From assembly GCA_004195045.1 (NCBI GenBank), contig SGBC01000002.1, positions 248,001 to 312,000 on the forward strand: DNA of 64,000 bases, in the 5' to 3' direction. Positions within the stretch are counted from its first letter, which is position 1; the number at the start of each line of letters is the position of its first letter. Shown here piece by piece: positions 1-64,000 of the stretch. The position numbers and the translations under genes are program-made. The stretch is from Candidatus Acididesulfobacter guangdongensis (lineage in GTDB: Bacteria; SZUA-79; Acidulodesulfobacterales; Acidulodesulfobacteraceae). Under the pieces are notes generated by a model that ran no database searches, had not been told where the DNA came from, and saw only the letters and a program-made list of their open reading frames with translations.

Positions 1-1
1 A

Positions 2-2263
2 TTGATAAATCTTTTTACGGAAATAGCCGAAATACAATGTAAAAATAAGCGGCTAACCGATAATGATGCCGATGTCAGGAGCGGTGCTGATGAAGATAAA
101 AATATTCAATCAAGTGAAGGTAAGTCTCCAACCATCCAGTCCTCCCTTGCGATAGGTCACATCAGATGGGCTACTCACGGAAAACCGACAGACGAAAATG
201 CCCATCCCCATTTAGATTGTTCGGGAGAGATTGCTATTGTTCATAACGGCATAATAGAAAATTATATTCAGTTAAAAGAGAAACTTCTAAAAAATAATCA
301 TAAATTTAAAACAGAAACTGATTCGGAGATTATTGCTCATTTGATAGAAGACTATATTATCAAAGGGAATTCGTTTTCAGAATCAGTCAGAAAAACCTCT
401 CTAGAATTAAAGGGTTCATTTGCAATAGCTATATTATACGCTAAAGAGAAAACTATTGCAGCGGTGAAATTCGGTCCTCCCCTTGTTCTTGCAAAAAGAG
501 AAAAAAATTTATTTATTGCGAGTGATGTATCTGCACTGCTCGGATATTCGAATGAAGTTATATATTTAAAAAACGGTGAAATAGCTTATTATCGTTATGA
601 GGATAATGACAATAACAATATAAACAATATAAATAATAGAAACAATATAAACAAGATAAATAATATAAATAAGATAAGCAAGATAAGCAATGCAGACAAT
701 ACAAGAAAGATTAATAATTCAAATAGGCTATACAATAGCAATGAATTAGAAATAATAAACTTTAGGGGCAAGAAGCAAAAAATAGATATCAATCTTATAA
801 AATGGGATGCATCCAAGACTGTAAAATCCGGCTTTTCTCATTTTATGCAGAAAGAAATTTTTGAACAGCCGACCACTATTCTAGAAGGTTTTAATTCAAG
901 GGTTTTGTTTAAGAAAGATTTGCGCAGTTCAATAGATTTAAGCAATTCAAAAGATTCGCGCAGGTTAAGCGATTCTGACGATTCAAGCTGTATAAACGGT
1001 TCAAGCGGGTCATCATTCAATAAATTGTCAAGTTCTGCCTCTGCTGCCTCTGTGCAAGATCGGGATATTCTGATAAATTCAGATTCTATAGCGTCGTCCA
1101 AAGCGTCCGATTCACAAAAGCAGGATGTCCTGAAAGATTTATATAATTCTGAAGATGTAAAAATAGCGCTGGAAGGATTAAAACTTACAAAAAAAGATAT
1201 AATATCCGCGGGCAGAATTATTTTTATTGCCTGTGGCTCTTCTTATTATGCTTCGCTGGTAATAAAAAATGTTATCGAAAATTTGTGCGGATTGCCGGTT
1301 ATAGTCGATTACGGTTCGGAATTCAGATACGGAAAATTTCCTGTTCTGGAAACAGATATAGTAGTCGGGGTTTCGCAGTCAGGTGAAACTGCGGATACAA
1401 ACAGCGCTATAGAAATCGTTAAAGAAAAAAAAGCAAAAATTATATCTATCTGCAATGTTCCGGGTTCACAACTGACGGCTCTTTCTAATAAAGGAGTGAT
1501 ATATACCCATGCCGGACCGGAAATAGGCGTTGCATCGACAAAGGCATTTACTTCCCAAGTATTGTGCGGGATACTTTTGGCGCTATACCTAAGACAGGAA
1601 ATTACGAACGCCCGCGTCTATATAAACGGGAAGGCAAATTCAAATGCAAATGCCGGCAAAAGCTGTAAAAATGACAGCCGCGCCGGAGCAGGAATGCCTT
1701 ATAGCGTAGGAGGCAATACATCAGGCATTTCCGGTAAATTTTTTAGCGATTTGATTGCGCTGCCGCAGAAGATTGAGGAGATTCTGGCTTTAAATGAAAG
1801 CATAAAAAATATTGCGAATAAATATTATAAAAGTACGAATTTTTTATATCTCGGCAGAGGCATTTTATCTCCGATAGCTCTTGAAGGGGCATTAAAATTA
1901 AAAGAAATATCATACATTCACGCGGAAGGATATCCTTCCGGAGAAATGAAGCACGGACCGATAGCGCTTATTGACGAGAATATGCCGGTTATGTTTCTTT
2001 TGTCAAATAGCCTGCTTGCTCCAAAAACTATTTCCAATATAGAAGAAATTAAAGCAAGAGGCGGACGCGTTATAGCACTCGCAGATTATGACCCGAATAT
2101 TGAGGGTTTATCAGATTTAATAAAAATTCCTGATACTTCTGAAATTTTAAGTCCTATATTATTTACGGTTCCGCTTCAACTTTTTGCATATCATATAGCC
2201 GCCTTTAAAGGTACGGATATAGACCAGCCAAGAAATTTGGCAAAAAGCGTGACGGTAGAATAA
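2..2263 (+). CDS. glmS: Glutamine--fructose-6-phosphate aminotransferase (isomerizing), 5' partial
   Basis: Makes glucosamine-6-phosphate from fructose-6-phosphate and glutamine, the entry step to UDP-GlcNAc for peptidoglycan and LPS. The N-terminal Cys and first ~60 residues lie outside the window; the apparent TTG start is only the window edge. Visible are the glutaminase segment (HIRWATHGKP, ENAHPH, HNGIIENY), two SIS domains (ACGSSYYASL, SQSGETADT, ASTKAFTSQ), EGYPSGEMKHGPIALI and the C-terminal DQPRNLAKSVTVE. Three low-complexity stretches interrupt the fold: an Asn/Ile-rich run at about residues 200-248 of the visible protein, a Ser/Asp-rich run at about 308-380 in the inter-domain linker, and an Ala/Asn/Gly run at about 533-579 between the two SIS domains. 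All are in frame and the catalytic motifs are intact, so the gene is probably functional. Confidence 0.95.
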   Translation: MINLFTEIAEIQCKNKRLTDNDADVRSGADEDKNIQSSEGKSPTIQSSLAIGHIRWATHGKPTDENAHPHLDCSGEIAIVHNGIIENYIQLKEKLLKNNHKFKTETDSEIIAHLIEDYIIKGNSFSESVRKTSLELKGSFAIAILYAKEKTIAAVKFGPPLVLAKREKNLFIASDVSALLGYSNEVIYLKNGEIAYYRYEDNDNNNINNINNRNNINKINNINKISKISNADNTRKINNSNRLYNSNELEIINFRGKKQKIDINLIKWDASKTVKSGFSHFMQKEIFEQPTTILEGFNSRVLFKKDLRSSIDLSNSKDSRRLSDSDDSSCINGSSGSSFNKLSSSASAASVQDRDILINSDSIASSKASDSQKQDVLKDLYNSEDVKIALEGLKLTKKDIISAGRIIFIACGSSYYASLVIKNVIENLCGLPVIVDYGSEFRYGKFPVLETDIVVGVSQSGETADTNSAIEIVKEKKAKIISICNVPGSQLTALSNKGVIYTHAGPEIGVASTKAFTSQVLCGILLALYLRQEITNARVYINGKANSNANAGKSCKNDSRAGAGMPYSVGGNTSGISGKFFSDLIALPQKIEEILALNESIKNIANKYYKSTNFLYLGRGILSPIALEGALKLKEISYIHAEGYPSGEMKHGPIALIDENMPVMFLLSNSLLAPKTISNIEEIKARGGRVIALADYDPNIEGLSDLIKIPDTSEILSPILFTVPLQLFAYHIAAFKGTDIDQPRNLAKSVTVE

Positions 2264-2330
2264 CGGTAGAATAATGCAATAAAAGTACGGATATATAGAT
2301 AGACCAGCCAAGAAATTTGGCAAAAAGCGT
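2221..2330. repeat. 30-bp direct repeat of the glmS 3' end
   Basis: The last 30 bases before the final glmS codons (2221-2250) recur exactly at 2301-2330, 80 bp downstream, with a similar GTACGGATAT-type sequence before each copy. The second copy is non-coding. This looks like a small partial duplication of the gene end. Confidence 0.85.
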
Positions 2331-2470
2331 AATTATATAATAATTATAATCATTGAAATAATCGGCTAATTCGATAGAATAAACGGAATAAAGCAGCCGG
2401 CATATAATAAATTTTTGTAAAATTAATAAAATTAACGCGATAAAAAAAGCGGCTAAATAAATAGGGAATA

Positions 2471-4858
2471 ATGAAAAAAAATATGAAACATTCTGATTCT
2501 CATTCAAGTTACGCCTACTTAGACGGTTTAAATCCTGAACAGCTTGAAGCTGTTAAATGCACAGAAGGACCTCTTCTCATACTTGCCGGTGCAGGTTCAG
2601 GAAAAACGCGGGTAATTACGCTCAGAGCGCTGCATCTTATAGAAACCGGCAAGGCAAAAGCATATAATATTCTCGGTGTTACGTTTACCAATAAAGCTGC
2701 TAAAGAAATGAAAGAAAGAATAAAGCAGTTAATTATTCAACATATAAATGCAAAACCACAATCACCATCGCAAACACCGTCACCATCGCAATCGCATATA
2801 AAAACCGCTGCCGATAAAATTAATATTGCCGATATTGCAGATATAAATACTATTGAGGATACTTTTTATGTCGATACGGAAGATACTAATGCGGGTATAA
2901 ACGCAGCTATGGAAGATGCCGGTGTAAATGCAGATGCGGATGCCGGTGCTATAGCCGATTATTACTACGACAGACAGAATAACCGTCAAAATTCAGGCGA
3001 ACTCCGGCTGCAGCTGCCGGAGTTTTCGACGTTCCATTCTTTCTGCCTTAAGGTTTTAAGAAAGCATGCCTCTGCGTTAGGCTATAATTCGTCTTTCGTT
3101 ATTATGGACGACGACGATGCTACAAAACTGCTTAATGCTTCAATAAAAGCCCTTAATATAAACGAAAAAATATTTACGCCGGTAAAGGTAAAATATTTTA
3201 TAGAAAAAAATAAAAATTCATTAATTACATGCGAAGAAGCTTTTTCGAAGGTCAAGCCGTGGGATGAAAATCTTGCGAAAATTTATGAAGAATACCAGAA
3301 AAGACTGAAAGCAAATAATGCTATGGATTTTGCGGATATGATTTTTAACACTGCCAAGCTGTTTGCCGGTTTTCCCGATATAACAGATTATTATTCAAAT
3401 CGTTATAAATATATTATGGTTGATGAATTTCAGGATACTAATCTTGCACAGGATAAACTCATAAGGCTCTTATGTAAAAATCATAACAATATCTGCGTGG
3501 TAGGCGACGACGATCAGTCTATTTACAGTTTTAGAGGAGCTAACGTAGAAAATATATTAAGATTTGAAGACCATTTTGAAGGGTGCAGAGTAATAAAATT
3601 GGAAAAAAATTACAGGTCTTCAAAAAACATTCTGGCTGCCGCGTCAAGTTTAGTCAGCGAGAATAAAAGGAGAAAACAGAAAACCCTTAAAACCGATAAG
3701 GACACAGGCAGCATTATAACGGTTTACAAAGCCGGCAGCGATATAAGCGAAGCAGTCTATATAGCCAGAGAAATAAAAAGATTAGTAAGATTTGACGGCT
3801 ATGCTAAATCAGATATAGCCATTTTATACAGGGCAAACAGGCAATCAAGAATTATAGAAGATATGCTTTTAAAAGAAAACGTCGCTTATAATATTTACGG
3901 CGGATTCAAATTTTATCAGAGAATGGAAATAAAAGATATTTTATCTTATCTCAGGTTTGCCGTTAATCCAAAAGATACAATCAATTTTGAAAGAAGCGTT
4001 CAGGCAGTGCCTATAGGTATAGGCGAGAAGACTATTAAAAATATGGAAGAAACCGCACGGCAGAATAATATGGATATATTGGAATCATATAAAGCAGGTC
4101 TGTTCCACGTTATTTTAAAGTCTAAAATTAAGAATATAAAAAATTATTTTGATTTAATTGAAAAAGCAAGGATACTGATTTTTTCAAAGAAAAATTCTGA
4201 TAATAATGTTAACGGCGATGAAGAAAATATATATAATAGCGCCGCCGCCGCTATTAATATCAATAAAGAAATTTATATATACAACGGCAGCGGGGACGGA
4301 ATATTAAATGCGGCATCGGTTATTAATCTTATCTATAAAGAATCGGGATACGAAGCCATGCTTAAAGGATTATCGGATAAAACAAACGACGACAATAATG
4401 CAATGAACCAGAACAGGATAGAAAATATAGAAGAGCTGATAACCGCATCAATGGAATTTGAAGATATTACCGATTTTTTAGACCAGAGCGCCATAAATGA
4501 CGAAATAAACAACGCGGGAAAATTATCAGACGGAAGCCGCAGCATCGGCTCAGACAGCTCATTTGTTTCTCTGATGACGCTGCACAGCGCTAAAGGATTA
4601 GAATTTCCGGTAGTGTTTCTTACGGGAATGGAAGAAAATACCTTTCCGCATTCAAGATCGCTTATGGACCAGTCGGCAATAGAAGAAGAAAGAAGACTGT
4701 GCTATGTGGGTATAACAAGGGCAAAAGAGAAATTGTATCTGACGCTGTCAAAAAGAAGAAAACTTGGCAGGGATTTCAGCTATAACATACCTTCAAGATT
4801 TTTGTCCGAGATTCCGGAAAGCTGCATGGAAGAAATATTAGACGATTACGATTATTAG
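2471..4858 (+). CDS. UvrD/PcrA/Rep-type superfamily 1 DNA helicase
   Basis: ATP-dependent 3'-5' helicase of the UvrD/PcrA class, acting in repair and replication-fork maintenance in the cytoplasm. Motifs run in family order: Walker A LAGAGSGKT near residues 38-46, TFHSFC near 185, VDEFQDTN near 317, GDDDQSIYSFRGA near 345, TLHSAKGLEFPVVF near 703 and CYVGITRAKE near 744. At 795 residues it is longer than usual, mostly because of an Asp/Ala/Asn-rich insert at about residues 92-180 between motif Ia and TFHSFC, plus a smaller Asn/Ala-rich insert near 573-610. Whether it is UvrD, PcrA or Rep cannot be decided by eye. ATG followed by an AAAAAA run; no strong Shine-Dalgarno. Confidence 0.93.
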   Translation: MKKNMKHSDSHSSYAYLDGLNPEQLEAVKCTEGPLLILAGAGSGKTRVITLRALHLIETGKAKAYNILGVTFTNKAAKEMKERIKQLIIQHINAKPQSPSQTPSPSQSHIKTAADKINIADIADINTIEDTFYVDTEDTNAGINAAMEDAGVNADADAGAIADYYYDRQNNRQNSGELRLQLPEFSTFHSFCLKVLRKHASALGYNSSFVIMDDDDATKLLNASIKALNINEKIFTPVKVKYFIEKNKNSLITCEEAFSKVKPWDENLAKIYEEYQKRLKANNAMDFADMIFNTAKLFAGFPDITDYYSNRYKYIMVDEFQDTNLAQDKLIRLLCKNHNNICVVGDDDQSIYSFRGANVENILRFEDHFEGCRVIKLEKNYRSSKNILAAASSLVSENKRRKQKTLKTDKDTGSIITVYKAGSDISEAVYIAREIKRLVRFDGYAKSDIAILYRANRQSRIIEDMLLKENVAYNIYGGFKFYQRMEIKDILSYLRFAVNPKDTINFERSVQAVPIGIGEKTIKNMEETARQNNMDILESYKAGLFHVILKSKIKNIKNYFDLIEKARILIFSKKNSDNNVNGDEENIYNSAAAAININKEIYIYNGSGDGILNAASVINLIYKESGYEAMLKGLSDKTNDDNNAMNQNRIENIEELITASMEFEDITDFLDQSAINDEINNAGKLSDGSRSIGSDSSFVSLMTLHSAKGLEFPVVFLTGMEENTFPHSRSLMDQSAIEEERRLCYVGITRAKEKLYLTLSKRRKLGRDFSYNIPSRFLSEIPESCMEEILDDYDY

Positions 4859-4925
4859 AATAAAAGGATATTGTTCGGTTGTCAATTATTGTCAGTTCTT
4901 ATTAGTTATTCTTATTATTAGTTTT

Positions 4926-4974
4926 TATTATTTATTATTTATTATTTATTATTTATTATTTATTATTTATTATT
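4926..4974. repeat. Heptamer tandem repeat (TATTATT)x7
   Basis: Seven exact head-to-tail copies of TATTATT between the helicase gene and gatC, followed by the related TTATTAGT-type sequence. It ends about 50 bp before the gatC start, inside its likely 5' region. Confidence 0.9.
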
Positions 4975-5022
4975 AGTTATTTTCTAATTTTTTATTATCA
5001 TTAAGACGGAGGAAATTGTATA

Positions 5023-5382
5023 ATGAGCGCAAATATTGATATAAAACACATAATGAAGCTTGCAAAGCTCAGCTTTAGCGAGAATGATGCCGCTGCATAT
5101 GAAACTGAATTAAGTAAAATACTGGATTATATAAACGTTCTTTCAAGCGCCGATACTTCAAAAGTGCAGCGTGCCGATATTCTTGAAGAAATGGATTACG
5201 AAAATCTTATTGCCACCGGAGTTGAAACAAAATTTGAACTTGGCGAATATAGGAATGATAATATTTTAGAAAAAGATGCAAGTTTTGACTATGGGATTGT
5301 TAAAGAAAATTCGCCTGAATTTGAGTCTGACGTCCCAGGTTCAAAATTCGGCTATTTTGTGGTTCCTCCTGTTATAGAATAA
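5023..5382 (+). CDS. gatC: Asp-tRNA(Asn)/Glu-tRNA(Gln) amidotransferase subunit C
   Basis: Small stabilising subunit of GatCAB, which amidates mischarged Asp-tRNA(Asn) and/or Glu-tRNA(Gln). The N-terminal IKHIMKLAKLSFSE and helix with SKILDYINVL are typical GatC. 119 residues, somewhat longer than the usual ~95, the extra length in the C-terminal half. A good Shine-Dalgarno (GGAGGAA) precedes the ATG. gatA and gatB follow but gatA is on the opposite strand, so the usual co-transcribed gatCAB operon is broken here. Confidence 0.9.
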   Translation: MSANIDIKHIMKLAKLSFSENDAAAYETELSKILDYINVLSSADTSKVQRADILEEMDYENLIATGVETKFELGEYRNDNILEKDASFDYGIVKENSPEFESDVPGSKFGYFVVPPVIE

Positions 5383-5399
5383 TAAATAGATTTTTTATT

Positions 5400-5553
5400 T
5401 AGCCCAACTTCACCATAATTATCAAAAACACATTGATATTACTATATTTATGAGGCAATAAAAATGTCTATGCGGACTACAAAATAAAAAATAAAGTATA
5501 ATACTATCAATGGGTTATAATTTTAAAATAATAAAAGCGATGAAGTTGGACTA
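5400..5553. mobile_element. MITE family A, copy A1 (150 bp, TA-flanked)
   Basis: A 150-bp element (5402-5551) between TA dinucleotides (5400-5401, 5552-5553). Ends are inverted repeats: left GCCCAACTTCACC, right complement GTCCAACTTCATC. An inner inverted pair (ATTGATATTA / TACTATCAAT) would extend the hairpin. No coding potential. Homologous copies lie at 10759-10912 and 21353-21489. TA flanks are typical of IS630/Tc1-mariner-type elements; that assignment is inference. Confidence 0.8.
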
Positions 5554-5559
5554 AGAACA

Positions 5560-5652
5560 GATGCCGAATTTTAGTTAAAAATTTATCTCAGTTTATTTAA
5601 TTTTAATAATTATTGCTGTTAATTAGAAGCTGATGCCGAATTTTCGTTAAAA
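5560..5652. repeat. Short duplication of the gatA 3' end
   Basis: The 21-bp sequence at 5632-5652 that carries the gatA stop codon is repeated at 5560-5580 with one base different (GATGCCGAATTTT then TTAAAA). The extra copy sits directly beside mobile element A1. Confidence 0.6.
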
Positions 5653-7230
5653 GTTCGTATTAGGCTGATATTTCTTTCTAAAATCAACTATATCTTCTAT
5701 GATTTTAGCGGTTTCCAGCATCTTGTCTTCAGAGCACCATGGAGCAATAATTTGCAATCCTATAGGCAATTCTGCGCCGTTCGGATTATTTTTGCCTGTA
5801 ATACCCGACGGTATGGACATAGCTGGCAAATAAGCAAGATTTACCGATATGGTGTATATATCGGAAAGATACATACTTAGAGGGTCATTAGCCTTTTCTC
5901 CGATTAAAAAAGCGGCGGTAGGTGAAGTAGGACCGATTATCAAGTCAACCTTGCCAAAAGCATCTTTGTAATTCTTAATAATAAGCTTTCTTATTAAGGC
6001 TGCTTTTTTGTAATATGCGTCGTAATATCCAGCGGAAAGCGCAAAAGTTCCAAGCATAATTCTTCTTTTAACTTCATTGCCGAATCCTGCCGTTCTAGAA
6101 TTTATGTAAATTTCTTCAAGGTTTGTATGATTGCGTTTGTCGAGGCTGCCATTGTTAAGACCGACAGGGCTGTCGATATCGTTGTCGGGACCATTTTTGA
6201 CAGAACGCAAGCCGTACCTTATTCCGTCATATCTCTCAAGGTTTGAGCTTGCTTCGCTTGTCGCTATAACATAGTATGCCGCTATAGAGTATGCCGTATC
6301 CGGCAGTGAAATTTCTACTATTTCCGCTCCGAGTTCTTTTAAATTATTTTTTATTTCCTGAATATTAGACAATATTTCGCTGTCTAAGCCTTCCGATAAA
6401 AATTCCTTTGGAATGCCGATTTTTAAACCTTTTACTTTTGATTTATCGGCTTTTTTTACAATATCTGAATATTTTTTGATTTTAAATTTTCTTGATGTCT
6501 GGTCAAACCCGTCAAAGCCGGCTACGGCGTCAAGTAAAATTGCAGAATCTAGGACGTCTTTAGCAATGGGACCAGCCTGATCTAAAGAAGAACTGAATGC
6601 TATAATACCGTATCTCGAAACCATTCCGTAAGTGGGTTTTAAACCGACTACACCGCAGAGACTAGCCGGCTGTCTGATTGATCCCCCCGTGTCCGTTCCA
6701 AACGAACCGGCGCATAAATCGGCGCTGACGCTTGCTGCGGAACCTCCGCTTGAACCGCCGGGGACTCTTTTAATATCCCATGGATTTTTAGTAGTTTTAA
6801 AAGCAGAATTTTCAGTGGAAGAACCCATAGCAAATTCATCCATATTAGCCTTACCGAGAAAAACAAAATTATTTTCTTTTAATTTTTTTACAACTGTCGA
6901 ATCATAAGGGCTTATAAAATTTTCCAATATTTTTGAGGCGCATGTCGTTTTTTTGCCTTTCATTAAAAATATATCTTTAATTGATAGAGGAATGCCTGTT
7001 AAATAAGGAAAATCCGTATTAAGGGCATTTTCAATTTTTTTAATGTATTCGTCAGTCTGTTCGGCTTGTTCAAGTGCGCCGGCAAAATCGACATAAAGGT
7101 AAGAATTAAGCAAGGCGTCTTTTTGTTTTATTTTTTCAAGATAATTATTAGTAATTTCGACGCTTGTTGTCTCTTTGTTTTTTAAAAGTTCATGCAGTTC
7201 GTGAATTGTAAGATTATTTAAAGATATCAT
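5647..7230 (-). CDS. gatA: Asp-tRNA(Asn)/Glu-tRNA(Gln) amidotransferase subunit A
   Basis: Amidase subunit of GatCAB that releases ammonia from glutamine/asparagine for transfer to the mischarged tRNA. The amidase-signature triad is visible: Lys85 in GIPLSIKD, Ser160 in PGGSSGGSAA and nucleophile Ser184 in DTGGSIRQPAS, with the 75- and 24-residue spacings known for GatA. 527 residues, about 40 more than usual, partly from an Asp/Asn/Gly-rich loop (GPDNDIDSPVGLNNGSLDK). It is inverted relative to gatC upstream and gatB downstream, with a mobile repeat at each border. Confidence 0.96.
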   Translation of the reverse strand: MISLNNLTIHELHELLKNKETTSVEITNNYLEKIKQKDALLNSYLYVDFAGALEQAEQTDEYIKKIENALNTDFPYLTGIPLSIKDIFLMKGKKTTCASKILENFISPYDSTVVKKLKENNFVFLGKANMDEFAMGSSTENSAFKTTKNPWDIKRVPGGSSGGSAASVSADLCAGSFGTDTGGSIRQPASLCGVVGLKPTYGMVSRYGIIAFSSSLDQAGPIAKDVLDSAILLDAVAGFDGFDQTSRKFKIKKYSDIVKKADKSKVKGLKIGIPKEFLSEGLDSEILSNIQEIKNNLKELGAEIVEISLPDTAYSIAAYYVIATSEASSNLERYDGIRYGLRSVKNGPDNDIDSPVGLNNGSLDKRNHTNLEEIYINSRTAGFGNEVKRRIMLGTFALSAGYYDAYYKKAALIRKLIIKNYKDAFGKVDLIIGPTSPTAAFLIGEKANDPLSMYLSDIYTISVNLAYLPAMSIPSGITGKNNPNGAELPIGLQIIAPWCSEDKMLETAKIIEDIVDFRKKYQPNTNF

Positions 7231-7315
7231 ATAGCTATTCCTTATTTTTTATGTATGTCGAATGTTTGATGTCTGTCCCTAATTATACACAATTATAAAA
7301 CAGTTATATTATCAT

Positions 7316-7443
7316 ACAACTCCTTAATCCTGCAATAGAAAATATTTATGCATTTCTTTGCTCGGTTAAGCGAAATATAAAAGTAAAAGGTGTCTGACAC
7401 CTTTTCCGAGTAGATAACTTTCTATTGCAGGATTAAGACAACT
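7316..7443. mobile_element. MITE family B, copy B1, with target duplication
   Basis: Element 7322-7438 has 19-bp perfect terminal inverted repeats (CTTAATCCTGCAATAGAAA) and is flanked by the direct repeat CAACT (7317-7321 and 7439-7443; ACAACT if one more base is counted). The centre carries a small palindrome, AAAGGTGTCTGACACCTTT. It lies between the divergent starts of gatA and gatB. The other copies are at 31734-31941 and 44115-44285. Confidence 0.88.
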
Positions 7444-7512
7444 GTTTGACATTGCAGTCAATTTGAATTATCATAATCTAATTATAAAACAAAACAAGAG
7501 GAAACAAAATAA

Positions 7513-9078
7513 ATGGAATACATAGACAATTCTTTTGAAGCGGTAATCGGTCTTGAAGTTCACACTCAGCTTTTAACCAAGACGAAGATGTTCTGTTCCT
7601 GCCCAAACGTGTTCGGAAGAGAACCTAATTCTTTAGTATGTCCGGTATGTCTGGCGCTTCCGGGAAGTCTGCCGGTTATAAATTTTAATGCGGTTAAGCT
7701 GGCAGTCAAGGCGGCTCTTGCTATTAATTTACATATAAATCAAAGAAGTCTGTTTGCGAGAAAAAATTATTTTTATCCCGACCTTCCTAAAGGTTATCAG
7801 ATTTCTCAATTTCAAGACCCTATTTCATCAAACGGATATTTAATGATTGATATCGGCGGAGGCATGGAAAAGAAAATTAGAATAAACCGCCTTCATATTG
7901 AAGAAGATGCCGGAAAACTAATACACACCGGTTTTAATTCTTTTGTAGATTTAAACAGAGCAGGAACACCGCTTGCCGAAATAGTTTCCGAGCCTGATTT
8001 AAGCTCTCCGGCAGAAGCGGTTGCCTATTTAAAAGACCTCAGGGATATCATAGTCTATCTTGACATATCAGACGGAAATATGGAAGAAGGGAGTTTTAGA
8101 TGCGACGCTAACGTATCGGTCAGAAAAAAAGGCGATACAAAGCTGGGTACCAGAACGGAAGTTAAAAACGTTAATTCATTTAAATTTGTCGAAAAAGCGC
8201 TAGAATACGAAATCAACAGGCAGATAGAACTCATTCGCGGCGGCGGTAAAGTTATTCAGGAAACACTGCTATTTAATTCAAAAACAGGAAAAACCGAATC
8301 AATGAGAGGAAAAGAAGAAGCTCACGACTATAGATATTTTGAAGAGCCTGATTTGCCGCCGCTTATTCTGACGGACGGATTTATTCAGGAGATTAAAGAT
8401 TCTATCGGCGAACTTCCTAAAGCGAAGCGGCAAAGATATATCAATGACTACGCCCTGTCGGAATATGACGCGGAAGTCTTGACGCAATATAAGGACGTTG
8501 CAAATGATTTTGATGAATTGGTTGAGATAAATAACGGTAAAATTGACATAAAAAAAATTGCAAACTGGATTATAAATGAATGGATGCTAGAGTTAAAAAA
8601 AAGATGGTCGACGGACAATAATGAACGTGTTCAAGAAAGAGCAGCGCAGCATGATGAAAATTCTATTCCTATTGAAAAGATTATAAATGAAGATTTGATT
8701 AATTTTAAAATGGAAGAAATAATAAAAGACAGAAAATATTTTTTTGATATGATAATGCAGGTCGAAGACGGGAAAATTAATAGAAACGGCGGGAGATTAG
8801 TTTTGTACAAACTTGTAGAAAACGGAAAAAACGGAAAAGTTCAGACCGTTGAGGAAATAGTTGCCGGTTTAGGGTTAGCCCAGATTTCAGACGACAAAGG
8901 AATAGAAGATATAATTAAGCAGGTATTAGAAGAAAACCCAAAAGAACTTTCCGATTATCTCGGCGGCAAAGAGAAACTTTTTGGATTTTTTGTAGGAGCT
9001 GTAATGAAAAAAGCAAAAGGAAAGGCAAACCCGCAAAAAGTGAATGAGATACTAAAGAAACAGCTTGAAAAGTTATAG
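7513..9078 (+). CDS. gatB: Asp-tRNA(Asn)/Glu-tRNA(Gln) amidotransferase subunit B
   Basis: tRNA-binding and kinase-like subunit of GatCAB: phosphorylates the Asp/Glu of the mischarged tRNA and receives ammonia from GatA. The N-terminal catalytic cradle is clear (IGLEVHTQLLTKTKMFCSC, CPVCLALPGSLP, YPDLPKGYQISQ, RLHIEEDAGK), with zinc-type cysteines in CSC and CPVC. The C-terminal YqeY-like tail ends in PQKVNEILKKQLEKL. 521 residues, slightly longer than average, with extra charged residues around 360-395. Divergent from gatA, so transcribed separately from it; the start has an AGGAAAC Shine-Dalgarno. Confidence 0.96.
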   Translation: MEYIDNSFEAVIGLEVHTQLLTKTKMFCSCPNVFGREPNSLVCPVCLALPGSLPVINFNAVKLAVKAALAINLHINQRSLFARKNYFYPDLPKGYQISQFQDPISSNGYLMIDIGGGMEKKIRINRLHIEEDAGKLIHTGFNSFVDLNRAGTPLAEIVSEPDLSSPAEAVAYLKDLRDIIVYLDISDGNMEEGSFRCDANVSVRKKGDTKLGTRTEVKNVNSFKFVEKALEYEINRQIELIRGGGKVIQETLLFNSKTGKTESMRGKEEAHDYRYFEEPDLPPLILTDGFIQEIKDSIGELPKAKRQRYINDYALSEYDAEVLTQYKDVANDFDELVEINNGKIDIKKIANWIINEWMLELKKRWSTDNNERVQERAAQHDENSIPIEKIINEDLINFKMEEIIKDRKYFFDMIMQVEDGKINRNGGRLVLYKLVENGKNGKVQTVEEIVAGLGLAQISDDKGIEDIIKQVLEENPKELSDYLGGKEKLFGFFVGAVMKKAKGKANPQKVNEILKKQLEKL

Positions 9079-9335
9079 AACTGTTAGGATTAATAGAATT
9101 AATGTATTTTACTGAGTTTATTAGAAATGATTAATCAAAAATTTGAAAAACAGGCGGAAGAACTAACGCGCATCTATTAAATAAACGAAACAGGAAGAAG
9201 CGGCGGTCATTTGCCCAACAAACATAAAATTATGCATTACAATACGTTATATATTGAGTTGAGAATATATAGTATCAAATAATATATTTATAACATGTTT
9301 ATTATTATTTTGTGAAAATGGAGGAGGGTATTGCG

Positions 9336-10553
9336 ATGTCTTTCTATACTTTAAAACTCACGGACGATGATATTGTGGAAATGATAGACCAGAGGAAACT
9401 TCCCGACAAGGTTATCTATCTAAAGCTAAAAACATATAGAGATGTAATCGGCGCAATTAAAAAAATGGTCGTCAGAGGCGCTCCTGCAATAGGTGTTTCA
9501 GCAGCATTCGGGCTATATATCGGCGCTAAAGATATTGCCGCAAAAATGGGGATTTTAAGCAGCGGCAAAAATATCGACAGACGCGGCGCTAATGCTGAGC
9601 TCGACGTTGAATGCAGCACCGGCAATAAAAAAAAAGGCTGCAGGACATCAAATAACATTCAAACTGTAATCAATTACAGCAATAATAACAGTAATAATGA
9701 GGATGCCCGTGATTACGAAGAGTTTAAAATAAAATTTTTAAAGATATGCGATGAGATGTTTAAGGCAAGACCCACCGCCGTTAATTTAGAATGGGCAATA
9801 AAAAAAATGAAAAAAATTGTTATCGGAAGTGATAGCAGCAGCATAAGTAATATATTAAAAACATTAAGAGAAGAATCTGTAAATATTTATAATGAAGATA
9901 TTGAAATAAACAAAAAAATGGGCAAATTCGGCGCATCGTTAATTAATGACGGTTCTACAATTTTAACCCACTGCAATGCAGGTGCGTTAGCCACCGCCGG
10001 TTATGGCACCGCGCTTGGCGTTATAAGAGCTGCTATCGAAGACAAAAAGAAAATTAAAGTCATCGCCGATGAAACGAGACCGTTTCTGCAGGGCGCAAGA
10101 TTAACGGCATGGGAACTTATGAGCGACAATATACCCGTTACTCTTATTGCGGACAACTCTGCGGGACTGCTGATGCGTAAAGGAATGATTGACGGAGTGA
10201 TAGTAGGCGCTGACAGGATAGCATCAAACGGAGATGTTGCTAATAAAATAGGCACATATCAGGTTGCCGTTCTTGCAAAAGAAAATAATATACCGTTTTA
10301 TGTTGCCGCTCCGCTTTCTACAATTGATTTAAATATTAAATCCGGAGAAGAAATTCCGATTGAGGAAAGAGACGGAAAAGAAGTATCTGCCGTATTCGGA
10401 AAACAAATAGCTCCTGAAAACGTCGATGTATTGAATTACGCATTCGATATTACTCCTAACAAGTATATTAGTGCAATTATCACGGAAGAAGGTATAGCTA
10501 AGTCTCCGTATAATAAATCAATTGCGGAATTATTCAAGAAGTTAAAAAATTAG
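9336..10553 (+). CDS. mtnA: S-methyl-5-thioribose-1-phosphate isomerase (aIF-2B-like)
   Basis: Converts methylthioribose-1-phosphate to methylthioribulose-1-phosphate in methionine salvage. The ATG at 9336 is chosen because GGAGGAGG ends 7 bases before it; an upstream in-frame GTG at 9312 would place that Shine-Dalgarno inside the gene. Family signatures: RGAPAIGVSAAFGLYI, the catalytic-Cys segment LTHCNAGALATAGYGTALG and VGADRIASNGDVANKIGT with the catalytic Asp. A roughly 55-residue Asn/Ser/Lys-rich insert (nt about 9556-9720) sits in the N-terminal domain. No other salvage genes are adjacent. A related ribose-1,5-bisphosphate isomerase activity is possible but less likely. Confidence 0.92.
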   Translation: MSFYTLKLTDDDIVEMIDQRKLPDKVIYLKLKTYRDVIGAIKKMVVRGAPAIGVSAAFGLYIGAKDIAAKMGILSSGKNIDRRGANAELDVECSTGNKKKGCRTSNNIQTVINYSNNNSNNEDARDYEEFKIKFLKICDEMFKARPTAVNLEWAIKKMKKIVIGSDSSSISNILKTLREESVNIYNEDIEINKKMGKFGASLINDGSTILTHCNAGALATAGYGTALGVIRAAIEDKKKIKVIADETRPFLQGARLTAWELMSDNIPVTLIADNSAGLLMRKGMIDGVIVGADRIASNGDVANKIGTYQVAVLAKENNIPFYVAAPLSTIDLNIKSGEEIPIEERDGKEVSAVFGKQIAPENVDVLNYAFDITPNKYISAIITEEGIAKSPYNKSIAELFKKLKN

Positions 10554-10572
10554 AAAAATTAGAAAAATATAG

Positions 10573-10595
10573 AAATTGGTGACAGACACCAATTT
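10573..10595 (+). terminator. Hairpin after mtnA with REP-like GGTG...CACC core
   Basis: Nine-base perfect stem (AAATTGGTG / CACCAATTT) with loop ACAGA, 20 bp after the mtnA stop. The following bases are A/T-rich but without a clean T run, so termination is possible rather than certain. The GGTGACAGACACC core resembles the GGTGTCTGTCCC motifs found elsewhere in the window. Confidence 0.5.
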
Positions 10596-10758
10596 AAGAT
10601 ACCAATTTTATAATTCGCTATTTACAAAAAATTATAAAACTGTTATATTTATATTCATAAATTGAATTGCCGATAAGCAATAAATGCTGATGAATAGATA
10701 ATTATAATTTATAATACATTTATAATACATTAAGAAACATAAATCATGATAAGAATAT

Positions 10759-10912
10759 TAGCCAAACTTTACGATAATTATCGGCAATATATTAATATTA
10801 CTACATTTATGTGGCAATAAAAATGCCTATGCGGATTACAAAATAAAAAATAAGATATAATAATATCAATTGGTTATAATTTTAGAATAATAAAAGCGGT
10901 TAAGTTGGTTTA
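10759..10912. mobile_element. MITE family A, copy A2 (150 bp, TA-flanked)
   Basis: Same length (150 bp, 10761-10910) and overall sequence as copy A1, again between TA dinucleotides, with more diverged ends (GCCAAACTTTACG and complement AACCAACTTAACC). It lies in the 514-bp gap between mtnA and ilvE, which otherwise contains only AT-rich sequence and an 8-bp tandem repeat. Confidence 0.75.
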
Positions 10913-10981
10913 ATAAAAATATTTCTGTAATAAAATAACATCTTCTGTTGATTTAATTTACCCGATATTTTATGATAGCTT

Positions 10982-11014
10982 AGAAATGTAGAAATGTAGA
11001 AATGTAGAAATGTA
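10982..11014. repeat. Octamer tandem repeat (AGAAATGT)x4
   Basis: Four exact head-to-tail copies of AGAAATGT about 55 bp upstream of ilvE, in its probable promoter/leader region. Confidence 0.85.
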
Positions 11015-11067
11015 AAAATATTTCTATAATAAAATAAAATTTATTTAAGGAAAATAGGAAAATAATC

Positions 11068-12057
11068 ATGGCAAAAACGGCAGCTAAGGCTAAAAAAAAC
11101 AGCGATGTTGAAACTGTTAAGACGGAAGGAATCTCTCCATTTAACGGTTCTAAAGTTTGGATGGACGGAAAATTTGTTGATTACAGCGACGCAAATATTT
11201 CAGTAAATTCTCATAGTTTGCATTACGGGCTTGGCGCATTTGAGGGTATTCGCTGCTACGAAACATCGCATGGCGGTTCTGCCGTATTCAGATTAAAAGA
11301 ACATATAGATAGACTATTTAATTCAAGCCATATTCTTCAAATTACAGTCCCTTTTTCTAAAGAAGAGATTTTTAATGCTGTTGTTGAGTTGGTAAAAGTC
11401 AATAAGTTTAAAGAATGCTACATTAGACCCATAGTCTATATCGGAGACGGCGGCGGATTAGGGATTTTTATTAAAGAATACGACGTAAAGGTCTCAATTT
11501 CTGCGTGGGTCTGGGGAGCTTATCTCGGAGAAGAAGCATTGAGAGGCGGCATAAGGGCAAAAGTTTCTTCTTATGCAAGATTTCATGTAAATACTTTCAT
11601 GGGAATGTCAAAATCTACCGGTCAGTATATAAACTCGATACTTGCCAAAAAAGAAGTGGTAGCTGCAGGATATGATGAAGCAATAATGCTTGATACTTCA
11701 GGTTTTGTGTGTGAAGCCAGCGGAGAAAATATTTTTATTTATTCAGGCGGATATATTAAAACCCCGCCGTTGTCGTCGGTTCTGCCCGGAATTACAAGAG
11801 ACGGCGCAATAGAAGTTATTCAGAATGAGATGAAAATACCGGTAAAGGAAGAAAGAATAACCAGGGATGAGTTGTATATTGCAGACGAGGTTTTTTTAAC
11901 GGGAACTGCTGCAGAAATTACCCCTGTAAGGGAAATTGACGACAGAAAGATAGGTAAAGGAAAGGCAGGCAATGTTGCATTAGAACTGCAGGACATGTTT
12001 TTTAAAATAGTCAAAGGAGAAAATAAGAAGTATAGTAAATGGCTGACTAAGGTTTAA
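11068..12057 (+). CDS. ilvE: Branched-chain amino acid aminotransferase
   Basis: PLP enzyme of fold type IV transferring the amino group between glutamate and branched-chain 2-oxo acids. Shows SLHYGLGAFEGIRCY near residues 50-64, the PLP lysine Lys182 in GMSKSTGQYINS, EASGENIFI, LPGITRDGAIE and VFLTGTAAEITPV. The first ~20 residues (Ala/Lys-rich) form a short extension before the conserved start. Single gene with flanking gaps, transcribed toward the convergent glycosyltransferase. A D-amino acid or aromatic aminotransferase is unlikely given the IlvE-type motifs. Confidence 0.93.
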   Translation: MAKTAAKAKKNSDVETVKTEGISPFNGSKVWMDGKFVDYSDANISVNSHSLHYGLGAFEGIRCYETSHGGSAVFRLKEHIDRLFNSSHILQITVPFSKEEIFNAVVELVKVNKFKECYIRPIVYIGDGGGLGIFIKEYDVKVSISAWVWGAYLGEEALRGGIRAKVSSYARFHVNTFMGMSKSTGQYINSILAKKEVVAAGYDEAIMLDTSGFVCEASGENIFIYSGGYIKTPPLSSVLPGITRDGAIEVIQNEMKIPVKEERITRDELYIADEVFLTGTAAEITPVREIDDRKIGKGKAGNVALELQDMFFKIVKGENKKYSKWLTKV

Positions 12058-12198
12058 TATTTATACATATATATACATATATAAATATTTGCAGACTAAT
12101 GACAAATGAAGTATAGGATAACAGTTTGAATTTGCGGCTATTTAGTTATTGCTGGCTATTGACAGCTGAGATGATTTAAGAAAATTTAACGTGAAGCA

Positions 12199-12218
12199 CC
12201 TCTGTCTTACGAAAGAGG
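12199..12218. terminator. Possible hairpin between convergent ilvE and GT2 genes
   Basis: CCTCT and AGAGG pair across a 10-base loop in the 268-bp gap between the two convergent genes. The stem is only 5 bp and no T run follows, so this is weak evidence. Nothing else is seen in the gap. Confidence 0.25.
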
Positions 12219-12325
12219 ACTTAAGTTAAGAAGAAATGTTAAAAAATAACACTGAGATAATCAGGTTTATTATTATTGATTCAGGTAATAATTTTTTTTA
12301 AGACGATCAGATTCGTCAATCAGAT

Positions 12326-13195
12326 TCATTGTTGATTGAGATAATAATTTTTTTTAAGATATATTTTAAACAAATCAAGAATCATAGGTATCGAATCAAT
12401 CATAATATTTACATGACCCCCTGTCCTATGACACCATTCTACTCCTATTTCTTTAACTTTTATTTTATTTAATTCCGCAATATAAAGTACTTCAACGTCA
12501 AAAGAAAAGCCTTTAACGGTTACTTTTGAAAATATTTTTTGCGCCGCTTCTTTTCTGAACGCTTTAAATCCGCATTGCGAATCGTAATAATTCAGACCTA
12601 GCAATTGCGATTTTAACAGGCTGAATGTTTTTCCGACCATATTTCTAAACGGAGGCTGAATTATCGTAGAATTTTCCGGCAAATACCTTGAGCCTATTAT
12701 AACATCAACATCAGGTTCATTTTTAAATATATTTATAAACCTTGATATTTCCTGTTCATCGGTTGATAAATCCGCATCCATAAAAAAAATATATTCATAG
12801 TTTGCCGCGAGCACTCCTGATTTAACAGCTGCGCCTTTACCGCTTTTTGTAATTGTGATAATTCTTAAATCTGCATTTGAAATATCTTTCAACGCATTGA
12901 TAGTATTGTCGGTACTTCCGTCGTCAACGGCAATAATTTCATAGTTGAATTTTTTTAGCTTTAAAAAAGTTCGTAATTTTGATATTGTATATTTTATCCG
13001 TTTTTCTTCATTAAAAGCCGGTATTACTATCGACAATGAAGGTTTGTCCGCTTTATTCGCAATGTTTGCAGCTGCCGTTGCCGTTGTTTTAGCTGCAGCT
13101 GCTGCTGCGCCGGTCATACCGGTCTCAGCGTATTTATTTGTATTTGCGGATGCGGCTGTGATTATATTTTCGTAGGTATTTGTTTTTTTCGTCAT
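12326..13195 (-). CDS. Family 2 glycosyltransferase (dolichyl/polyprenyl-phosphate glycosyltransferase-like)
   Basis: GT-A fold enzyme that probably transfers a sugar to a polyprenyl phosphate or glycan at the inner membrane. SLSIVIPAFNEEKRI, VDDGSTDNT, the DxD-type FMDADLSTD and the CGFKAFRKEAA segment match the DPG/DPM synthase group of GT2. The ATG at 13195 is used; an upstream in-frame TTG at 13276 would add 27 residues, and neither has a clear Shine-Dalgarno. The first ~50 residues are an Ala/Thr/Asn run of low complexity before the conserved domain. No C-terminal membrane helices. Divergent from the deacetylase gene that begins the glycan cluster. Confidence 0.85.
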   Translation of the reverse strand: MTKKTNTYENIITAASANTNKYAETGMTGAAAAAAKTTATAAANIANKADKPSLSIVIPAFNEEKRIKYTISKLRTFLKLKKFNYEIIAVDDGSTDNTINALKDISNADLRIITITKSGKGAAVKSGVLAANYEYIFFMDADLSTDEQEISRFINIFKNEPDVDVIIGSRYLPENSTIIQPPFRNMVGKTFSLLKSQLLGLNYYDSQCGFKAFRKEAAQKIFSKVTVKGFSFDVEVLYIAELNKIKVKEIGVEWCHRTGGHVNIMIDSIPMILDLFKIYLKKNYYLNQQ

Positions 13196-13369
13196 AATAT
13201 TTATTTTTTTATATATCGGATGATATTGTTTTATGTGCCGGTACTGTTTGTTTGTAGCACTTTTTAGTTTTTGCAAGCAGTAAGTTTAATTTGCTGTTTT
13301 ATTTTTTTATAACTTCTTACTTAATTATACACTAACGCAATTTTTATTTAAACGCTAATTTTCGGTATA

Positions 13370-14167
13370 ATGAATTATTTTAAAAGAAAGTTTATTATTT
13401 TGCTTTATCATAAAATAGGTGATTATCCAGAAAAAGCCAAATTCCCGGGGCTATATGTAAGCGAAAAAAATTTTGACAAACAGATTAAATATTTAAAAAA
13501 TAAAGGATATGTTTTTTTGACGCTCAGTGAAATGAAACAGCTTTACGACAATGAATATTATTCTGATTTGAATAATTTAAACTCAGATTCAGGCAATTAT
13601 AATTTTGCCGCAGATGCATCAAAAAATGAAAAAAATAAATTTGTATCAATTACTTTCGACGACGGCTCAAGGTCTATTTATACAAAAGGACTAAAAATTA
13701 TAAAAAACAATAATGTAAATGCAACCGTTTTTATGGTTTCAGATTTAATAGGAGATGTAAATGTCTGGGATATTAAAAACGGAGAAATTAAAGATGAAAT
13801 GCTCAAACCGGACGAACTTCGGGAGATGATAAAAGCCGGTATAGAAATTGGAGCGCACACAAGAACGCATCCGCATTTAACTATGATTCCGGAAGAAAAT
13901 GCTTACGAAGAAATTTTGGATTCAAAAAAAATTCTTGAAGAAAAATTAAATATTAATATTAATTTTTTTGCCTATCCTTACGGCGATTACAACGAAAGTG
14001 TAAAAAAATTAGTCGCAAAAGCCGGATTTGAAGGCGCGGTTATAACTAAAACAGGTATAGTAAAAAATAATGCCGATTTTTTTGCGTTAAGAAGGGTGGC
14101 TATAAGGCACAACACGGATTTTTTTAAATTTAAAAAGAAAATATTTAAAGTAAAATATTTTTATTAA
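13370..14167 (+). CDS. Polysaccharide deacetylase (NodB/CE4) family protein
   Basis: Predicted metal-dependent N-deacetylase of a cell-envelope polysaccharide. The NodB core is visible: SITFDDGS (catalytic Asp-Asp, residues about 94-101), the His motif EIGAHTRTHPHL and FFAYPYGDYNE. An Asn/Asp/Ser-rich linker (about residues 62-90) precedes the core. There is no obvious signal peptide, unlike many exported deacetylases. It starts a run of plus-strand glycan genes to 21.3 kb, separated from the next gene by ~50 bp of AT repeats. Confidence 0.87.
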   Translation: MNYFKRKFIILLYHKIGDYPEKAKFPGLYVSEKNFDKQIKYLKNKGYVFLTLSEMKQLYDNEYYSDLNNLNSDSGNYNFAADASKNEKNKFVSITFDDGSRSIYTKGLKIIKNNNVNATVFMVSDLIGDVNVWDIKNGEIKDEMLKPDELREMIKAGIEIGAHTRTHPHLTMIPEENAYEEILDSKKILEEKLNININFFAYPYGDYNESVKKLVAKAGFEGAVITKTGIVKNNADFFALRRVAIRHNTDFFKFKKKIFKVKYFY

Positions 14168-14217
14168 TTTATTAATTTATTTTTTTTATTATTAATTTAT
14201 TAATTTATTCATAATAT

Positions 14218-15639
14218 ATGACGGAAAAACAAAATATTAAAAATATACTGATTATTAAGCTAAGTTCAATCGGAGATTGTCTGCTTGCAACCCCTGCTAT
14301 TGAGTCAATAAGAAGGGCTTATCCTGAAAGTTTTATAACATGGCTGATAGAGGATAAGTCAAAGGACATAGCTTTATTAAATCCGAATATAAATAAAGTA
14401 ATTGTTATTGATAAGAAAAATTATAGATTAAAGGATTATTTAAAATTAGTAGCGACGCTTAAATCTGATAAATACGATATGTCTGTGGATTTGCAGGGTG
14501 TTGACAGGACATCTTTGTTTGCCTTTCTAAGCGGCGCAAAAGAAAGATATGTTGAAGAATATGCAAATCTCGGTTTCTTATCCAATAAAAAAATTAACAG
14601 AAAAGGAAGGAAACCGGAGCATGCGGCAAAATTTTATCTATATCTTGCGGCGTCATCGGGAGGAGCCGTTCTTGACAGTATAAAGCCGATATTTAAAACA
14701 AATAAAGCAGATGAAGAGTTTGCAAATAAATTTATATCAGAAAAATTCGGATCCGATAACAATGCCTTTAGAAATACCGTCTTTGTCGGAATTAATCCCG
14801 GCGGAGCGTGGGCTACAAAAAAATGGCCTGCCGAGTATTTCGCTAAACTTTCTGAATTAATTTTAAGAAAATATGATGCCAGAATTGTAGTATTCGGCGG
14901 CAAAGAAGATGAAATTTCAGCAAAAAATATAATAAGTATTTTATGCAGCAATTTTGCAGGCACAAGTACAGCTGCAAGCGCGGCAGATGCGGTATATAAA
15001 CTAATTGCGGATGCAACAGGCCAAACTACCTTGATGCAGGCAAAAGAGCTAATCGCAAAAATGGATTATTTTATAACAGGGGATTCAGGGCTTATGCATA
15101 TAGCGGCAAGCGTAGAAAACGGTCCTGAAATAATTTCGCTGTTCGGACCGACAAGCGCTGAATTGACCGGACCTATCGGAAAAGACAATATTAAAATTTT
15201 AAAAAGCGGTCTTATTTGCTCACCCTGTTTTAGTAAATCATGTATTCTGGCAGACAAAAAAGAAGATAGAAAGGAAATTAATTCTGTTCGGACTGCTGCT
15301 AAACCAGCTGCAGATATTAATAATATTAATGCTGATGTAAATGCCGGCGTAAGTTCCTATGCTAACGGAAAGAGGGGCATAAATGTCAATGGCAAGAATA
15401 ATAGCGATAATAATGGCAGCATTAACGCTAACGCTAATGCTAATGCTAATGTTAATTATGCTGACAATATAAATAAGACAAATAAAGTTCTTGATTCCGA
15501 TATCAATAAGATAAATTTAAATATAGAATTAAATGTAAATTCAGAAACATACGCACTATGTATGAAAAAAATCTGCGTAAGCGATGTTTTTAAATTAATT
15601 TCAGATAATCAAGACAAACAAAAAGGAAACGTAAGATAA
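14218..15639 (+). CDS. Family 9 glycosyltransferase (lipopolysaccharide heptosyltransferase-type)
   Basis: Predicted ADP-heptose:LPS transferase. IIKLSSIGDCLLATPAI at the start, VGINPGGAWATKKWPAEYFAKL with the nucleotide-binding Lys, and GDSGLMHIAASVENGPEIISLFGPT are GT9 signatures. At 473 residues it is longer than the usual ~350. A run of roughly 100 Asn/Ala/Asp/Val-rich residues (nt about 15255-15560) splits the C-terminal motif CSPCFSKSC from the closing CMKKICVSDVFKLI segment, which are normally adjacent. Part of the run is tandem hexanucleotides encoding Asn-Ala. The catalytic core is intact. Confidence 0.9.
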   Translation: MTEKQNIKNILIIKLSSIGDCLLATPAIESIRRAYPESFITWLIEDKSKDIALLNPNINKVIVIDKKNYRLKDYLKLVATLKSDKYDMSVDLQGVDRTSLFAFLSGAKERYVEEYANLGFLSNKKINRKGRKPEHAAKFYLYLAASSGGAVLDSIKPIFKTNKADEEFANKFISEKFGSDNNAFRNTVFVGINPGGAWATKKWPAEYFAKLSELILRKYDARIVVFGGKEDEISAKNIISILCSNFAGTSTAASAADAVYKLIADATGQTTLMQAKELIAKMDYFITGDSGLMHIAASVENGPEIISLFGPTSAELTGPIGKDNIKILKSGLICSPCFSKSCILADKKEDRKEINSVRTAAKPAADINNINADVNAGVSSYANGKRGINVNGKNNSDNNGSINANANANANVNYADNINKTNKVLDSDINKINLNIELNVNSETYALCMKKICVSDVFKLISDNQDKQKGNVR

Positions 15640-15686
15640 ACAAAATATTTATTAATTTATTATATTAATATTAATAAATTTAATTA

Positions 15687-16898
15687 ATGATAAAAATTAT
15701 AAAAAATATAGAAGAACTGGAAGATTTAAAAGATGAATGGGATGCGCTTTTGCAGGAAAGCAGGAACAACAGTGTATTTCTAACATATGATTGGATATAT
15801 TTATGGGTTAAATATTTTTTAGACGGCAAAAAAAGAAATAGCCTTTTTATTGTATGTATTTATGACAAAAACAATAAAATTGAAGCCATAGCGCCATTTT
15901 TTATCAAAAATTTTTTCTTGTTTTTTAAAGCAGTAATGTTTATAAGCCATGATTTTTCTGATTATTTAGATATTATTATCCATAAACAGTCAAATCCTGA
16001 AGATATTGTCATAGAAATATTAACCGCAATTAGAGAAAATCATATCGCAAATATAATATTTTTAAAACAGGTGTCGGAATTATTGCTTATGAATATGAAT
16101 ATGAATATGAATATGAATATAAATACAAATATAAATAACGATAACATAAATATGGATAATACAAATAACGATAATAAACATAAATATCAATATAACTATA
16201 GAGATAAGCAGGCAATCTATTCTTTAACATATAAAGAAAGCGGTGATTGTTATTATATAAAATTACCGGACGGGATAGACGCATATATGAAGCAGTTTAA
16301 TTCTAAACAGAGATATAATATACTAAGCAGGGTTGAAAAAGCTAAAAAAAAATCAGTTGAATATATCAGTCCTGAAAATATAGATAGTAATTCATTAGAT
16401 TTGTTTTTAGATAATTTTTTTGAATTACATCAAAAACGTTGGAACGAGAAAGGACACGGCGGAGTTTTCAGCAGCAGTAAAATAAAATCATTTTTTAAAG
16501 AAATATTCGGCAGTCTTTTTAAAAGTAATATTTTAGCTTTATCATTTTTAAAGTATAATAATGAATTTATATCCGCCGCCGCTTGTTTTGATTATGCAGG
16601 AAACAGACAAGTCTACCTGCCGGGTTTTGACACAAAATATTCCGATTTGCATCCCGGTATAGTTTTAACCTACTATAACATTAATGAAGCAATAGATAAA
16701 AAATATTCGGAATTTGACTTTTTAAAAGGCGGAGAGGAATATAAAAAAAGATTTTTAGGAATAAAGAGAAAAAATTATAAACTCTATTTATATAAAAGCA
16801 AATTTATTTTTTATATATTCAAACTAAACTTGTTTTTTAATAACGAAGTAAAAAATAAGACTAAGGAATATTTTTTAAATTTTTTCAGAAAAAAATAA
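15687..16898 (+). CDS. FemAB/CelD-like GNAT acyltransferase
   Basis: Member of the GNAT-fold family annotated as acetyltransferase involved in cellulose biosynthesis (CelD/BcsL-like). The N-terminal EWDALLQESRNNSVFLTYDWIYLW and the C-terminal LPGFDTKYSDLHPGIVLTYY, EFDFLKGGEEYKKRF are typical. The likely role is acylation of an exported glycan or lipid; the substrate is unknown. A Met-Asn/Asn/Asp run at about residues 135-170 is encoded by hexanucleotide repeats (ATGAAT, nt from about 16090) and interrupts the first half. It lies between two GT9 genes, supporting an envelope role. Confidence 0.75.
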   Translation: MIKIIKNIEELEDLKDEWDALLQESRNNSVFLTYDWIYLWVKYFLDGKKRNSLFIVCIYDKNNKIEAIAPFFIKNFFLFFKAVMFISHDFSDYLDIIIHKQSNPEDIVIEILTAIRENHIANIIFLKQVSELLLMNMNMNMNMNINTNINNDNINMDNTNNDNKHKYQYNYRDKQAIYSLTYKESGDCYYIKLPDGIDAYMKQFNSKQRYNILSRVEKAKKKSVEYISPENIDSNSLDLFLDNFFELHQKRWNEKGHGGVFSSSKIKSFFKEIFGSLFKSNILALSFLKYNNEFISAAACFDYAGNRQVYLPGFDTKYSDLHPGIVLTYYNINEAIDKKYSEFDFLKGGEEYKKRFLGIKRKNYKLYLYKSKFIFYIFKLNLFFNNEVKNKTKEYFLNFFRKK

Positions 16899-16936
16899 TT
16901 TATTTAATGTTAAGATGTAATATATAGCAATATAAT

Positions 16937-17986
16937 ATGCAGACAAAAAATTTCCTTATTATAGGATTAAATTATATTGGCGACGTGCTTATGCTGACTC
17001 CGGCTATAAGAGCCTTAAAATTAAAGTTTCCGGATGCCAATATTTATGTGCTGGTTTCTGAAACGGCTGCGCCGTTATTATATAGGAATCCTGATGTTTA
17101 TAAAGTTATTGAAAGAAAAAAACATAAAGGCATAGCAAATATTTTTTATCTTTATAACCTATATAAAGAATTGAAAAAATATAATTTTTACGCGTGCATA
17201 AATTTTTTAACATCTTTCGAATTTGCGCTGCTGTCTTTTTTTATTTCAAAAAAAAGAATCGGGATAAGCAATTTTAAAACATTTTTATTTTATAACTATA
17301 AAATAAAGAATGATAAAAAAATTCACAATATAGACAGAGCGTTGAAATTCATTAATGTTTTTTCAATTACGGAGAAATATAATTCAAGACAGCTTATATA
17401 TATTCCTGCTGAAGAGGACATAAAGACGGCAATAAATCTGTTGAAAGATTCAAATATTGATACCGCCGATGCCGGCGGCGATAGAATTGTTATGTTTTCA
17501 CCGGGTTCAACAAGAAGTTCAAAAGAAGCCAATCCTGAACTTTTTTCTTTATTTGCCGAATATCTTAATAAATTAGGCTATTATGTGATAATTACAGGTT
17601 CAAAAAAAGATATTCCGCTTGCGGATAAAATTTATCGTCTGGTAAGCGATAAGAAATTAACCGTCAATTTAACCGGTATTACTAATATTTATGTGCTTGG
17701 AGGATTAATTAAAATCTCTAAGCTGGTAGTTGCGGTGGATAATGGAGTAATGCATCTTGCATCGGCTATCAATACGCCTTTAATAGCGCTTTTCGGTTCA
17801 ACAGACCCTGCAATATGCGGTCCTGAGAATGACGGGAGCTATGTTATAGATAAAAAAACAGATTGTTATCACTGTTTTTTAAATACATGCAATAAAGAAA
17901 GTTTTTTAAAAAACGATTATCCTGATTGTATGGGCGATATTGAATTGTACGACCTGACGGATGCTATGAAAGAGCTGAAAATATGA
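16937..17986 (+). CDS. Family 9 glycosyltransferase (heptosyltransferase-type), second copy
   Basis: Predicted LPS core glycosyltransferase of normal length (349 residues). LIIGLNYIGDVLMLTPAI at the N-terminus, MFSPGSTRSSKE for the nucleotide sugar and VAVDNGVMHLASAINTPLIALFGSTDP are GT9 motifs, and the C-terminal cysteine pair (CYHCFLNTC, CMGDI) is contiguous, unlike the interrupted one in the first GT9 gene. Its stop overlaps the next start by 4 bases (ATGA), indicating translational coupling. Confidence 0.9.
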   Translation: MQTKNFLIIGLNYIGDVLMLTPAIRALKLKFPDANIYVLVSETAAPLLYRNPDVYKVIERKKHKGIANIFYLYNLYKELKKYNFYACINFLTSFEFALLSFFISKKRIGISNFKTFLFYNYKIKNDKKIHNIDRALKFINVFSITEKYNSRQLIYIPAEEDIKTAINLLKDSNIDTADAGGDRIVMFSPGSTRSSKEANPELFSLFAEYLNKLGYYVIITGSKKDIPLADKIYRLVSDKKLTVNLTGITNIYVLGGLIKISKLVVAVDNGVMHLASAINTPLIALFGSTDPAICGPENDGSYVIDKKTDCYHCFLNTCNKESFLKNDYPDCMGDIELYDLTDAMKELKI

Positions 17987-18939
17987 AATTATCAGGTTTT
18001 ACGTTTATCAGAAACGGTATATTAATGGGCTATCCGTTTATAGAATCTATACGGTCGGCGCTCCCAATCTGCGATGAGTTTATAGTTGTTGTCTGCGACA
18101 GCAATGACGGAACGAGGGAAAAATTAATTGAACTGCAGGCAGAAGAACCTAAAATAAAACTGTTCGACTCCGACTGGAAACAAACCGAAAAAAAAGGTTC
18201 TATAATGTCAGAAAAAACAAATGCTGCAATAAGTCATATAACTGGAGATTACGGTTTATATATTCAGGGCGATGAAGGAATTCATGAAAAAGACTATTCT
18301 GCTATAGTAAAAGCGCTGGATGATAATTTAAACAATAGAGAGATTAAAGGTTTTGAATTTAATTATATTCATTTTTTCGGAGGCTATTTCTCTTATGCTA
18401 AAAAATCGGAGAAAAAGTTTTTTTACGATAAAGAAGTGCGAATCATCAGGAATGATAAAACGGTTGTATCATGGGGCGATGCAATGGGTTTTAAAGATAT
18501 AAACGGAAATAAAATTCATGTAGAAAACGGGAATGCGATTTTATTGGATTCGGCTACGATGTATCATTACGGCAGGGCTAAAAATCCGGCAAGCATGTAT
18601 AAAAAAGAAAAAGCTATGGAAGAATTGTACAACGGAAAAATATTGAATTTTTTCAAGAACTGGGTTTCAAATTTCGACCCGAGGGTAGATAAATATATCT
18701 ATTCAGATTTTAGCTGGTTAGAAAGAATAGACAAGCGGAATCTTGATTTTCATCCGGAGCCTTTTAGAAAACTTGCGGCTGCTCAAAATTGGAACATAGA
18801 CGATTTTAAAAATTTTATGCCGCAGAAAAAAGGAATCAGGCAATTCTTTAAAATGTTTATATACCGCATAGTAAAAGATTCAATAAATGAATCGAAAAAT
18901 GCTGCAAATAAAATAAGAAAATTTTTTAATTTTAACTAA
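17983..18939 (+). CDS. Glycosyltransferase family 2-like protein
   Basis: Begins FTFIRNGILMGYPFIESI and has a DSNDGTREK acidic motif, characteristic of GT-A-type glycosyltransferases of the WaaE/KdtX-related kind. 318 residues, soluble, with a basic C-terminus. Translationally coupled to the preceding GT9 gene. Donor and acceptor are not predictable; participation in the LPS core or outer glycan is inferred from context. Confidence 0.8.
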   Translation: MKLSGFTFIRNGILMGYPFIESIRSALPICDEFIVVVCDSNDGTREKLIELQAEEPKIKLFDSDWKQTEKKGSIMSEKTNAAISHITGDYGLYIQGDEGIHEKDYSAIVKALDDNLNNREIKGFEFNYIHFFGGYFSYAKKSEKKFFYDKEVRIIRNDKTVVSWGDAMGFKDINGNKIHVENGNAILLDSATMYHYGRAKNPASMYKKEKAMEELYNGKILNFFKNWVSNFDPRVDKYIYSDFSWLERIDKRNLDFHPEPFRKLAAAQNWNIDDFKNFMPQKKGIRQFFKMFIYRIVKDSINESKNAANKIRKFFNFN

Positions 18940-18999
18940 TTAATTAATTAACTTTAAAAATAATGAATAAATAGCATAATTGACTTTTGCCTAACTAAT

Positions 19000-20094
19000 A
19001 TGAAAATACTAGAGATTATTACGCCGACAAATATCGGAGGAGCAGAAAATTATGTCATAAATTTATCAAAAAAATTAATTGAAAAAGGTCATGAAGTCCA
19101 TGTAATTACCGGAAATAATGAAGAATTTAAGGATATGCTCACTAATAATAAGTTATCTTATGATGTGATAAATGCAAGATTTAAATTTGATTTTTTTTCT
19201 ATTTTAAAAATAACTAAATTAATAAAAAAATATAATATTGAAATCATTCATACAAATCTTTCAAAAGCAAATTTTATGGGAGCCGCCGCCGGAAGTATAA
19301 CCGGCGTAAAAAGTGTAGCAACTGCGCACGGAATCAATAAAAAAAGACAGTATAACGCATCAAAAGACGTAATATGCGTTTCAAAAGCAGTCTATTTAAA
19401 TTTGAAATCTCAGAACTTCCCAGAAAAAAAACTTCATATTATTTATAACGGTATTGATATAGATAAATTTAATCCTAACAATTATAAAAAAAAATACATT
19501 GAAAATACGGAAGGAGATTTCAGAAAAAAAGATATTTCAGGTGAAGATATCATTAATATAGGAATGGTTTCGAGGCTTTCCGGCGAAAAAGGCGTAAGTA
19601 TTTTTTTGGATTCAGCCGATTTAATATTACAAGAAACAAAAAATGTAAGATTCTTTATTGCCGGCGCCGGCAAGTTAAAAGACGTTTTAATGGAGCAGAC
19701 GCTTAAACTTAATATTGATAATTATGTATATTTTATCGGTTTTATTGATAAAAATTTAGCCGTATTTTTAAATGAACTTGATATTCTGGTTTTTCCTTCG
19801 CTAAAAGAAGGTCTGCCGTTATCGCTGATTGAAGCTATGTCGATGGAGAAAGCGGTTATAGTCTCTAAAGCCGGAGGCATGCCTGAAGTTGTAGAAGATG
19901 GAATAAGCGGATTTGTTGTAGATATCGGTGATACGATAGCTATAAAAGACAGGGTGTTTGAACTCATAAAAGATAAAAGGTTAATATTTAAATACGGCGC
20001 TGAAGCAAGAAAAACGGTTCTAGAAAAATTTAATCTTGATTTAATGACAGACAATACAATAAAATTATTTAAAGAAATATTAGAAAAAAAATAA
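19000..20094 (+). CDS. Family 4 glycosyltransferase
   Basis: GT-B enzyme of the RfaB/PimB type. TPTNIGGAENYVINLSKKL (GGAE acceptor loop) at residues 9-27, IGMVSRLSGEKGV, and the donor-binding FPSLKEGLPLSLIEAMSMEKAVI with EX7E are all present. 364 residues, normal length. It lies between the GT2-like gene and the heptose kinase, consistent with LPS core or O-glycan assembly. Confidence 0.88.
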   Translation: MKILEIITPTNIGGAENYVINLSKKLIEKGHEVHVITGNNEEFKDMLTNNKLSYDVINARFKFDFFSILKITKLIKKYNIEIIHTNLSKANFMGAAAGSITGVKSVATAHGINKKRQYNASKDVICVSKAVYLNLKSQNFPEKKLHIIYNGIDIDKFNPNNYKKKYIENTEGDFRKKDISGEDIINIGMVSRLSGEKGVSIFLDSADLILQETKNVRFFIAGAGKLKDVLMEQTLKLNIDNYVYFIGFIDKNLAVFLNELDILVFPSLKEGLPLSLIEAMSMEKAVIVSKAGGMPEVVEDGISGFVVDIGDTIAIKDRVFELIKDKRLIFKYGAEARKTVLEKFNLDLMTDNTIKLFKEILEKK

Positions 20095-20118
20095 ATATTA
20101 AAAATTCAAAATTAAATT

Positions 20119-21273
20119 ATGTTAAACAACGACAAATTGCTTGGAATAATAAAAAAGTTTAATAAAGCCAGAATACTTGTTGTGGGCGATATAATGATTG
20201 ACCATTATGTTTATGGAACTGTAAGCAGAATTTCACCTGAAGCGCCTGTGCCTGTCGTCAATGTTAAATATGAAAAACTTTTGCCCGGAGGCGCAGCTAA
20301 TGTAATGAATAACGTTTCCAGATTAGGAGCTAAAGTTTTTATCGCAGGTGTTATAGGAAAGGATTATAACGGCGATATATTTAAGCAAATGGCTGACAAA
20401 CAGTCCGTTGATTCATCTGCCGTTATAGAATCTGATGATTTTGAAACTATTATAAAAACAAGGGTTATAGCGCATAACCAGCAAATAGTCAGGTTTGACA
20501 AGGAAAATACCGGTTATTTTAAAAAAAGAATTTATTCCAGATTGTTAGATAATATTAAATCTCTAATTGATGAATTCGATGCGGTTATAATTTCTGATTA
20601 CGGAAAGGGGGTAATTGAACAAAGATTTTTTAATGAATTAACTGATTTTCTAAAATCTAAAAATAAATTTATTGCATTAGACCCTAAAGTTGAAAATTTT
20701 AAATTTTATAAAAATGTGTCAATATTAACGCCGAATACAAACGAAGCTTCAGGCGGTTCCGGTATTGTTATAAAAGATGAAAAAACTCTGCTCAAAGCAT
20801 CCCAAAAAATCTTAAAAAAAGTTAATTCCGACAATTTGCTGATAACCCGCGGAGAATTGGGAATGAGTTTATTTTATAAAGACAATAATAATAAAGATAA
20901 AGAGAAAAATAGAGATAATAAATATAATAATAAAAAAAATAATGATGAAGCTAAACATATTCAAACCAAAGATAATAGCAATGAAGAGAAAAAAAATGAA
21001 GAGAAAAACGGATATGGAAATGATAATAAAAAGCAGATGCATTTAAAAGCACGGGCAAAAAATGTTTTTGATGTAACAGGCGCCGGAGATACTGTTATAT
21101 CGACGTTAACTGCCGCAGTATGCGCCGGAGCGGGTATTTATGAAGCATGTTATATTGCAAATATAGCCGCCGGTATTGCCGTGTCTCAGCTTGGAACGTA
21201 TGCTGTCGGCGCAGACGAGATATTTAAAGAATTATCGCTTGCTTCATGCGAATCAAACCCGTTAAACAAATAA
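20119..21273 (+). CDS. rfaE1: D-glycero-beta-D-manno-heptose-7-phosphate kinase (RfaE domain I)
   Basis: PfkB-family kinase that phosphorylates heptose-7-phosphate at C1 on the way to ADP-heptose, the donor for the neighbouring GT9 enzymes. GDIMIDHYVYGTVSRISPEA, LLPGGAANVMNNVSRLGAKV and the PfkB signature DVTGAGDTVISTLTAAV are intact. Only the kinase domain is present; the adenylyltransferase domain of bifunctional HldE is missing and must be encoded elsewhere. A ~55-residue Asn/Lys/Glu-rich insert (nt about 20876-21050) sits just before the GAGD motif, in a surface region. Confidence 0.9.
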   Translation: MLNNDKLLGIIKKFNKARILVVGDIMIDHYVYGTVSRISPEAPVPVVNVKYEKLLPGGAANVMNNVSRLGAKVFIAGVIGKDYNGDIFKQMADKQSVDSSAVIESDDFETIIKTRVIAHNQQIVRFDKENTGYFKKRIYSRLLDNIKSLIDEFDAVIISDYGKGVIEQRFFNELTDFLKSKNKFIALDPKVENFKFYKNVSILTPNTNEASGGSGIVIKDEKTLLKASQKILKKVNSDNLLITRGELGMSLFYKDNNNKDKEKNRDNKYNNKKNNDEAKHIQTKDNSNEEKKNEEKNGYGNDNKKQMHLKARAKNVFDVTGAGDTVISTLTAAVCAGAGIYEACYIANIAAGIAVSQLGTYAVGADEIFKELSLASCESNPLNK

Positions 21274-21352
21274 ATTAAAAAAATAAAAAAAACTAAATAA
21301 AAAAACTTATTAAATTTAACTGATATTGCATAGTATATTTTAAAGCAGCTTT

Positions 21353-21489
21353 TAACCCAACTTCACCATAATTATCAGCAATATATTGATATTACTATAT
21401 TTACGGGGCAGTAAAAATTTCTATGGGGACTACAAAATAATAAATAAAATGTAACAATATTAATGGATTATAATTTTAGAATAATAAAA
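21353..21489. mobile_element. MITE family A, copy A3 (right end lost)
   Basis: Homologous to A1 and A2 from the left TA and ACCCAACTTCACC to the ...TTTAGAATAATAAAA segment, where it stops exactly about 15 bp short of the right terminal repeat. The following sequence leads straight into the remA promoter region. Without its right end it should be immobile. Confidence 0.7.
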
Positions 21490-21517
21490 AATATATTTAA
21501 TATCTTGCTGATATTGT

Positions 21518-21530
21518 GCTATAATGGAGG
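21518..21530 (+). promoter_or_regulatory. Extended -10 promoter element and RBS-like GGAGG upstream of remA
   Basis: TGCTATAAT (TGn plus a perfect TATAAT at 21520-21525) lies about 36 bp before the remA ATG, just beyond the truncated MITE A3. No good -35 is seen, as allowed for extended -10 promoters. The following GGAGG (21527-21531) is too far from the ATG at 21562 to be its ribosome site. Confidence 0.45.
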
Positions 21531-21561
21531 AATAAAAACTTGTAATAATAAAACTTAAAAT

Positions 21562-21828
21562 ATGTATAATTTGTTAAATATAGGTTTTGGAAACATAATA
21601 GTTTCTGCTCGAGTAGTATCTGTAGTTTCTGCGGGTTCTTCGCCTATGAAAAGATTGAGAGAGACGGCAAAAGACGGCAATCATCTAATTGATGCCACTG
21701 AGGGCAGAAAAACTAAGACTATAATAATCACAGACTCGGGACATATAATTCTTTCAGCCTTAAATGCGGCAACAATTATAGCCAGATTAGAAGAGAGTCT
21801 TCCTAAAGAAAAAAATGCTGTATTATGA
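21562..21828 (+). CDS. remA: RemA-like DUF370 regulator
   Basis: 88-residue protein of the DUF370/RemA family: [29 protein letters not shown] followed by [20 protein letters not shown]. RemA is a DNA-binding regulator of matrix genes in Bacillus; its role in Gram-negative bacteria is not established, but genes of this family are often found directly before gmk, as here. The stop overlaps the gmk start (ATGA), so the two are translationally coupled. Confidence 0.9.
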
Positions 21829-22496
21829 ATCATTTGTTTAAAAACGACTTGTCTGAAGGTGATTCACTAAAAAGCGATTTATCTGAAAATGTTTTGCCTA
21901 AAGATGATTTACCTAAAGGCATTATTTTTGTAATATCTGCTCCTTCAGGAACCGGAAAGACGACACTTTGTAAAATGCTGGCAGCCGAATTTACGGATTT
22001 AAAACTAAGTGTTTCATATACCACGAGGGCTATAAGACCTGGAGAGACTGATGGCAAAAGCTATAATTTCGTCAGCGATGAAGTATTTGAACGTATGATA
22101 GCTAATAACGAATTTATAGAATGGGCAAATGTTTTTGGCAATAAATACGGAACTCCGGTTAAATCAGTTCTTCATAAGCCGAGTTTTGATACGCTTTTAG
22201 AAATAGACGTTCAGGGTGCGGAGAAGATAAGAAAATATTATGATGAAATCCATAAATTATTTAATTTAGTCAGAATATTTATAAAGCCGCCGTCTGAAGA
22301 AGCTTTAATAGAAAGATTAAAAAAAAGAGGGGAAATCAAAGAAGAAGAATTAAAGAGAAGACTTGAAGCCGCTAATTATGAAATAGAGAAAAGCCGTTTT
22401 TATAATTATACCGTTACTAATAATATTCTTGAAAAAGCATATTCAAAACTCAGGTCTATAATAATAGCAGAAAGATGCAAAAACGTTTTTTTATAA
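21825..22496 (+). CDS. gmk: Guanylate kinase
   Basis: Phosphorylates GMP to GDP with ATP. P-loop [11 protein letters not shown] near residues 38-48, then [20 protein letters not shown] and the [11 protein letters not shown] segment. The first ~30 residues are an extra Asp/Ser/Leu-rich extension made of imperfect repeats ([20 protein letters not shown]); the canonical protein would start near [11 protein letters not shown]. The coupled ATG at 21825 is kept because the extension is in frame from it and no better start is seen. Confidence 0.95.
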
Positions 22497-22668
22497 TTTA
22501 AATTTTTATCTTTATTCGCCGAGAATATGCACCAGTCATATAAACGCATGCCGATTATGGGATGTGAGGCGTTGAATTTCAATTAATTCAATTTATTTTA
22601 ATTCAATTAATTAAAGTTAATATTGTTAATATAAATACTGTATGTAATAATACTATGAGGAGACTATA

Positions 22669-22866
22669 ATGGCAAGGGTTACCGTAGAAGATTGTCTTAT
22701 TAATGTTGAAAATAGATTTGCTTTAGTTATAATCACCGCAAAGAGAGTGCGGCAGCTTTTTAACGGGGCTAAACCTAAGATTAATTCAAAAAATAAGTTT
22801 GTCGTTGTTGCTTTAAGAGAGATAGCAGCGGGATACGTTGTCCCTGTTAATAAAGATATTTTATAA
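22669..22866 (+). CDS. rpoZ: DNA-directed RNA polymerase omega subunit
   Basis: 65-residue omega subunit that stabilises the beta' subunit and contributes to ppGpp binding in proteobacteria. [26 protein letters not shown] and [11 protein letters not shown] are typical. Good Shine-Dalgarno (GAGGAGA) before the ATG. It sits between gmk and spoT, the standard proteobacterial order. Confidence 0.93.
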
Positions 22867-22907
22867 TAGTTTTGACAAATAGTTGATAAATAGGTCCGGA
22901 TAAAAAT

Positions 22908-25322
22908 ATGGATATTGCCGGTGCAGACAGCTCTAAAACGGAAACAAAAAAGATAAATACTGATAAAACAGATGCTGATAAAACAGATATTAATAAAACG
23001 GATTCTGATATAATCATTAATAAAACAGATATTAATAAAATAGACACTTATAAAATAGATAACGATAAAACTGAAGCTATTAAAATATCCAACGAATTTA
23101 ATGCAACAAATATTTTGAGGGATAATTTTAAAAGCAGCATTAATAACATAACAGATATTGATTTAAATGATATACAAAGCGATAAATTTAAACTTTTAAA
23201 AAAAGCTTACGATTTTTCTCAAACAGTTCATAAAGGACAGTTGAGAGAATCTGGAGAGCCTTATTTTACCCATCTTATAGAAGTGGCTTCAATAGTTGCA
23301 AGTCTCAGAATGGACTGCGCTTCTATAGTTGCGGCACTTCTTCATGACACAGTAGAAGATACCCTTGTTACATTAGACCAGATAAAAGAAGAATTTGGCG
23401 ATGAAATTGCCTTTATAGTCGACGGACTTACAAAAATAAGCAAACTTTCTTTTAAATCTTCCGAAGAGGTTCAGGCTGAAAATATCCGTAAGATGATTGT
23501 TGCAATGGCTAAAGATATAAGGGTTATCATCATTAAACTGGCGGACAGACTGCACAATTTAAGAACGCTTAATTTTTTATCGGAAGAAAGAAGAATTAAA
23601 ATAGCCCAGGAAACGCTTGATATCTTTGCTCCTTTAGCAAATAGATTAGGTATATTCTCAATTAAAAGCGAACTGGAAGATCTTTCGCTGAAATATCTTA
23701 ATCCGGCTGTATATAAAGACCTTTCTTTAAAAATCAGCAGTAAAAAATTATCTAGAGAGCAATATATTGCAATGGTTGCAGATATCTTAAAAGCAAATCT
23801 TTCTAAACATAATTTTTTAGAAGCTGAAATTTACGGAAGACCTAAACATTTTTTTAGTATTTATAAAAAAATGACCGAGCAGCACATAAGCTTTGAGGAA
23901 ATTTATGACTTAATAGCATTGAGGGTTATAGTCAGTACAATAAATGAATGTTATGAAGTGCTAGGTGCTGTCCATTCTTTGTGGAAACCGGTTGCAGGCA
24001 GAATTAAAGACTATATTGCTATGCCAAAGGCAAATATGTACAGGTCGCTTCATACGACCGTTATAGGTCCTGAAGGAATGCGTATAGAAATACAGATTAG
24101 AACTAAAGAAATGCATTTTATTGACGAATTTGGAATAGCGGCTCACTGGAAATATAAAGAAAATATTACTCCTGCAGGCTCAGGCGGCGCAGATTTACAG
24201 GAATTTAACTGGCTCAGGCAGCTTGTTGAATTTCAAAAAGACCTTAAGGACCCGCATGAATTTTTAAACAGCGTAAAAATAGACCTTTTTCAGGAAGATG
24301 TTTATGTTTTTACACCCAAAGGGGATGTCATTGCTCTGCCTAAGGATTCGACGCCTATTGATTTCGCTTATTATATTCATACGGAAATAGGAGATAAAAC
24401 TACCGGAGCTATTGTAAACGGCAATATAATTCCTTTAAGATATAAATTGCAGAATGGCGATATTGTTAAGATTTTAACTAAAGAAGGACATCACCCGTCG
24501 AAGGATTGGCTGAATTATGTGCAATCTTCCAAGGCTATCTCTAAAATAAGAAACTGGATAAGACAGCAGGAAAGACAGGAAAGTATCGATGCCGGAAAAG
24601 AAAGTCTGGAAAAAGAATTCAGAAAATTAGGGAATAAAAAGATTGAATATAATGAATTAACCGCCCTGGCGCTAAATTATTATTCGCTTAAGGATGAAGC
24701 AGAGTTGTATGCAGGAATAGGTTTTGGCAAATATTCTCCTAAAAATATTTTTTCATCGGTTATCCCTGGTTTTAAAAATTCAGATGGATTATCGCTGATA
24801 ACTCAAAAAACCGGAAATGTTATCCAGAGAATTCTTCAAAAAATTAAGATTCAGTCTTCTGCAAGCAGCAAAAACGTTATTACATCGCCTTTTGGCGGAG
24901 ATTTGCTTTACAAAATAGCCGGCTGCTGCCATCCAGTTCCCGGAGATTCTATCGTAGGATATATTTCAAGGGGCAGAGGAGTAATAGTTCATAAATCTGA
25001 TTGTAAAAATATAATAGGCGAGGATGAAACCAGACTTATAACCGTCAGCTGGAAAACGGCAGGAGCAACATCAGTCCTCGGCTATTTTGAAACTAAGATA
25101 AATATAGTTACCGAAGATAAGAAAGGCATACTGGCTGAAATTGCGGCTGTTATATCGGATAGAGGCGCCAATATTTCAAAAGCGCAGGTAAGGACGCTTA
25201 AAGACGGCAGAGCGATACATATTTTTGATATTGAGGTTAAAGATATTACACAGATTGATAATATATTAAATTCTATAAGGACAATAAAGGGCGTTATTAA
25301 AGTCAACAGAGTTACTTACTGA
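22908..25322 (+). CDS. spoT: Bifunctional (p)ppGpp synthetase/hydrolase (SpoT/Rel)
   Basis: Long RelA/SpoT homolog controlling the stringent response. Order: HD hydrolase (GEPYFTHLIEVASIV, LLHDTVEDT near 146), synthetase (YDLIALRVIV, GRIKDYIAMPKANMYRSLHT near 360-385, FGIAAHWKYKE), TGS (VYVFTPKGDVIALPKDSTPIDFAYYIH), the cysteine segment AGCCHPVPGD and a C-terminal ACT domain. HD residues and an RxKD-type synthetase motif are present, so both activities are plausible. The first ~75 residues are a Lys/Thr/Asp/Ile-rich extension of short repeats (NKTD, DKTD) not found in the family. Confidence 0.95.
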   Translation: MDIAGADSSKTETKKINTDKTDADKTDINKTDSDIIINKTDINKIDTYKIDNDKTEAIKISNEFNATNILRDNFKSSINNITDIDLNDIQSDKFKLLKKAYDFSQTVHKGQLRESGEPYFTHLIEVASIVASLRMDCASIVAALLHDTVEDTLVTLDQIKEEFGDEIAFIVDGLTKISKLSFKSSEEVQAENIRKMIVAMAKDIRVIIIKLADRLHNLRTLNFLSEERRIKIAQETLDIFAPLANRLGIFSIKSELEDLSLKYLNPAVYKDLSLKISSKKLSREQYIAMVADILKANLSKHNFLEAEIYGRPKHFFSIYKKMTEQHISFEEIYDLIALRVIVSTINECYEVLGAVHSLWKPVAGRIKDYIAMPKANMYRSLHTTVIGPEGMRIEIQIRTKEMHFIDEFGIAAHWKYKENITPAGSGGADLQEFNWLRQLVEFQKDLKDPHEFLNSVKIDLFQEDVYVFTPKGDVIALPKDSTPIDFAYYIHTEIGDKTTGAIVNGNIIPLRYKLQNGDIVKILTKEGHHPSKDWLNYVQSSKAISKIRNWIRQQERQESIDAGKESLEKEFRKLGNKKIEYNELTALALNYYSLKDEAELYAGIGFGKYSPKNIFSSVIPGFKNSDGLSLITQKTGNVIQRILQKIKIQSSASSKNVITSPFGGDLLYKIAGCCHPVPGDSIVGYISRGRGVIVHKSDCKNIIGEDETRLITVSWKTAGATSVLGYFETKINIVTEDKKGILAEIAAVISDRGANISKAQVRTLKDGRAIHIFDIEVKDITQIDNILNSIRTIKGVIKVNRVTY

Positions 25323-25424
25323 TTGTTTAGTTGCTTACAGCTTTTATAATCTTAATAGAGTTGCTTGCCAGATGTTTATTTGCTAACAGCTTTTATAATC
25401 TTAACAGAGCTGGTTGCAGACTGC

Positions 25425-25622
25425 TTATTTGCTAACTACTTTTGTAATCTTGCCGGCTTTCAAACATTTAGAGCAAACTTTCACCTTTTTATGTGTTCCG
25501 TTAAAATCGGCTTTTACTATATGCAGATTAGGCAGGGATACTTTTTTTGTTTTATTGTTAGCGTGAGAAACTTTGTTGCCGTATTGAATGCTTTTTCCGC
25601 AAACGCTGCAGGTCCTTGACAT
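25425..25622 (-). CDS. rpmB: 50S ribosomal protein L28
   Basis: 65-residue large-subunit protein. [23 protein letters not shown] and the second cysteine pair in [12 protein letters not shown] are the zinc-ribbon L28 form. GGAG Shine-Dalgarno before the ATG. Convergent with spoT, separated by about 100 bp in which a ~35-bp spoT-distal sequence (GCTTTTATAATCTTAA) recurs. Confidence 0.95.
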
Positions 25623-26207
25623 TATTTATGCTCCTTAAATAGTATTTGTTATTATTTATTGTGAGATTATAAATTATCGCTTTACTTTAATATATGCAAT
25701 ATATATTGCATATCAGTATTATTATATATTCGAATAATTGATATGCATATCAGGAAACTTATTCTCTTTTTTCATTTATTGTAGTCATATATTATACTTA
25801 TAATAAAATTTAAGTCAAGATATTTTATGTGATATATTTTTATATGATATTTTACTGTTATATAGGGTATACTAACCTTAGTGTTTAGTTGTAATATTTT
25901 ATAATTTATATAAATATTTTGTTTTACATTATAAAATTTTATGATAAAATAATAAACACTAACTATGGATAATAATTTGCTTTACGGATAGTTGTGAATA
26001 CTTGCATATATTCATCTATATATGTTTATAGATGAATATATATGTTTGTATATTTATATATATTTACTGATGCTTTTTAGAGTTTAGAGATAGTTACAAA
26101 TACTTTAATCTTTAAATAATGCGCAAATTATTATGATATCACAATAAGATATATCACGCACAAAAAAGAAAATTAAAACAAAAAATTAAAATTATTACGG
26201 AGGCATC
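25623..26207. other. 585-bp regulatory gap, no gene seen
   Basis: Very AT-rich. Besides the two palindromes at 25692-25752 it holds a third inverted repeat, CATATATTCATCTATA paired with its near-complement, at 26005-26044. No credible reading frame. Confidence 0.6.
25692..25752. promoter_or_regulatory. Two perfect palindromes between rpmB and the winged-helix regulator
   Basis: 25692-25713 is a perfect 22-bp palindrome (half-site ATATGCAATAT) and 25739-25752 a perfect 14-bp palindrome (half-site TGATATG). Their centres are about 43 bp apart, roughly four helical turns, and they lie upstream of divergent genes. They look like operators for a dimeric regulator, possibly the product of the next gene; this is inference. 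Confidence 0.4.
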
Positions 26208-27260
26208 ATGAAAAATCTTCAAACTAAATTTTATATAATTTTGAGTCTATTTTTTTTGAATAGAGACAAATTTGTAAAAGACACAATATCAAATATACCG
26301 CCTGAAAACAAAGAAATAGCTTATCTCAGCGATATTGAATTTACTATATTTGCATATTTTGCCTATAAATTTACCCATTCTACGGAAAAAGAAAAAAAAG
26401 ATTTTGAAAAGAACGGTATAGTCGTATCTTATAAAGACCTTAATAAACTGTACATTTCAACACCTCATCTCGCAACTGTTTTAAAAACATTACAGGATAA
26501 TAAATTAATTAAAAAATCAACCTTGACTGAAGATAAAAGAAAAACAAATTATATTCTGTCTTATCCGCTGCTTCAAAAATTTAATTTTATTAATTTAAAA
26601 GCGTTGGAATTCTGCAATTTTGATGCAACCGATACGATAATTATAAACAGATTATTAAGCGGCGTAATTGATTTGTTAAAAAGCAACAATATAGTAAACG
26701 AAGAGCAGGAAAAAAATCTTGCAAAATTTTTAGACGAAAGCGATAATTTAAAGAAGTTTTATTATATTACTATTGCATTATGGACAAGCAGGTACTTAAT
26801 CAACGATTTCCAAATCAGACTTATGGGTCCTTCTGAATTCATGGTTTATGCAATGATTATAAAACATTTTCTTAAAAATGATAAAAAACCGATTACGACT
26901 AAAAGGGTAAAAGACGAGACAGGACTTGCACCGTCAATCATCAGTCAGAGTTTTAAAAAATTTATAGATGAAGATTTGGTTACAAGAAAAGAAATTAATA
27001 AATTTAAAGTTTATTTTTATATCAACAGAAAAGAACTTGAGGAAAGAATCGAAAAAGATACAGTAATTATTGAGCTGATAACTAAAAATTTCAAAAAGGA
27101 AGATTCTAAGCATTTTGAAAAATTTATTGAAAAATTAGAGGATAAATTATATAAACAGTTAAATAGCTTAGATTCCGATAAAATATGCAAAAAATGCGGC
27201 ATGACTATACCGCCGCTGCCTGGAATAAAATATTGCCCTTATTGCGGTGATAAGATATAA
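26208..27260 (+). CDS. Tandem winged-helix protein with C-terminal zinc ribbon (putative transcriptional regulator)
   Basis: I do not recognise a named family. The N-terminal half has a MarR-like winged-helix pattern (ISTPHLATVLKTLQDNKLIKKSTLTEDKRKTNYILS, residues about 85-122). A second helix-turn-helix with a wing (TKRVKDETGLAPSIISQSF, then KKFIDEDLVTRKEINKFKVYFYI) lies at about 228-275. After a charged helix the protein ends in a CxxC-x11-CxxC zinc ribbon (CKKCGMT ... CPYCG). Strong Shine-Dalgarno (ACGGAGGC). Preceded by a 585-bp gap with several palindromes that could be its own operators. Monocistronic; followed by tRNA-Arg. Confidence 0.75.
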   Translation: MKNLQTKFYIILSLFFLNRDKFVKDTISNIPPENKEIAYLSDIEFTIFAYFAYKFTHSTEKEKKDFEKNGIVVSYKDLNKLYISTPHLATVLKTLQDNKLIKKSTLTEDKRKTNYILSYPLLQKFNFINLKALEFCNFDATDTIIINRLLSGVIDLLKSNNIVNEEQEKNLAKFLDESDNLKKFYYITIALWTSRYLINDFQIRLMGPSEFMVYAMIIKHFLKNDKKPITTKRVKDETGLAPSIISQSFKKFIDEDLVTRKEINKFKVYFYINRKELEERIEKDTVIIELITKNFKKEDSKHFEKFIEKLEDKLYKQLNSLDSDKICKKCGMTIPPLPGIKYCPYCGDKI

Positions 27261-27563
27261 TAAAAAAGCATAGCTAATACGTTGTAATATTCTGTTTTGC
27301 TCGCGCTATAATGTTTTACAAGAAGATGTATCTTCTCCTGGGGCATGCAGTACAATATAGTACAGTATAAGATTCATATTATTACATATGTAATATATAT
27401 GTTTGCTATGTATGAATTTATATATAAATATATATAATATATTTATATTATCTGTATGTTATTTATGCGTGCTGTTTGTCTGTATTGCCCGTACAATTTT
27501 TTTGTCAACGGATACATTGCATAACATAGTATAAAATATGGTTAGAATCTGCATTAAAGCAAA
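27261..27563. other. Gap between regulator and tRNA-Arg
   Basis: AT-rich with a short palindrome AGAAGATGTATCTTCT (27321-27336). A weak promoter for the tRNA is possible: TTGTCA at 27502 and CATAGT 17 bases later. No gene seen. Confidence 0.4.
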
Positions 27564-27640
27564 GCGCCCGTAGCTCAGCTGGATAGAGCGTCAGACTACG
27601 AATCTGCAGGCCGGGGGTTCGAATCCCTCCGGGCGCACCA
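27564..27640 (+). tRNA. tRNA-Arg (anticodon ACG)
   Basis: 77 nt with encoded CCA. Acceptor GCGCCCG/CGGGCGC, D arm GCTC/GAGC, anticodon loop CTACGAA giving ACG, variable loop, and T arm GGGGGTTCGAATCCCTC. A34 would be deaminated to inosine by TadA, the end of whose gene lies at the right edge of this window. Confidence 0.97.
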
Positions 27641-27873
27641 CTTAAAACAAGCGATTTTAAGTCTTTCAAGCCTAGTTCACCGTTAAAAATTTTCTTGACG
27701 ATTTTTATCATTATGAAAATTATCGCCGGCAAATGCAGGATGAAGAACCGGTATTAACCGGAGATGAACATTTTGACGCTTTTTTGGCGGCTCTTTGCTA
27801 ACATTTTGCTTATCATTATAACTTAAAAAATTCTGATTGGGTTTTCAAAGAGGAAAGATTTTTAAAAAAATTA
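27641..27873. pseudogene. Possible gene remnants behind tRNA-Arg
   Basis: Starts with an inverted repeat CTTAAAA/TTTTAAG (7 bp). Two open fragments follow: MQDEEPVLTGDEHFDAFLAALC then stop (27734 onward), and SDWVFKEERFLKKLLSP (from about 27830). Both look like normal protein sequence but neither is a full gene, suggesting decayed genes, possibly linked to insertion at the tRNA. No family recognised. Confidence 0.3.
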
Positions 27874-29022
27874 TTAAGTCCTCTTGTTATATTCATAATC
27901 TGCAAATTTATATAATATTCTTTTCAAAGGGTTTAAAAATTTGTAAAATTTGCGTAGGGCTTTTCCCGCTATTAACGGAAGCTTGCTTATGCCGATAGCC
28001 TTATTGGCTAACGTCTCTACGCTAACAGAATAGTCACGATAACAGTCATACTTACTCGTTTGCTGTGTTTTTGGCGAGGCGTAGTATTCGTTGTTAATAG
28101 GTAATTTCAAACCATAATTAGCATTCAAGCGGATATTCGAGCCGGTAAACTTTTCAAAAAAAAATTCCGTTTTTATTCTGCAGATGTATGGTTCGATATG
28201 ATTATCGATGGAATACAACGAGGGAAGCGGCCAGCTTATAATATGATTTCTGCCGATTTGTTTCACTTTGTCACGGATTTCGTTTTTTGATGTCTTGTTG
28301 TTATAATATTCTAAAGCAAGCGCCTTTATAAAAGGCAAGGGTTTATTAGTTAAATCAGCGCGCGTAACTGGTTTTAAATTTTCATATAAGTTAGACAAAC
28401 CGGTTGCTTTAAAGAATATCGGTTCTATAGGAAATGCATATTGCATACAGTTTATGTTTTTTTCACCGAATACATCTGCGAAACTTTTTATTGTATCTTC
28501 ATATATAAAGGAAAATGTTTCTGAAAATTTTTTTGTCGGGTTAAGAATAAATTTGCCGGAATCTAAAATTTCTTTTGTATATTCTTCAAAAGAGATATCA
28601 AGTCCGTATTTAAGAAGTTCTCTATATAGCTCTATCATATAAGGAATCTGCTCTCTTAAGAATATTATTACTTCGGTGCTATAGCCGCATCGCTCAAAAC
28701 AATTCTTTAAAATTTGAAGTTTATCCGGTTTAGAATATAAACATTGAAAATTTTCAGAACTTATTATTACAACAGGGAAATTAGTTCTTTTTATTTCCGA
28801 GCAGAGGTCTTCAAGCGTGCCGTATTTCTTTTTAAAATTTTGCATATCATTGTTTAGCTGAGCAATAATATTGTGGTGTCCGCCAAACTTGCCGAATTTT
28901 CCGGCAGAAGGATAGAGTATGCCTTTCTTCTTAAGATATTTATAGTTAACAGAGAGTGTGCTTTGTAAAGCGGTTGTGCCGGTTTTATGAGTTCCTATGT
29001 GCAGAAATATTTTCTTTCTCAT
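27874..29022 (-). CDS. Sulfotransferase-like protein
   Basis: The N-terminus FLHIGTHKTGTTALQSTL is the 5'-phosphosulfate-binding loop of PAPS-dependent sulfotransferases, followed by a Ser-containing strand VVIISSENFQCLY where the 3'-phosphate site would be. 382 residues, cytoplasmic, no signal peptide. Likely moves sulfate from PAPS to a glycan or small molecule; the acceptor is unknown. Isolated on the minus strand between the tRNA and panB. P-loop proteins of related folds are an alternative. Confidence 0.75.
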   Translation of the reverse strand: MRKKIFLHIGTHKTGTTALQSTLSVNYKYLKKKGILYPSAGKFGKFGGHHNIIAQLNNDMQNFKKKYGTLEDLCSEIKRTNFPVVIISSENFQCLYSKPDKLQILKNCFERCGYSTEVIIFLREQIPYMIELYRELLKYGLDISFEEYTKEILDSGKFILNPTKKFSETFSFIYEDTIKSFADVFGEKNINCMQYAFPIEPIFFKATGLSNLYENLKPVTRADLTNKPLPFIKALALEYYNNKTSKNEIRDKVKQIGRNHIISWPLPSLYSIDNHIEPYICRIKTEFFFEKFTGSNIRLNANYGLKLPINNEYYASPKTQQTSKYDCYRDYSVSVETLANKAIGISKLPLIAGKALRKFYKFLNPLKRILYKFADYEYNKRT

Positions 29023-29280
29023 TTTTTATAATTATAATTTATAATATTAGATTAAAATATATGATATTAAATTAATTTTTATATTGTAAAACCGTAAGTT
29101 AAACTGAGTATTAATAAATTGTAAATAAAAAAATATATTAGTATTTGCAAAAGCCGTAAAAATTATTTATTGAAGACAGAATTATAGAATACGGCAATAA
29201 AACTATAGTTTTCGACTGAATGAGTATAAAAGAAAATTAGAGTGACATAAAATTTTGAACGGTCTATTAAGGACATTAAA

Positions 29281-30072
29281 TTAATAAATATTATCAGATG
29301 AAGGGAATATATTATTTTTAACATCATCTTTGAATTCCGATAACGCTTTTATCATTATATTTCTTGTTTCGGCATATTTTTTTACAAATTTTGGAGGTTT
29401 AGAAGACAGCATGCCGACGGCATCATGGAACACCAGTACCTGTCCGTCTGTGTATCTGCCGGCACCTATTCCTATTGTGGGAATTTTAACCGCACTTTGA
29501 ACGGCATCCGCAGCATTTTCAGGCATTGCCTCCAGAACCATCATAAAAGAGCCTGCTTTTTCAAGTTCCACTGCCGCAAGTACTAATTTTTCTATTTCAG
29601 ATTCTAATCTGCCCTGAACTTTATATCCCCCCATAGTATTGATGAATTGGGGCATGAGACCGATATGCGATACGACAGGAATGCCTGCGTCGGTTATTTT
29701 CACAATAGTGTGTTTCATGTTTATGCCGCCTTCAATTTTTACGGCGTTAGCCCCTGATTCCTTAACGAACCTGCCTGCATTTTTGAGGGCTTCTTTTTCG
29801 TCAATCTGATATGACATAAAAGGCATATCGGAAACAATAAACGAATTTTTTGCACCTCTCCTTACAAGCTCCGTATGGTATATCATTTCTTCAACCGTAA
29901 CCGGTAAGGTGTTTTCTTTGCCTTGAATCGTGGTAGCCAGAGAATCTCCGATAAGAATAATGTCTATATCTGCTTCTTCTGCAATTTGCGCTTGTACAAA
30001 GTCGTAAGCCGTTATCATAGTTATTTTTTCGTTGTCGGATTTCATTTTATTAAAAGTATTTATGCTTTTCAT
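29281..30072 (-). CDS. panB: 3-methyl-2-oxobutanoate hydroxymethyltransferase
   Basis: Adds a hydroxymethyl group from 5,10-methylene-THF to 2-oxoisovalerate to make ketopantoate for CoA. MITAYDFVQAQIAEEADIDI, LIGDSLATTIQGKENTLPVT, VKIEGG and GIPVVSHIGLMPQ with the C-terminal IGIGAGRYTDGQVLVFHD cover the family motifs. Normal length (263). Divergent from the radical SAM gene; no other pan genes beside it. Confidence 0.95.
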   Translation of the reverse strand: MKSINTFNKMKSDNEKITMITAYDFVQAQIAEEADIDIILIGDSLATTIQGKENTLPVTVEEMIYHTELVRRGAKNSFIVSDMPFMSYQIDEKEALKNAGRFVKESGANAVKIEGGINMKHTIVKITDAGIPVVSHIGLMPQFINTMGGYKVQGRLESEIEKLVLAAVELEKAGSFMMVLEAMPENAADAVQSAVKIPTIGIGAGRYTDGQVLVFHDAVGMLSSKPPKFVKKYAETRNIMIKALSEFKDDVKNNIFPSSDNIY

Positions 30073-30223
30073 TTGATATTAGTCCTTAATTAAGTTAAAA
30101 TAATTAGAATCTAAAGAATATAAACATATCTATATCTAATTAAATAATTATAGCATATTATGTAACCGCACATCATACATATATATATCAAATTATCAAA
30201 TTGCAGACAATATATCAAAATTT

Positions 30224-31540
30224 ATGAATAATATCTCAAAATCTGAATTTAAAATATTAGAGGCGTACATTAGCGATTTCGGAAGCGAAATAAATTCTGA
30301 AGCAATTGTAAAGGAAGATATTTTAAGGCAGGGCATCCATTTCGAAGCGACGCCTAATGCCGCTTTTTCAAGCAAATCTTATTTTATTTTTTCATTCAAT
30401 ATTGATAACGATAAAGAAGTGCTTAATAAAAAATATCCGGAAGAAATTGCAATTTCAGGAGGTCCTTTCGATTTAAAACGGACAATAATTTCTGTAAGAA
30501 TTCATAATTCATCTCCATATAAAATAAAACTTGTCGAAGATGGAGATAACGGTAAAATTAAGCCTGTGCTTTATTTAAACGAAGATTTTATTGCTGATGT
30601 CATATTCTCGGAAGAAAAATCTTATATGATACAGACTACGGCATCAGGAAAATCGGTAAGAGACCTGGCGCCGACGATAGAATGGGGATATTTAATATAT
30701 CTTGCCGTTTTTAGAATGTGCCAGTATTTTGGAGAAGATCTTGAGTGTATGTTTTGCGATATGAATTCCAATTATGTCAATCAGCGAAAAATAAACCAAA
30801 CTTATTCTGCCGTTAAATCAATTGACGATATAATAGATGCACTTGATATCATTGCTATGTCCAAAGATTCAAAAGCTGAAGCGTATACGCTGACCGGCGG
30901 AAGCATTATAGACGAAGTGAAATTTAACGGGGACGGTGAGGTAGATTTTTATGTTAGATTTCTCGAAAAAATTGAAGATAAATTTAAAGGAAAATGGATA
31001 AGCAAAATAGTTGTTCAGGCTCACGATAAAGACAACTTAAAAAGATTAAAAAATGCCGGAGCTTACATTTATCACACTAATTTTGAAATTTGGAACAAGG
31101 AATTGTTTGATAAATTGTGCCCCGGTAAAAGCAAATATATCGGCAGAGATAAATGGGTCGGCAGAATTTTAGATGCGGTAGACATTTTTGGCGATTACAG
31201 GGTTATTCCCAATTTTGTCGCCGGCATTGAACTTTCAAAACCTTACGGTTTCAAAACTGTTGACGAAGCCGTTGAATCAACTGCGGAAGGATTAGAGGTA
31301 TTTATGTCGCATAATATTATTCCGAGATATACTACGTGGTGCCCTGAAAAGACCAGCAAATTAGGTAAATTCGGCAATGTTCCGGCTCCGCTTGAATATT
31401 ATATCAAACTGCTTCTGAAATGGCATGAAATTCATTATAAGTATAATCTGCCGATACCGGAAGGATATGGAGAAGCGGGCCCTGGTAAAGCTGAATTTTC
31501 GGTTAGCGCTTTTATGGATGCTTTTAAATTATCGGCTTGA
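30224..31540 (+). CDS. Radical SAM protein with unusual cysteine spacing
   Basis: 438 residues. The cluster motif is CQYFGEDLECMFCDM near residues 166-180, giving Cx8CxxC instead of the common Cx3CxxC. YTLTGGSIID about 60 residues later resembles the GG/SAM-binding strand, followed by TIM-barrel-like strands (VVQAHDKDNLKRL, YIYHTNFEIW, NFVAGIELSKPYG). The ~150 residues before the motif form an extra N-terminal domain. The reaction cannot be named; it resembles anaerobe radical SAM proteins without assigned function. Divergent from panB with 150 bp between. Confidence 0.75.
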   Translation: MNNISKSEFKILEAYISDFGSEINSEAIVKEDILRQGIHFEATPNAAFSSKSYFIFSFNIDNDKEVLNKKYPEEIAISGGPFDLKRTIISVRIHNSSPYKIKLVEDGDNGKIKPVLYLNEDFIADVIFSEEKSYMIQTTASGKSVRDLAPTIEWGYLIYLAVFRMCQYFGEDLECMFCDMNSNYVNQRKINQTYSAVKSIDDIIDALDIIAMSKDSKAEAYTLTGGSIIDEVKFNGDGEVDFYVRFLEKIEDKFKGKWISKIVVQAHDKDNLKRLKNAGAYIYHTNFEIWNKELFDKLCPGKSKYIGRDKWVGRILDAVDIFGDYRVIPNFVAGIELSKPYGFKTVDEAVESTAEGLEVFMSHNIIPRYTTWCPEKTSKLGKFGNVPAPLEYYIKLLLKWHEIHYKYNLPIPEGYGEAGPGKAEFSVSAFMDAFKLSA

Positions 31541-32181
31541 TTTAATTGATTATTGAATAACCGAGTAAGAAAATTTGCAAATAATTTCTTTATTCACTGA
31601 TGACGCCCTTGAACTGTCAGTATGTTGTCAGTATGATTGTATTAAGCCGCAATAGAAAACGTGTAAGATAATATATAAGCTATACAATATTCAAGAGATA
31701 TAACATAAAGATATGATAATATAAAGTATGTTACCTTAATCCTGCAATAGAAAATATTTATGCATTTCTTTGCTCGTTAAGTAAAAGATAACTTTCATTG
31801 CAGAAGGAAAAGGTGTAAGGAAAAGGTGTCAGATTTTATTTTTTTTGCATATGAAGTAGTTCAATTAACAAAGAAAATATTTGCAAAAAAATTAATCTGA
31901 CACCTTTTCCGAGCAAATAACTTTCTATTGCAGGATTAAGGTGTTAATATATTCTTGAATATTTTAATTATTTATGATAGTATTTATATATATAGATATT
32001 TAATAAACATTTAATTCGGTTTGTAAGTTATAGTTATTAGGTTGATATAATATTAAAATTAAATAAAGTAGTGCAAGTGGAGAGGATAATATAATATAAT
32101 ATAATATAATATAATATAATATAGTAATGTAATGTAAATAAATAGAAAACAATTAAATTAAATTAAATTTCAGGAGATATT
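31541..32181. other. 641-bp gap holding MITE B2 and a pentamer array
   Basis: Contains MITE B2, a degenerate half-copy of its end near 31644-31664 (GCAATAGAAAA), and a (TATAA)-type array at about 32086-32123 directly upstream of mrp. No gene seen. Confidence 0.6.
31729..31946. mobile_element. MITE family B, copy B2, with 5-bp target duplication
   Basis: Element 31734-31941, flanked by the perfect direct repeat TGTTA (31729-31733, 31942-31946). Terminal repeats match B1 (CTTAATCCTGCAATAGAAA). The centre is expanded by a ~100-bp segment bounded by GGAAAAGGTGTCAGATT-type inverted repeats, also found inverted in B3. Confidence 0.9.
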
Positions 32182-33240
32182 ATGGGTAACTTAGATAAGA
32201 ACAAAACAAAAGACGGTAAAGATATTGATTGTGAATGCGGAACAGACGGAAATCATGACGGCAGTTCGTGCGGATGCGGACACGAAGAGGAGCATCATGG
32301 CTATCACCGCGATGAAGACGGCGGTTCTTGCGGCTGCGGAGAAGATGGACATAGTCATGACGGCGGTTCTTGCGGCTGCGGCGGCGATGACGATGAAGAA
32401 GACGGCGGTTCTTGCGGCTGCGGAAGCAGTCATGGCGAAGGGCACGGGAAAAATCCTTTTGATGAACAATCTCCAATAAAAGGCGTTAAAAATATAATTG
32501 CCGTAGCAAGCGGAAAAGGCGGAGTAGGCAAGTCTACGTTTAGCGTAAATCTTGCTATTAGTTTAGCTCAGCAGGGCAAAAAAGTAGGTCTTATGGATGC
32601 CGATATGTATGGTCCCAGCGTTCCTATGATGATGGGAATAAACCAGAGACCTGAATTAACCGAAGATAAACGGATTGTTCCTATAGAAAAATATGGCATA
32701 AAATTAATGTCGCTCGGTTTTTTGATACCGGAGGATACGCCTGCAATATGGAGAGGTCCGATAGTAATGCAGGTCACGACCCAGTTTCTAAAAGATGTTG
32801 AATGGGGCGATATAGATTTTCTTGTCGTCGATTTGCCTCCTGGCACCGGTGATATTCAGTTAACGCTTGTGCAAACCGTTCCGATAAATTTTGCTATTGT
32901 TGTTTCAACACCTCAGGATATATCGCTTATTGACGCAAAGAAAGCATTGGGAATGTTTGATAAAGTTAATGTTCCTGTCTTTGGAATAGTTGAAAATATG
33001 AGTTATTTTGTCTGCCCGCATTGCGGAAAACGTTCCGACATATTTAAACATGGCGGTGCGAAAACTGCTGCGGAAAAATTAGGTGTAAATTTTCTTGGAG
33101 AAATACCGATAATTGAAGATATCTGCGAATTATCCGATTCCGGAGAGCCTTTTATGACTAAAGACAGAAATCCAGAGGTTAAAGCAGTATTCAGCAAAAT
33201 TTCCGATGAGCTTATTTTAAGAACCGAACAAAGAGCTTGA
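32182..33240 (+). CDS. mrp: Mrp/ApbC/NBP35-type ATPase with Cys/His-rich N-terminal repeats
   Basis: P-loop ATPase that carries and transfers Fe-S clusters. The deviant Walker [18 protein letters not shown] (about residues 107-124), [11 protein letters not shown] and the C-terminal [11 protein letters not shown] (cluster-bridging CxxC) are intact. Instead of the usual MIP18/DUF59 N-terminal domain it has ~90 residues rich in Gly, Asp, His and Cys: four SCGCG units (three in the form GGSCGCG) separated by acidic and His-rich spacers, plus CECG. These could bind metal; that is inference. Followed after 80 bp by trxA. Confidence 0.93.
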
Positions 33241-33319
33241 TTTGCATTAAATAAAAAAGAATAGATAGATATAGAAATAGCAATAAAATAAAATTAAATT
33301 TAATGAGGAGGATTTATTT

Positions 33320-33655
33320 ATGGCTTCAGATAAAGTCATGACTTTTACAGACAGCAATTTTGATGCCGAGGTTTTGAAATCTGCAAAACCTGTATTGGTT
33401 GATTTTTGGGCAGTATGGTGCGCGCCATGCAGAGCGGTAGCTCCTGTTATTGATGAAATTGCTGCTGATTACGGTGATGTTTTAAAAGTCGGTAAGGTCA
33501 ATGTTGATGAAAATCAAGCTACCCCTGGTTCATATGGCGTAAGGGGTATTCCTACCGTAATATTGTTTAACAAAGGAAAGGTTGTTGACCAGATTGTCGG
33601 CGCTGCTCCTAAAGCTGCTTTTAAACAAATGATAGATAAAGCTATATCAAATTAA
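33320..33655 (+). CDS. trxA: Thioredoxin
   Basis: 111-residue cytoplasmic thioredoxin: [52 protein letters not shown] with the cis-Pro. The active site is WCAPC, with Ala replacing the usual Gly, which may shift its redox potential. Strong GAGGAGG Shine-Dalgarno, ~80 bp behind mrp and ahead of a strong terminator, so mrp-trxA may be one transcript. Confidence 0.95.
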
Positions 33656-33713
33656 GATTAAGAATAAAACGATTAAGAATAAAGCTTAGTAAGATTAAAA
33701 ATGTTGATTTCTC

Positions 33714-33771
33714 AACAATAGGGTATTTGATTTATTCCAAGGAAATAAATCAAATACCCTATTGTTTTTTT
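33714..33771 (+). terminator. Strong rho-independent terminator after trxA
   Basis: A 23-bp perfect stem (33714-33736 with 33744-33766; half starts AACAATAGGGTATTTG) with a 7-base loop and a T run to 33771, 58 bp after the trxA stop. On the opposite strand no T run follows, so it serves the plus-strand transcript. Confidence 0.93.
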
Positions 33772-33860
33772 ATAAACCCACACAACAGCAGACGCAGGCA
33801 TGACAGGGAATAAAATAAATCAGACATCTTTCTTAATCAGACATCTTTCTTTGCCTTTCC

Positions 33861-35120
33861 TTAAAGATAAGTAAGGGTGACCTCTTTGACGGATTTGCTT
33901 GTTGCTTTTGTCACCGTAAACTGCATATTATCTATAAGAAATTTTTCGCCAGGCGCAGGTATTCGTCCTAATCTGTCCATAATTAATCCTGAAATTGTTT
34001 CATAATCGGTTTCTTCATGATTATTTATTTTTGTATTCAATAATTCGTTTAATTCATTTAAGCTTAATCTCGTATTGATAATGTAGGTATTTTTTCCGAT
34101 TTTCTTATACATAAATTCTTCTTCATCTGTTTCATCTCTTATTTCACCGACTATTTCTTCAAGTATGTCTTCAAAAGTTATTAAACCGGCTGCGCCTCCG
34201 TATTCATCAACTACTATAGAAGCCTGCTGATGGCTTTTCTGCATTCTAAGCATTAAAACTGAAATGCTAAGCGTTTCAGGAATAAATAAAACCGGTTTCG
34301 CAATATCTTTAATAATTTTATCGTTATTTTCTTTATTGTATATATCAAAAGCAAAGGCGATTCCTGTAATATTGTCTATGCGGTCCCTGAACACAGGTAT
34401 CCTTGAATAGTTTGATTCTATTATTGTTTTATGAGCCTCAATTACAGATGTTGATTCCTCTATGGCTACAATACTAATTAAAGGTATCATTATATCTTTA
34501 GCTGTTTTTTTTCCGAATTCAAAAATGCGTTTGATTATTTTTTTTTCATAATCCTTTAATTCGCCTATGTTTCCGCTTATTGTAAGAACTTTAACCAATT
34601 CATCTTTTGTCAGAAATACATTTTTAGATTTACCTTTAAAAATAATATTTAATATTTTTGATAATCCTATAAATATTAGATTTATCGGATAAAAAAGTAT
34701 TGAGAAAAAAGCTATAAACGGGATTGATTTAAGCATAAGCGTGTTAGCATATTTTCTGTAAATCATCTTAGGAATAATTTCGCCGAATATTATCATAAAC
34801 GGAGTAAGCAGAAGAGCGACTACAAAAGGCGTCCATTTATGGACATATTCAAATAAAACAGTTGTTGCAATGATTGTAGCTGTAGTATTGGAAATATTGT
34901 TTCCTATTAAAGTGGTCGCGAAGGTATTTTCAGGATTTTTTGTTTTTTTAATTAAAAAACCGGCAAGTTTATTCCCCTGCATTTCTTTATGCTTTATTTT
35001 TATTTTATCATAGCTTATAATGCCGATTTCCGAACCGGCAAAGAATCCTTCGAAAAAAATAGCGATAATAATTATAATAAAATAATATATCAAATTTACG
35101 ATAATATAGCCGTTATTCAT
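33861..35120 (-). CDS. CNNM/CBS-domain membrane protein (HlyC/CorC family), full length
   Basis: Inner-membrane protein with an N-terminal CNNM (DUF21) transmembrane domain (EGFFAGSEIGIISYDKIK; several helices to about residue 150), a CBS pair (VIEESTSVIEAHKTII... SNYSRIPVFRDR; QASIVVDEYGGAAGLITFEDILEEIVGEI) and a C-terminal CorC_HlyC domain ending near VKEVTLTYL. Members are implicated in Mg2+/Co2+ resistance or export. 419 residues, normal. The paralog immediately upstream lacks the C-terminal domain. Confidence 0.9.
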   Translation of the reverse strand: MNNGYIIVNLIYYFIIIIIAIFFEGFFAGSEIGIISYDKIKIKHKEMQGNKLAGFLIKKTKNPENTFATTLIGNNISNTTATIIATTVLFEYVHKWTPFVVALLLTPFMIIFGEIIPKMIYRKYANTLMLKSIPFIAFFSILFYPINLIFIGLSKILNIIFKGKSKNVFLTKDELVKVLTISGNIGELKDYEKKIIKRIFEFGKKTAKDIMIPLISIVAIEESTSVIEAHKTIIESNYSRIPVFRDRIDNITGIAFAFDIYNKENNDKIIKDIAKPVLFIPETLSISVLMLRMQKSHQQASIVVDEYGGAAGLITFEDILEEIVGEIRDETDEEEFMYKKIGKNTYIINTRLSLNELNELLNTKINNHEETDYETISGLIMDRLGRIPAPGEKFLIDNMQFTVTKATSKSVKEVTLTYL

Positions 35121-35407
35121 GTTTATATGCTCATATGATGAGCCGTTATTTGTTATTTGGTTTTACTTTATAACGCTTAATCCTCTTATACACTAGGCTT
35201 TATACAATATGCTTTGCACTATATATTCATATTCTATACATACGTTATACATACAGCATACTTTATACTTGCAGTTCTCAGTTTTATAAGTTGTTAGTTA
35301 TACGTTGAGAAATTGTTATAAATTGTTTTATACTTTATAAACTTTTTTTATGTATTTTTTTATAATAATTGTTTTTAAAATTCATTTATTGAATTATTTT
35401 TGTCTTA

Positions 35408-36379
35408 TCATTGAACATCATATTCGTCCTCAATTTCACCGAAAATCTCTTCAAGCAAATCTTCCATGGTGACTAAACCTGTCATTTTACCGTATTCATT
35501 TACGACTATTGCAATATGGATTTTTTTCTTCTGAAGCTCTCTGAAAAGGTCAAGAACATTTTTCGATGCCGGAATAAAATAAGGCTTAATTAAAAAAGAA
35601 TTAAGCGTTCTTTTTTCCTCGATGTCTGTATATACTTTAGCTAATATATTTTTAGCGAGTAAGATGCCTATGACGTTATCTTTTTCTCTGAAATATATCG
35701 GAATCCTTGAGAAATGATTTTCTTCAATCAGAGCGACGGCATTTACGACAGGCGTACTAACGTCTAATGAAAATATTTTGTCATTTTTAGTCATTATATT
35801 GCCCGCTTTCAACAGTGATAATTTTAAAAAATTTTTTATTAATTCATATTCTTTTTCTTTTATTTCACCTTCATTTTTGCCTATTTCAATAATAGTTCTG
35901 AGCTCTTCGTTAGACAAAGACTCATTTTTTCTTAATTGAAATATTTTGCCGCTAAAACCTATTTTATTTGTTGCAGAATCAATTAATACTGTAATTGGAT
36001 AAAATATATTTGCGATAATAATAGAAAATTCAACCGGTTTTTTTAAAGCAACTATTTTCGGTATAATTTCTGCTAAAATTATTAAAAGTAAAGAGATTAT
36101 AATTATAGAGTAAATAATAGAGATATTATGAAAATAGTAATTTAAAACTAAGGCGGCTATGCTGGCAGCAAGTACATTTGCCGTTAAATTTCCTATAAGT
36201 ATTATTATTAAAAAGATGGCAGATTTTCTGATAAGAAAAATTACTTTATATTTTTTTTTAAAATTCAGTTCATCTATTTCAGTTTGCGTCAGAGAAAAAA
36301 CTGAAGATTCGGAAAGTGAAAACAAAGAGGAAAAAATTAAAAAAATAATAAAAAGAAAAATAAATAAAGGTATGTTCAT
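35408..36379 (-). CDS. CNNM/CBS-domain membrane protein, short paralog
   Basis: Same architecture as its downstream neighbour (SLSESSVFSLTQTEID in the CNNM domain, CBS pair with HFSRIPIYFREKD and IAIVVNEYGKMTGLVTMEDLLEEIFGEI) but the protein ends right after the second CBS, at EDEYDVQ, so the CorC_HlyC domain is absent. 323 residues. Tandem paralogs of this type occur in other bacteria. Lies about 35 bp after thiL on the same strand. Confidence 0.87.
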   Translation of the reverse strand: MNIPLFIFLFIIFLIFSSLFSLSESSVFSLTQTEIDELNFKKKYKVIFLIRKSAIFLIIILIGNLTANVLAASIAALVLNYYFHNISIIYSIIIISLLLIILAEIIPKIVALKKPVEFSIIIANIFYPITVLIDSATNKIGFSGKIFQLRKNESLSNEELRTIIEIGKNEGEIKEKEYELIKNFLKLSLLKAGNIMTKNDKIFSLDVSTPVVNAVALIEENHFSRIPIYFREKDNVIGILLAKNILAKVYTDIEEKRTLNSFLIKPYFIPASKNVLDLFRELQKKKIHIAIVVNEYGKMTGLVTMEDLLEEIFGEIEDEYDVQ

Positions 36380-36414
36380 TCTTATATGATTGTATACGAT
36401 TGTATGTAATATTA

Positions 36415-37671
36415 TTATAAATTGTTAGATATGTGTTCAAATGTCATAGGCGTTATTGCTAATGATTTGTTTTTGTATATAAAATTGACTCTGACCTTTT
36501 TATCTGCTCTAAAATCGGCTTCGGTATAGCCTGCTGCATCGTCATTATAGCCGATATCTTCAGTGCCTTGAGTACTTTGCCTATCGTCGGTATTGCATTT
36601 AACTATTGAACCTATTTTAGAAATTTTTATTCTTTCTTTTTTTGCAATTTCAAGTAATTTGTTTTCGTCGGCGCGGCTCGTAGACCACAGTAATTCGTAA
36701 TCTTCGCCGAAAGAAATAATATTATTCAAGATATCTGTATCTTTTAAATTTAAAATTTTTGCTATATTTTTAAATTCATCGCTTAAAGGAATATCATCTG
36801 CTATGATTAGAGCACATGAATTTTTATCTTTGCTGCTTAATAAATTGTTTATATCTTTATAAAGTCCGTCGCTTATATCAGTCATGGAATTTGCAATCTT
36901 ATTTGCAGCTAAGATTTTGCCCAATTTGACTCGTGAAGGATGAATTAAATTTTTTTTTGCATAATTTTTTATAAACTGCATTAATATATTTTTAGATGTT
37001 TTAGATTTGTTATCTGCCTTATATATTTTATATGAGTTTTCAGAATCAGTCATCGCGTTTATAAATATGTTATTATTATCCGTATCTATATCATCCGTAT
37101 TCATTATAAATTTTTCAATATGTTCTTTAATGCGCTCACTGTTTTCCATAATGTAATAGGAAAGCCACGCGTTACCGATATATCCAGAAACAAATATAAG
37201 GTCATCATATTCAGCGCTATATCTCGAAATAGCCGTTTGTTTAGCGGTATAGTCCCCAAGAAGGGTAATAGATATTGAAAATTCTCTTGCTTTTGATATA
37301 TTTCCGCCTATAAGAGAAATTCTGTCATTTTTTGCCATTTCTATTATGCCGTCGATAGTCTCTTTTATATGAGCTTCAGTCAAATAATCTGGCACAAGCA
37401 ATGACAGAATAAAAAATCTTGGCGTTCCTCCCATAGATGCTATGTCGCTTATATTAGCAAGGAGCGCTTTAGCGCCTATCTGACTGAAAGAGTAATAGTC
37501 TGTTCTAAAATGAGTATTTTCGGTGAGGGTATCTGATGTAATCAGTATGTTGTTTTTATCTCGAAAAATAGCCGTGTCGTCCCCGATAGATTTAATTATC
37601 ATGGAACCGTTAAATTTTAGCTTTTCACGGCTATTTTCTTCGATATAAGAAATCAGGCTTAATTCGTCCAA
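36415..37671 (-). CDS. thiL: Thiamine-monophosphate kinase
   Basis: Phosphorylates thiamine monophosphate to thiamine diphosphate. SIGDDTAIF, ITSDTLTENTHF, KALLANISDIASMGG, DISDGLYKDINNLL and SFGEDYELLW are the AIR-synthase-like ThiL motifs. 418 residues against a usual ~330: an Asp/Asn/Ser/Lys-rich insert of ~50 residues follows YYIMENSERIKEH (about residue 175), and another ~35 residues (Asp/Gln/Thr/Ala-rich) sits near the C-terminus. Core motifs intact. Tightly spaced (21 bp) behind lon. Confidence 0.92.
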   Translation of the reverse strand: MDELSLISYIEENSREKLKFNGSMIIKSIGDDTAIFRDKNNILITSDTLTENTHFRTDYYSFSQIGAKALLANISDIASMGGTPRFFILSLLVPDYLTEAHIKETIDGIIEMAKNDRISLIGGNISKAREFSISITLLGDYTAKQTAISRYSAEYDDLIFVSGYIGNAWLSYYIMENSERIKEHIEKFIMNTDDIDTDNNNIFINAMTDSENSYKIYKADNKSKTSKNILMQFIKNYAKKNLIHPSRVKLGKILAANKIANSMTDISDGLYKDINNLLSSKDKNSCALIIADDIPLSDEFKNIAKILNLKDTDILNNIISFGEDYELLWSTSRADENKLLEIAKKERIKISKIGSIVKCNTDDRQSTQGTEDIGYNDDAAGYTEADFRADKKVRVNFIYKNKSLAITPMTFEHISNNL

Positions 37672-37692
37672 TTTTTTATTTTTTCTTTATTT

Positions 37693-40323
37693 TTAATGTT
37701 TGTTTTTTTTATTGCCGCCTTTCTCTTTCTCTTTCTCTTTATTGGTATGATTATTTCTGACGTTCTTTTTTACACTATTTTTTTCAGATTCAGCATTGCT
37801 GTCTTTATTATCTGTTTTGTTATCCCTGTCTTTGCCGCTTTTATCGGCGTTATTATTTTCGGATGATTTATCTATTTTGTCAAGTTTGTCAAGTTTATCA
37901 AGACCGATTATGGCTAACTTTACAACTTCATCCATATTTTTTACCGGAACAAATTTTAAATGTTTTTTAACCAATGGTGAAATTTCATCAAGGTCTTTCT
38001 TGTTTCTGTCCGGTATAATAATTGTTTTGATATTTGCTCTTAAAGCAGCCAGCGATTTTTCCTTTAAACCGCCGATAGGCAAAACATTTCCGTGAAGAGT
38101 TATTTCACCCGTCATGGCGATGTCTTTTCTGACCGGTTTATTTGTAAGCGCCGATATCATTGAAGTAGCCATTGAAATTCCGGCGGACGGTCCGTCTTTA
38201 GGTATTGCTCCTTCAGGAATATGAAGATGTATATCATTGGTTTCAAAAATATCTGATTTTATGCCAAGTTCGTCAGCTTTGGATTTTGCATAGGTCAAAC
38301 CTGCCTGCGCCGATTCTTTCATTACGTCCCCGAGCTGTCCGGTAAGTGATAAAGAACCTTTGCCTTTAGAAAGGACGGTTTCTATATATAATACTTCGCC
38401 GCCGACGGGCGTCCATGCAAGCCCGGTCACAATTCCTATTTCATCTTTCGTACGTTCCTCTTCAGGCAGTATTTTAATAGCTCCGAGGTATTTAGCAATA
38501 TTTTTATTAGAAATTGTATATTTTTTTATTTTATTTTCTGCAATCTGTCTTGCAACTTTTCGGCAGACGGTGCCTATTTCTCTTTCCAGATTTCTTAATC
38601 CGGCTTCCCTTGTATATCCTGCAATAATAGTTCTTGTCGCGCTGGGCATAAATTCTATATAGTCTGATTTCAAGCCGTTTTCTTTAATCTGTCTCGGTAT
38701 AAGATATTTTTCTGCAATCTTCTCTTTTTCTTCAAGGGTATATCCTGACAGATTAATAATCTCCATTCTGTCTCTTAACGGACCCGGTATTGTATCTGCA
38801 ACATTTGCCGTTGCAACAAACATAACGTTTGACAGGTCAAATGGTAAATTTAAGTAATGGTCCGAAAAAGAAAAATTTTGTTCCGGGTCTAAGACTTCTA
38901 ATAGCGCTGAAGAAGGGTCGCCCCTGAAGTCTGTTCCTACCTTGTCTATCTCGTCTATCATAAATACAGGATTATTTGTACCGGCCTGTTTAATGCCCTG
39001 AATAATCCTTCCCGGAAGCGCGCCGACGTATGTTCTTCTATGTCCTCTAATCTCGGCTTCGTCGTGAACCCCGCCTAACGATACTCTTATAAATTTTCTG
39101 TTCATAGCTTTTGCAATAGATTTTCCCAGTGAAGTTTTGCCTACGCCTGGAGGACCTATAAAGCATAGTATGGGACCTTTCATTTTTTTATTTAATTTGC
39201 GTACGCTTAAATATTCGAGTATTCTTTCCTTTATTTTTTCTAAGTCATAATGGTCTTCGTCAAGGATTTTTTTTGCAGCTTCGATATTTAAATTGTCCTT
39301 AGTTTTTTTAGTCCACGGCACATCTATAATCCATTCGATATAAGTCCTTATAGTAGAAGCTTCGGCAGCATCTTGATGCATCATTTCGAGTTTCGAGAGC
39401 TGCTTTTCGGTCTCTTTTAATATTTCAGGAGGCAGTTTTGCAGCTCTGATTTTTTCTCTAAGTTCGTTCATATCCTGGGTCTTATCGTCTGTTTCTCCGA
39501 GTTCGTTTTTAATTGCTCTGAGCTGCTCCCTTAAAAAATAGTCCCTCTGAGTTTTCGTCATCTCTTCTTTAGCCTGCGACTGTATTTTTGCCTGCATGGA
39601 AAGAATTTCAATCTCTCTTGCAAGCACGTCGTTTATTTTTTTAAGCCTTTTAACCGCATCAAATTCTTGCAGTATTTTCTGAGATTCTTCGACTTTCAGA
39701 CCAAGATTGGATGCCACAATATCGGCAAGTCTCCCCGGGTTATTAATATTTTCAAGTATTATAAGTATATCTTGAGACGGCATTCTTCCGAGTGAAACAT
39801 ATTTTTCAAGCTGTTCTTTTACATTGCGCATTAATGCGTCTATTGCCGGCGTTATTTCTGTTACAATCTCTTCTTGAATTTTTGATATTTTAACAAGATA
39901 AAACGGTTTTACCTGTACATAGTTTTCTATCTTAGCTTTAGAAATCCCTTGTACTAGTATTTTTACTCTCCCGTCAGGCAATTTAAGCATTTTCATTATC
40001 ATTGCAACTGTGCCTATGTCAAATATGTCGTTCTGCGCAGGTTCTTCAACTACTATATCTTTTTGTGCCGTTAAAAGTATCAGCCTGTCCTTTGACAGCG
40101 CCTCGTCAACGGCTTTTATAGAAGCTTCCCTTCCTACAAAAAGAGGTATTATCATAAAAGGAAAAACTACAAGGTCTCTTATAGGCAGCATCGGTATCAC
40201 ATCAGGGATTTTAATCTCTTCCTGTGAACCCAGCTGGTCGATATTTTCGCCTTTGCCGACGGTAATATCATCATCTGTGCCTTTAAAATCTGTTTCATAA
40301 TTAAAATTAGCTATAAGCGTCAT
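37693..40323 (-). CDS. lon: ATP-dependent Lon protease
   Basis: Homo-oligomeric AAA+ serine protease for misfolded and regulatory proteins. LON substrate domain ([20 protein letters not shown]), AAA Walker [12 protein letters not shown] and Walker B VFMIDEID, and the Ser-Lys protease dyad in KDGPSAG and [10 protein letters not shown]. The last ~65 residues after [12 protein letters not shown] are a highly charged Lys/Asp/Asn/Glu/Ser tail ([19 protein letters not shown]) not typical for Lon. Followed by thiL in the same direction; preceded by hsp20, so a proteostasis pair. Confidence 0.96.
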
Positions 40324-40420
40324 ATAAATATATCTCCCGTAAATTAGTGTAAAAACAATTAGTATAAAAACAAATATGTTTTATTTTATAGTATCTATTA
40401 ATTGTATCTTTAAAATTAAT

Positions 40421-40453
40421 ATAACTATAATATAACTATAATATAACTATAAT
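40421..40453. repeat. 11-bp tandem repeat (ATAACTATAAT)x3 upstream of lon
   Basis: Three exact head-to-tail copies in the lon promoter region, about 100 bp before the lon start. Each unit contains a -10-like TATAAT. Confidence 0.85.
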
Positions 40454-40564
40454 TGATTATATAATTATATCTTTAAATTCATAAGATAATCAATTAAAAT
40501 CAATCAATAAAATTAATTAAAATCCAATTAGAATTTTGAACAGTTGCGCGAAATTAATTATAAA

Positions 40565-41053
40565 TTAATTATAATCTATTTCAATATTTATTTTTGAATG
40601 AATACTTTGAAATTCTATGTTAAATACAATTTTCAGCACACCGTCTGACAGCACCGCGCTGACATTTTTATCAGATGGACTGAACGGCAAAAGCAAAAAT
40701 TTTTCAAATTTTCCAAATCTCCTTTCCATGCATAAAAATCTAATATTATCACAGTGTTCTGCATTTTCTGCATGTCTGTGATTTAAGTTTGAATTCAAAA
40801 CCCACTTTATAATCAGTATGTTGTCCTGTACTATTACAGTAATGTCTTCTTTTTTAACGCCGGGAACTTCCAGCTCAACTACGAGTTTGTCTTTTGTACT
40901 GTAAATATCTATAGGCGAAACGTTGGCGCTGAAAGAGGCTGATAAATCTTCAAGATAAATTGATTCAAACAGTTCCCTGAATAATCTTTGTACCTCTTTT
41001 TTAAAATTTATTATTTTATTGCTATAATTGTCATCTGTATTGTAATGCTTCAT
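40565..41053 (-). CDS. Small heat-shock protein (Hsp20/alpha-crystallin family)
   Basis: ATP-independent holdase chaperone. The alpha-crystallin domain runs from VSPIDIYSTKDKLVVELEVPGVKKEDITV to GVLKIVF; the GVLxI(V) signature is present. 162 residues, with a short His/Ala/Glu/Asn stretch (NHRHAENAEHCD) in a loop of the domain. Lies between galU and lon on the same strand. Confidence 0.9.
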   Translation of the reverse strand: MKHYNTDDNYSNKIINFKKEVQRLFRELFESIYLEDLSASFSANVSPIDIYSTKDKLVVELEVPGVKKEDITVIVQDNILIIKWVLNSNLNHRHAENAEHCDNIRFLCMERRFGKFEKFLLLPFSPSDKNVSAVLSDGVLKIVFNIEFQSIHSKINIEIDYN

Positions 41054-41071
41054 AATATTTTCAAGCCCAAA

Positions 41072-41932
41072 TTAAATAACATTTTTTATAAATTTTAACA
41101 ATCCGTCTTTAAGGTCTTTATTTTTAAGTCCGAAAGCAACCTGAGCTTCGAGAAGTTCAAGCTTATTACCTCCGTCGTATCTTATTCCTTCAAATTCTAA
41201 AGCGTAAACAGGCTGAACGCTGAGAAGAGATTTTATTGCATCCGTCAACTGAATTTCTCCTCCTTTTCCCGGTTTGGTTTCCTTTAAAAAATCAAAAATT
41301 CTTGGAGTAAGAATATATCTTCCTATTATTGCAAGGTTTGAAGGAGCTTCCTCTTTTTCCGGTTTTTCAACCAAATCTTCTATTTTGTAGACCCCTTTTT
41401 CTATCTCTGCACCTTTTATTATACCATATTTTGAGATATCTTCGTCTTTTACTTTTTGAACTGCCAGTACGCTGTACCGGTATTGTTTGTATATATCAAT
41501 CATTTGTTTCATAACCGGTACTTTAGCGTCAATTATATCATCGCTGAGCACAACCGAAAAAGGTTCGTCGCCTATTAAATTTTGTGCACATAAGATCGCA
41601 TGTCCTAGACCTAATGCCTCTTTCTGTCTAGTGTAGGAAAAATTAATCATGTTTGCGATATCTTTAACCGATTGCAGCAAGTCATGTTTACCTTTCTCTT
41701 TTAGAAGTATTTCATGCTCGATAGATCTGTCAAAATAGTCTTCGATTGCTGTTTTCCCCCTTCCAGTTATTATAATTATATCCTGAATTTCCGATTCTAT
41801 GCACTCTTCCACTCCGTATTGTATCAGCGGTTTATCTACCAGAATCAGCATTTCTTTAGGTATAGATTTTGTAATAGGCAGCAGCCTTGTCCCTAAGCCT
41901 GCCGCAGGAAATACGGCTTTGTTGACTTTCAT
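41072..41932 (-). CDS. galU: UTP--glucose-1-phosphate uridylyltransferase
   Basis: Makes UDP-glucose for LPS, glycans and trehalose. The nucleotidyltransferase signature VFPAAGLGTRLLPITKSIPKEM is followed by VDKPLIQYGVEE, VVLSDDIID and VEKPEKEEAPSNLAIIGRYIL. Normal length (286), no low-complexity insert. Last gene upstream in the galU-hsp20-lon-thiL minus-strand run. Confidence 0.95.
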   Translation of the reverse strand: MKVNKAVFPAAGLGTRLLPITKSIPKEMLILVDKPLIQYGVEECIESEIQDIIIITGRGKTAIEDYFDRSIEHEILLKEKGKHDLLQSVKDIANMINFSYTRQKEALGLGHAILCAQNLIGDEPFSVVLSDDIIDAKVPVMKQMIDIYKQYRYSVLAVQKVKDEDISKYGIIKGAEIEKGVYKIEDLVEKPEKEEAPSNLAIIGRYILTPRIFDFLKETKPGKGGEIQLTDAIKSLLSVQPVYALEFEGIRYDGGNKLELLEAQVAFGLKNKDLKDGLLKFIKNVI

Positions 41933-42621
41933 ATATAAAATACCCCTTAAATAATAAAATATATAATAAAATTAATAAAAATACAGGTAAAAATATCAAT
42001 ATCAAAAATATCAATATAAATACTTAAATATTCAAATAAAAAAATATCAGTATCAATTGCAAATATTCAAGATAAATACATTAAATACATATATTAAATA
42101 TTTAAATATAAATAAAAATATTAATATTTAATATCAAGATATATCAAACAAGACATATCAAAAAGATATGTCAAGATATATATTTAAATGTCAAGATATA
42201 TATTTAAAGATTATTGCAAAGATGTCGCAGCATATAATAACATATTATAACTGCCGCTGTAAACACACTGCGTATAAAAATATAAAATTGCTCATAAAAA
42301 ATATATTATAAATTATAAACATAATTGTAAAATATATCACAAATATATCATAAAATTTGTATTTATTAAATTATTTATTAAATTAATTATTTCATTATTA
42401 CCATATATCGCCATTTGCAGCGGACAAAATCAAATAAAATTAATTAACAGCGGTTTTTAAAATAATTTTAGGTTGCTATACGGATATGAAAATATTATAA
42501 TAATTATAATAATCGTGTAATATTCTGCTGATGAATTATTTAATTTTAGAATAATTAATCAATTAAAGTGCTATTAACAACGATTGCATAAATTATAAAA
42601 TTATAATAAGGAAAATTAAAA
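41933..42621. other. 689-bp AT-rich gap between galU and tlpA-like gene
   Basis: Divergent promoter region with no credible gene. Rich in short ATCAATAT-type repeats and a perfect 20-bp tandem duplication (unit TGTCAAGATATATATTTAAA) at 42169-42208. Confidence 0.6.
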
Positions 42622-43212
42622 TTGCAATATAAAGCGAAACAATCCATAAAGCTCGTAATATTTTTTGCTGCTATTTTAATAGCATCCATTTATGTAATTA
42701 AACTGCCTAATATATTATGGGGAAACGGCAGTAATTACAGCAATAAAACGATACCGCTGTCAAAGACTAAGAAACTGCCGTTAGCCCCTGCTTTTAAAGT
42801 AAAAAGCATTAATTACCCAGGTTTGACGTTAACGTTAAATAAATACAGAGGCAAAATAGTTCTTGTAAATTTCTGGGCAACATGGTGTCCGCCGTGCAGG
42901 GCTGAAATACCGAGACTTGAAAAATTTTATAAATCTCATAAAAAATACGGATTCCAAATTATAGGTTTATCTGTAAATAATCAGGGCTCTAAATATGTCG
43001 GTCATTTTATCAAAACATTCAAAGGTGGCATAATAACATATCCGGTAGGTATGGCAGATGAACATATTGAAAAAGAATACGGTAACGTTTATGAGATTCC
43101 GCAGTCTTTTATTATTAACAAAAAAGGGTATGTCGTTAAACATTTTACCGGAGAATTACCTCAAGGATATTTGAGTTATGAATTTAAAAAATTAACAGAA
43201 AACAAACGCTAA
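42622..43212 (+). CDS. TlpA/ResA-like membrane-anchored thiol-disulfide oxidoreductase
   Basis: One N-terminal transmembrane segment (IKLVIFFAAILIASIYVI) anchors a periplasmic thioredoxin-fold domain with active site NFWATWCPPCRAEIPRL. The CPPC motif and EIPQSFIINKKG segment (cis-Pro) fit the TlpA/ResA group that reduces apocytochrome c or other periplasmic thiols. The start codon is TTG, supported by the AAGGAA Shine-Dalgarno. 196 residues. No cytochrome maturation genes nearby, so the partner is unknown. Confidence 0.88.
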   Translation: MQYKAKQSIKLVIFFAAILIASIYVIKLPNILWGNGSNYSNKTIPLSKTKKLPLAPAFKVKSINYPGLTLTLNKYRGKIVLVNFWATWCPPCRAEIPRLEKFYKSHKKYGFQIIGLSVNNQGSKYVGHFIKTFKGGIITYPVGMADEHIEKEYGNVYEIPQSFIINKKGYVVKHFTGELPQGYLSYEFKKLTENKR

Positions 43213-43338
43213 TATTTGATTAATTAAAATAATAACAAATTTATCTATCTATCAATTAAATAAACTATCAATTAAATAAATATTAAACGCTTCTTTTAAT
43301 CATTAAATTATTTATTATATTATATGTAGAGTTATTAA

Positions 43339-43430
43339 GGAGAGATGGCCGAGTCCGGTTGAAGGCGATTGACTCGAAATCAATTGTAGGCGTAAGCTTA
43401 CCGGGGGTTCGAATCCCTCTCTCTCCGCCA
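43339..43430 (+). tRNA. tRNA-Ser (anticodon CGA)
   Basis: 92 nt with encoded CCA; class II tRNA with a long variable arm. Acceptor GGAGAGA/TCTCTCC, anticodon stem ATTGA/TCAAT with loop CTCGAAA giving CGA, T arm GGGGGTTCGAATCCC. Confidence 0.96.
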
Positions 43431-43495
43431 GTTGTGCCTTGTTTATATTTTGTGTTTGTATTCGCTAATTATGTTTAGCGGCATTTTTATTTTTA

Positions 43496-44029
43496 TTAAT
43501 TATTTTTTTCTTTATATTTTATCATTGTTTCCGTAACAATCTTTGTAGCTTTTTCTTTATTTACGAAATTTTCTAATTTAACCCATTTTTCCGGTTCAAG
43601 CGTCTTATAATTTTCAAAAAAGTGTCTTATCTGATCTAAAAATACTTTTGGAACATCATTTATGTCTCTTATATCGCTGAAGCCGGCATCTATTTTATTG
43701 ATAGGAACAGATATTATTTTTTCGTCGTTTCCGTTCTCGTCTTCCATTTCAAGCATTCCGATGACCCGCACTTTTAAAAGACAGCCGGGCACGACCGACA
43801 TTGATGAAATAACGATAATATCCAGCGGATCATTATCTGCCGCCAATGTTTTAGGAATAAATCCATAATTAAAAGGATAAAACATAGCCGTATATAAAAA
43901 TCTGTCCACGGCCATAATGCCGGAATTTTTATCAAGTTCGTATTTTACGCTGCCGTCTTTGGGAATTTCTATTATTGCGTTAATATATTCCGGCGGATTG
44001 TCGCCTGCTTCAATTTTTTCAAAATCCAT
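43496..44029 (-). CDS. ppa: Soluble inorganic pyrophosphatase, family I
   Basis: Hydrolyses PPi in the cytoplasm. The signature ADNDPLDIIVISS, DRFLYTAMFYPFNYGFIPKT and the ending segments match family I. 177 residues. It lies 0.75 kb from sat on the other strand; sulfate activation produces PPi, and a membrane PPase closes the sulfur cluster, so two PPi-consuming enzymes bracket it. Confidence 0.94.
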   Translation of the reverse strand: MDFEKIEAGDNPPEYINAIIEIPKDGSVKYELDKNSGIMAVDRFLYTAMFYPFNYGFIPKTLAADNDPLDIIVISSMSVVPGCLLKVRVIGMLEMEDENGNDEKIISVPINKIDAGFSDIRDINDVPKVFLDQIRHFFENYKTLEPEKWVKLENFVNKEKATKIVTETMIKYKEKNN

Positions 44030-44109
44030 GAAATGATGCTCCTTATGATTAGTTTTTATTTTTTATTTTATCAGTATATTATTATTATTTATAAATGTAT
44101 ATGCAAATA

Positions 44110-44290
44110 TAACGCCTTAATCATGCAACGGAAAAGGTGTCAGATTAATTTTTTTGCAAATATTTTCTTTGTTTTTGTTAATTGAACTACTCCATATGCA
44201 AAAAAATAAAATCTGACACCTTTTCCTTATATTTTGCTTAACCGTGCAAAGAAATGCATAAATATTTTCTATTGCAGGATTAAGATAACG
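44110..44290. mobile_element. MITE family B, copy B3 (inverted), with 5-bp target duplication
   Basis: Element 44115-44285 between perfect direct repeats TAACG (44110-44114, 44286-44290). The right terminal repeat is the full family B end; the left is mutated (CCTTAATCATGCAACGGA). Orientation is opposite to B1 and B2, and it carries the same internal GGTGTCAGATT inverted-repeat cassette as B2. Confidence 0.9.
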
Positions 44291-44400
44291 TAAATAAATA
44301 TAAATATAGTATATATAAATATATTGATATGTTAATTAACTTGACAAATTTAATTATTTCATAAGAATTAAATTTTGTCAAAGACAATTTTTACTTAACA

Positions 44401-44560
44401 TTGCAGAGTATGTTTTAAAGCAGTTTTTAGGCTGTGCATCCTATTCTGTGAGGTATAAAAGCGTGCCGTTTACCGATAGTTGCCGTAAAGCCCTTTGCTT
44501 TAGTAATGGGGATATAAGGCAATAAGTTTTAACGGGATGATAGGCAATACCATATTTTTG
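44401..44560 (+). mobile_element. Possible IS200/IS605-type right-end relic
   Basis: CCC-TTTGC-TTTA-GTAAT-GGG (about 44492-44512) is the imperfect right-end palindrome style of IS200/IS605 elements. It is nested in a TTGCC/GGCAA pair and outer CCGTT/AACGG and CCTAT/ATAGG pairs. A frame through it reads SVRYKSVPFTDSCRKALC then stops at GDIRQ, as might a TnpB tail. The first 30 bases resemble 21327-21356. No complete transposase or TnpB remains. Alternatively it is a structured leader RNA of the sulfur cluster. Confidence 0.4.
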
Positions 44561-44596
44561 TATTATTTTTTTGTTGAAGATAACTAAAGATAACTA

Positions 44597-44626
44597 TTGA
44601 CTTTTTAGGTTTAGAAAATATATATT
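44597..44626 (+). promoter_or_regulatory. Candidate sigma70-type promoter for sat
   Basis: TTGACT (44597-44602) and TATATT (44621-44626), spacer 18. Transcription would start near 44633, giving a ~150-nt leader that contains the heptamer array. Confidence 0.4.
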
Positions 44627-44674
44627 ATATAATTATTTTAAAATCAGTTTCTATAAAAATATAAACCGCAATCT

Positions 44675-44737
44675 AAACTATAAACTATAAACTATAAACT
44701 ATAAACTATAAACTATAAACTATAAACTATAAACTAT
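44675..44737. repeat. Heptamer tandem repeat (AAACTAT)x9
   Basis: Nine exact copies in the region just upstream of sat, ending about 50 bp before the start codon. Length variation here would change spacing in the leader of the sulfur cluster. Confidence 0.93.
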
Positions 44738-44786
44738 AGAAACTAAAGTCTAACGGAACTTATTTTTACTCGGAGGAATAGATATA

Positions 44787-46013
44787 ATGGCATTAGTTCA
44801 TCCTCATGGAAAAGAAAAGATTTTAAAACCGCTTCTTTTATCGGGCAGCGAGCTTAAAGAATCAAAGGAAAGAGCCGGAAAGCTGAATAAAATTGAAATA
44901 ACCTCGCGTGAAACGTCAGATCTTATAATGATGGGTATCGGCGCTTTTACTCCGCTTGAAGGTTTTATGGGCAAAAAAGACTGGAAAAGCGTCTGTGATG
45001 ATTTTACTATGCAGGATGGAACATTTTGGCCGATTCCTATTACTCTTTCAACATCTAAAGAAAAATCAGACGTTATAAAAATAGGTGACGAAGTTGCTTT
45101 AGTAGATACTGAAACCTCTGAACTGATGGGCACTATAACCGTGTCAGAAAAATATTCCATAGACAAAGCATATGAATGTCAAAAAATATTTAAAACTACC
45201 GATTTAGAACATCCTGGCGTACAAAAAGTTATGGCTCAGGGAGAAATAAATCTTGCAGGAAAAGTAAAAGTTTTTAGCGAAGGCATTTATCCAGTGCAAT
45301 TTAAAGACGTGTATAAAAGACCTGCCGAAACAAGAAGGATATTTGAAGAAAAAGGGTGGAACACGGTGGCGGCGCTTCAACTGCGCAATCCAATGCATCG
45401 CTCGCATGAATATCTGGCAAAAATTGCCATAGAAGTCTCGGATGGTGTCTTGATACATCAATTGATAGGAAAATTAAAGCCGGGAGATATTCCCGCAGAA
45501 GTAAGAGTTAAGGCTATTAATACTTTGATAGATAAATATTTTGTTGCTAATACCTGCATTCAGGCAGGCTATCCCATGGAAATGAGGTATGCAGGACCAA
45601 GGGAAGCCTTGCTGCATGCTGTTTTCAGGCAAAATTTCGGATGTTCGCAGTTGATAGTCGGCAGAGACCACGCGGGAGTGGGCGATTATTATGGACCTTT
45701 TGACGCACATAAAATATTTGACGAAATACCTAAAAATGCTTTAGAACTCAAACCTTTAAAAATAGATTGGACTTTTTACTGCCGCAAGTGCGACGGAATG
45801 GCGTCGAATAAAACCTGCCCGCATCAGAAAGAAGACAGGCTCATACTGAGCGGAACTATGCTCAGAAAGCTTTTATCGGAAGGGAAAGATATACCCGACC
45901 ATTTTTCAAGACCTGAAGTCCTAGCAATTTTAAAAGATTATTATTCTAATCTCTCAAAAGATGAAAATGTTGAAGTGAAATTGCATAGAGCCGCAAAGGG
46001 CGAGTTGAATTAA
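44787..46013 (+). CDS. sat: Sulfate adenylyltransferase (ATP sulfurylase), dissimilatory type
   Basis: Activates sulfate with ATP to APS and PPi (or the reverse). [15 protein letters not shown] (residues ~194-208, the QxRNPxHxxHE nucleotide motif), [12 protein letters not shown] and the C-terminal cysteine pairs [16 protein letters not shown] identify the homo-oligomeric single-domain form without an APS kinase domain. 408 residues, normal. Strong GGAGGAA Shine-Dalgarno. Heads the sat-aprBA-qmoABC-hppA cluster. Confidence 0.96.
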
Positions 46014-46100
46014 TTAATTTATATTTAGTTTATATTTATTTTGTAAGATGTATAATATGTATTTATGATGTTTAAATAACATTTAAGGAGGTTTTGCGAA

Positions 46101-46535
46101 ATGCCAAGTTTTGTTATTGCCGAAAAATGTGACGGCTGCAAAGGACGGGATAAAACTGCCTGTCAGTATATCTGTCCTAATGATCTTATGGTACTCAATA
46201 AAGATATTATGAAAGCGTACAATCAGGAAGCTGAACAGTGCTGGGAATGCTACAATTGTGTAAAAATATGTCCGCAGTCGGCAATTGAAATCAGAGCTTA
46301 TCAGGATTTTGCCCCAATGGGCTCATCTGTTATTCCGTTAAGAGGTTCAGATTCTATTATGTGGACTATAAAATATCGCAACGGCAATTTAAAACGCTTT
46401 AAATTTCCTATAAGAACTACACCTGAAGGCGGGATTGACCCCTATCAGGGAATATCGGATACCAATGCTGGCGATATAAATTCCGATCTTTTATGCGATG
46501 AAACAGGTAAAACATTGTCTGTTCCTGGAAAATAA
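46101..46535 (+). CDS. aprB: Adenylylsulfate reductase beta subunit (2x[4Fe-4S])
   Basis: Electron-transfer subunit of APS reductase. Starts MPSFVIAEKCDGCKGRDKTACQYICPNDL and has a second cluster motif CWECYNCVKICPQSAIEIR, followed by the tail that wraps AprA. 144 residues, normal. AAGGAGG Shine-Dalgarno. Precedes aprA after 247 bp, an unusually wide AT-rich gap for this pair with nothing evident in it. Confidence 0.96.
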   Translation: MPSFVIAEKCDGCKGRDKTACQYICPNDLMVLNKDIMKAYNQEAEQCWECYNCVKICPQSAIEIRAYQDFAPMGSSVIPLRGSDSIMWTIKYRNGNLKRFKFPIRTTPEGGIDPYQGISDTNAGDINSDLLCDETGKTLSVPGK

Positions 46536-46782
46536 TTGCTTGATTGACTGTATTCTTTTAATTAATAAAAATCTATTAATAAAAATCTTCAAATTAAAAA
46601 TCTTAAAATTAGAAAATTTGAATAATTTAGAGACGAAATTATTATAATAATATCTATTGAATGAATAATAATATTTATTATATTAAATAATGGCTATATA
46701 TTTTTTGAACTCTAACTTAAATTAACTTGAACGAAGTTAAACTTATACTAAATACCTAAAATATAAATTAAGGGGATTTGCT

Positions 46783-48708
46783 ATGGCAGAACAGAAAGGT
46801 TCTTTGACAAGCTCTGAGGTATTAAGCAATTTTACCATTGAAGAAGTAAATACCGACCTGCTTATTGTCGGCGGAGGTATGGCAGGATGCGGCGCCGCTT
46901 TCGAAATTAAAAAGTGGGCTCCTAAAGATATGAAAATAACTATGGTTGAAAAAGCGGCTATCGATAGAAGCGGAGCAGTAGCTCAAGGTCTATCGGCAAT
47001 AAACACTTATCTCGGCGATAATCAGCCGGAAGATTACGTTAAAATGGTCTCAAACGACCTTATGGGTATAACAAGGGAAGACCTTATATATGATGTAGGC
47101 AGACATGTTGACAGTTCCGTGCATCTTTTTGAAAAATTAGGACTTCCTATTATGAAAGAAGATGAAGAAGATAAAAGGACGCTGGCTGAAGGCGCTAAAC
47201 CGTTGAGAGCCGGAAAATGGCAGATAATGATTCACGGCGAATCATTTAAAGTTTTAGTCGCAGAGGCTGCAAGAAAAGCTCTGGGCGATGAAAATATTTA
47301 TGAAAGAGTATTTATTATAAGACTTCTGATGGATGAGAATAATCCGAACAGAGTTGCAGGAGCCATAGGTTTTAGCTTAAGAGAAGCAAAGATATATATC
47401 TATAAGGCAAAAGCCGTAATGATGGCATGCGGCGGGGCAGTCAACGTGTTCAGACCGCGCTCGCAGGCGGAAGGCATGGGAAGAACGTGGTATGCATTAT
47501 GGAATGCAGGTTCTACTTATGCTATGGGTTTTGAAGCAGGCGCTGAAATGACTACTATGGAAAACAGATTTGTGCCAAACAGATTTAAAGACGGTTACGG
47601 TCCTGTCGGCGCATGGTTTACACTATTTAAATCCAGAGTTAAAAACGCATACGGCGATGACTATATGCAGAAATGGGGAGAAATGCTGAAAGACTATGCT
47701 CCATACGGATTATCTCAGGTTCCTGCCACATGTTTATGGAATCACGTTATGTTAAAAGACTGGCATGAGGGCAACGGTCCGTTTTTTATGGATACAAGCG
47801 GCGCTATAAAAAAATTATATGAAACATTACCTGAAAAAAGACAAAAGTCATTGGAAAGCGACGCATGGGAAGATTTTCTTGATATGACGATTGCTCAGGC
47901 AGGTCTATGGGCGGCTATGGATATAGACCCGAAGGATACAAACTCGGAGGTCATGCCCACAGAGCCTTATCTTTTAGGGTCTCATGCAGGCGCCTGCGGT
48001 ATGTGGGTAAGCGGTCCAAAAGATATATCGCCTCAAGAATGGCATTGGGGTTATAATAGAATGACAACCGTAAGCGGTCTGTTTACGGCAGGTGACGGTG
48101 TTGGAGCTTCAGGACATAAATTTTCTTCAGGTTCATTTACGGAAGGGCGGTTAGCCGGAAAATCTGCGGTAAAATTCATATTGGACGACCCGGGATTTAA
48201 ACCCACGGTTTATGCTGACGGACAGGCTCTTGCGGAAGAAATATACAGACCTATGATTCAGTTCGAAACATTTAAAAATTATTCTACAGATCCGAGCGTA
48301 AATCCGAATTATATCAGTCCTAGATTATATCTTTACAGGCTCAATAAGATTATGGACGAATATGTTGCAGGAACGTCAAATTTTTACAGAACAAACGGAA
48401 AGTCGTTAGAAAGGGGACTGGAACTTTTAAATAAACTTAAAGAAGATTCTAAAAAGTTGGCGGCAGGCAATCTTCACGAGCTTATGCGCGCATGGGAAAA
48501 CTATCACAGGTCGGTTGTAGGAGAACTTCATCTAAGGCATATTTTATTCAGGGAAGAAACAAGGTACCCGGGTTTCTATTACAGAATGGACCATCAGAAA
48601 TTAGATGAAGTGAACTGGAAGGTTTTTGTAAATTCAAAGATAAATAAATCAACCGGTGAGGTTGAAGTATTTAAAAAACCGTGGTTAGAAATAGTTCCTA
48701 AAAATTAA
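46783..48708 (+). CDS. aprA: Adenylylsulfate reductase alpha subunit (FAD)
   Basis: Reduces APS to sulfite and AMP at FAD, or the reverse. LLIVGGGMAGCGAAFEIKKW (Rossmann, ~residues 27-45), AAIDRSGAVAQGLSAINTYLG, ETLPEKR and the FAD segment GVGASGHKFSSGSFTEGRLAGKSA are characteristic. 641 residues, near the usual size, with no low-complexity insert, in contrast to QmoB. Acts in the cytoplasm with AprB and receives or donates electrons through QmoABC. Confidence 0.97.
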   Translation: MAEQKGSLTSSEVLSNFTIEEVNTDLLIVGGGMAGCGAAFEIKKWAPKDMKITMVEKAAIDRSGAVAQGLSAINTYLGDNQPEDYVKMVSNDLMGITREDLIYDVGRHVDSSVHLFEKLGLPIMKEDEEDKRTLAEGAKPLRAGKWQIMIHGESFKVLVAEAARKALGDENIYERVFIIRLLMDENNPNRVAGAIGFSLREAKIYIYKAKAVMMACGGAVNVFRPRSQAEGMGRTWYALWNAGSTYAMGFEAGAEMTTMENRFVPNRFKDGYGPVGAWFTLFKSRVKNAYGDDYMQKWGEMLKDYAPYGLSQVPATCLWNHVMLKDWHEGNGPFFMDTSGAIKKLYETLPEKRQKSLESDAWEDFLDMTIAQAGLWAAMDIDPKDTNSEVMPTEPYLLGSHAGACGMWVSGPKDISPQEWHWGYNRMTTVSGLFTAGDGVGASGHKFSSGSFTEGRLAGKSAVKFILDDPGFKPTVYADGQALAEEIYRPMIQFETFKNYSTDPSVNPNYISPRLYLYRLNKIMDEYVAGTSNFYRTNGKSLERGLELLNKLKEDSKKLAAGNLHELMRAWENYHRSVVGELHLRHILFREETRYPGFYYRMDHQKLDEVNWKVFVNSKINKSTGEVEVFKKPWLEIVPKN

Positions 48709-48797
48709 TTTATTTAACTTAAATATTTAATTTAAATCCGCATGATACCTTACGACATGATATTTAATATGTTAATCTGTATCATGCTTGACAATCG

Positions 48798-50234
48798 GTG
48801 AGTAAATTGAACGAAAAACCTGTTCTTATTATCGGCGGAGGATTCAGCGGCATATCTGCGGCTCTTGAAATAACCGAGTCATCGTCAAAGTCTGTTATTG
48901 TAGTGGAAAAAAATCCGTACATCGGAGGCAGAGTTTTGCAGATGTATAAATATTTCCCAAAATTATGTCCGTCGTTTTGCGGCTTTGAGATTAATTTAAG
49001 AAGAGTTAAGTCAGCCGATGAAAGCAGGATAAAATTTTATGTTTCATCAGAAATAGAAGAAATTACAGAAATTCAGAAAAACTCAGGCGAAACGGAAATC
49101 GTAAACGGTGATGCGTCGGTGCAGGGGAAGATTTCATCTTTGCCGGCAGACGCATCGGCTGGAAGCAGGATGACCGCCGTCGTTGATGTTAATGTTAATA
49201 GTAATAATTATGGTAATGGCAGCGGTTGTGTTAACGGCTATAAAGTTAAAATAAGGCAGAAACCGCAGTATATTAACGACAACTGCACTATATGCGGCGA
49301 ATGCGCAAAAGTGTGTCCTGAAAACAGATTGAATGATTTTAATTATAACATGGACACTCAGAAAGCTATTTATATAACAAATATATCCGCTTATCCGTCA
49401 AAATACAATATTGATGCTGAAGCGTGTAAATTTGATTCATGCAAAAAATGCGAAACCGTCTGCAGATACGATGCTATAAATTTTAATACAAAAGAAGAAA
49501 TATTCGACATAGAAGCAGAATCTATTGTCATGGCTTCAGGCTGGAAACCTTATGATGCAGAAAAAATTACAAATCTCGGTTTCGGCAAATATAAAAATGT
49601 AATCACGAATGTTATGATGGAAAGGCTTGCGGCGGATAGCGGTCCTACAGGCGGAAAAATTCTGAGACCGTCTGACGGCAAAGAAGCTAAGAATGTTGCA
49701 TTCGTGCAATGCGCAGGTTCGAGAAATGAAAATCATCTGCCGTACTGCTCGGCAATATGCTGCTTAGCCTCCTTGAAGCAGTCAATCTATCTCAGGGAAA
49801 AAAATCCGGAATCCAATTCTACGATTTTTTATATTGATATAAGAACGCCCGGAAGATATGAAAAGTTTTATAATAGGGCGTCATCTGACGAAAGAACTAA
49901 GTTTATTAAAGGGATTGTAGCAAATATATTTGAAGATGAACTTTCTGGAGACCTTTTTCTTGAAGCGGAAGATATACTTTCAGGCAAAAAAATAAAATTC
50001 AGAGCCGATATGGTAGTTCTTGCGGCAGGAATGGTCCCTAATCGACCTGCTATAAAAACAGGCAATGTTAAATTCGCCTATGACGCTAACGGTTTTCTAT
50101 TTAACCAGAATGAAAATTTAGGAATTTTTTCGGCAGGCGTTGCAAAGAACCCTACCGATGTTTACAGTTCAGTTCAGGCTTCAACAGGAGCCGCTCTTTC
50201 CGTTTTACAGTTTTCCGCTAATAAAAGAGGTTAA
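48798..50234 (+). CDS. qmoA: Quinone-interacting membrane-bound oxidoreductase subunit A
   Basis: HdrA-like flavoprotein of the Qmo complex linking menaquinol to APS reductase. PVLIIGGGFSGISAALEI binds FAD; NCTICGECAKVCPE and CKFDSCKKCETVCRYDAI are Fe-S motifs; LPYCSAICCLASLKQSIYL matches HdrA. The start is GTG. 478 residues, some 60 above the usual size: a Ser/Asn/Asp/Ala-rich insert lies at about residues 95-150. Followed after 7 bp by qmoB. Confidence 0.94.
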   Translation: MSKLNEKPVLIIGGGFSGISAALEITESSSKSVIVVEKNPYIGGRVLQMYKYFPKLCPSFCGFEINLRRVKSADESRIKFYVSSEIEEITEIQKNSGETEIVNGDASVQGKISSLPADASAGSRMTAVVDVNVNSNNYGNGSGCVNGYKVKIRQKPQYINDNCTICGECAKVCPENRLNDFNYNMDTQKAIYITNISAYPSKYNIDAEACKFDSCKKCETVCRYDAINFNTKEEIFDIEAESIVMASGWKPYDAEKITNLGFGKYKNVITNVMMERLAADSGPTGGKILRPSDGKEAKNVAFVQCAGSRNENHLPYCSAICCLASLKQSIYLREKNPESNSTIFYIDIRTPGRYEKFYNRASSDERTKFIKGIVANIFEDELSGDLFLEAEDILSGKKIKFRADMVVLAAGMVPNRPAIKTGNVKFAYDANGFLFNQNENLGIFSAGVAKNPTDVYSSVQASTGAALSVLQFSANKRG

Positions 50235-50241
50235 ATAAAAT

Positions 50242-53200
50242 ATGGACAATAAGCTTGGAGTTTATATATGCTCGGGATGCGATATAGGTAAATGCCTGAA
50301 TATAGAAGAACTCGAAAATATTGCAAAAAGCGAATATAAACCGGAAATTTGCAGAGTGAATAATTTTCTCTGCTCTAAAGAAGGTTTAAATATTATCAAT
50401 GAAGATATCAAATCTTCCGGACTTAATAAAATAGTTATAGCGGCGTGTTCAATGAGGTCAAAACAGGATGTATTCAGTTTTGACCCGTCAAAAATATTTA
50501 CGGAAAGGGTTAATTTAAGAGAACACGTGATATGGGTGAGCGAACCAAACAGCAAAGGTGCTCAGATGCTTGCCGAAGATTATTTAAGAATGGGGATAGC
50601 AAGAGCAAAAAAAGCTGAAATTACTGTTCCTCTGACAGCAGAATTAAATAAGACTATTCTAGTTGTTGGCGGAGGCGTTACTGGTTTAACCGCCGCTCTG
50701 AATTCCGCAAAAGCAGGATATGATGTAATATTAATAGAGAAAAAAGAGCATCTGGGCGGATTCCCATATCTAAAGTATAAAAAATGGGAGACAAGCCCGC
50801 CTTTCGAAGATAATCTGCTTATTAAAAATGACCTTGGCAGACTTATCGATAATGTTGAAGGTTCTAAAAAAATTAAAATATATAAAAATTCTGAAATTGG
50901 TGAGATATCCGGTGCCCCGGGAAAATTTGAAGTAAAAATAAAAGTAAAAACAATTACAAATTCCGGTTCAGATTCAGATTTTAGTTCCGATAAAAGTATA
51001 AAAGATAAATCTGATATATATATAAATGATAAAAATAGTAAAAATATAAATGAAGAAACCGTTATTGAAAAAGCCGGCGCAATCATTGTAGCAACCGGAT
51101 GGAAACCGTATGATGCGCATAATCTTTCCTATTTAGGATACGGTTTGTCTCCTGATATTCTGACGAATGTCGAACTTGAAGAACTTTATTCCGAACTGTA
51201 TTTAAAAAGCGGCGATGAAAATTTTGCCGTTAAAAGAAAATCCGATGGCAAGGATGTCAAATCTGTTGCGTTTATTTTATGTGCCGGTTCAAGAGACGAA
51301 AACTATCTGCCTTACTGTTCTACCGTCTGCTGCATGACTTCCTTGAAAGAAGCTAATGCGTTCAGAAAAAATAATCCGGATGCCAAAGTATATATAATAT
51401 ACCGCGATATAAGAACGCCGGGCGAATATGAAAATTATTATAAAAGTATGCAGAATGACGACGGAATATTTATGGTTAAAGGAATTATGTCCGATGTCGC
51501 ATATGACGGAAAAAATAATACTATAAAGTTAAAAGTCAATAATACGCTTTTTGGAGGCAGTCTTGATTTAAATGTGGATATGGTTATACTTGCTTCCGGT
51601 ATGGTTCCTAATTCCGGTAATTTTACGGCAAATGACGAAGTAGTTTCTGCAGGTGGCGATTCTGTTGTCATGCAGACGCAAGAACAGGAACAATGCAAAC
51701 AATGTCAGAATCAAAATGAAGCCGGCGTTCAGAATCAAAATAGCGGCAATAACCAAAACCAGATTCAGCTCGGTAATAAGATACATATCAATGGTAAAAG
51801 CGGCACGGCTGCTGTTTTGTCCGCTAACGGCGATAACAGTGTTGATATTGATAATAATAACAACAATGACGATAATAAAATATCTGCCGGCGGAGCAAAT
51901 CAGAAAACTTCGTCAATATCCGTAAAAACATCAAAAATTACCATTCCCGGTATGGGCAATGCTAATGCTGAAAATAAATCTATAAATACAAATTTAGATG
52001 CAAATGCAAACAAAAATATAAATACGCCTGAATCTGTATCAGCGGCATCTGATGTTGTAACAACCAAAAGCAGTATCAATATTCAACGAAGCAGTATAAA
52101 CATAAATCCTGTTGCAGGAAATAATAGTAATAATAGCAGCAGTGCCGGTAATGATGCTAATGATCGCAGTGCTTCCTTAACAACCAAAAGCAGTATCAAT
52201 ATTCAACGAAGCAGTATAAACATAAATCCTGTTGCAGGAAATAATAGTAATAATAGCAGCAGTGCCGGTAATGATGCTAATGATCGCAGTGCTTCCTTAA
52301 CAACCAAAAGCAGTATTAATATTCAACGAAGCAGTATAAACATAAATCCTGTTGCAGGAAATAATAGTAATAATAGCAGCGGCAGCGCGGCTAATAACAA
52401 TAATATAAGCAAGGATGATAAAGCAGCGGACAGGGTTAATGAAGCTGATAATGATAAAATCGGCGGTTCTAATCCTGCTGTTATTAGAAGCAGTTTCAGT
52501 ATTAATATTAATAATAATAAAGACGGAAACAAAGATTTAAATAACAGAGATAATACTGCAGATACATCAAAACCTTCAAATCTCGGCAATAGCAGCGTAA
52601 ATAGCAATATAAATGTAAATGCCGTTTCCGGCACCGCTGCATCTATAAATGTAAACGCAATAGGGGCTGTGTCAACCGCATCAGAAAGCGTCGCATCTTC
52701 TCTGCAGCCGCCTCCTGCATCATCGCGTGCTTCCGATGCAGCGGCTTCATGCTGTACGTCCTTGCCGTCCGGTTCGGCGTCTGCCTTAAAAACTAACAGT
52801 AAAGGCGGTCTTCTTAATTTGACATATAGACAGGGCAAGGAAATGCCTGACCTTATATACGGTTTTCCGGATTCTAATTTTATTTGTTTTCCTTATGAAT
52901 CGAGAAGAACCGGTATATATCCGGCCGGTTCCGTCAGAGCGCCGATGGATACTGTATTTTCCGTTGACGATGCAAAGGGAGCGGTTCTTAAATCAATACA
53001 GTGCATTGAGCAGACTTCTAAGGGGAGAGCCGTACATCCAAGGTCAAATGATACTACTTATCCGTTTTTTGACCTGCAAAGATGTACGCAATGCAAAAGA
53101 TGCACGGAGGAATGTCCTTTTGGAGCTATCGACGAAGATGAAAAAGGCACGCCTAAACCAAATCCGGAAAGATGCAGAAGGTGTGGGGTTTGCATGGGAG

Positions 53201-53712
53201 CGTGTCCGGTTAAGATTATTTCGTTTAAGAATTATTCGGTAGATATAATAGGTTCAATGCTGAAAAGCATAAATGTTCCGGGCGAGGCTGAAAAAATCGA
53301 TGATTTCAGAATATTGGTCTTCGCCTGTGAAAATGATGCATATCCTGCTCTTGATATTGCAGGAATGAATAAGATACAGCTTCCTTCAAATATAAGGGTT
53401 ATTCCGGTAAGATGTCTTGGTTCTATAAACAATGTGTGGTATGCCGACGCTCTTTCAAGAGGAATAGACGGGATACTTCTTTTAGGCTGTAAATTTGGAG
53501 ATGATTATCAATGCCATTTCATCAAAGGTTCAGAATTGGCATCTTATAGAATGGAAAATCTTAAAGAAACTTTAACAAGATTGGTGCTGGAATCCGAAAG
53601 AATAAAACAGGTTCAGTTAGAATTTTCAGATTACCGGAAATTGCCTGATATATTAAATGAGTTTGCGGACAAAATAAAATCTTTAGGTCCGAATCCATAT
53701 AAGGAATTTTGA
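50242..53712 (+). CDS. qmoB: Quinone-interacting membrane-bound oxidoreductase subunit B with giant low-complexity insert
   Basis: HdrA/MvhD-like flavoprotein of Qmo. N-terminal YICSGCDIGKCLN, FAD site ILVVGGGVTGLTAALNSAKAG (about 136-156) and LPYCSTVCCMTSLKEA form the HdrA part. C-terminal ferredoxin motifs CTQCKRCTEECPFGAI and CRRCGVCMGACPVKII precede an MvhD-like domain (VFACENDAYPALDIAG, LLGCKFGDDYQCHF). The family is roughly 750 residues; this one is 1156. The excess is one block, about residues 457-853 (nt 51610-52800), of Asn/Ser/Ala/Asp/Gly with 40-residue repeats. Flanking domains are intact and in frame, so the protein may still work. Confidence 0.93.
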   Translation: MDNKLGVYICSGCDIGKCLNIEELENIAKSEYKPEICRVNNFLCSKEGLNIINEDIKSSGLNKIVIAACSMRSKQDVFSFDPSKIFTERVNLREHVIWVSEPNSKGAQMLAEDYLRMGIARAKKAEITVPLTAELNKTILVVGGGVTGLTAALNSAKAGYDVILIEKKEHLGGFPYLKYKKWETSPPFEDNLLIKNDLGRLIDNVEGSKKIKIYKNSEIGEISGAPGKFEVKIKVKTITNSGSDSDFSSDKSIKDKSDIYINDKNSKNINEETVIEKAGAIIVATGWKPYDAHNLSYLGYGLSPDILTNVELEELYSELYLKSGDENFAVKRKSDGKDVKSVAFILCAGSRDENYLPYCSTVCCMTSLKEANAFRKNNPDAKVYIIYRDIRTPGEYENYYKSMQNDDGIFMVKGIMSDVAYDGKNNTIKLKVNNTLFGGSLDLNVDMVILASGMVPNSGNFTANDEVVSAGGDSVVMQTQEQEQCKQCQNQNEAGVQNQNSGNNQNQIQLGNKIHINGKSGTAAVLSANGDNSVDIDNNNNNDDNKISAGGANQKTSSISVKTSKITIPGMGNANAENKSINTNLDANANKNINTPESVSAASDVVTTKSSINIQRSSININPVAGNNSNNSSSAGNDANDRSASLTTKSSINIQRSSININPVAGNNSNNSSSAGNDANDRSASLTTKSSINIQRSSININPVAGNNSNNSSGSAANNNNISKDDKAADRVNEADNDKIGGSNPAVIRSSFSININNNKDGNKDLNNRDNTADTSKPSNLGNSSVNSNINVNAVSGTAASINVNAIGAVSTASESVASSLQPPPASSRASDAAASCCTSLPSGSASALKTNSKGGLLNLTYRQGKEMPDLIYGFPDSNFICFPYESRRTGIYPAGSVRAPMDTVFSVDDAKGAVLKSIQCIEQTSKGRAVHPRSNDTTYPFFDLQRCTQCKRCTEECPFGAIDEDEKGTPKPNPERCRRCGVCMGACPVKIISFKNYSVDIIGSMLKSINVPGEAEKIDDFRILVFACENDAYPALDIAGMNKIQLPSNIRVIPVRCLGSINNVWYADALSRGIDGILLLGCKFGDDYQCHFIKGSELASYRMENLKETLTRLVLESERIKQVQLEFSDYRKLPDILNEFADKIKSLGPNPYKEF
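52058..52380. repeat. 120-bp tandem repeat inside qmoB (2.7 copies)
   Basis: Period is exactly 120 bp (40 codons): copy 1 at 52058-52177, copy 2 at 52178-52297 and partial copy 3 at 52298-52380. Copies 1 and 2 are identical except for the first boundary; copy 3 differs at one base (T at 52317). Each unit encodes KSSINIQRSSININPVAGNN plus a Ser/Asn-rich linker. The near identity shows recent amplification. Confidence 0.97.
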
Positions 53713-53855
53713 TTTATTTATTTGTTTCAGCAGATACTGTGAATAAACAGCTTTGCAGTTATATTTTATAGAATATGAATTATTTAATTATTAATTATTG
53801 TTTATATTAATTATTTATAGTGCAATCAAGTTTCAGTTTTGGGAGATAAAAATAT

Positions 53856-55172
53856 ATGTCCAGCAATTCACTAAACGGCAAAGGCATTAATATCAACGGC
53901 AACAATAACGATATTAATAATTTCAATCTTGTTAAAAATATCAGGGATATCGGAGACAGTCCTTTTAAAAAATGTTTTCAGTGCGGCACGTGTTCTGCAA
54001 TATGCCCTTTGTCGTCTGACAATAAACCTTTTCCTCGAAAAGAGATGATATGGTCGCAGTGGGGTTTAAAAAATGAATTGGAAAGCGACCTTGATCCGTG
54101 GCTGTGTTATTATTGCGGAAAATGCTCCGAGTTCTGTCCTAGAAAAACAGACCCCGGTCAACTTATGATGTCGCTTCGACGCTGGCTGACTACCGTTTAC
54201 GACTGGACAGGAATTTCCAGACTGCTTTATAAATCCAAAATTGCAGAGTATATTGCGTTGTTAATCGTGGCAGTGATTGTATTTATAGAATGGGCGGTTC
54301 TTTTTGGATTAACCCCTCCTTCCAATGCAAATATCAGCGGCAATGCAGGTGTGATGAGCAGCGTAGGCGGCGGCAATAAAATACTGACTATTAATCAAAT
54401 GGTTCCGGCATACAAGATAGATTATTTTTTTGATTATCCCATGATAGTTATACTTTCAGCGCTGCTGCTCTCATTTATTTTTAATATGTTTAAAAAAACT
54501 GTTTTAAGCGATAAAAATGTCAAGATTCCGTTTAAACTTTATTTTACTGAATTATGGGCGCTGATATTTAATTTTTTTACGCAGATAAGATTCTCAAAAT
54601 GCGAAGATGAAGAAGCGCAGAAGGAGACTTTTTTTAAAAAACTTTCTGAAGGAAAATATAATTTCTGGCTTACGCACGTGTTTCTTATGACCAGCTATGT
54701 AGCTTTATTTATAGGAATAGTAGTTTTCTTAAAATGGTTTCAGACTGATGATAAATATGTATTGTTCCATACTATATTATTTGATTATTATGCAAGTATA
54801 GGACTCATATTCGGAACTATTTATTTTGCATATAAAAGACTCACAAAGAAAATTGAAAGAAGCAAATTTTCTCATCATACCGACTGGGCGTTTATCGTAC
54901 TGCTTTTTATGACCGCTTTTACAGGAATACTATTGAGGGCTTTCGTTGTTTATAAAGATCCCTCGTCGTGGATTTTTTACTTATATCTAATTCACTTGAT
55001 GATAGTAATTCCTATGCTTGTCATTGAAGTGCCGTTTTCTAAATGGTCTCATCTTGCATATAGACCTATTGCAATTTATTTTTCAGCATTAAAAGAAAAA
55101 GCTGTAAAACTTAATGAAGCCGGGTCCGACGTTTCAGATGGCGCTGCAGCAGCTGCCGAAGATAATTTGTAA
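53856..55172 (+). CDS. qmoC: Quinone-interacting membrane-bound oxidoreductase subunit C
   Basis: Fusion of an HdrC-like ferredoxin (CFQCGTCSAICPLSSD and CYYCGKCSEFCPRKTDPG) with an HdrE/NarI-like membrane domain of several helices that binds heme b and quinone (helices near residues 125-145, 190-210, 265-290, 345-370, 375-395). Anchors QmoAB to the inner membrane. 438 residues, somewhat long: Asn/Asp-rich N-terminus, a Gly/Asn/Ser loop (NANISGNAGVMSSVGGGNK) and a short Ala-rich tail. Good GGGAGA Shine-Dalgarno. Confidence 0.95.
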   Translation: MSSNSLNGKGININGNNNDINNFNLVKNIRDIGDSPFKKCFQCGTCSAICPLSSDNKPFPRKEMIWSQWGLKNELESDLDPWLCYYCGKCSEFCPRKTDPGQLMMSLRRWLTTVYDWTGISRLLYKSKIAEYIALLIVAVIVFIEWAVLFGLTPPSNANISGNAGVMSSVGGGNKILTINQMVPAYKIDYFFDYPMIVILSALLLSFIFNMFKKTVLSDKNVKIPFKLYFTELWALIFNFFTQIRFSKCEDEEAQKETFFKKLSEGKYNFWLTHVFLMTSYVALFIGIVVFLKWFQTDDKYVLFHTILFDYYASIGLIFGTIYFAYKRLTKKIERSKFSHHTDWAFIVLLFMTAFTGILLRAFVVYKDPSSWIFYLYLIHLMIVIPMLVIEVPFSKWSHLAYRPIAIYFSALKEKAVKLNEAGSDVSDGAAAAAEDNL

Positions 55173-55232
55173 TTTTTTTTGTCTTTATCATGGTATAATT
55201 AAATTAAGATTGGTTAATCTGTTTGCTAATTG

Positions 55233-55277
55233 TTTATATAACTTAATTATTTATATAACTTAATTATTTATATAACT
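55233..55277. repeat. 17-bp tandem repeat upstream of hppA
   Basis: Unit TTTATATAACTTAATTA at 55233-55249 and 55250-55266 plus a partial third copy to 55277, in the qmoC-hppA gap. Confidence 0.85.
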
Positions 55278-55413
55278 GATTTTTTCAAATTAAAATAAAA
55301 ATAATTTAATTTGTTTATAGATTTTATTTTATTCTATTTTAATTAATTCTATTTTAATTCGTTTGTTAATTTAATTAGTTGCCAATATAACCTAAATAAA
55401 AAAGGCACTCATC

Positions 55414-57486
55414 ATGATTATATTTGATTATTCCATCCTGTTCGGACTGATAGCCGGTATTATCGCAGTAATTTACAGCGTTATAATAACATTCTGGGCC
55501 TTAAAACATTCCGACGGAACCCCTAAAATGCAGGAAATTGCAGCCGCTATCCAGGAAGGCGCAAAAGCCTTTCTTAATCGGCAGTATAGAACGGTGGCGA
55601 TAGTCGGTTTTATTATTTTTTTGTTAATTTTAATCGGCGGTATCTGGATTCCGCAGTTTGGAATACTAACTGCCGCAGGTTTTGTGTTTGGCGCAGTTCT
55701 TTCCGCCTCAGCAGGGTATTTTGGCATGTATAACGCTGTTAGAGCTAACGTCAGGACTGCCGAGATTGCAAAATACGGAACAAAATCGGCGCTGCAGTTC
55801 GCCTTTAAAACAGGTTCGGTAACGGGGCTTATGGTTCTTGGTCTTGGTGTTCTCGGTATTTCTATTTTTCTTGATTTATCGTTCTATATAACCGGCACGG
55901 TCGGCGGTGCATTAGATTCAATGATAGGGTTTGCATTCGGCTGCAGTCTTATAAGCGTATTTGCAAGGCTTGGCGGCGGGATATATACCAAAGCGGCGGA
56001 TGTAGGAGCCGACCTCGTAGGCAAGATTGAAGAAGGTATTCCTGAAGACGATCCGAGAAATCCGGCAGTTATAGCCGATCAGGTAGGTGATAACGTAGGA
56101 GATTGTGCGGGAATGGCTGCGGATGTTTTTGAAACTTTTGCAGTGACTATAATTGCTTCAATGCTTTTAGCATATTCTATTTTCAGATATTATGATTTTA
56201 ATATTCTCATAAGAACCATGATGTATCCTTTGATGTTAGGCGCTATAGCGGTCATTACATCAATAGCGGGAATTTTTTTCGTAGGGGCGTCGTCTAAAGA
56301 AAAAATAATGAAAGGTCTATATAAAGGAATGTTTGCAACAGGTATAATTTCAGCGGTTTTATATTATTTTTTTACAATGTATTTTATGAAAGGTGTAGGC
56401 GGTTTTCCGACTATAAATTATTATTACGCCGCTCTGGTAGGTTTATTCCTTACAGGGTTTATCATTGTCATAACGGATTATTTTACATCGACGCATTTTG
56501 CTCCGGTTAAGTCTATTTCAAAAGCTTCGACTACCGGTCATGCCACGAATATAATAGCGGGACTGGCAGTAGGACAGATGTCGACGGCTTTGCCTGTTTT
56601 ATTTATTGCAGCTTCTATCATTTTGTCTTATCGATTTGCAGGATTTTACGGTATTGCGATTGCAGCTTCCAGTATGCTTTCTATGGCAGGTATTATTATT
56701 TCCGTAGATTCGTTCGGACCCATAACAGATAATGCCGGAGGAATTGCCGAGATGAGCAATCTTTCAGGTGAAGTAAGAGAAACTACCGATGCGCTGGATG
56801 CTGTCGGTAATACTACGAAAGCCGTCACAAAAGGCTATGCTATAGGTTCTGCCGCACTTGCTGCAATTGTGCTGTTTGCGGAATACGCAAGACTTATTGA
56901 AAAAGGTTCTATTCATTATATTTTTCTGATTTCTCAGCCTTCCGTTCTGGCAGGATTGTTTATAGGCGCTATGTTTCCTTTTTTATTTGCTTCGCTGGCA
57001 ATGAAAGCAGTCGGAAAATCAGCAGGGGAAATAGTAGTTGAGGTAAGGAGACAATTTAAAGAAATACCCGGCATAATGGAAGGGACGGCTAAACCTGATT
57101 ACGGCAAATCCGTTGATATAGTGACAAAATCTGCTCTAAAAGAAATGATATTGCCGGCACTGATACCTATAGCCGGTCCTGTTATTTTCGGTTTAACCCT
57201 TGGACCTCTTGTTCTTGGAGGGATTTTACTCGGTACTATAATTTCTGGTCTTTTCCTTGCTATTTCAATGACCAGCGGAGGCGCTGCATGGGATAACGCA
57301 AAAAAACTTATAGAAAGCGGAGCATACGGCGGCAAGGGCAGTTTTGCGCATCAGGCTGCTATTACCGGAGATACGGTAGGCGATCCTTATAAAGATACAG
57401 CCGGTCCGGCAATTAATCCGATGATAAAGGTCGTCAATATTTTTACAATATTAATAGTTCCCATAGTATTAATTTTATGGAAATAA
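55414..57486 (+). CDS. hppA: Membrane-bound H+-translocating pyrophosphatase (K+-independent)
   Basis: Pumps protons at the expense of PPi. The substrate loop [38 protein letters not shown] is intact (about 195-233), with many hydrophobic helices over 690 residues, ending in the second acidic loop [31 protein letters not shown] carries Lys469 and Thr472, the combination known for K+-independent proton pumps (K+-dependent ones have Ala/Gly). Directly after qmoC, it can recover energy from the PPi made by Sat. Confidence 0.96.
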
Positions 57487-57492
57487 TTCTTT

Positions 57493-57515
57493 TTAAAGGT
57501 GTCTGTCCCCTTTAA
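57493..57515 (+). terminator. Hairpin with REP-like GGTGTCTGTCCCC after hppA
   Basis: TTAAAGG/CCTTTAA 7-bp stem, 9-base loop, 7 bp after the hppA stop and 11 bp before the convergent porin stop. Followed by TTCTAATTTTCT. A bidirectional terminator is plausible; the core motif repeats at about 59133-59147. Confidence 0.5.
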
Positions 57516-57525
57516 TTCTAATTTT

Positions 57526-59112
57526 CTAAAATGTTCTGACGAGCATAAGATTGACAGTGTTCTGCGTACTGTTTCCGTCACCGTAAATTTTGTGATTTGC
57601 CAGCTGATTTTCAAATTCAAGTCTGAACTGCGTATTTTTAAAAAAACTGCAAGAAGGTCTAAAACCGAAAGTCAGTGTTGAATCAAAATAATTGAATGCC
57701 TCGCCGGGAATGCTGGTTTCTTCCCACATTCCCTGCGGGTCCCACACCCTGACTTCCCTTATGGTTTGTGAAAATCTGCCTATATTATTTAATAAGTTAT
57801 AATGGTGAATATAAAATGCTAATCCTGAAAAACGCGATTTGTCGTACGTTGCATCCGATGTTGAGATTAAATAATCGGGATATACCGAAGACGATGTTTC
57901 CCCCAAATAATTAAATTTGTCAATATTAATGCCGCTATTTTTGACAATTGATTTATTAATTCCTCCGTTCAATCCAGTTTCGTAATCAATCACAAAAGTC
58001 CAGAAATGAAACGGTTTATATTTGGCGTCCATAAAATTATAGAAAAATTTATTTAAATTATCCCGTATTAAGTTATTATCATATATTACAAAATTCTCCG
58101 CTCCGTAAACTATTCCTTCGTGAAATTTTAAATTTTTAAACGGTTTATAGGAAGCGATAAACTCAAATGTCGGATATCTGTCTATCGGCACCATAGCATT
58201 GTCGGTCATAGCTGTTCCGAAGACCATTTTTAGTTTTCTGGGGATAAAAGGATAGCTTAGAAAAATTCCGGTCAGCTCCCCGGGTTCTATGGCAGTGATG
58301 GGTGAATACGTATTTTCCCATAATCTCGATAAATTATAAGATTCAAAACCTATGAGATAATTTTTTTCGCCTATATCTATCTTTAAACCGTTTCCAATCG
58401 GTAAACCCAGAGATATAAATAAATTCCTGAAACCGTAAAGCGGTCTATTATAAATAGGTTCTGTATAATAGGAATAATTGCCGGTATAAGGTCCTACGTC
58501 CTGTATATTTTCTCCTGTATCAAGTGTTGCCTTAAAACCAAGACCGAAAGCATGCCTGCCGTCTGAAAACGCATTTTTGGAAATGGTCAGGTCTAATTCG
58601 TTAATAGTAAAACCGTTAACTTTATAATCGTCAATATAATTTCCGTTGTAATTACCTTGAGGATACTCTGCATTTGCAACAGGGTCTGCGAAATTATAGG
58701 TATATGAAGCGGCAAATGTGCCGAGAAGTCTAATCTGTGATAAAAAAGAGCTGTTTTTAAATTCAATATTATCTGTCTTCATGTTAATGTTAGAATTTCT
58801 GATATTAAAGGATTGCGTGTGATGATTGTGCGTTCCGCAGCTGATACAAGTCTTTCTGCCGATGTTATAGTTTATATCTGATGTGTCTAAAAGCTGCTCA
58901 TTTAAGCCGATAATGGTGGTGTCAGTCTTCCTGTTAATGTTAATATCAGAGCTTCCGATGATATTATTGCTGCCTGCGACTGCCGATATTTTGCTTAAGG
59001 CATTTGAATTTTCAACAAAGATGCACGCCGTTATAAGTTGAATACAGACAGCAAAATTTAAAACCTTTAGTATAAAAATTAATTTTTTCATAATTAACAT
59101 TAACAAACCCAT
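57526..59112 (-). CDS. Outer-membrane beta-barrel porin (BBP2/OmpL-like)
   Basis: Predicted outer-membrane channel. N-terminal signal peptide from an internal Met at 59091 (MKKLIFILKVLNFAVCIQL...), so that may be the true start rather than the ATG at 59112. After an Asn/Ile/Ser/Asp-rich segment the body alternates short amphipathic strands with aromatic girdles (SYTYNFADPVA, LFISLGLPIGNGLKIDIGEKN, LKMVFGTAMTDNAM) and closes with LMLVRTF, the C-terminal Phe of barrels. CISCGTHNHH near residue 90 is a possible heme- or metal-binding motif. Convergent with hppA. Confidence 0.8.
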   Translation of the reverse strand: MGLLMLIMKKLIFILKVLNFAVCIQLITACIFVENSNALSKISAVAGSNNIIGSSDININRKTDTTIIGLNEQLLDTSDINYNIGRKTCISCGTHNHHTQSFNIRNSNINMKTDNIEFKNSSFLSQIRLLGTFAASYTYNFADPVANAEYPQGNYNGNYIDDYKVNGFTINELDLTISKNAFSDGRHAFGLGFKATLDTGENIQDVGPYTGNYSYYTEPIYNRPLYGFRNLFISLGLPIGNGLKIDIGEKNYLIGFESYNLSRLWENTYSPITAIEPGELTGIFLSYPFIPRKLKMVFGTAMTDNAMVPIDRYPTFEFIASYKPFKNLKFHEGIVYGAENFVIYDNNLIRDNLNKFFYNFMDAKYKPFHFWTFVIDYETGLNGGINKSIVKNSGINIDKFNYLGETSSSVYPDYLISTSDATYDKSRFSGLAFYIHHYNLLNNIGRFSQTIREVRVWDPQGMWEETSIPGEAFNYFDSTLTFGFRPSCSFFKNTQFRLEFENQLANHKIYGDGNSTQNTVNLMLVRTF

Positions 59113-59236
59113 TTAATACAATAATAATTAAATGGTGTCTGTCCCCTTTAATCCTTTAATTCCCTTTAATTCATTAGTATAAAAATTAATTTTTTCATAA
59201 TTAACATTAGCAAACCCATTTAATACAATAATAATA
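59067..59236. repeat. 63-bp direct repeat around the porin start
   Basis: 59067-59129 and 59174-59236 are identical except for one base. They include the first codons of the porin gene and its upstream region. The 44 bp between holds the GGTGTCTGTCCCC motif and two CCTTTAATTC-type repeats. Confidence 0.9.
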
Positions 59237-59263
59237 AATTAAATAGTATCCGTACTCAATTTT

Positions 59264-59527
59264 CTAATGAATTCTGGAAAATCCGATAATAACAAGAACA
59301 ATCATAATTACTATATAAATTCGTAAAAACCAGAAGGCAAATTTGACCCAGCCTTTTATTTCAGCTCTTTTAAGAGGGATTTTGTTATAATCAATCAGTC
59401 CTTCTTCCTGTACGAAATTATCCCAGTCGTCTTCTAAATTGGTTCCGTTTTGTGATTCAGTGTTGTTCAGTTTTTTTATCATTTTGTCTTCACGGCTTTT
59501 TTTTATTTTTTTATTGTCTGACGTCAT
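59264..59527 (-). CDS. Small single-pass membrane protein of unknown function
   Basis: 87 residues: a charged, hydrophilic N-terminus (KKIKKSREDK), an acidic middle (LEDDWDNFVQEEG) and one C-terminal transmembrane segment (FAFWFLRIYIVIMIVLVIIGF). GGAG Shine-Dalgarno supports translation. No family recognised. Same strand as and downstream of the Nramp-like gene, upstream of the porin. Confidence 0.6.
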   Translation of the reverse strand: MTSDNKKIKKSREDKMIKKLNNTESQNGTNLEDDWDNFVQEEGLIDYNKIPLKRAEIKGWVKFAFWFLRIYIVIMIVLVIIGFSRIH

Positions 59528-59580
59528 TTTAAGTTTCTCCGTATATTATTTATATTTATTTTAACGTATACTTTATTTAG

Positions 59581-59608
59581 TTATTAGTTATTAGTTATTA
59601 GTTATTAG
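59581..59608. repeat. Heptamer tandem repeat (TTATTAG)x4
   Basis: Four exact copies upstream of the small membrane protein gene; similar TTATTAG units adjoin the heptamer array at 4926-4974. Confidence 0.8.
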
Positions 59609-59718
59609 TTATTTTAATATTTAATCTTTATATTTAATATTTACTTAATATTTATTTGATTAAACATCATTTGTTTGCTGTTCTTTTTGTTATTTCTGCT
59701 ATTAATATTAATTATTTG

Positions 59719-61089
59719 TTATCCGAAAATATGCGGAAATACCACAGTTATTCCGTATAATCCGTTCATTATTATTAAAAATCCGACTATTATAAAAGCC
59801 GAAATGTTTTGCCATTTTTTATTTGTATGTTCTCCCATAATTTCTTTATCGTTCAGCAGCAGGAGTAAGAACAGCATAGCAGCCGGCATAAATATAGAAG
59901 CCACAACCTGAACGGTTAAGTTTAAAAAACCTAACGGAATATTCGGTATTAAAACAACGCCGCCGGCAATCAAAACGCTTATTAACCCTGGCAAATAAAA
60001 ATACCATCCCTGAAGCGGAGGAAGATTTATACTTTTAGGCCAGCCCAGCGCTTCTCCGGCAGCCCACGAAGTGCTTGCAGATATTGCAATTGTCGCAATT
60101 AAACCTGCTTCTATTAATCCTAGCGCAAATAATTTCATCGGAATAATTCCCATTTTTATGGAAATTATACGTAATATCTGGTCAATACTCATATTAGAAC
60201 TGCCCTGAACTCCATGTACTACGGAACCGGTTATGATAACTATTGCAATGGCTACTACAACCATAAAAAAGGAACCTATAAATGTATCAATCTGCCCGTC
60301 TCTTATATCTTTTACGGTTAGTCCTTTGTCTACAACTGAAGACTGCTGAAAAAACAGCATCCATGGTGCTATAGTAGTACCCAAATTTGCAAGGACTACG
60401 TAAATAAACAATGAGCTGACACCGCCGCTTATATGCCATGTTTTAAAACTATCGGCAACCGCATTCCAGTGAAGATGAGGCACAAAAAATACTAACGGAA
60501 CAAAAATCAAATTTAATGCGGCAATACTAAGACTAATCCATTCCCATGTATAATATCTCAAAAACAGCTGAATTGAAAAAACTACAATTAAAGCAATAAT
60601 AGAAGAAACAACCGGAGAAACCCCAAAAAATTGCATTCCTAAAGTTATTCCGATAAACTCAGTGATTAAAGTTAAAACATTTGCAATAACCAAGTCGGCT
60701 AACGAAAACGCGCCCCAAAATTTTCCGTATCTTTTCCATATCATTTCGGCATGGCCCCTGTGAGTAACTGACCCCAGCCTGACGGTCATTTCCTGAACTA
60801 TATATGCAACCGGAAGCATTAAGACCATAAAAGGAATAAAAAATCCGAGACCGAAAATCGACCCTGTCTGAGCGTAGGTAATTACACCGCCGGCGTCATT
60901 GTCCGCTATCATTACAAGAATGCCGGGACCGATAAGAGAAAGAAGCAGACAAAGTCTTGAGAAATATCCGTATTTTTGTCTCATGATATGAATCTTTAAT
61001 CTATCAACCGCCCTTAATTTAATATCTATTGGAAGTTCGTCTAATTTATCTTTAATATCTTTCTGATCTTTCACAGTGAAATCCTCCAT
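59719..61089 (-). CDS. Nramp-family (SLC11-like) transporter with non-canonical metal site
   Basis: Inner-membrane carrier of about 11-12 helices, 456 residues, COG1914-like. Helix 1 reads GPGILVMIADNDAGGVITYAQTG: the family DPGN is replaced by DNDAGG. Helix 6 reads TTIAPWMLFFQQSSVVDKG, lacking the Met-Pro-His of MntH. Such changes are found in Nramp-related groups with other or unknown substrates (for example Mg2+-type members), so Mn2+/Fe2+ transport should not be assumed. Long hydrophilic N-terminus with KDIKDKLDELPIDIKLRAVDR. Start supported by conservation of the fold only. Confidence 0.8.
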   Translation of the reverse strand: MEDFTVKDQKDIKDKLDELPIDIKLRAVDRLKIHIMRQKYGYFSRLCLLLSLIGPGILVMIADNDAGGVITYAQTGSIFGLGFFIPFMVLMLPVAYIVQEMTVRLGSVTHRGHAEMIWKRYGKFWGAFSLADLVIANVLTLITEFIGITLGMQFFGVSPVVSSIIALIVVFSIQLFLRYYTWEWISLSIAALNLIFVPLVFFVPHLHWNAVADSFKTWHISGGVSSLFIYVVLANLGTTIAPWMLFFQQSSVVDKGLTVKDIRDGQIDTFIGSFFMVVVAIAIVIITGSVVHGVQGSSNMSIDQILRIISIKMGIIPMKLFALGLIEAGLIATIAISASTSWAAGEALGWPKSINLPPLQGWYFYLPGLISVLIAGGVVLIPNIPLGFLNLTVQVVASIFMPAAMLFLLLLLNDKEIMGEHTNKKWQNISAFIIVGFLIIMNGLYGITVVFPHIFG

Positions 61090-61810
61090 AATTTGTAATT
61101 ATAAATTAGCATATAGATGATAATGCAGATGTTAATGCGCATAGACGAATAAATAGATGTATCAAAGTATAAAAGTATGAGCTGCTATTTAATGTTTACT
61201 GTCTGAACGCTTATATTTCTGCAGTTTATTAGTTTATTAACTTTTACTAAATTTTAATTATTAAAATTATTAAAACAGGTCATTAAAGCAGGTTATTAAA
61301 ATAAATTATAAAGGCAAAATAGGAAAGCAGTAAATGACGAGTAAATTAATACCGAAGATTTACTTTTTTTAAACACATAAAAATATAAGAAATAAAATAA
61401 TAAGGAAATAAAGATATAGATAAGTTAGACATATTATAATATAAATAAGTCGGATATATCAGACAGATATAAAATAGATATTATAAAAAAACCGGATGCA
61501 TATCTATCAGACCGGTTCAATTTATTTAATTAATTCGTCAAGTTATTTCGTTGAATTAACTGAAGATATTTCTACCTTTATCTACGTCTATTATCTACGT
61601 CTATGTCTTTTTTTTACTTCTATCTTTTCTTTATATAGTTATAGATGTGTATCTATAACTGCCATGTGTCATAATGCTTTATTGATAAAAAAAGCAAACA
61701 AGCGGTAAAATTTATCTGTTAATTTCTAACATCGGCATCTGTATCTGCAATATAGAGCATATAGCAAATACAATAAACGCCGTTAAAAATCAATTAAGAT
61801 AAATTAAGTT

Positions 61811-61927
61811 ATGGAAAATCTGAGGAAAATAACTGAATTGATTATTAATTTGTATTTAGTTTATTATTTGTATTTGCTTATATGCGCTGCCTTAGTTTTA
61901 ATTTTAATAATTATTTTAAAACAATGA
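61811..61927 (+). CDS. Candidate 38-residue hydrophobic peptide
   Basis: ENLRKITELIINLYLVYYLYLL followed by a Leu/Ile-rich end: a single membrane-spanning peptide by composition. No strong Shine-Dalgarno. Antisense to the 31-codon frame at 61864-61959. Confidence 0.25.
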   Translation: MENLRKITELIINLYLVYYLYLLICAALVLILIIILKQ

Positions 61928-61959
61928 CCGCCGCTACTGCCACCAGGTTCACTTTGCAT
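61864..61959 (-). CDS. Candidate 31-residue Gly/Ser-rich small protein
   Basis: MQSEPGGSSGGHCFK then a Lys/Ile-rich C-terminus. ACGGAGGC Shine-Dalgarno four bases before the ATG and a TATAAT at about 62013-62018 (complement) upstream support expression; tandem stop codons end it. GC content of the Gly/Ser part is higher than its surroundings. No family recognised. Confidence 0.35.
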   Translation of the reverse strand: MQSEPGGSSGGHCFKIIIKIKTKAAHISKYK

Positions 61960-62318
61960 AAAGCCTCCGTAATAAAAAATAATTAAATTAGTTTTTATAT
62001 TATATGCGATTATCCTAAGTTAAATTAAGTTAATTATACTTAATAACTATTAATAATAATTTATAATATAAAAAAATATGCGCTATATGCGCTGCATAAA
62101 AAAACGCTAATAAAAAAATGCTATTAATATAACTACATTAATATATGTACATGCTATATCTCTATTTTTTTAAATTATCCTATTATTAAAAATTTATGTC
62201 AAGCAAAAATTTTATAAATTTTTATAGCAATAAAATAGCAATAGAATAGTACTAAAATAATAAAATAAAATAAAAAGTTGCTATTGATATTTATTCAAAC
62301 ATATACTATTATTATTCA

Positions 62319-62368
62319 TAAAATAAAATAAAATAAAATAAAATAAAATAAAATAAAATAAAATAAAA
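62319..62368. repeat. Pentamer tandem repeat (TAAAA)x10
   Basis: Ten exact copies ending 19 bp before the antiporter start, in its presumed promoter/leader. Slippage here could alter expression. Confidence 0.93.
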
Positions 62369-62387
62369 TAATAATGTCAATTTCACT

Positions 62388-63641
62388 ATGAGTCCGTCAA
62401 TAGCTATAGGAATTATCGGAATAGTTATCCTTCTCGGTTTTGCAGGGGAAATGTTTTTCTCTTTTACTAAAGTTCCGTCCATTTTATTTTTAATGCTGGC
62501 AGGTCTTATTTTAGGTCCTATTTACCATATTTTTAATCAGCAGCTTTTTATAGATTTTGCGCCGTATTTAAGCACTTTGGTTCTTATTCTCATAATGTTT
62601 TCCGGCGGACTTGAGCTTAATTTTATTACTGTTTTTAAAAGTTCTATATATTCAATGATTCTAATTCTAATCGGTCTGTTCCTTTCAATAGTGCTTGTAG
62701 GCAGTTTTTTTTACATTATGGGAGGCGGAGACGTGATGCAGTCGTTGATGTTAGGCACTATTGTCTCATGCTCCAGCTCTACCGTTATAATGCCTCTTCT
62801 GTCTAATATAAACGCAAGCGCTAAAAATAAAACGGTGATAGCAATTGAATCTACGTTTAATGACGCATTTGCAATAATAATCTTAATAGTTTTGATAAAT
62901 TTCGCAAAAAATTCATCGGCAGCCGTTAACTATTTGTCCACGGCGGGAAATCTTCTTTATTCTTTCGGAATTTCATCAGTCATAGCAATTGCATTTGGAA
63001 TTATATGGTTTATTTTATTAAAATATATTTCAAAAACAAAATATGCTTATTCCATCACATTCGGAGGCATGCTTATACTCTATCTGATAATCCATTTTGT
63101 TAAAGGCAACGGAGCAATAGCTATATTAGTTTTCGGAATAGTAATGGGAAATGAAGAACTGCTGACTAAATTGAAAATTAATTTTTACAAAATGAGTTTA
63201 AAAGATTCTTCCATAAAACAGTTTAATTATGAGTTCTCGTTTTTAATAAGGACGCTTTTTTTCGTATTTTTGGGCGTTGTAGTAGAATTATCGCACATAG
63301 GCTGGGAATTTGCCGATAGACTTTTTATTATTATAATCATGATAGTGCTGGGCAGGTACATAAGCGCTTCTTTAACATTTTACTTAGAAAATTTAAAAAA
63401 GAAGAAAGAAGATGTGCTTCCGAAAAGAGAAAAATACTTTTTATGGTCAATGATCGGGCGTGCCCTTGCTACGGCAATAATGGCTTATATGCCTCTAAAT
63501 GCCGGAATCGCAGGAACTCAAGATTTTCCAGAGTATGCTTTTTTGGTCATTATAATTACGAATATACTCCTGACGGGCGGAGTTTATACTTATAGCAGAT
63601 ACGTAAAAAATGAAAATAAAATGGCAGGAATAGACGCATAA
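62388..63641 (+). CDS. Cation:proton antiporter (Na_H_Exchanger family)
   Basis: Inner-membrane antiporter of about 12 helices, 417 residues. VPSILFLMLAGLILGP and FSGGLELNF are family motifs, and IAIESTFNDAF places Asn158-Asp159 at the ion site, the ND form associated with electroneutral exchange. No C-terminal RCK/TrkA domain, so it is not a full KefB/KefC. Likely role: Na+ or K+/H+ exchange for pH or ion balance. Confidence 0.88.
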   Translation: MSPSIAIGIIGIVILLGFAGEMFFSFTKVPSILFLMLAGLILGPIYHIFNQQLFIDFAPYLSTLVLILIMFSGGLELNFITVFKSSIYSMILILIGLFLSIVLVGSFFYIMGGGDVMQSLMLGTIVSCSSSTVIMPLLSNINASAKNKTVIAIESTFNDAFAIIILIVLINFAKNSSAAVNYLSTAGNLLYSFGISSVIAIAFGIIWFILLKYISKTKYAYSITFGGMLILYLIIHFVKGNGAIAILVFGIVMGNEELLTKLKINFYKMSLKDSSIKQFNYEFSFLIRTLFFVFLGVVVELSHIGWEFADRLFIIIIMIVLGRYISASLTFYLENLKKKKEDVLPKREKYFLWSMIGRALATAIMAYMPLNAGIAGTQDFPEYAFLVIIITNILLTGGVYTYSRYVKNENKMAGIDA

Positions 63642-63827
63642 CGGAAAATTAAGAAAATTCGGGAAATTAGGGGGTGCTATTTGAAAATTAAGGATAGCCG
63701 CCATTTTAATATGTATATCGTCAATATCTAAAATGATTAATAATAAATTGAATAAATCGGTAAAATAGTGTCTGCTCCCAATCAATCTTTATAAATAATT
63801 AAAACTGTTCCTGATTGTGCGAGCTGT
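63642..63827. other. Gap with TGTCTGCTCCC motif
   Basis: Convergent gap between the antiporter and tadA. GTGTCTGCTCCC near 63769-63780 resembles the REP-like motif seen after hppA and near the porin. No gene. Confidence 0.4.
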
Positions 63828-64000
63828 TAATTGCGGTTTTCCTTATTTCTTTTTGCTTGAAAAAATTTTTTCAATAAAGCAGATGATTCTTCCTTCAAAA
63901 TACCGCTAATAATTTCAGGATTATGATTTAATCTTTTGTCGGACAAAGTGTTGTATAAAGAATTGACTGCTCCGGTTTTAGGGTCGTCGGCAGCATAAAT
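63828..64000 (-). CDS. tadA: tRNA-specific adenosine deaminase, C-terminal part
   Basis: Only the last 56 codons are in the window. AADDPKTGAVNSLYNTLSD, RLNHNPEIISGILKEESSALL and KKFFQAKRNK match the C-terminal half of TadA (the GAVGSLYN-type loop and LNH-P-V motif). TadA deaminates A34 of tRNA-Arg(ACG), which is encoded at 27564-27640. The catalytic HAE and PCxxC motifs lie beyond the edge. Confidence 0.88.

Follow-up and report, generated by a model that had tools for sequence, protein, structure and literature searches.

Members of the MarR family (PF01047; MepR, AbfR, MarR 3bpx and ZitR among them) are typically homodimers of chains of about 140 residues and carry no zinc ribbon. Lrs14 and Sta1 are crenarchaeal regulators, and Lrs14 is itself MarR-like. 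In TFE-alpha/TFIIE-alpha (PF02002), a winged helix is followed by a zinc ribbon. SarS (1p4x) of Staphylococcus aureus belongs to the two-domain SarA family and holds two MarR-like halves in a single chain. According to a published account, SarS is not a dimer; its chain is larger and contains two halves that are homologous to each other (PMC10715151).

A protein comparable to SarS in its predicted fold is encoded in the window, which is the whole 64,000-nucleotide stretch of Candidatus Acididesulfobacter guangdongensis DNA that was analysed. The best explanation, which we consider probable, is that it is a SarS-like tandem MarR DNA-binding protein, forming a built-in dimer and carrying a zinc ribbon. 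For brevity, it is called the regulator below. Its features are the following (positions are those of the window):

26208..27260 (stop codon included), plus strand: tandem MarR-like protein with a putative C-terminal zinc ribbon, 350 aa (from the open reading frame, orthologues and models)
26208..26684, plus strand: unit 1, residues about 1-159, with helices, a winged helix at 42-117, then helices at 119-159 (from conservation and the model)
26745..27167, plus strand: unit 2, residues about 180-320, with a helix at 180-194, a winged helix at 208-272 and helices at 274-320 (from conservation and the model)
27180..27257, plus strand: putative zinc ribbon, residues 325-350, CxxC-x12-CxxC (four invariant Cys, weak Pfam hits, low-confidence model)

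The reading frame opens with an ATG preceded by a GGAGG site. The same start codon and frame are found in all 29 orthologues, the window's own counted in, with lengths of 350-354 aa and 60-99% identity to the window's protein; it is therefore a real gene. Its neighbours in the window are rpmB, on the opposite strand, and a tRNA-Arg gene downstream.

AlphaFold2 models have been obtained for the window's protein (pLDDT 82.3, pTM 0.81; the first run used this protein and 22 relatives) and for an orthologue from SZUA-79 (pLDDT 81.6, pTM 0.78), with nearly the same elements. In both halves of both models, the order alpha1-alpha2-beta1-alpha3-alpha4-wing-alpha5-alpha6 of MarR is predicted, with the winged helix placed between dimerisation helices. 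The first Foldseek hit in the PDB is SarS for both models, at E-values (7.3e-4 and 4.0e-3) that are modest in absolute terms, and the TM-scores that Foldseek gives for SarS, at 0.30-0.49, are also low. Taken separately with VIA, residues 1-163 align with MepR (Z 10.1, 135 aligned, 4.1 A) and residues 169-321 with MarR 3bpx (Z 8.6, 139 aligned, 5.2 A). In the second model, a Z of 8.8 is obtained for residues 173-324. However, Z values of 8-10 are common among winged helices, unrelated ones occur in the same list, and such single-domain matches are not diagnostic. A single superposition on SarS covers 175 residues in the window's model (5.8 A, Z 8.8) and 218 of 250 in the second (5.0 A, Z 9.1). 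The SarS-like reading follows from the fact that SarS alone, in both VIA lists, has an aligned length that needs both halves. As in SarS and SarU, two MarR-like halves are thus predicted within one chain, with a SarS-like packing.

The regulator differs from SarS in several respects. It is ~100 residues longer, has additional helices both within unit 1 and between its two units, and adds the C-terminal ribbon. The two proteins share 11-16% identity, and neither lineage nor gene context is common to them. Also, the halves of SarS are homologous, whereas no sequence similarity could be detected between those of the regulator: hhalign of half against half, with shallow alignments, gives an E of 0.27 and a probability of 0.2%.

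At the sequence level, the likeness to MarR is weak. In the window's protein, Pfam MarR (PF01047) matches residues 80-112 just under its cut-off (E 3e-5, 24.2 bits against 24.6), and MarR_2 matches residues 221-261 in unit 2 (E 0.0017, 18.9 bits against 27). No Pfam or NCBIfam model scores above its curated cut-off on this protein, and a phmmer search of the PDB is empty at E <= 1. With a sequence profile, the PDB entries that match best are zinc-responsive MarR proteins (ZitR), at an E of only 0.12, and no Sar protein appears in that search at E <= 10. The initial annotation had described an unrecognised protein with two winged-helix domains about 100 residues apart, and had asked for structure prediction with a fold search, a close match to a described family of known function being the outcome that would speak against it. 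The two domains are borne out by the weak MarR and MarR_2 hits and by the two models, and the fold search returned two predicted MarR-like halves. The large space between the winged helices is also there, at about 90 residues rather than 100, and is filled by the closing helices of unit 1 and the opening helix of unit 2. The protein is still unrecognised in the sense of the searches above, and no close match of known function was found, SarS being a relative in fold only.

The conservation among the orthologues follows the pattern expected of a protein that binds specific DNA sequences and has an important tail. For the recognition helices of the two units, the conservation scores are 0.947 and 0.962, compared with a mean of 0.851 for the protein, while the wings (0.902 and 0.914) and the ribbon (0.875) are also above that mean. 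In a circular-shift test, the observed mean of the DNA-binding elements was reached by 3 of 349 shifts. In unit 1, the recognition-helix core STPHLATxLKxLQ and the wing DKRKTNY are invariant. The least conserved parts are the linker helix (0.735) and the last helix (0.732).

The mechanism that we propose is a familiar one. Two diverged winged-helix units of the MarR type, each with its own flanking helices, would lie in one chain and pack together as a built-in dimer, so that a single molecule would insert two unlike recognition helices into adjacent major grooves. Since the two recognition helices differ, the site is expected to be asymmetric and not palindromic. The ribbon would be a structural or sensory tail, and the likeliest targets would be the regulator's own promoter, the divergent radical-SAM/ApbC/thioredoxin genes and plsY (see below). 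DNA binding, zinc binding, these targets and a ligand are what we infer for the regulator. The combination of domains is new, as is its phylum-wide restriction; the mechanism and the kind of regulator are known.

The ribbon at the end of the chain had been read as CxxC-x11-CxxC. Its terminal position is right and its four cysteines (Cys 327, 330, 343 and 346) are invariant in 29/29 orthologues, but the spacer has 12 residues and not 11. The spacing is 2-12-2 in the seven genomes of the window's genus and C-x4-C-x12-C-x2-C in the 22 orthologues of other genera. Pfam zinc-ribbon models match the tail only below their cut-offs, and the ribbon is modelled at low confidence (pLDDT about 50-60 in both models). 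From its sequence, the tail is a conserved ribbon with four cysteines in two knuckles, which would bind zinc.

A winged helix, a helix and a ribbon follow each other in residues 208-350, which resembles the order in TFE-alpha, and the initial annotation had accordingly been reminded of archaeal factors. A relative of archaeal or eukaryotic TFE-alpha that contacts RNA polymerase would fit this order. TFIIE (5gpy_A) is found at Foldseek rank 29 (E 0.077), and the NCBIfam models of crenarchaeal Lrs14 (NF040939) and Sta1 (NF053606) match unit 2 weakly (E 1.5e-4 and 0.084). These are single-domain models of about 100 positions, and the matches score 21.7 and 13 bits where 90 and 80 are required; Lrs14, being MarR-like, points back to the MarR fold. 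The TFIIE_alpha profile has no match at the gene at E <= 1, yet it scores above its cut-off in 6/14 control genomes. The MarR and SarS matches rank higher and span both halves. As a result, an identity with archaeal TFE has been rejected, and the descent from TFE-alpha is highly improbable; the likeness to archaeal factors gives way to two MarR/SarS-like halves.

A profile of the 29 orthologues detects the regulator in 29 of the 30 genomes from its phylum (Ca. Acidulodesulfobacterales/SZUA-79), always as a single copy. All 19 high-quality genomes have it, and the sole miss is a genome that is 59% complete (G029). The 30 genomes all belong to one family. The same profile was run against 386 genomes in total, and none of the 356 outside the phylum has a full-length match. 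One of these 356 is matched weakly and only in part, over profile positions 264-316 (E 6e-4), and the others have no match at E <= 0.001. Within the genomes searched, the regulator is restricted to one phylum, and to that extent the architecture is uncommon in bacteria, as had been claimed, since every full-length relative found lies inside the phylum. Between genera, the regulator is ~73% identical, a divergence similar to that of its housekeeping neighbours. We propose that the phylum has inherited it vertically, as one of its core genes. The order Ca. Acidulodesulfobacterales has been described (PMC6776010), and in excerpts of that paper no mention of MarR or zinc was found; excerpts of the open-licence PubMed Central literature gave neither a description of this protein nor studies of gene regulation in the phylum.

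An origin from a phage or plasmid has been rejected, as there are zero matches among the phages, plasmids and viral contigs searched. The Foldseek viral library gives nothing for the regulator at E <= 0.001.

PF01047 scores over its cut-off in 3/30 genomes of the phylum, compared with 14/14 controls. In two of these three, it does so through unit 1 of the regulator itself (G018 and G025, two of the 29 orthologues), and the only further place is a 154-aa open reading frame of G024. MarR_2 is above its cut-off in 0/30. By these profiles, canonical MarR proteins are almost absent from the phylum, and the counts make the regulator the most recognisable MarR relative in many of its genomes.

The genes around the regulator suggest candidate targets. 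Two neighbours in the window are relevant:

about 25425..25622, minus strand: rpmB (ribosomal protein L28, named by eye), the upstream neighbour in this genus
30224..33655, plus strand: cluster of a variant radical-SAM gene, an ApbC/Mrp iron-sulfur carrier gene and a thioredoxin gene, about 3 kb downstream of the regulator

Outside the window's genus, the regulator is divergent from the variant radical-SAM gene in 21/22 genomes. The ApbC/Mrp gene accompanies the radical-SAM gene in ten plus three loci that were drawn out, with thioredoxin in nearly all of them. The ten are the radical-SAM loci out of 13 drawn, the remaining three being of the type of the window's genus, with the gene absent or elsewhere. 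In 20/22 genomes outside the genus (all but L009 and L029), the regulator is followed after 1-59 bp by the start of plsY, and in most genera it is probably co-transcribed with it; we take this gene to be plsY from its sequence, by eye. Within the window's genus, neither radical-SAM nor plsY is adjacent (0/7), with little downstream flank available in L002 and L004. Two genomes of this genus (G000 and G003) have the radical-SAM gene about 3 kb downstream, one (G004) has it about 41 kb downstream, and four have it on other contigs.

The company of ApbC and thioredoxin, together with the four invariant cysteines, has suggested a refinement of the SarS-like reading rather than an exclusive rival to it. 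The ribbon would act as a thiol-redox or metal switch, in which metal loss or cysteine oxidation frees the DNA and derepresses the thioredoxin, iron-sulfur and radical-SAM genes. Many MarR proteins sense thiol chemistry (OhrR and AbfR), which speaks for such a switch, but zinc ribbons are mostly structural. No cysteine is invariant elsewhere in the regulator (Cys136 is missing in L029), and in the window's genus the regulator is no longer linked to the cluster. We regard the switch as rather unlikely. Sensing of sulfane sulfur by MarR proteins, a further point in its favour, is reported in PMC11211675.

One genome outside the window's genus, G014 (locus L026), is the sole one of that group with the radical-SAM gene on another contig, and the DNA upstream of its regulator is unlike that of its sisters. 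The radical-SAM protein of the window (30224-31540, plus strand) has no Pfam hit at E <= 0.001 and scores above the cut-off of NCBIfam NF045502 'variant_rSAM'. It is found in 29/30 genomes of the phylum. A homologue with 46% identity occurs in one outside genome, G108, where no regulator of this type was seen, by eye, to adjoin it.

The region between the regulator and rpmB has been examined for promoters and operators. The 585-bp gap reported earlier is correct, being measured to the start of rpmB on the minus strand, and GC in the intergenic region is 19%. Its features are the following:

25692..25713, no strand: perfect palindrome, 22 bp, not conserved in the genus
25739..25752, no strand: likely third palindrome, 14 bp (arm 7), short enough for chance
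25923..25950, plus strand: core promoter with TTTACA (25923-25928), 16 nt and TAAAAT (25945-25950), found by footprinting in the genus
26006..26041, no strand: perfect inverted repeat (15+6+15) in the presumed 5' leader

The promoter of rpmB is likely to be at 25818-25791 on the minus strand. Footprinting was done with seven genomes of the genus, whose proteins are 93-99% identical to the window's. The core promoter sits in a block of about 60 bp that is nearly invariant in the genus, with ~30 bp preceding TTTACA. This conserved element is an ordinary promoter of the sigma-70 type and resembles other promoters of the genome. A search with the block gives between 41 and 51 matches at E <= 1 per genome, with secondary hits in all of them, which means that the E-values are uncalibrated for such AT-rich DNA; the four secondary places inspected resemble ordinary promoters or AT-rich DNA by unrelated genes. 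Most other genomes of the phylum, aligned without L025 (runs of N) and L026, have as the corresponding element a promoter of the form TTTACA...TATAAT, which precedes the start codon by roughly 100-170 bp. The presumed leader in the window's genus is about 250 nt long and full of variable AT-rich repeats. In three genomes (L002, L004 and L006), it contains short tandem repeats that differ between close genomes, and a slippage-prone leader is possible there.

Three palindromes had been noted in this gap and proposed for footprinting. Two of them (25692-25713 and 26006-26041) exceed the shuffled expectation, since 4.4% of 500 dinucleotide shuffles contain an arm of at least 11 and none contains one of 15, while the likely third is within reach of chance. 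A role as regulatory sites is not supported by the footprinting, as none is conserved in the seven genomes. The closest counterparts of the 22-mer in the six genomes other than the window's have 5, 6, 8, 2, 7 and 7 mismatches, and both arms of the 26006-26041 repeat are closely matched in only one of six congeners (L002). The palindromes have been rejected as operators, none of the three inverted repeats being kept across the genus while the ~60 bp promoter block stays.

A shared operator has also been sought, using 10-mers shared, with one mismatch allowed, by 85% or more of 21 intergenic regions from other genera; L026 was excluded because its upstream neighbour differs. These 10-mers were checked against the seven radical-SAM and seven regulator upstream regions of the window's genus. 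No operator common to the two promoters was found there among the 40 words listed, all of which are AT-only or promoter-like. Such a result, together with the low GC upstream, is also consistent with a homodimer of two-domain chains, in which four winged helices would bridge DNA and serve a nucleoid-associated or architectural role with broad AT-rich targets instead of local regulation. The single copy, the phylum-wide presence and a conservation like that of housekeeping genes would suit a global factor of this kind. Against it, the helices that could form a second interface, namely the linker helix and the last helix, are the least conserved of the protein. We consider this bridging role unlikely, and the SarS-like built-in dimer is retained as the preferred explanation.

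If that explanation is correct, the regulator would be a second fused MarR-type regulator in one chain, from a lineage unrelated to that of staphylococcal SarS, here with a putative metal-binding tail. It offers a marker gene, and a likely core regulator, for an uncultured phylum. If its operator is asymmetric, the regulator would lend itself to testing how a dimer fused into one chain is freed from palindromic sites. A bolder version can be drawn, in which a phylum-defining master regulator has replaced the canonical MarR proteins. Its single-chain MarR pair would read an asymmetric operator, and its ribbon, as a redox or metal switch, would tie together iron-sulfur assembly, thioredoxin and phospholipid synthesis through plsY in these acid-living sulfur bacteria. 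We hold this version to be improbable.

Two further observations concern the DNA downstream of the regulator. An open reading frame of 382 aa (27874-29022, minus strand) lies between the regulator and panB. It has a sulfotransferase-like start, by eye, and no Pfam hit at E <= 0.001, and it was not seen beside the regulator in six other loci of the genus type or of sisters (L031, L033, L034, L035, L050 and L036). An inverted repeat with 23-nt arms and a 7-nt loop begins at 33714, between the convergent thioredoxin and CNNM genes. It is the longest perfect one in the window (loops of up to 10) and is probably a two-way terminator.

Follow-up and report, generated by a model that had tools for sequence, protein, structure and literature searches.

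A long, predicted-disordered loop inside QmoB with conserved and repeatedly amplified short motifs

The qmoB locus and its main insert

The window, i.e., the whole stretch of 64,000 nucleotides that was analysed, contains qmoB as a single uninterrupted ORF of 1156 amino acids between qmoA and qmoC (Table 1). The genes sat, aprB, aprA and qmoA lie 5' of it and qmoC lies 3', which gives the sat-aprBA-qmoABC context. It was found that sat, aprA and aprB score above curated cut-offs; qmoC reaches 212.8 bits, under the cut-off of 300, yet this is its best-matching family. QmoB has its HdrA-like FAD domain, its ferredoxin domain (aa 942-995) and its FlpD/MvhD domain (aa 1024-1149), and HdrA structures match it in both sequence and fold. 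Proteins of this family form a membrane complex with QmoA and QmoC and exchange electrons with AprAB.

An initial annotation had described an in-frame insert of ~400 residues in QmoB, and alignment with relatives delimited it to 396 codons, with ends at most 10 bases from those first proposed. The edges in the protein are ...ASGMVPNSG before and GLLNLTYRQGKEMPD... after the insert, which consists of 20% Asn and 17% Ser. The same annotation had put the insert between the HdrA-like and the ferredoxin/MvhD parts, which turned out to be wrong. The conserved segment LLNLTYRQG...GIYPAGSVRAPMD (aa about 857-925), which lies after the insert and before the ferredoxin domain, is still part of the HdrA-like FAD domain; hence, the insert is a loop inside this domain and not a linker, and domain separation is an unlikely role for it. 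As judged from the alignments, the site corresponds to an ancestrally variable loop of the FAD domain.

The reported 40-codon unit, in 2.7 copies that differ by one base, was recovered by TRF and by sequence comparison. TRF gave a period of 120, a match of 99% and a score of 639, making this the top-scoring array of the window. Copies 1 and 2 show no difference over 120 nt, and the partial copy 3 has a single base change (52317 C->T) in a synonymous Ile codon. The region holds 23 promoter-like matches against 14.5 +/- 4.1 in shuffles, and those at 52097, 52217 and 52337 merely recur with the array. Tryptic peptides of the insert include SSININPVAGNNSNNSSSAGNDANDR, SSFSININNNK and IGGSNPAVIR. 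The CxxC at the CKQC site is retained in four of the five species with a long loop (see below), and a Cys at the SCC site (mostly ASC) occurs in most of the family and is older than the loop expansion. A published account of the QmoB insert was not found in the open-access literature searched.

A second, smaller insert, absent from the initial annotation, lies upstream in QmoB and differs in length within the genus. At this site, qmoB of the congener G004 (L034) has a 15-bp array of 8.9 copies encoding EKDLN repeats, so that slippage occurred separately at another QmoB loop.

Table 1 Features of the qmo region, in window coordinates
Feature	Position	Strand	Description and basis
qmoB	50242..53712	+	1156 aa: HdrA-like FAD domain, 2x[4Fe-4S] ferredoxin domain, FlpD/MvhD domain
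Main insert of QmoB	51619..52806	+	aa 460-855, loop of HdrA-like FAD domain; alignment with relatives and AlphaFold2
120-bp tandem unit	52058..52380	+	2.7 copies, 40 codons per unit; TRF and repeat search
CxxC (CKQC)	51694..51705	+	close to N-terminal end of insert; alignment with relatives
SCC	52747..52755	+	close to C-terminal end of insert; alignment with relatives
Second QmoB insert	50950..51051	+	aa about 237-270, low-complexity; alignment, AlphaFold2
Motif island copy 1, TTKSSINIQRSSININP	52060..52110	+	
Motif island copy 2, TTKSSINIQRSSININP	52180..52230	+	
Motif island copy 3, TTKSSINIQRSSININP	52300..52350	+	
Motif island GGSNPAVIRSSFSINI	52462..52509	+	four species: 0 amino-acid changes, 8 synonymously variable codons
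Weaker related island SSISVKTSKI	51910..51939	+	
QmoA insert	49074..49220	+	aa about 93-141, ~49 residues, gained in long-loop clade
QmoC KGININGN-type addition	53880..53912	+	near N terminus, gained in long-loop clade

Loop length in relatives and other genes of the window

Between flanking anchors, the loop measures 376-415 aa in five species, namely, G000 (own genome), G001, G003, G004 and G005, and 82-86 aa in the congeners G002 and G006. It is mostly 55-61 aa long in the other genera of the family and 18-59 aa in other QmoB; among 58 QmoB loci measured with slightly narrower anchors, it spans 6-51 aa outside the genus. Of the seven species of the genus, the five with a long loop form one clade (100/99 support) in a tree computed without the loop, with the two shorter-loop congeners as sister. 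Those relatives that have public records are represented by metagenome-assembled genomes, and the organism may belong to Ca. Acidulodesulfobacterales (PMC6776010).

The two other Qmo subunits also gained sequence in the long-loop clade (Table 1), and in the KGININGN segment of QmoC the residues are identical within the clade while synonymous changes are present. In Sat, AprA and AprB, no length change matching the clade was found, and a partner of the motif described below was sought in these three proteins and none was seen.

Other repeats were observed in the window. A perfect 7-bp repeat, TAAACTA, is present in 9.3 copies at 44674-44738, just upstream of sat, and its slippage could cause variation in expression. 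At 25305-25451, a 49-bp repeat occurs in 3 copies at and beyond the end of an 804-aa ORF. A 352-aa P-loop protein at 32182-33240 (+), which by eye has the look of an Fe-S carrier of the Mrp/NBP35 type, carries an N-terminal, His/Asp-rich extension with several GGSCGCG repeats that possibly binds metal.

Motif islands and selection

The insert had been read as low-complexity sequence. It is indeed Asn/Ser-rich, but this description is incomplete; the insert also holds motif islands that are under strong purifying selection and were amplified in parallel between species, and many other enzymes of the genus carry Asn-rich expansions as well. The 17-residue TTKSSINIQRSSININP is present in 3, 3, 2 and 2 copies in G000, G001, G003 and G005, respectively; its residues are identical in 10 out of 10 copies from these four species and its codons vary. 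The related NPAVIRSS(F/Y)SININN occurs once in each of the four and twice in G004. The islands TTKSSINIQRSSININP and GGSNPAVIRSSFSINI show 0 amino-acid changes and 7-8 synonymous ones each in four species.

The alignment of the four species closest to each other (G000, G001, G003 and G005) was used for a permutation analysis. Within the insert, the longest stretches without amino-acid change are 18, 16 and 17 aa, with 8, 8 and 7 synonymously variable codons, and they were matched in 0 of 20,000 column permutations, with gap columns fixed or not, in a set of four close species, which is few, and with a partly ambiguous alignment of the repeats. This is the sole test of the motifs that is free of circularity. 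The variable spacer columns (169 with an amino-acid change, 44 synonymous only) contrast with the variable motif columns (1 with a change, 25 without), a comparison that is descriptive, since the motifs were there picked by conservation.

Pairwise dN/dS is 0.28-0.49 for the whole insert, compared with 0.01-0.15 for the core. The former values resemble those of Asn-rich stretches in other enzymes, which indicates that the insert is mostly weakly constrained, with strong constraint in the islands only; unusual conservation of the whole insert was therefore rejected. Because synonymous sites within the islands do change, a cause at the RNA or DNA level is disfavoured. In GlmS, NuoF and MurE, long unchanged runs within masked stretches resemble, by eye, ordinary domain sequence at the mask edges. 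Taken at the codon level, the data show purifying selection restricted to the motif islands, and a repeated short motif that is conserved while its spacers diverge is the pattern of a multivalent short-motif array.

The amplified units differ between species. In G000, it is the 120-bp unit (2.7 copies); in G003, a 114-bp array of 1.8 copies was found; G004 has two 111-bp units, one carrying KRSSISINP (3.6 copies) and the other VIRSSYSININ (2.1 copies). The core (K/R)SS(I/F/Y)(N/S)I is present in every one of these units: different units with one core were amplified in tandem, in parallel between species. The DNA pattern of the core has 9 matches in the whole own genome, 7 of which fall in the QmoB insert; the share in QmoB is 7/7 in G001, 5/7 in G003, 5/6 in G005 and 4/6 in G004. 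G002 and G006, which have no long loop, give 5 and 2 scattered matches, and reversed-pattern controls give 2-6 matches per genome within the genus. Within these genomes, the core motif is almost confined to QmoB.

Asn-rich expansions across the genus

Across ~450 kb sampled from the own genome, 336 ORFs yielded 37 Asn-rich stretches, one gene having entered twice through sample overlap. The stretch in QmoB is the longest of the sample (339 aa, the next being 165). With one ORF set and one criterion for both genomes (N at least 13 in 60 residues), 33 of 318 ORFs are Asn-rich here and 5 of 341 in the family outgroup G009; shuffling of residues within proteins leads to an expectation of 17 and 2.7, respectively. 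Among 108 reciprocal best pairs, 19 are longer by at least 20 and 5 shorter by at least 20, and the gain of QmoB is the largest (+382, followed by +274).

Several enzymes exceed the length of their family models: GlmS (808 aa, model 607), MurE (676 aa, models 472-486), MurD (542 aa, model 441), GlmU (625 aa, model 452), NuoF and CobB; for NuoF, fusion to another domain may be responsible too. GlmS, encoded at 1-2263 (+) of the window with a full copy at L063:7837-10260, has several Asn/Ser-rich inserts. MurE of G004 (L184; orthologue of L065:3638-5665) was seen to have its own loop array of NNNNNIINGNTDDSSK-like units. Asn was found to be heavily under-represented in low-complexity regions when over 1,500 proteomes of prokaryotes and phages were surveyed (PMC6821194), which makes the expansion in this genus unusual. 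As such, the expansion of QmoB is in keeping with the tendency of the genus as a whole; QmoB stands out by its short motifs, which selection has maintained and which have multiplied independently.

Predicted disorder

AlphaFold2 gave a pLDDT of about 22-35 (~26) and no secondary structure for the main insert, and the second insert (aa 240-267) was of low confidence too. Of the 44 input sequences, only four span the main insert; hence, the model supports disorder without proving it. The insert is thus predicted to be disordered, and the disordered chain of a sticker-and-spacer array is present as a prediction. The initial view of a recently expanding, disordered insert in an otherwise normal QmoB is supported to this extent.

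Interpretation

The reading preferred here, with a probability of roughly 55%, is that the insert is a disordered loop of the sticker-and-spacer type, in which selection has favoured multiple copies of a short motif, and that it would provide multivalent docking or self-association of Qmo complexes. A motif that is copied and stays unchanged while the surrounding sequence drifts is suggestive of a module for docking or self-assembly, as opposed to mere junk. Such a loop may have started as a surface loop of the FAD domain that was already variable in the family. Its growth would date to the common ancestor of one clade, within a lineage whose genome is generally prone to expansions of this kind, and would have come about through in-frame duplication and slippage of Asn/Ser-rich DNA. 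A short motif with the core (K/R)SS(I/F/Y)(N/S)I(N/Q) would have fallen under purifying selection within the loop and been amplified repeatedly, with the Asn/Ser/Gly/Asp-rich stretches between the motifs drifting as spacers; each species has 5-7 copies of the motif. The product is most likely a multivalent docking or self-association arm; its motifs would bind something, and it may thereby gather Qmo complexes into clusters on the cytoplasmic side of the membrane, either among themselves or together with partner enzymes.

A tolerated neutral expansion appears rather unlikely. It would mean that an AT-rich genus gathers Asn-rich sequence in surface loops, with QmoB simply the largest case and no function of the loop other than leaving the enzyme undisturbed. 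The excess of Asn-rich ORFs over the outgroup, the lengths of GlmS, MurE, MurD and GlmU and the ordinary dN/dS of the whole insert all fit this account, but three runs of 16-18 residues with zero amino-acid change and 7-8 synonymous changes each do not, nor does the one core common to the amplified units of different species, and the unchanged runs of GlmS, NuoF and MurE look like domain sequence.

A special case of the docking and self-association explanation, one that needs no external partner, is that the motifs are beta-strand stickers by which the loop self-assembles (amyloid-like or reversible cross-beta) into Qmo filaments or clusters. The alternating Ile in SSINI/SININ within an Asn/Ser context and the similar ININ segment in QmoC are in line with it; the peak Q/N content per 80 residues is 31, 30, 32 and 32 in four species, but only 24 in the fifth, G004. 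AlphaFold2 placed no strand in the insert, which is weak counter-evidence because a monomer was modelled. On balance, this special case is improbable. A conserved folded domain missed by current models, to which the conserved Cys close to both insert ends might hint, is rejected as very improbable, since no Pfam domain was found in aa 460-855 and the pLDDT is about 26 throughout, and there are many indels between species. An assembly artefact in the repeat, although its first two copies are identical, is scarcely credible: the insert was looked for in relatives and found in five separate genomes, so it is not an oddity of one assembly, and the question is limited to the exact copy number here.

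Beyond the preferred docking loop, it may tentatively be proposed that the loop is a multivalent disordered scaffold which a respiratory electron-transfer enzyme has come to carry within its own chain and which clusters Qmo, together with the KGININGN segment of QmoC, into a membrane-bound sulfate-respiration assembly, in a genus with Plasmodium-like Asn-rich expansion of housekeeping proteins. If the motifs bind, a multivalent scaffold would have arisen in a core enzyme of energy metabolism inside a single genus, and the congeners that have no long loop would serve as natural controls. In any case, sulfur-metabolising bacteria of a small uncultured group have enlarged a core enzyme of sulfate respiration by half.

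Comparison with known systems

The domains and operon context are those of the QmoB/HdrA family, i.e., an HdrA-like flavoprotein with a C-terminal MvhD-like domain; in contrast to the 6-59 residues of most relatives, the loop here has nearly 400, which equals roughly half of a normal QmoB. Prion-like domains are usually recognised by at least 30 Q/N in 80 residues, a value reached in four of the five species and missed in the fifth; unlike such domains, the insert is almost devoid of aromatics (2/396). CsoS2-like scaffold proteins of bacterial compartments are disordered and multivalent, and the likeness would lie in a disordered chain in which a short conserved motif recurs several times. Here, however, this chain sits within a respiratory enzyme as an internal loop, and the motif is, as far as known, unrelated.

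In Plasmodium falciparum, Asn-rich stretches are reported in many conserved housekeeping enzymes of an AT-rich genome (PMC7534687, PMC5762703), and the present genus likewise has Asn-rich loop insertions in many conserved enzymes. Compared with Plasmodium, the host is here a bacterium of moderate AT content (GC 0.33), and the QmoB insert additionally has conserved repeated motifs. With Asn-rich expansions in many essential enzymes, this genus of bacteria offers a counterpart, on a small genome, to the old Plasmodium question of neutrality versus selection for insertions of this kind, a question that the contrast between motif islands and spacers makes testable.
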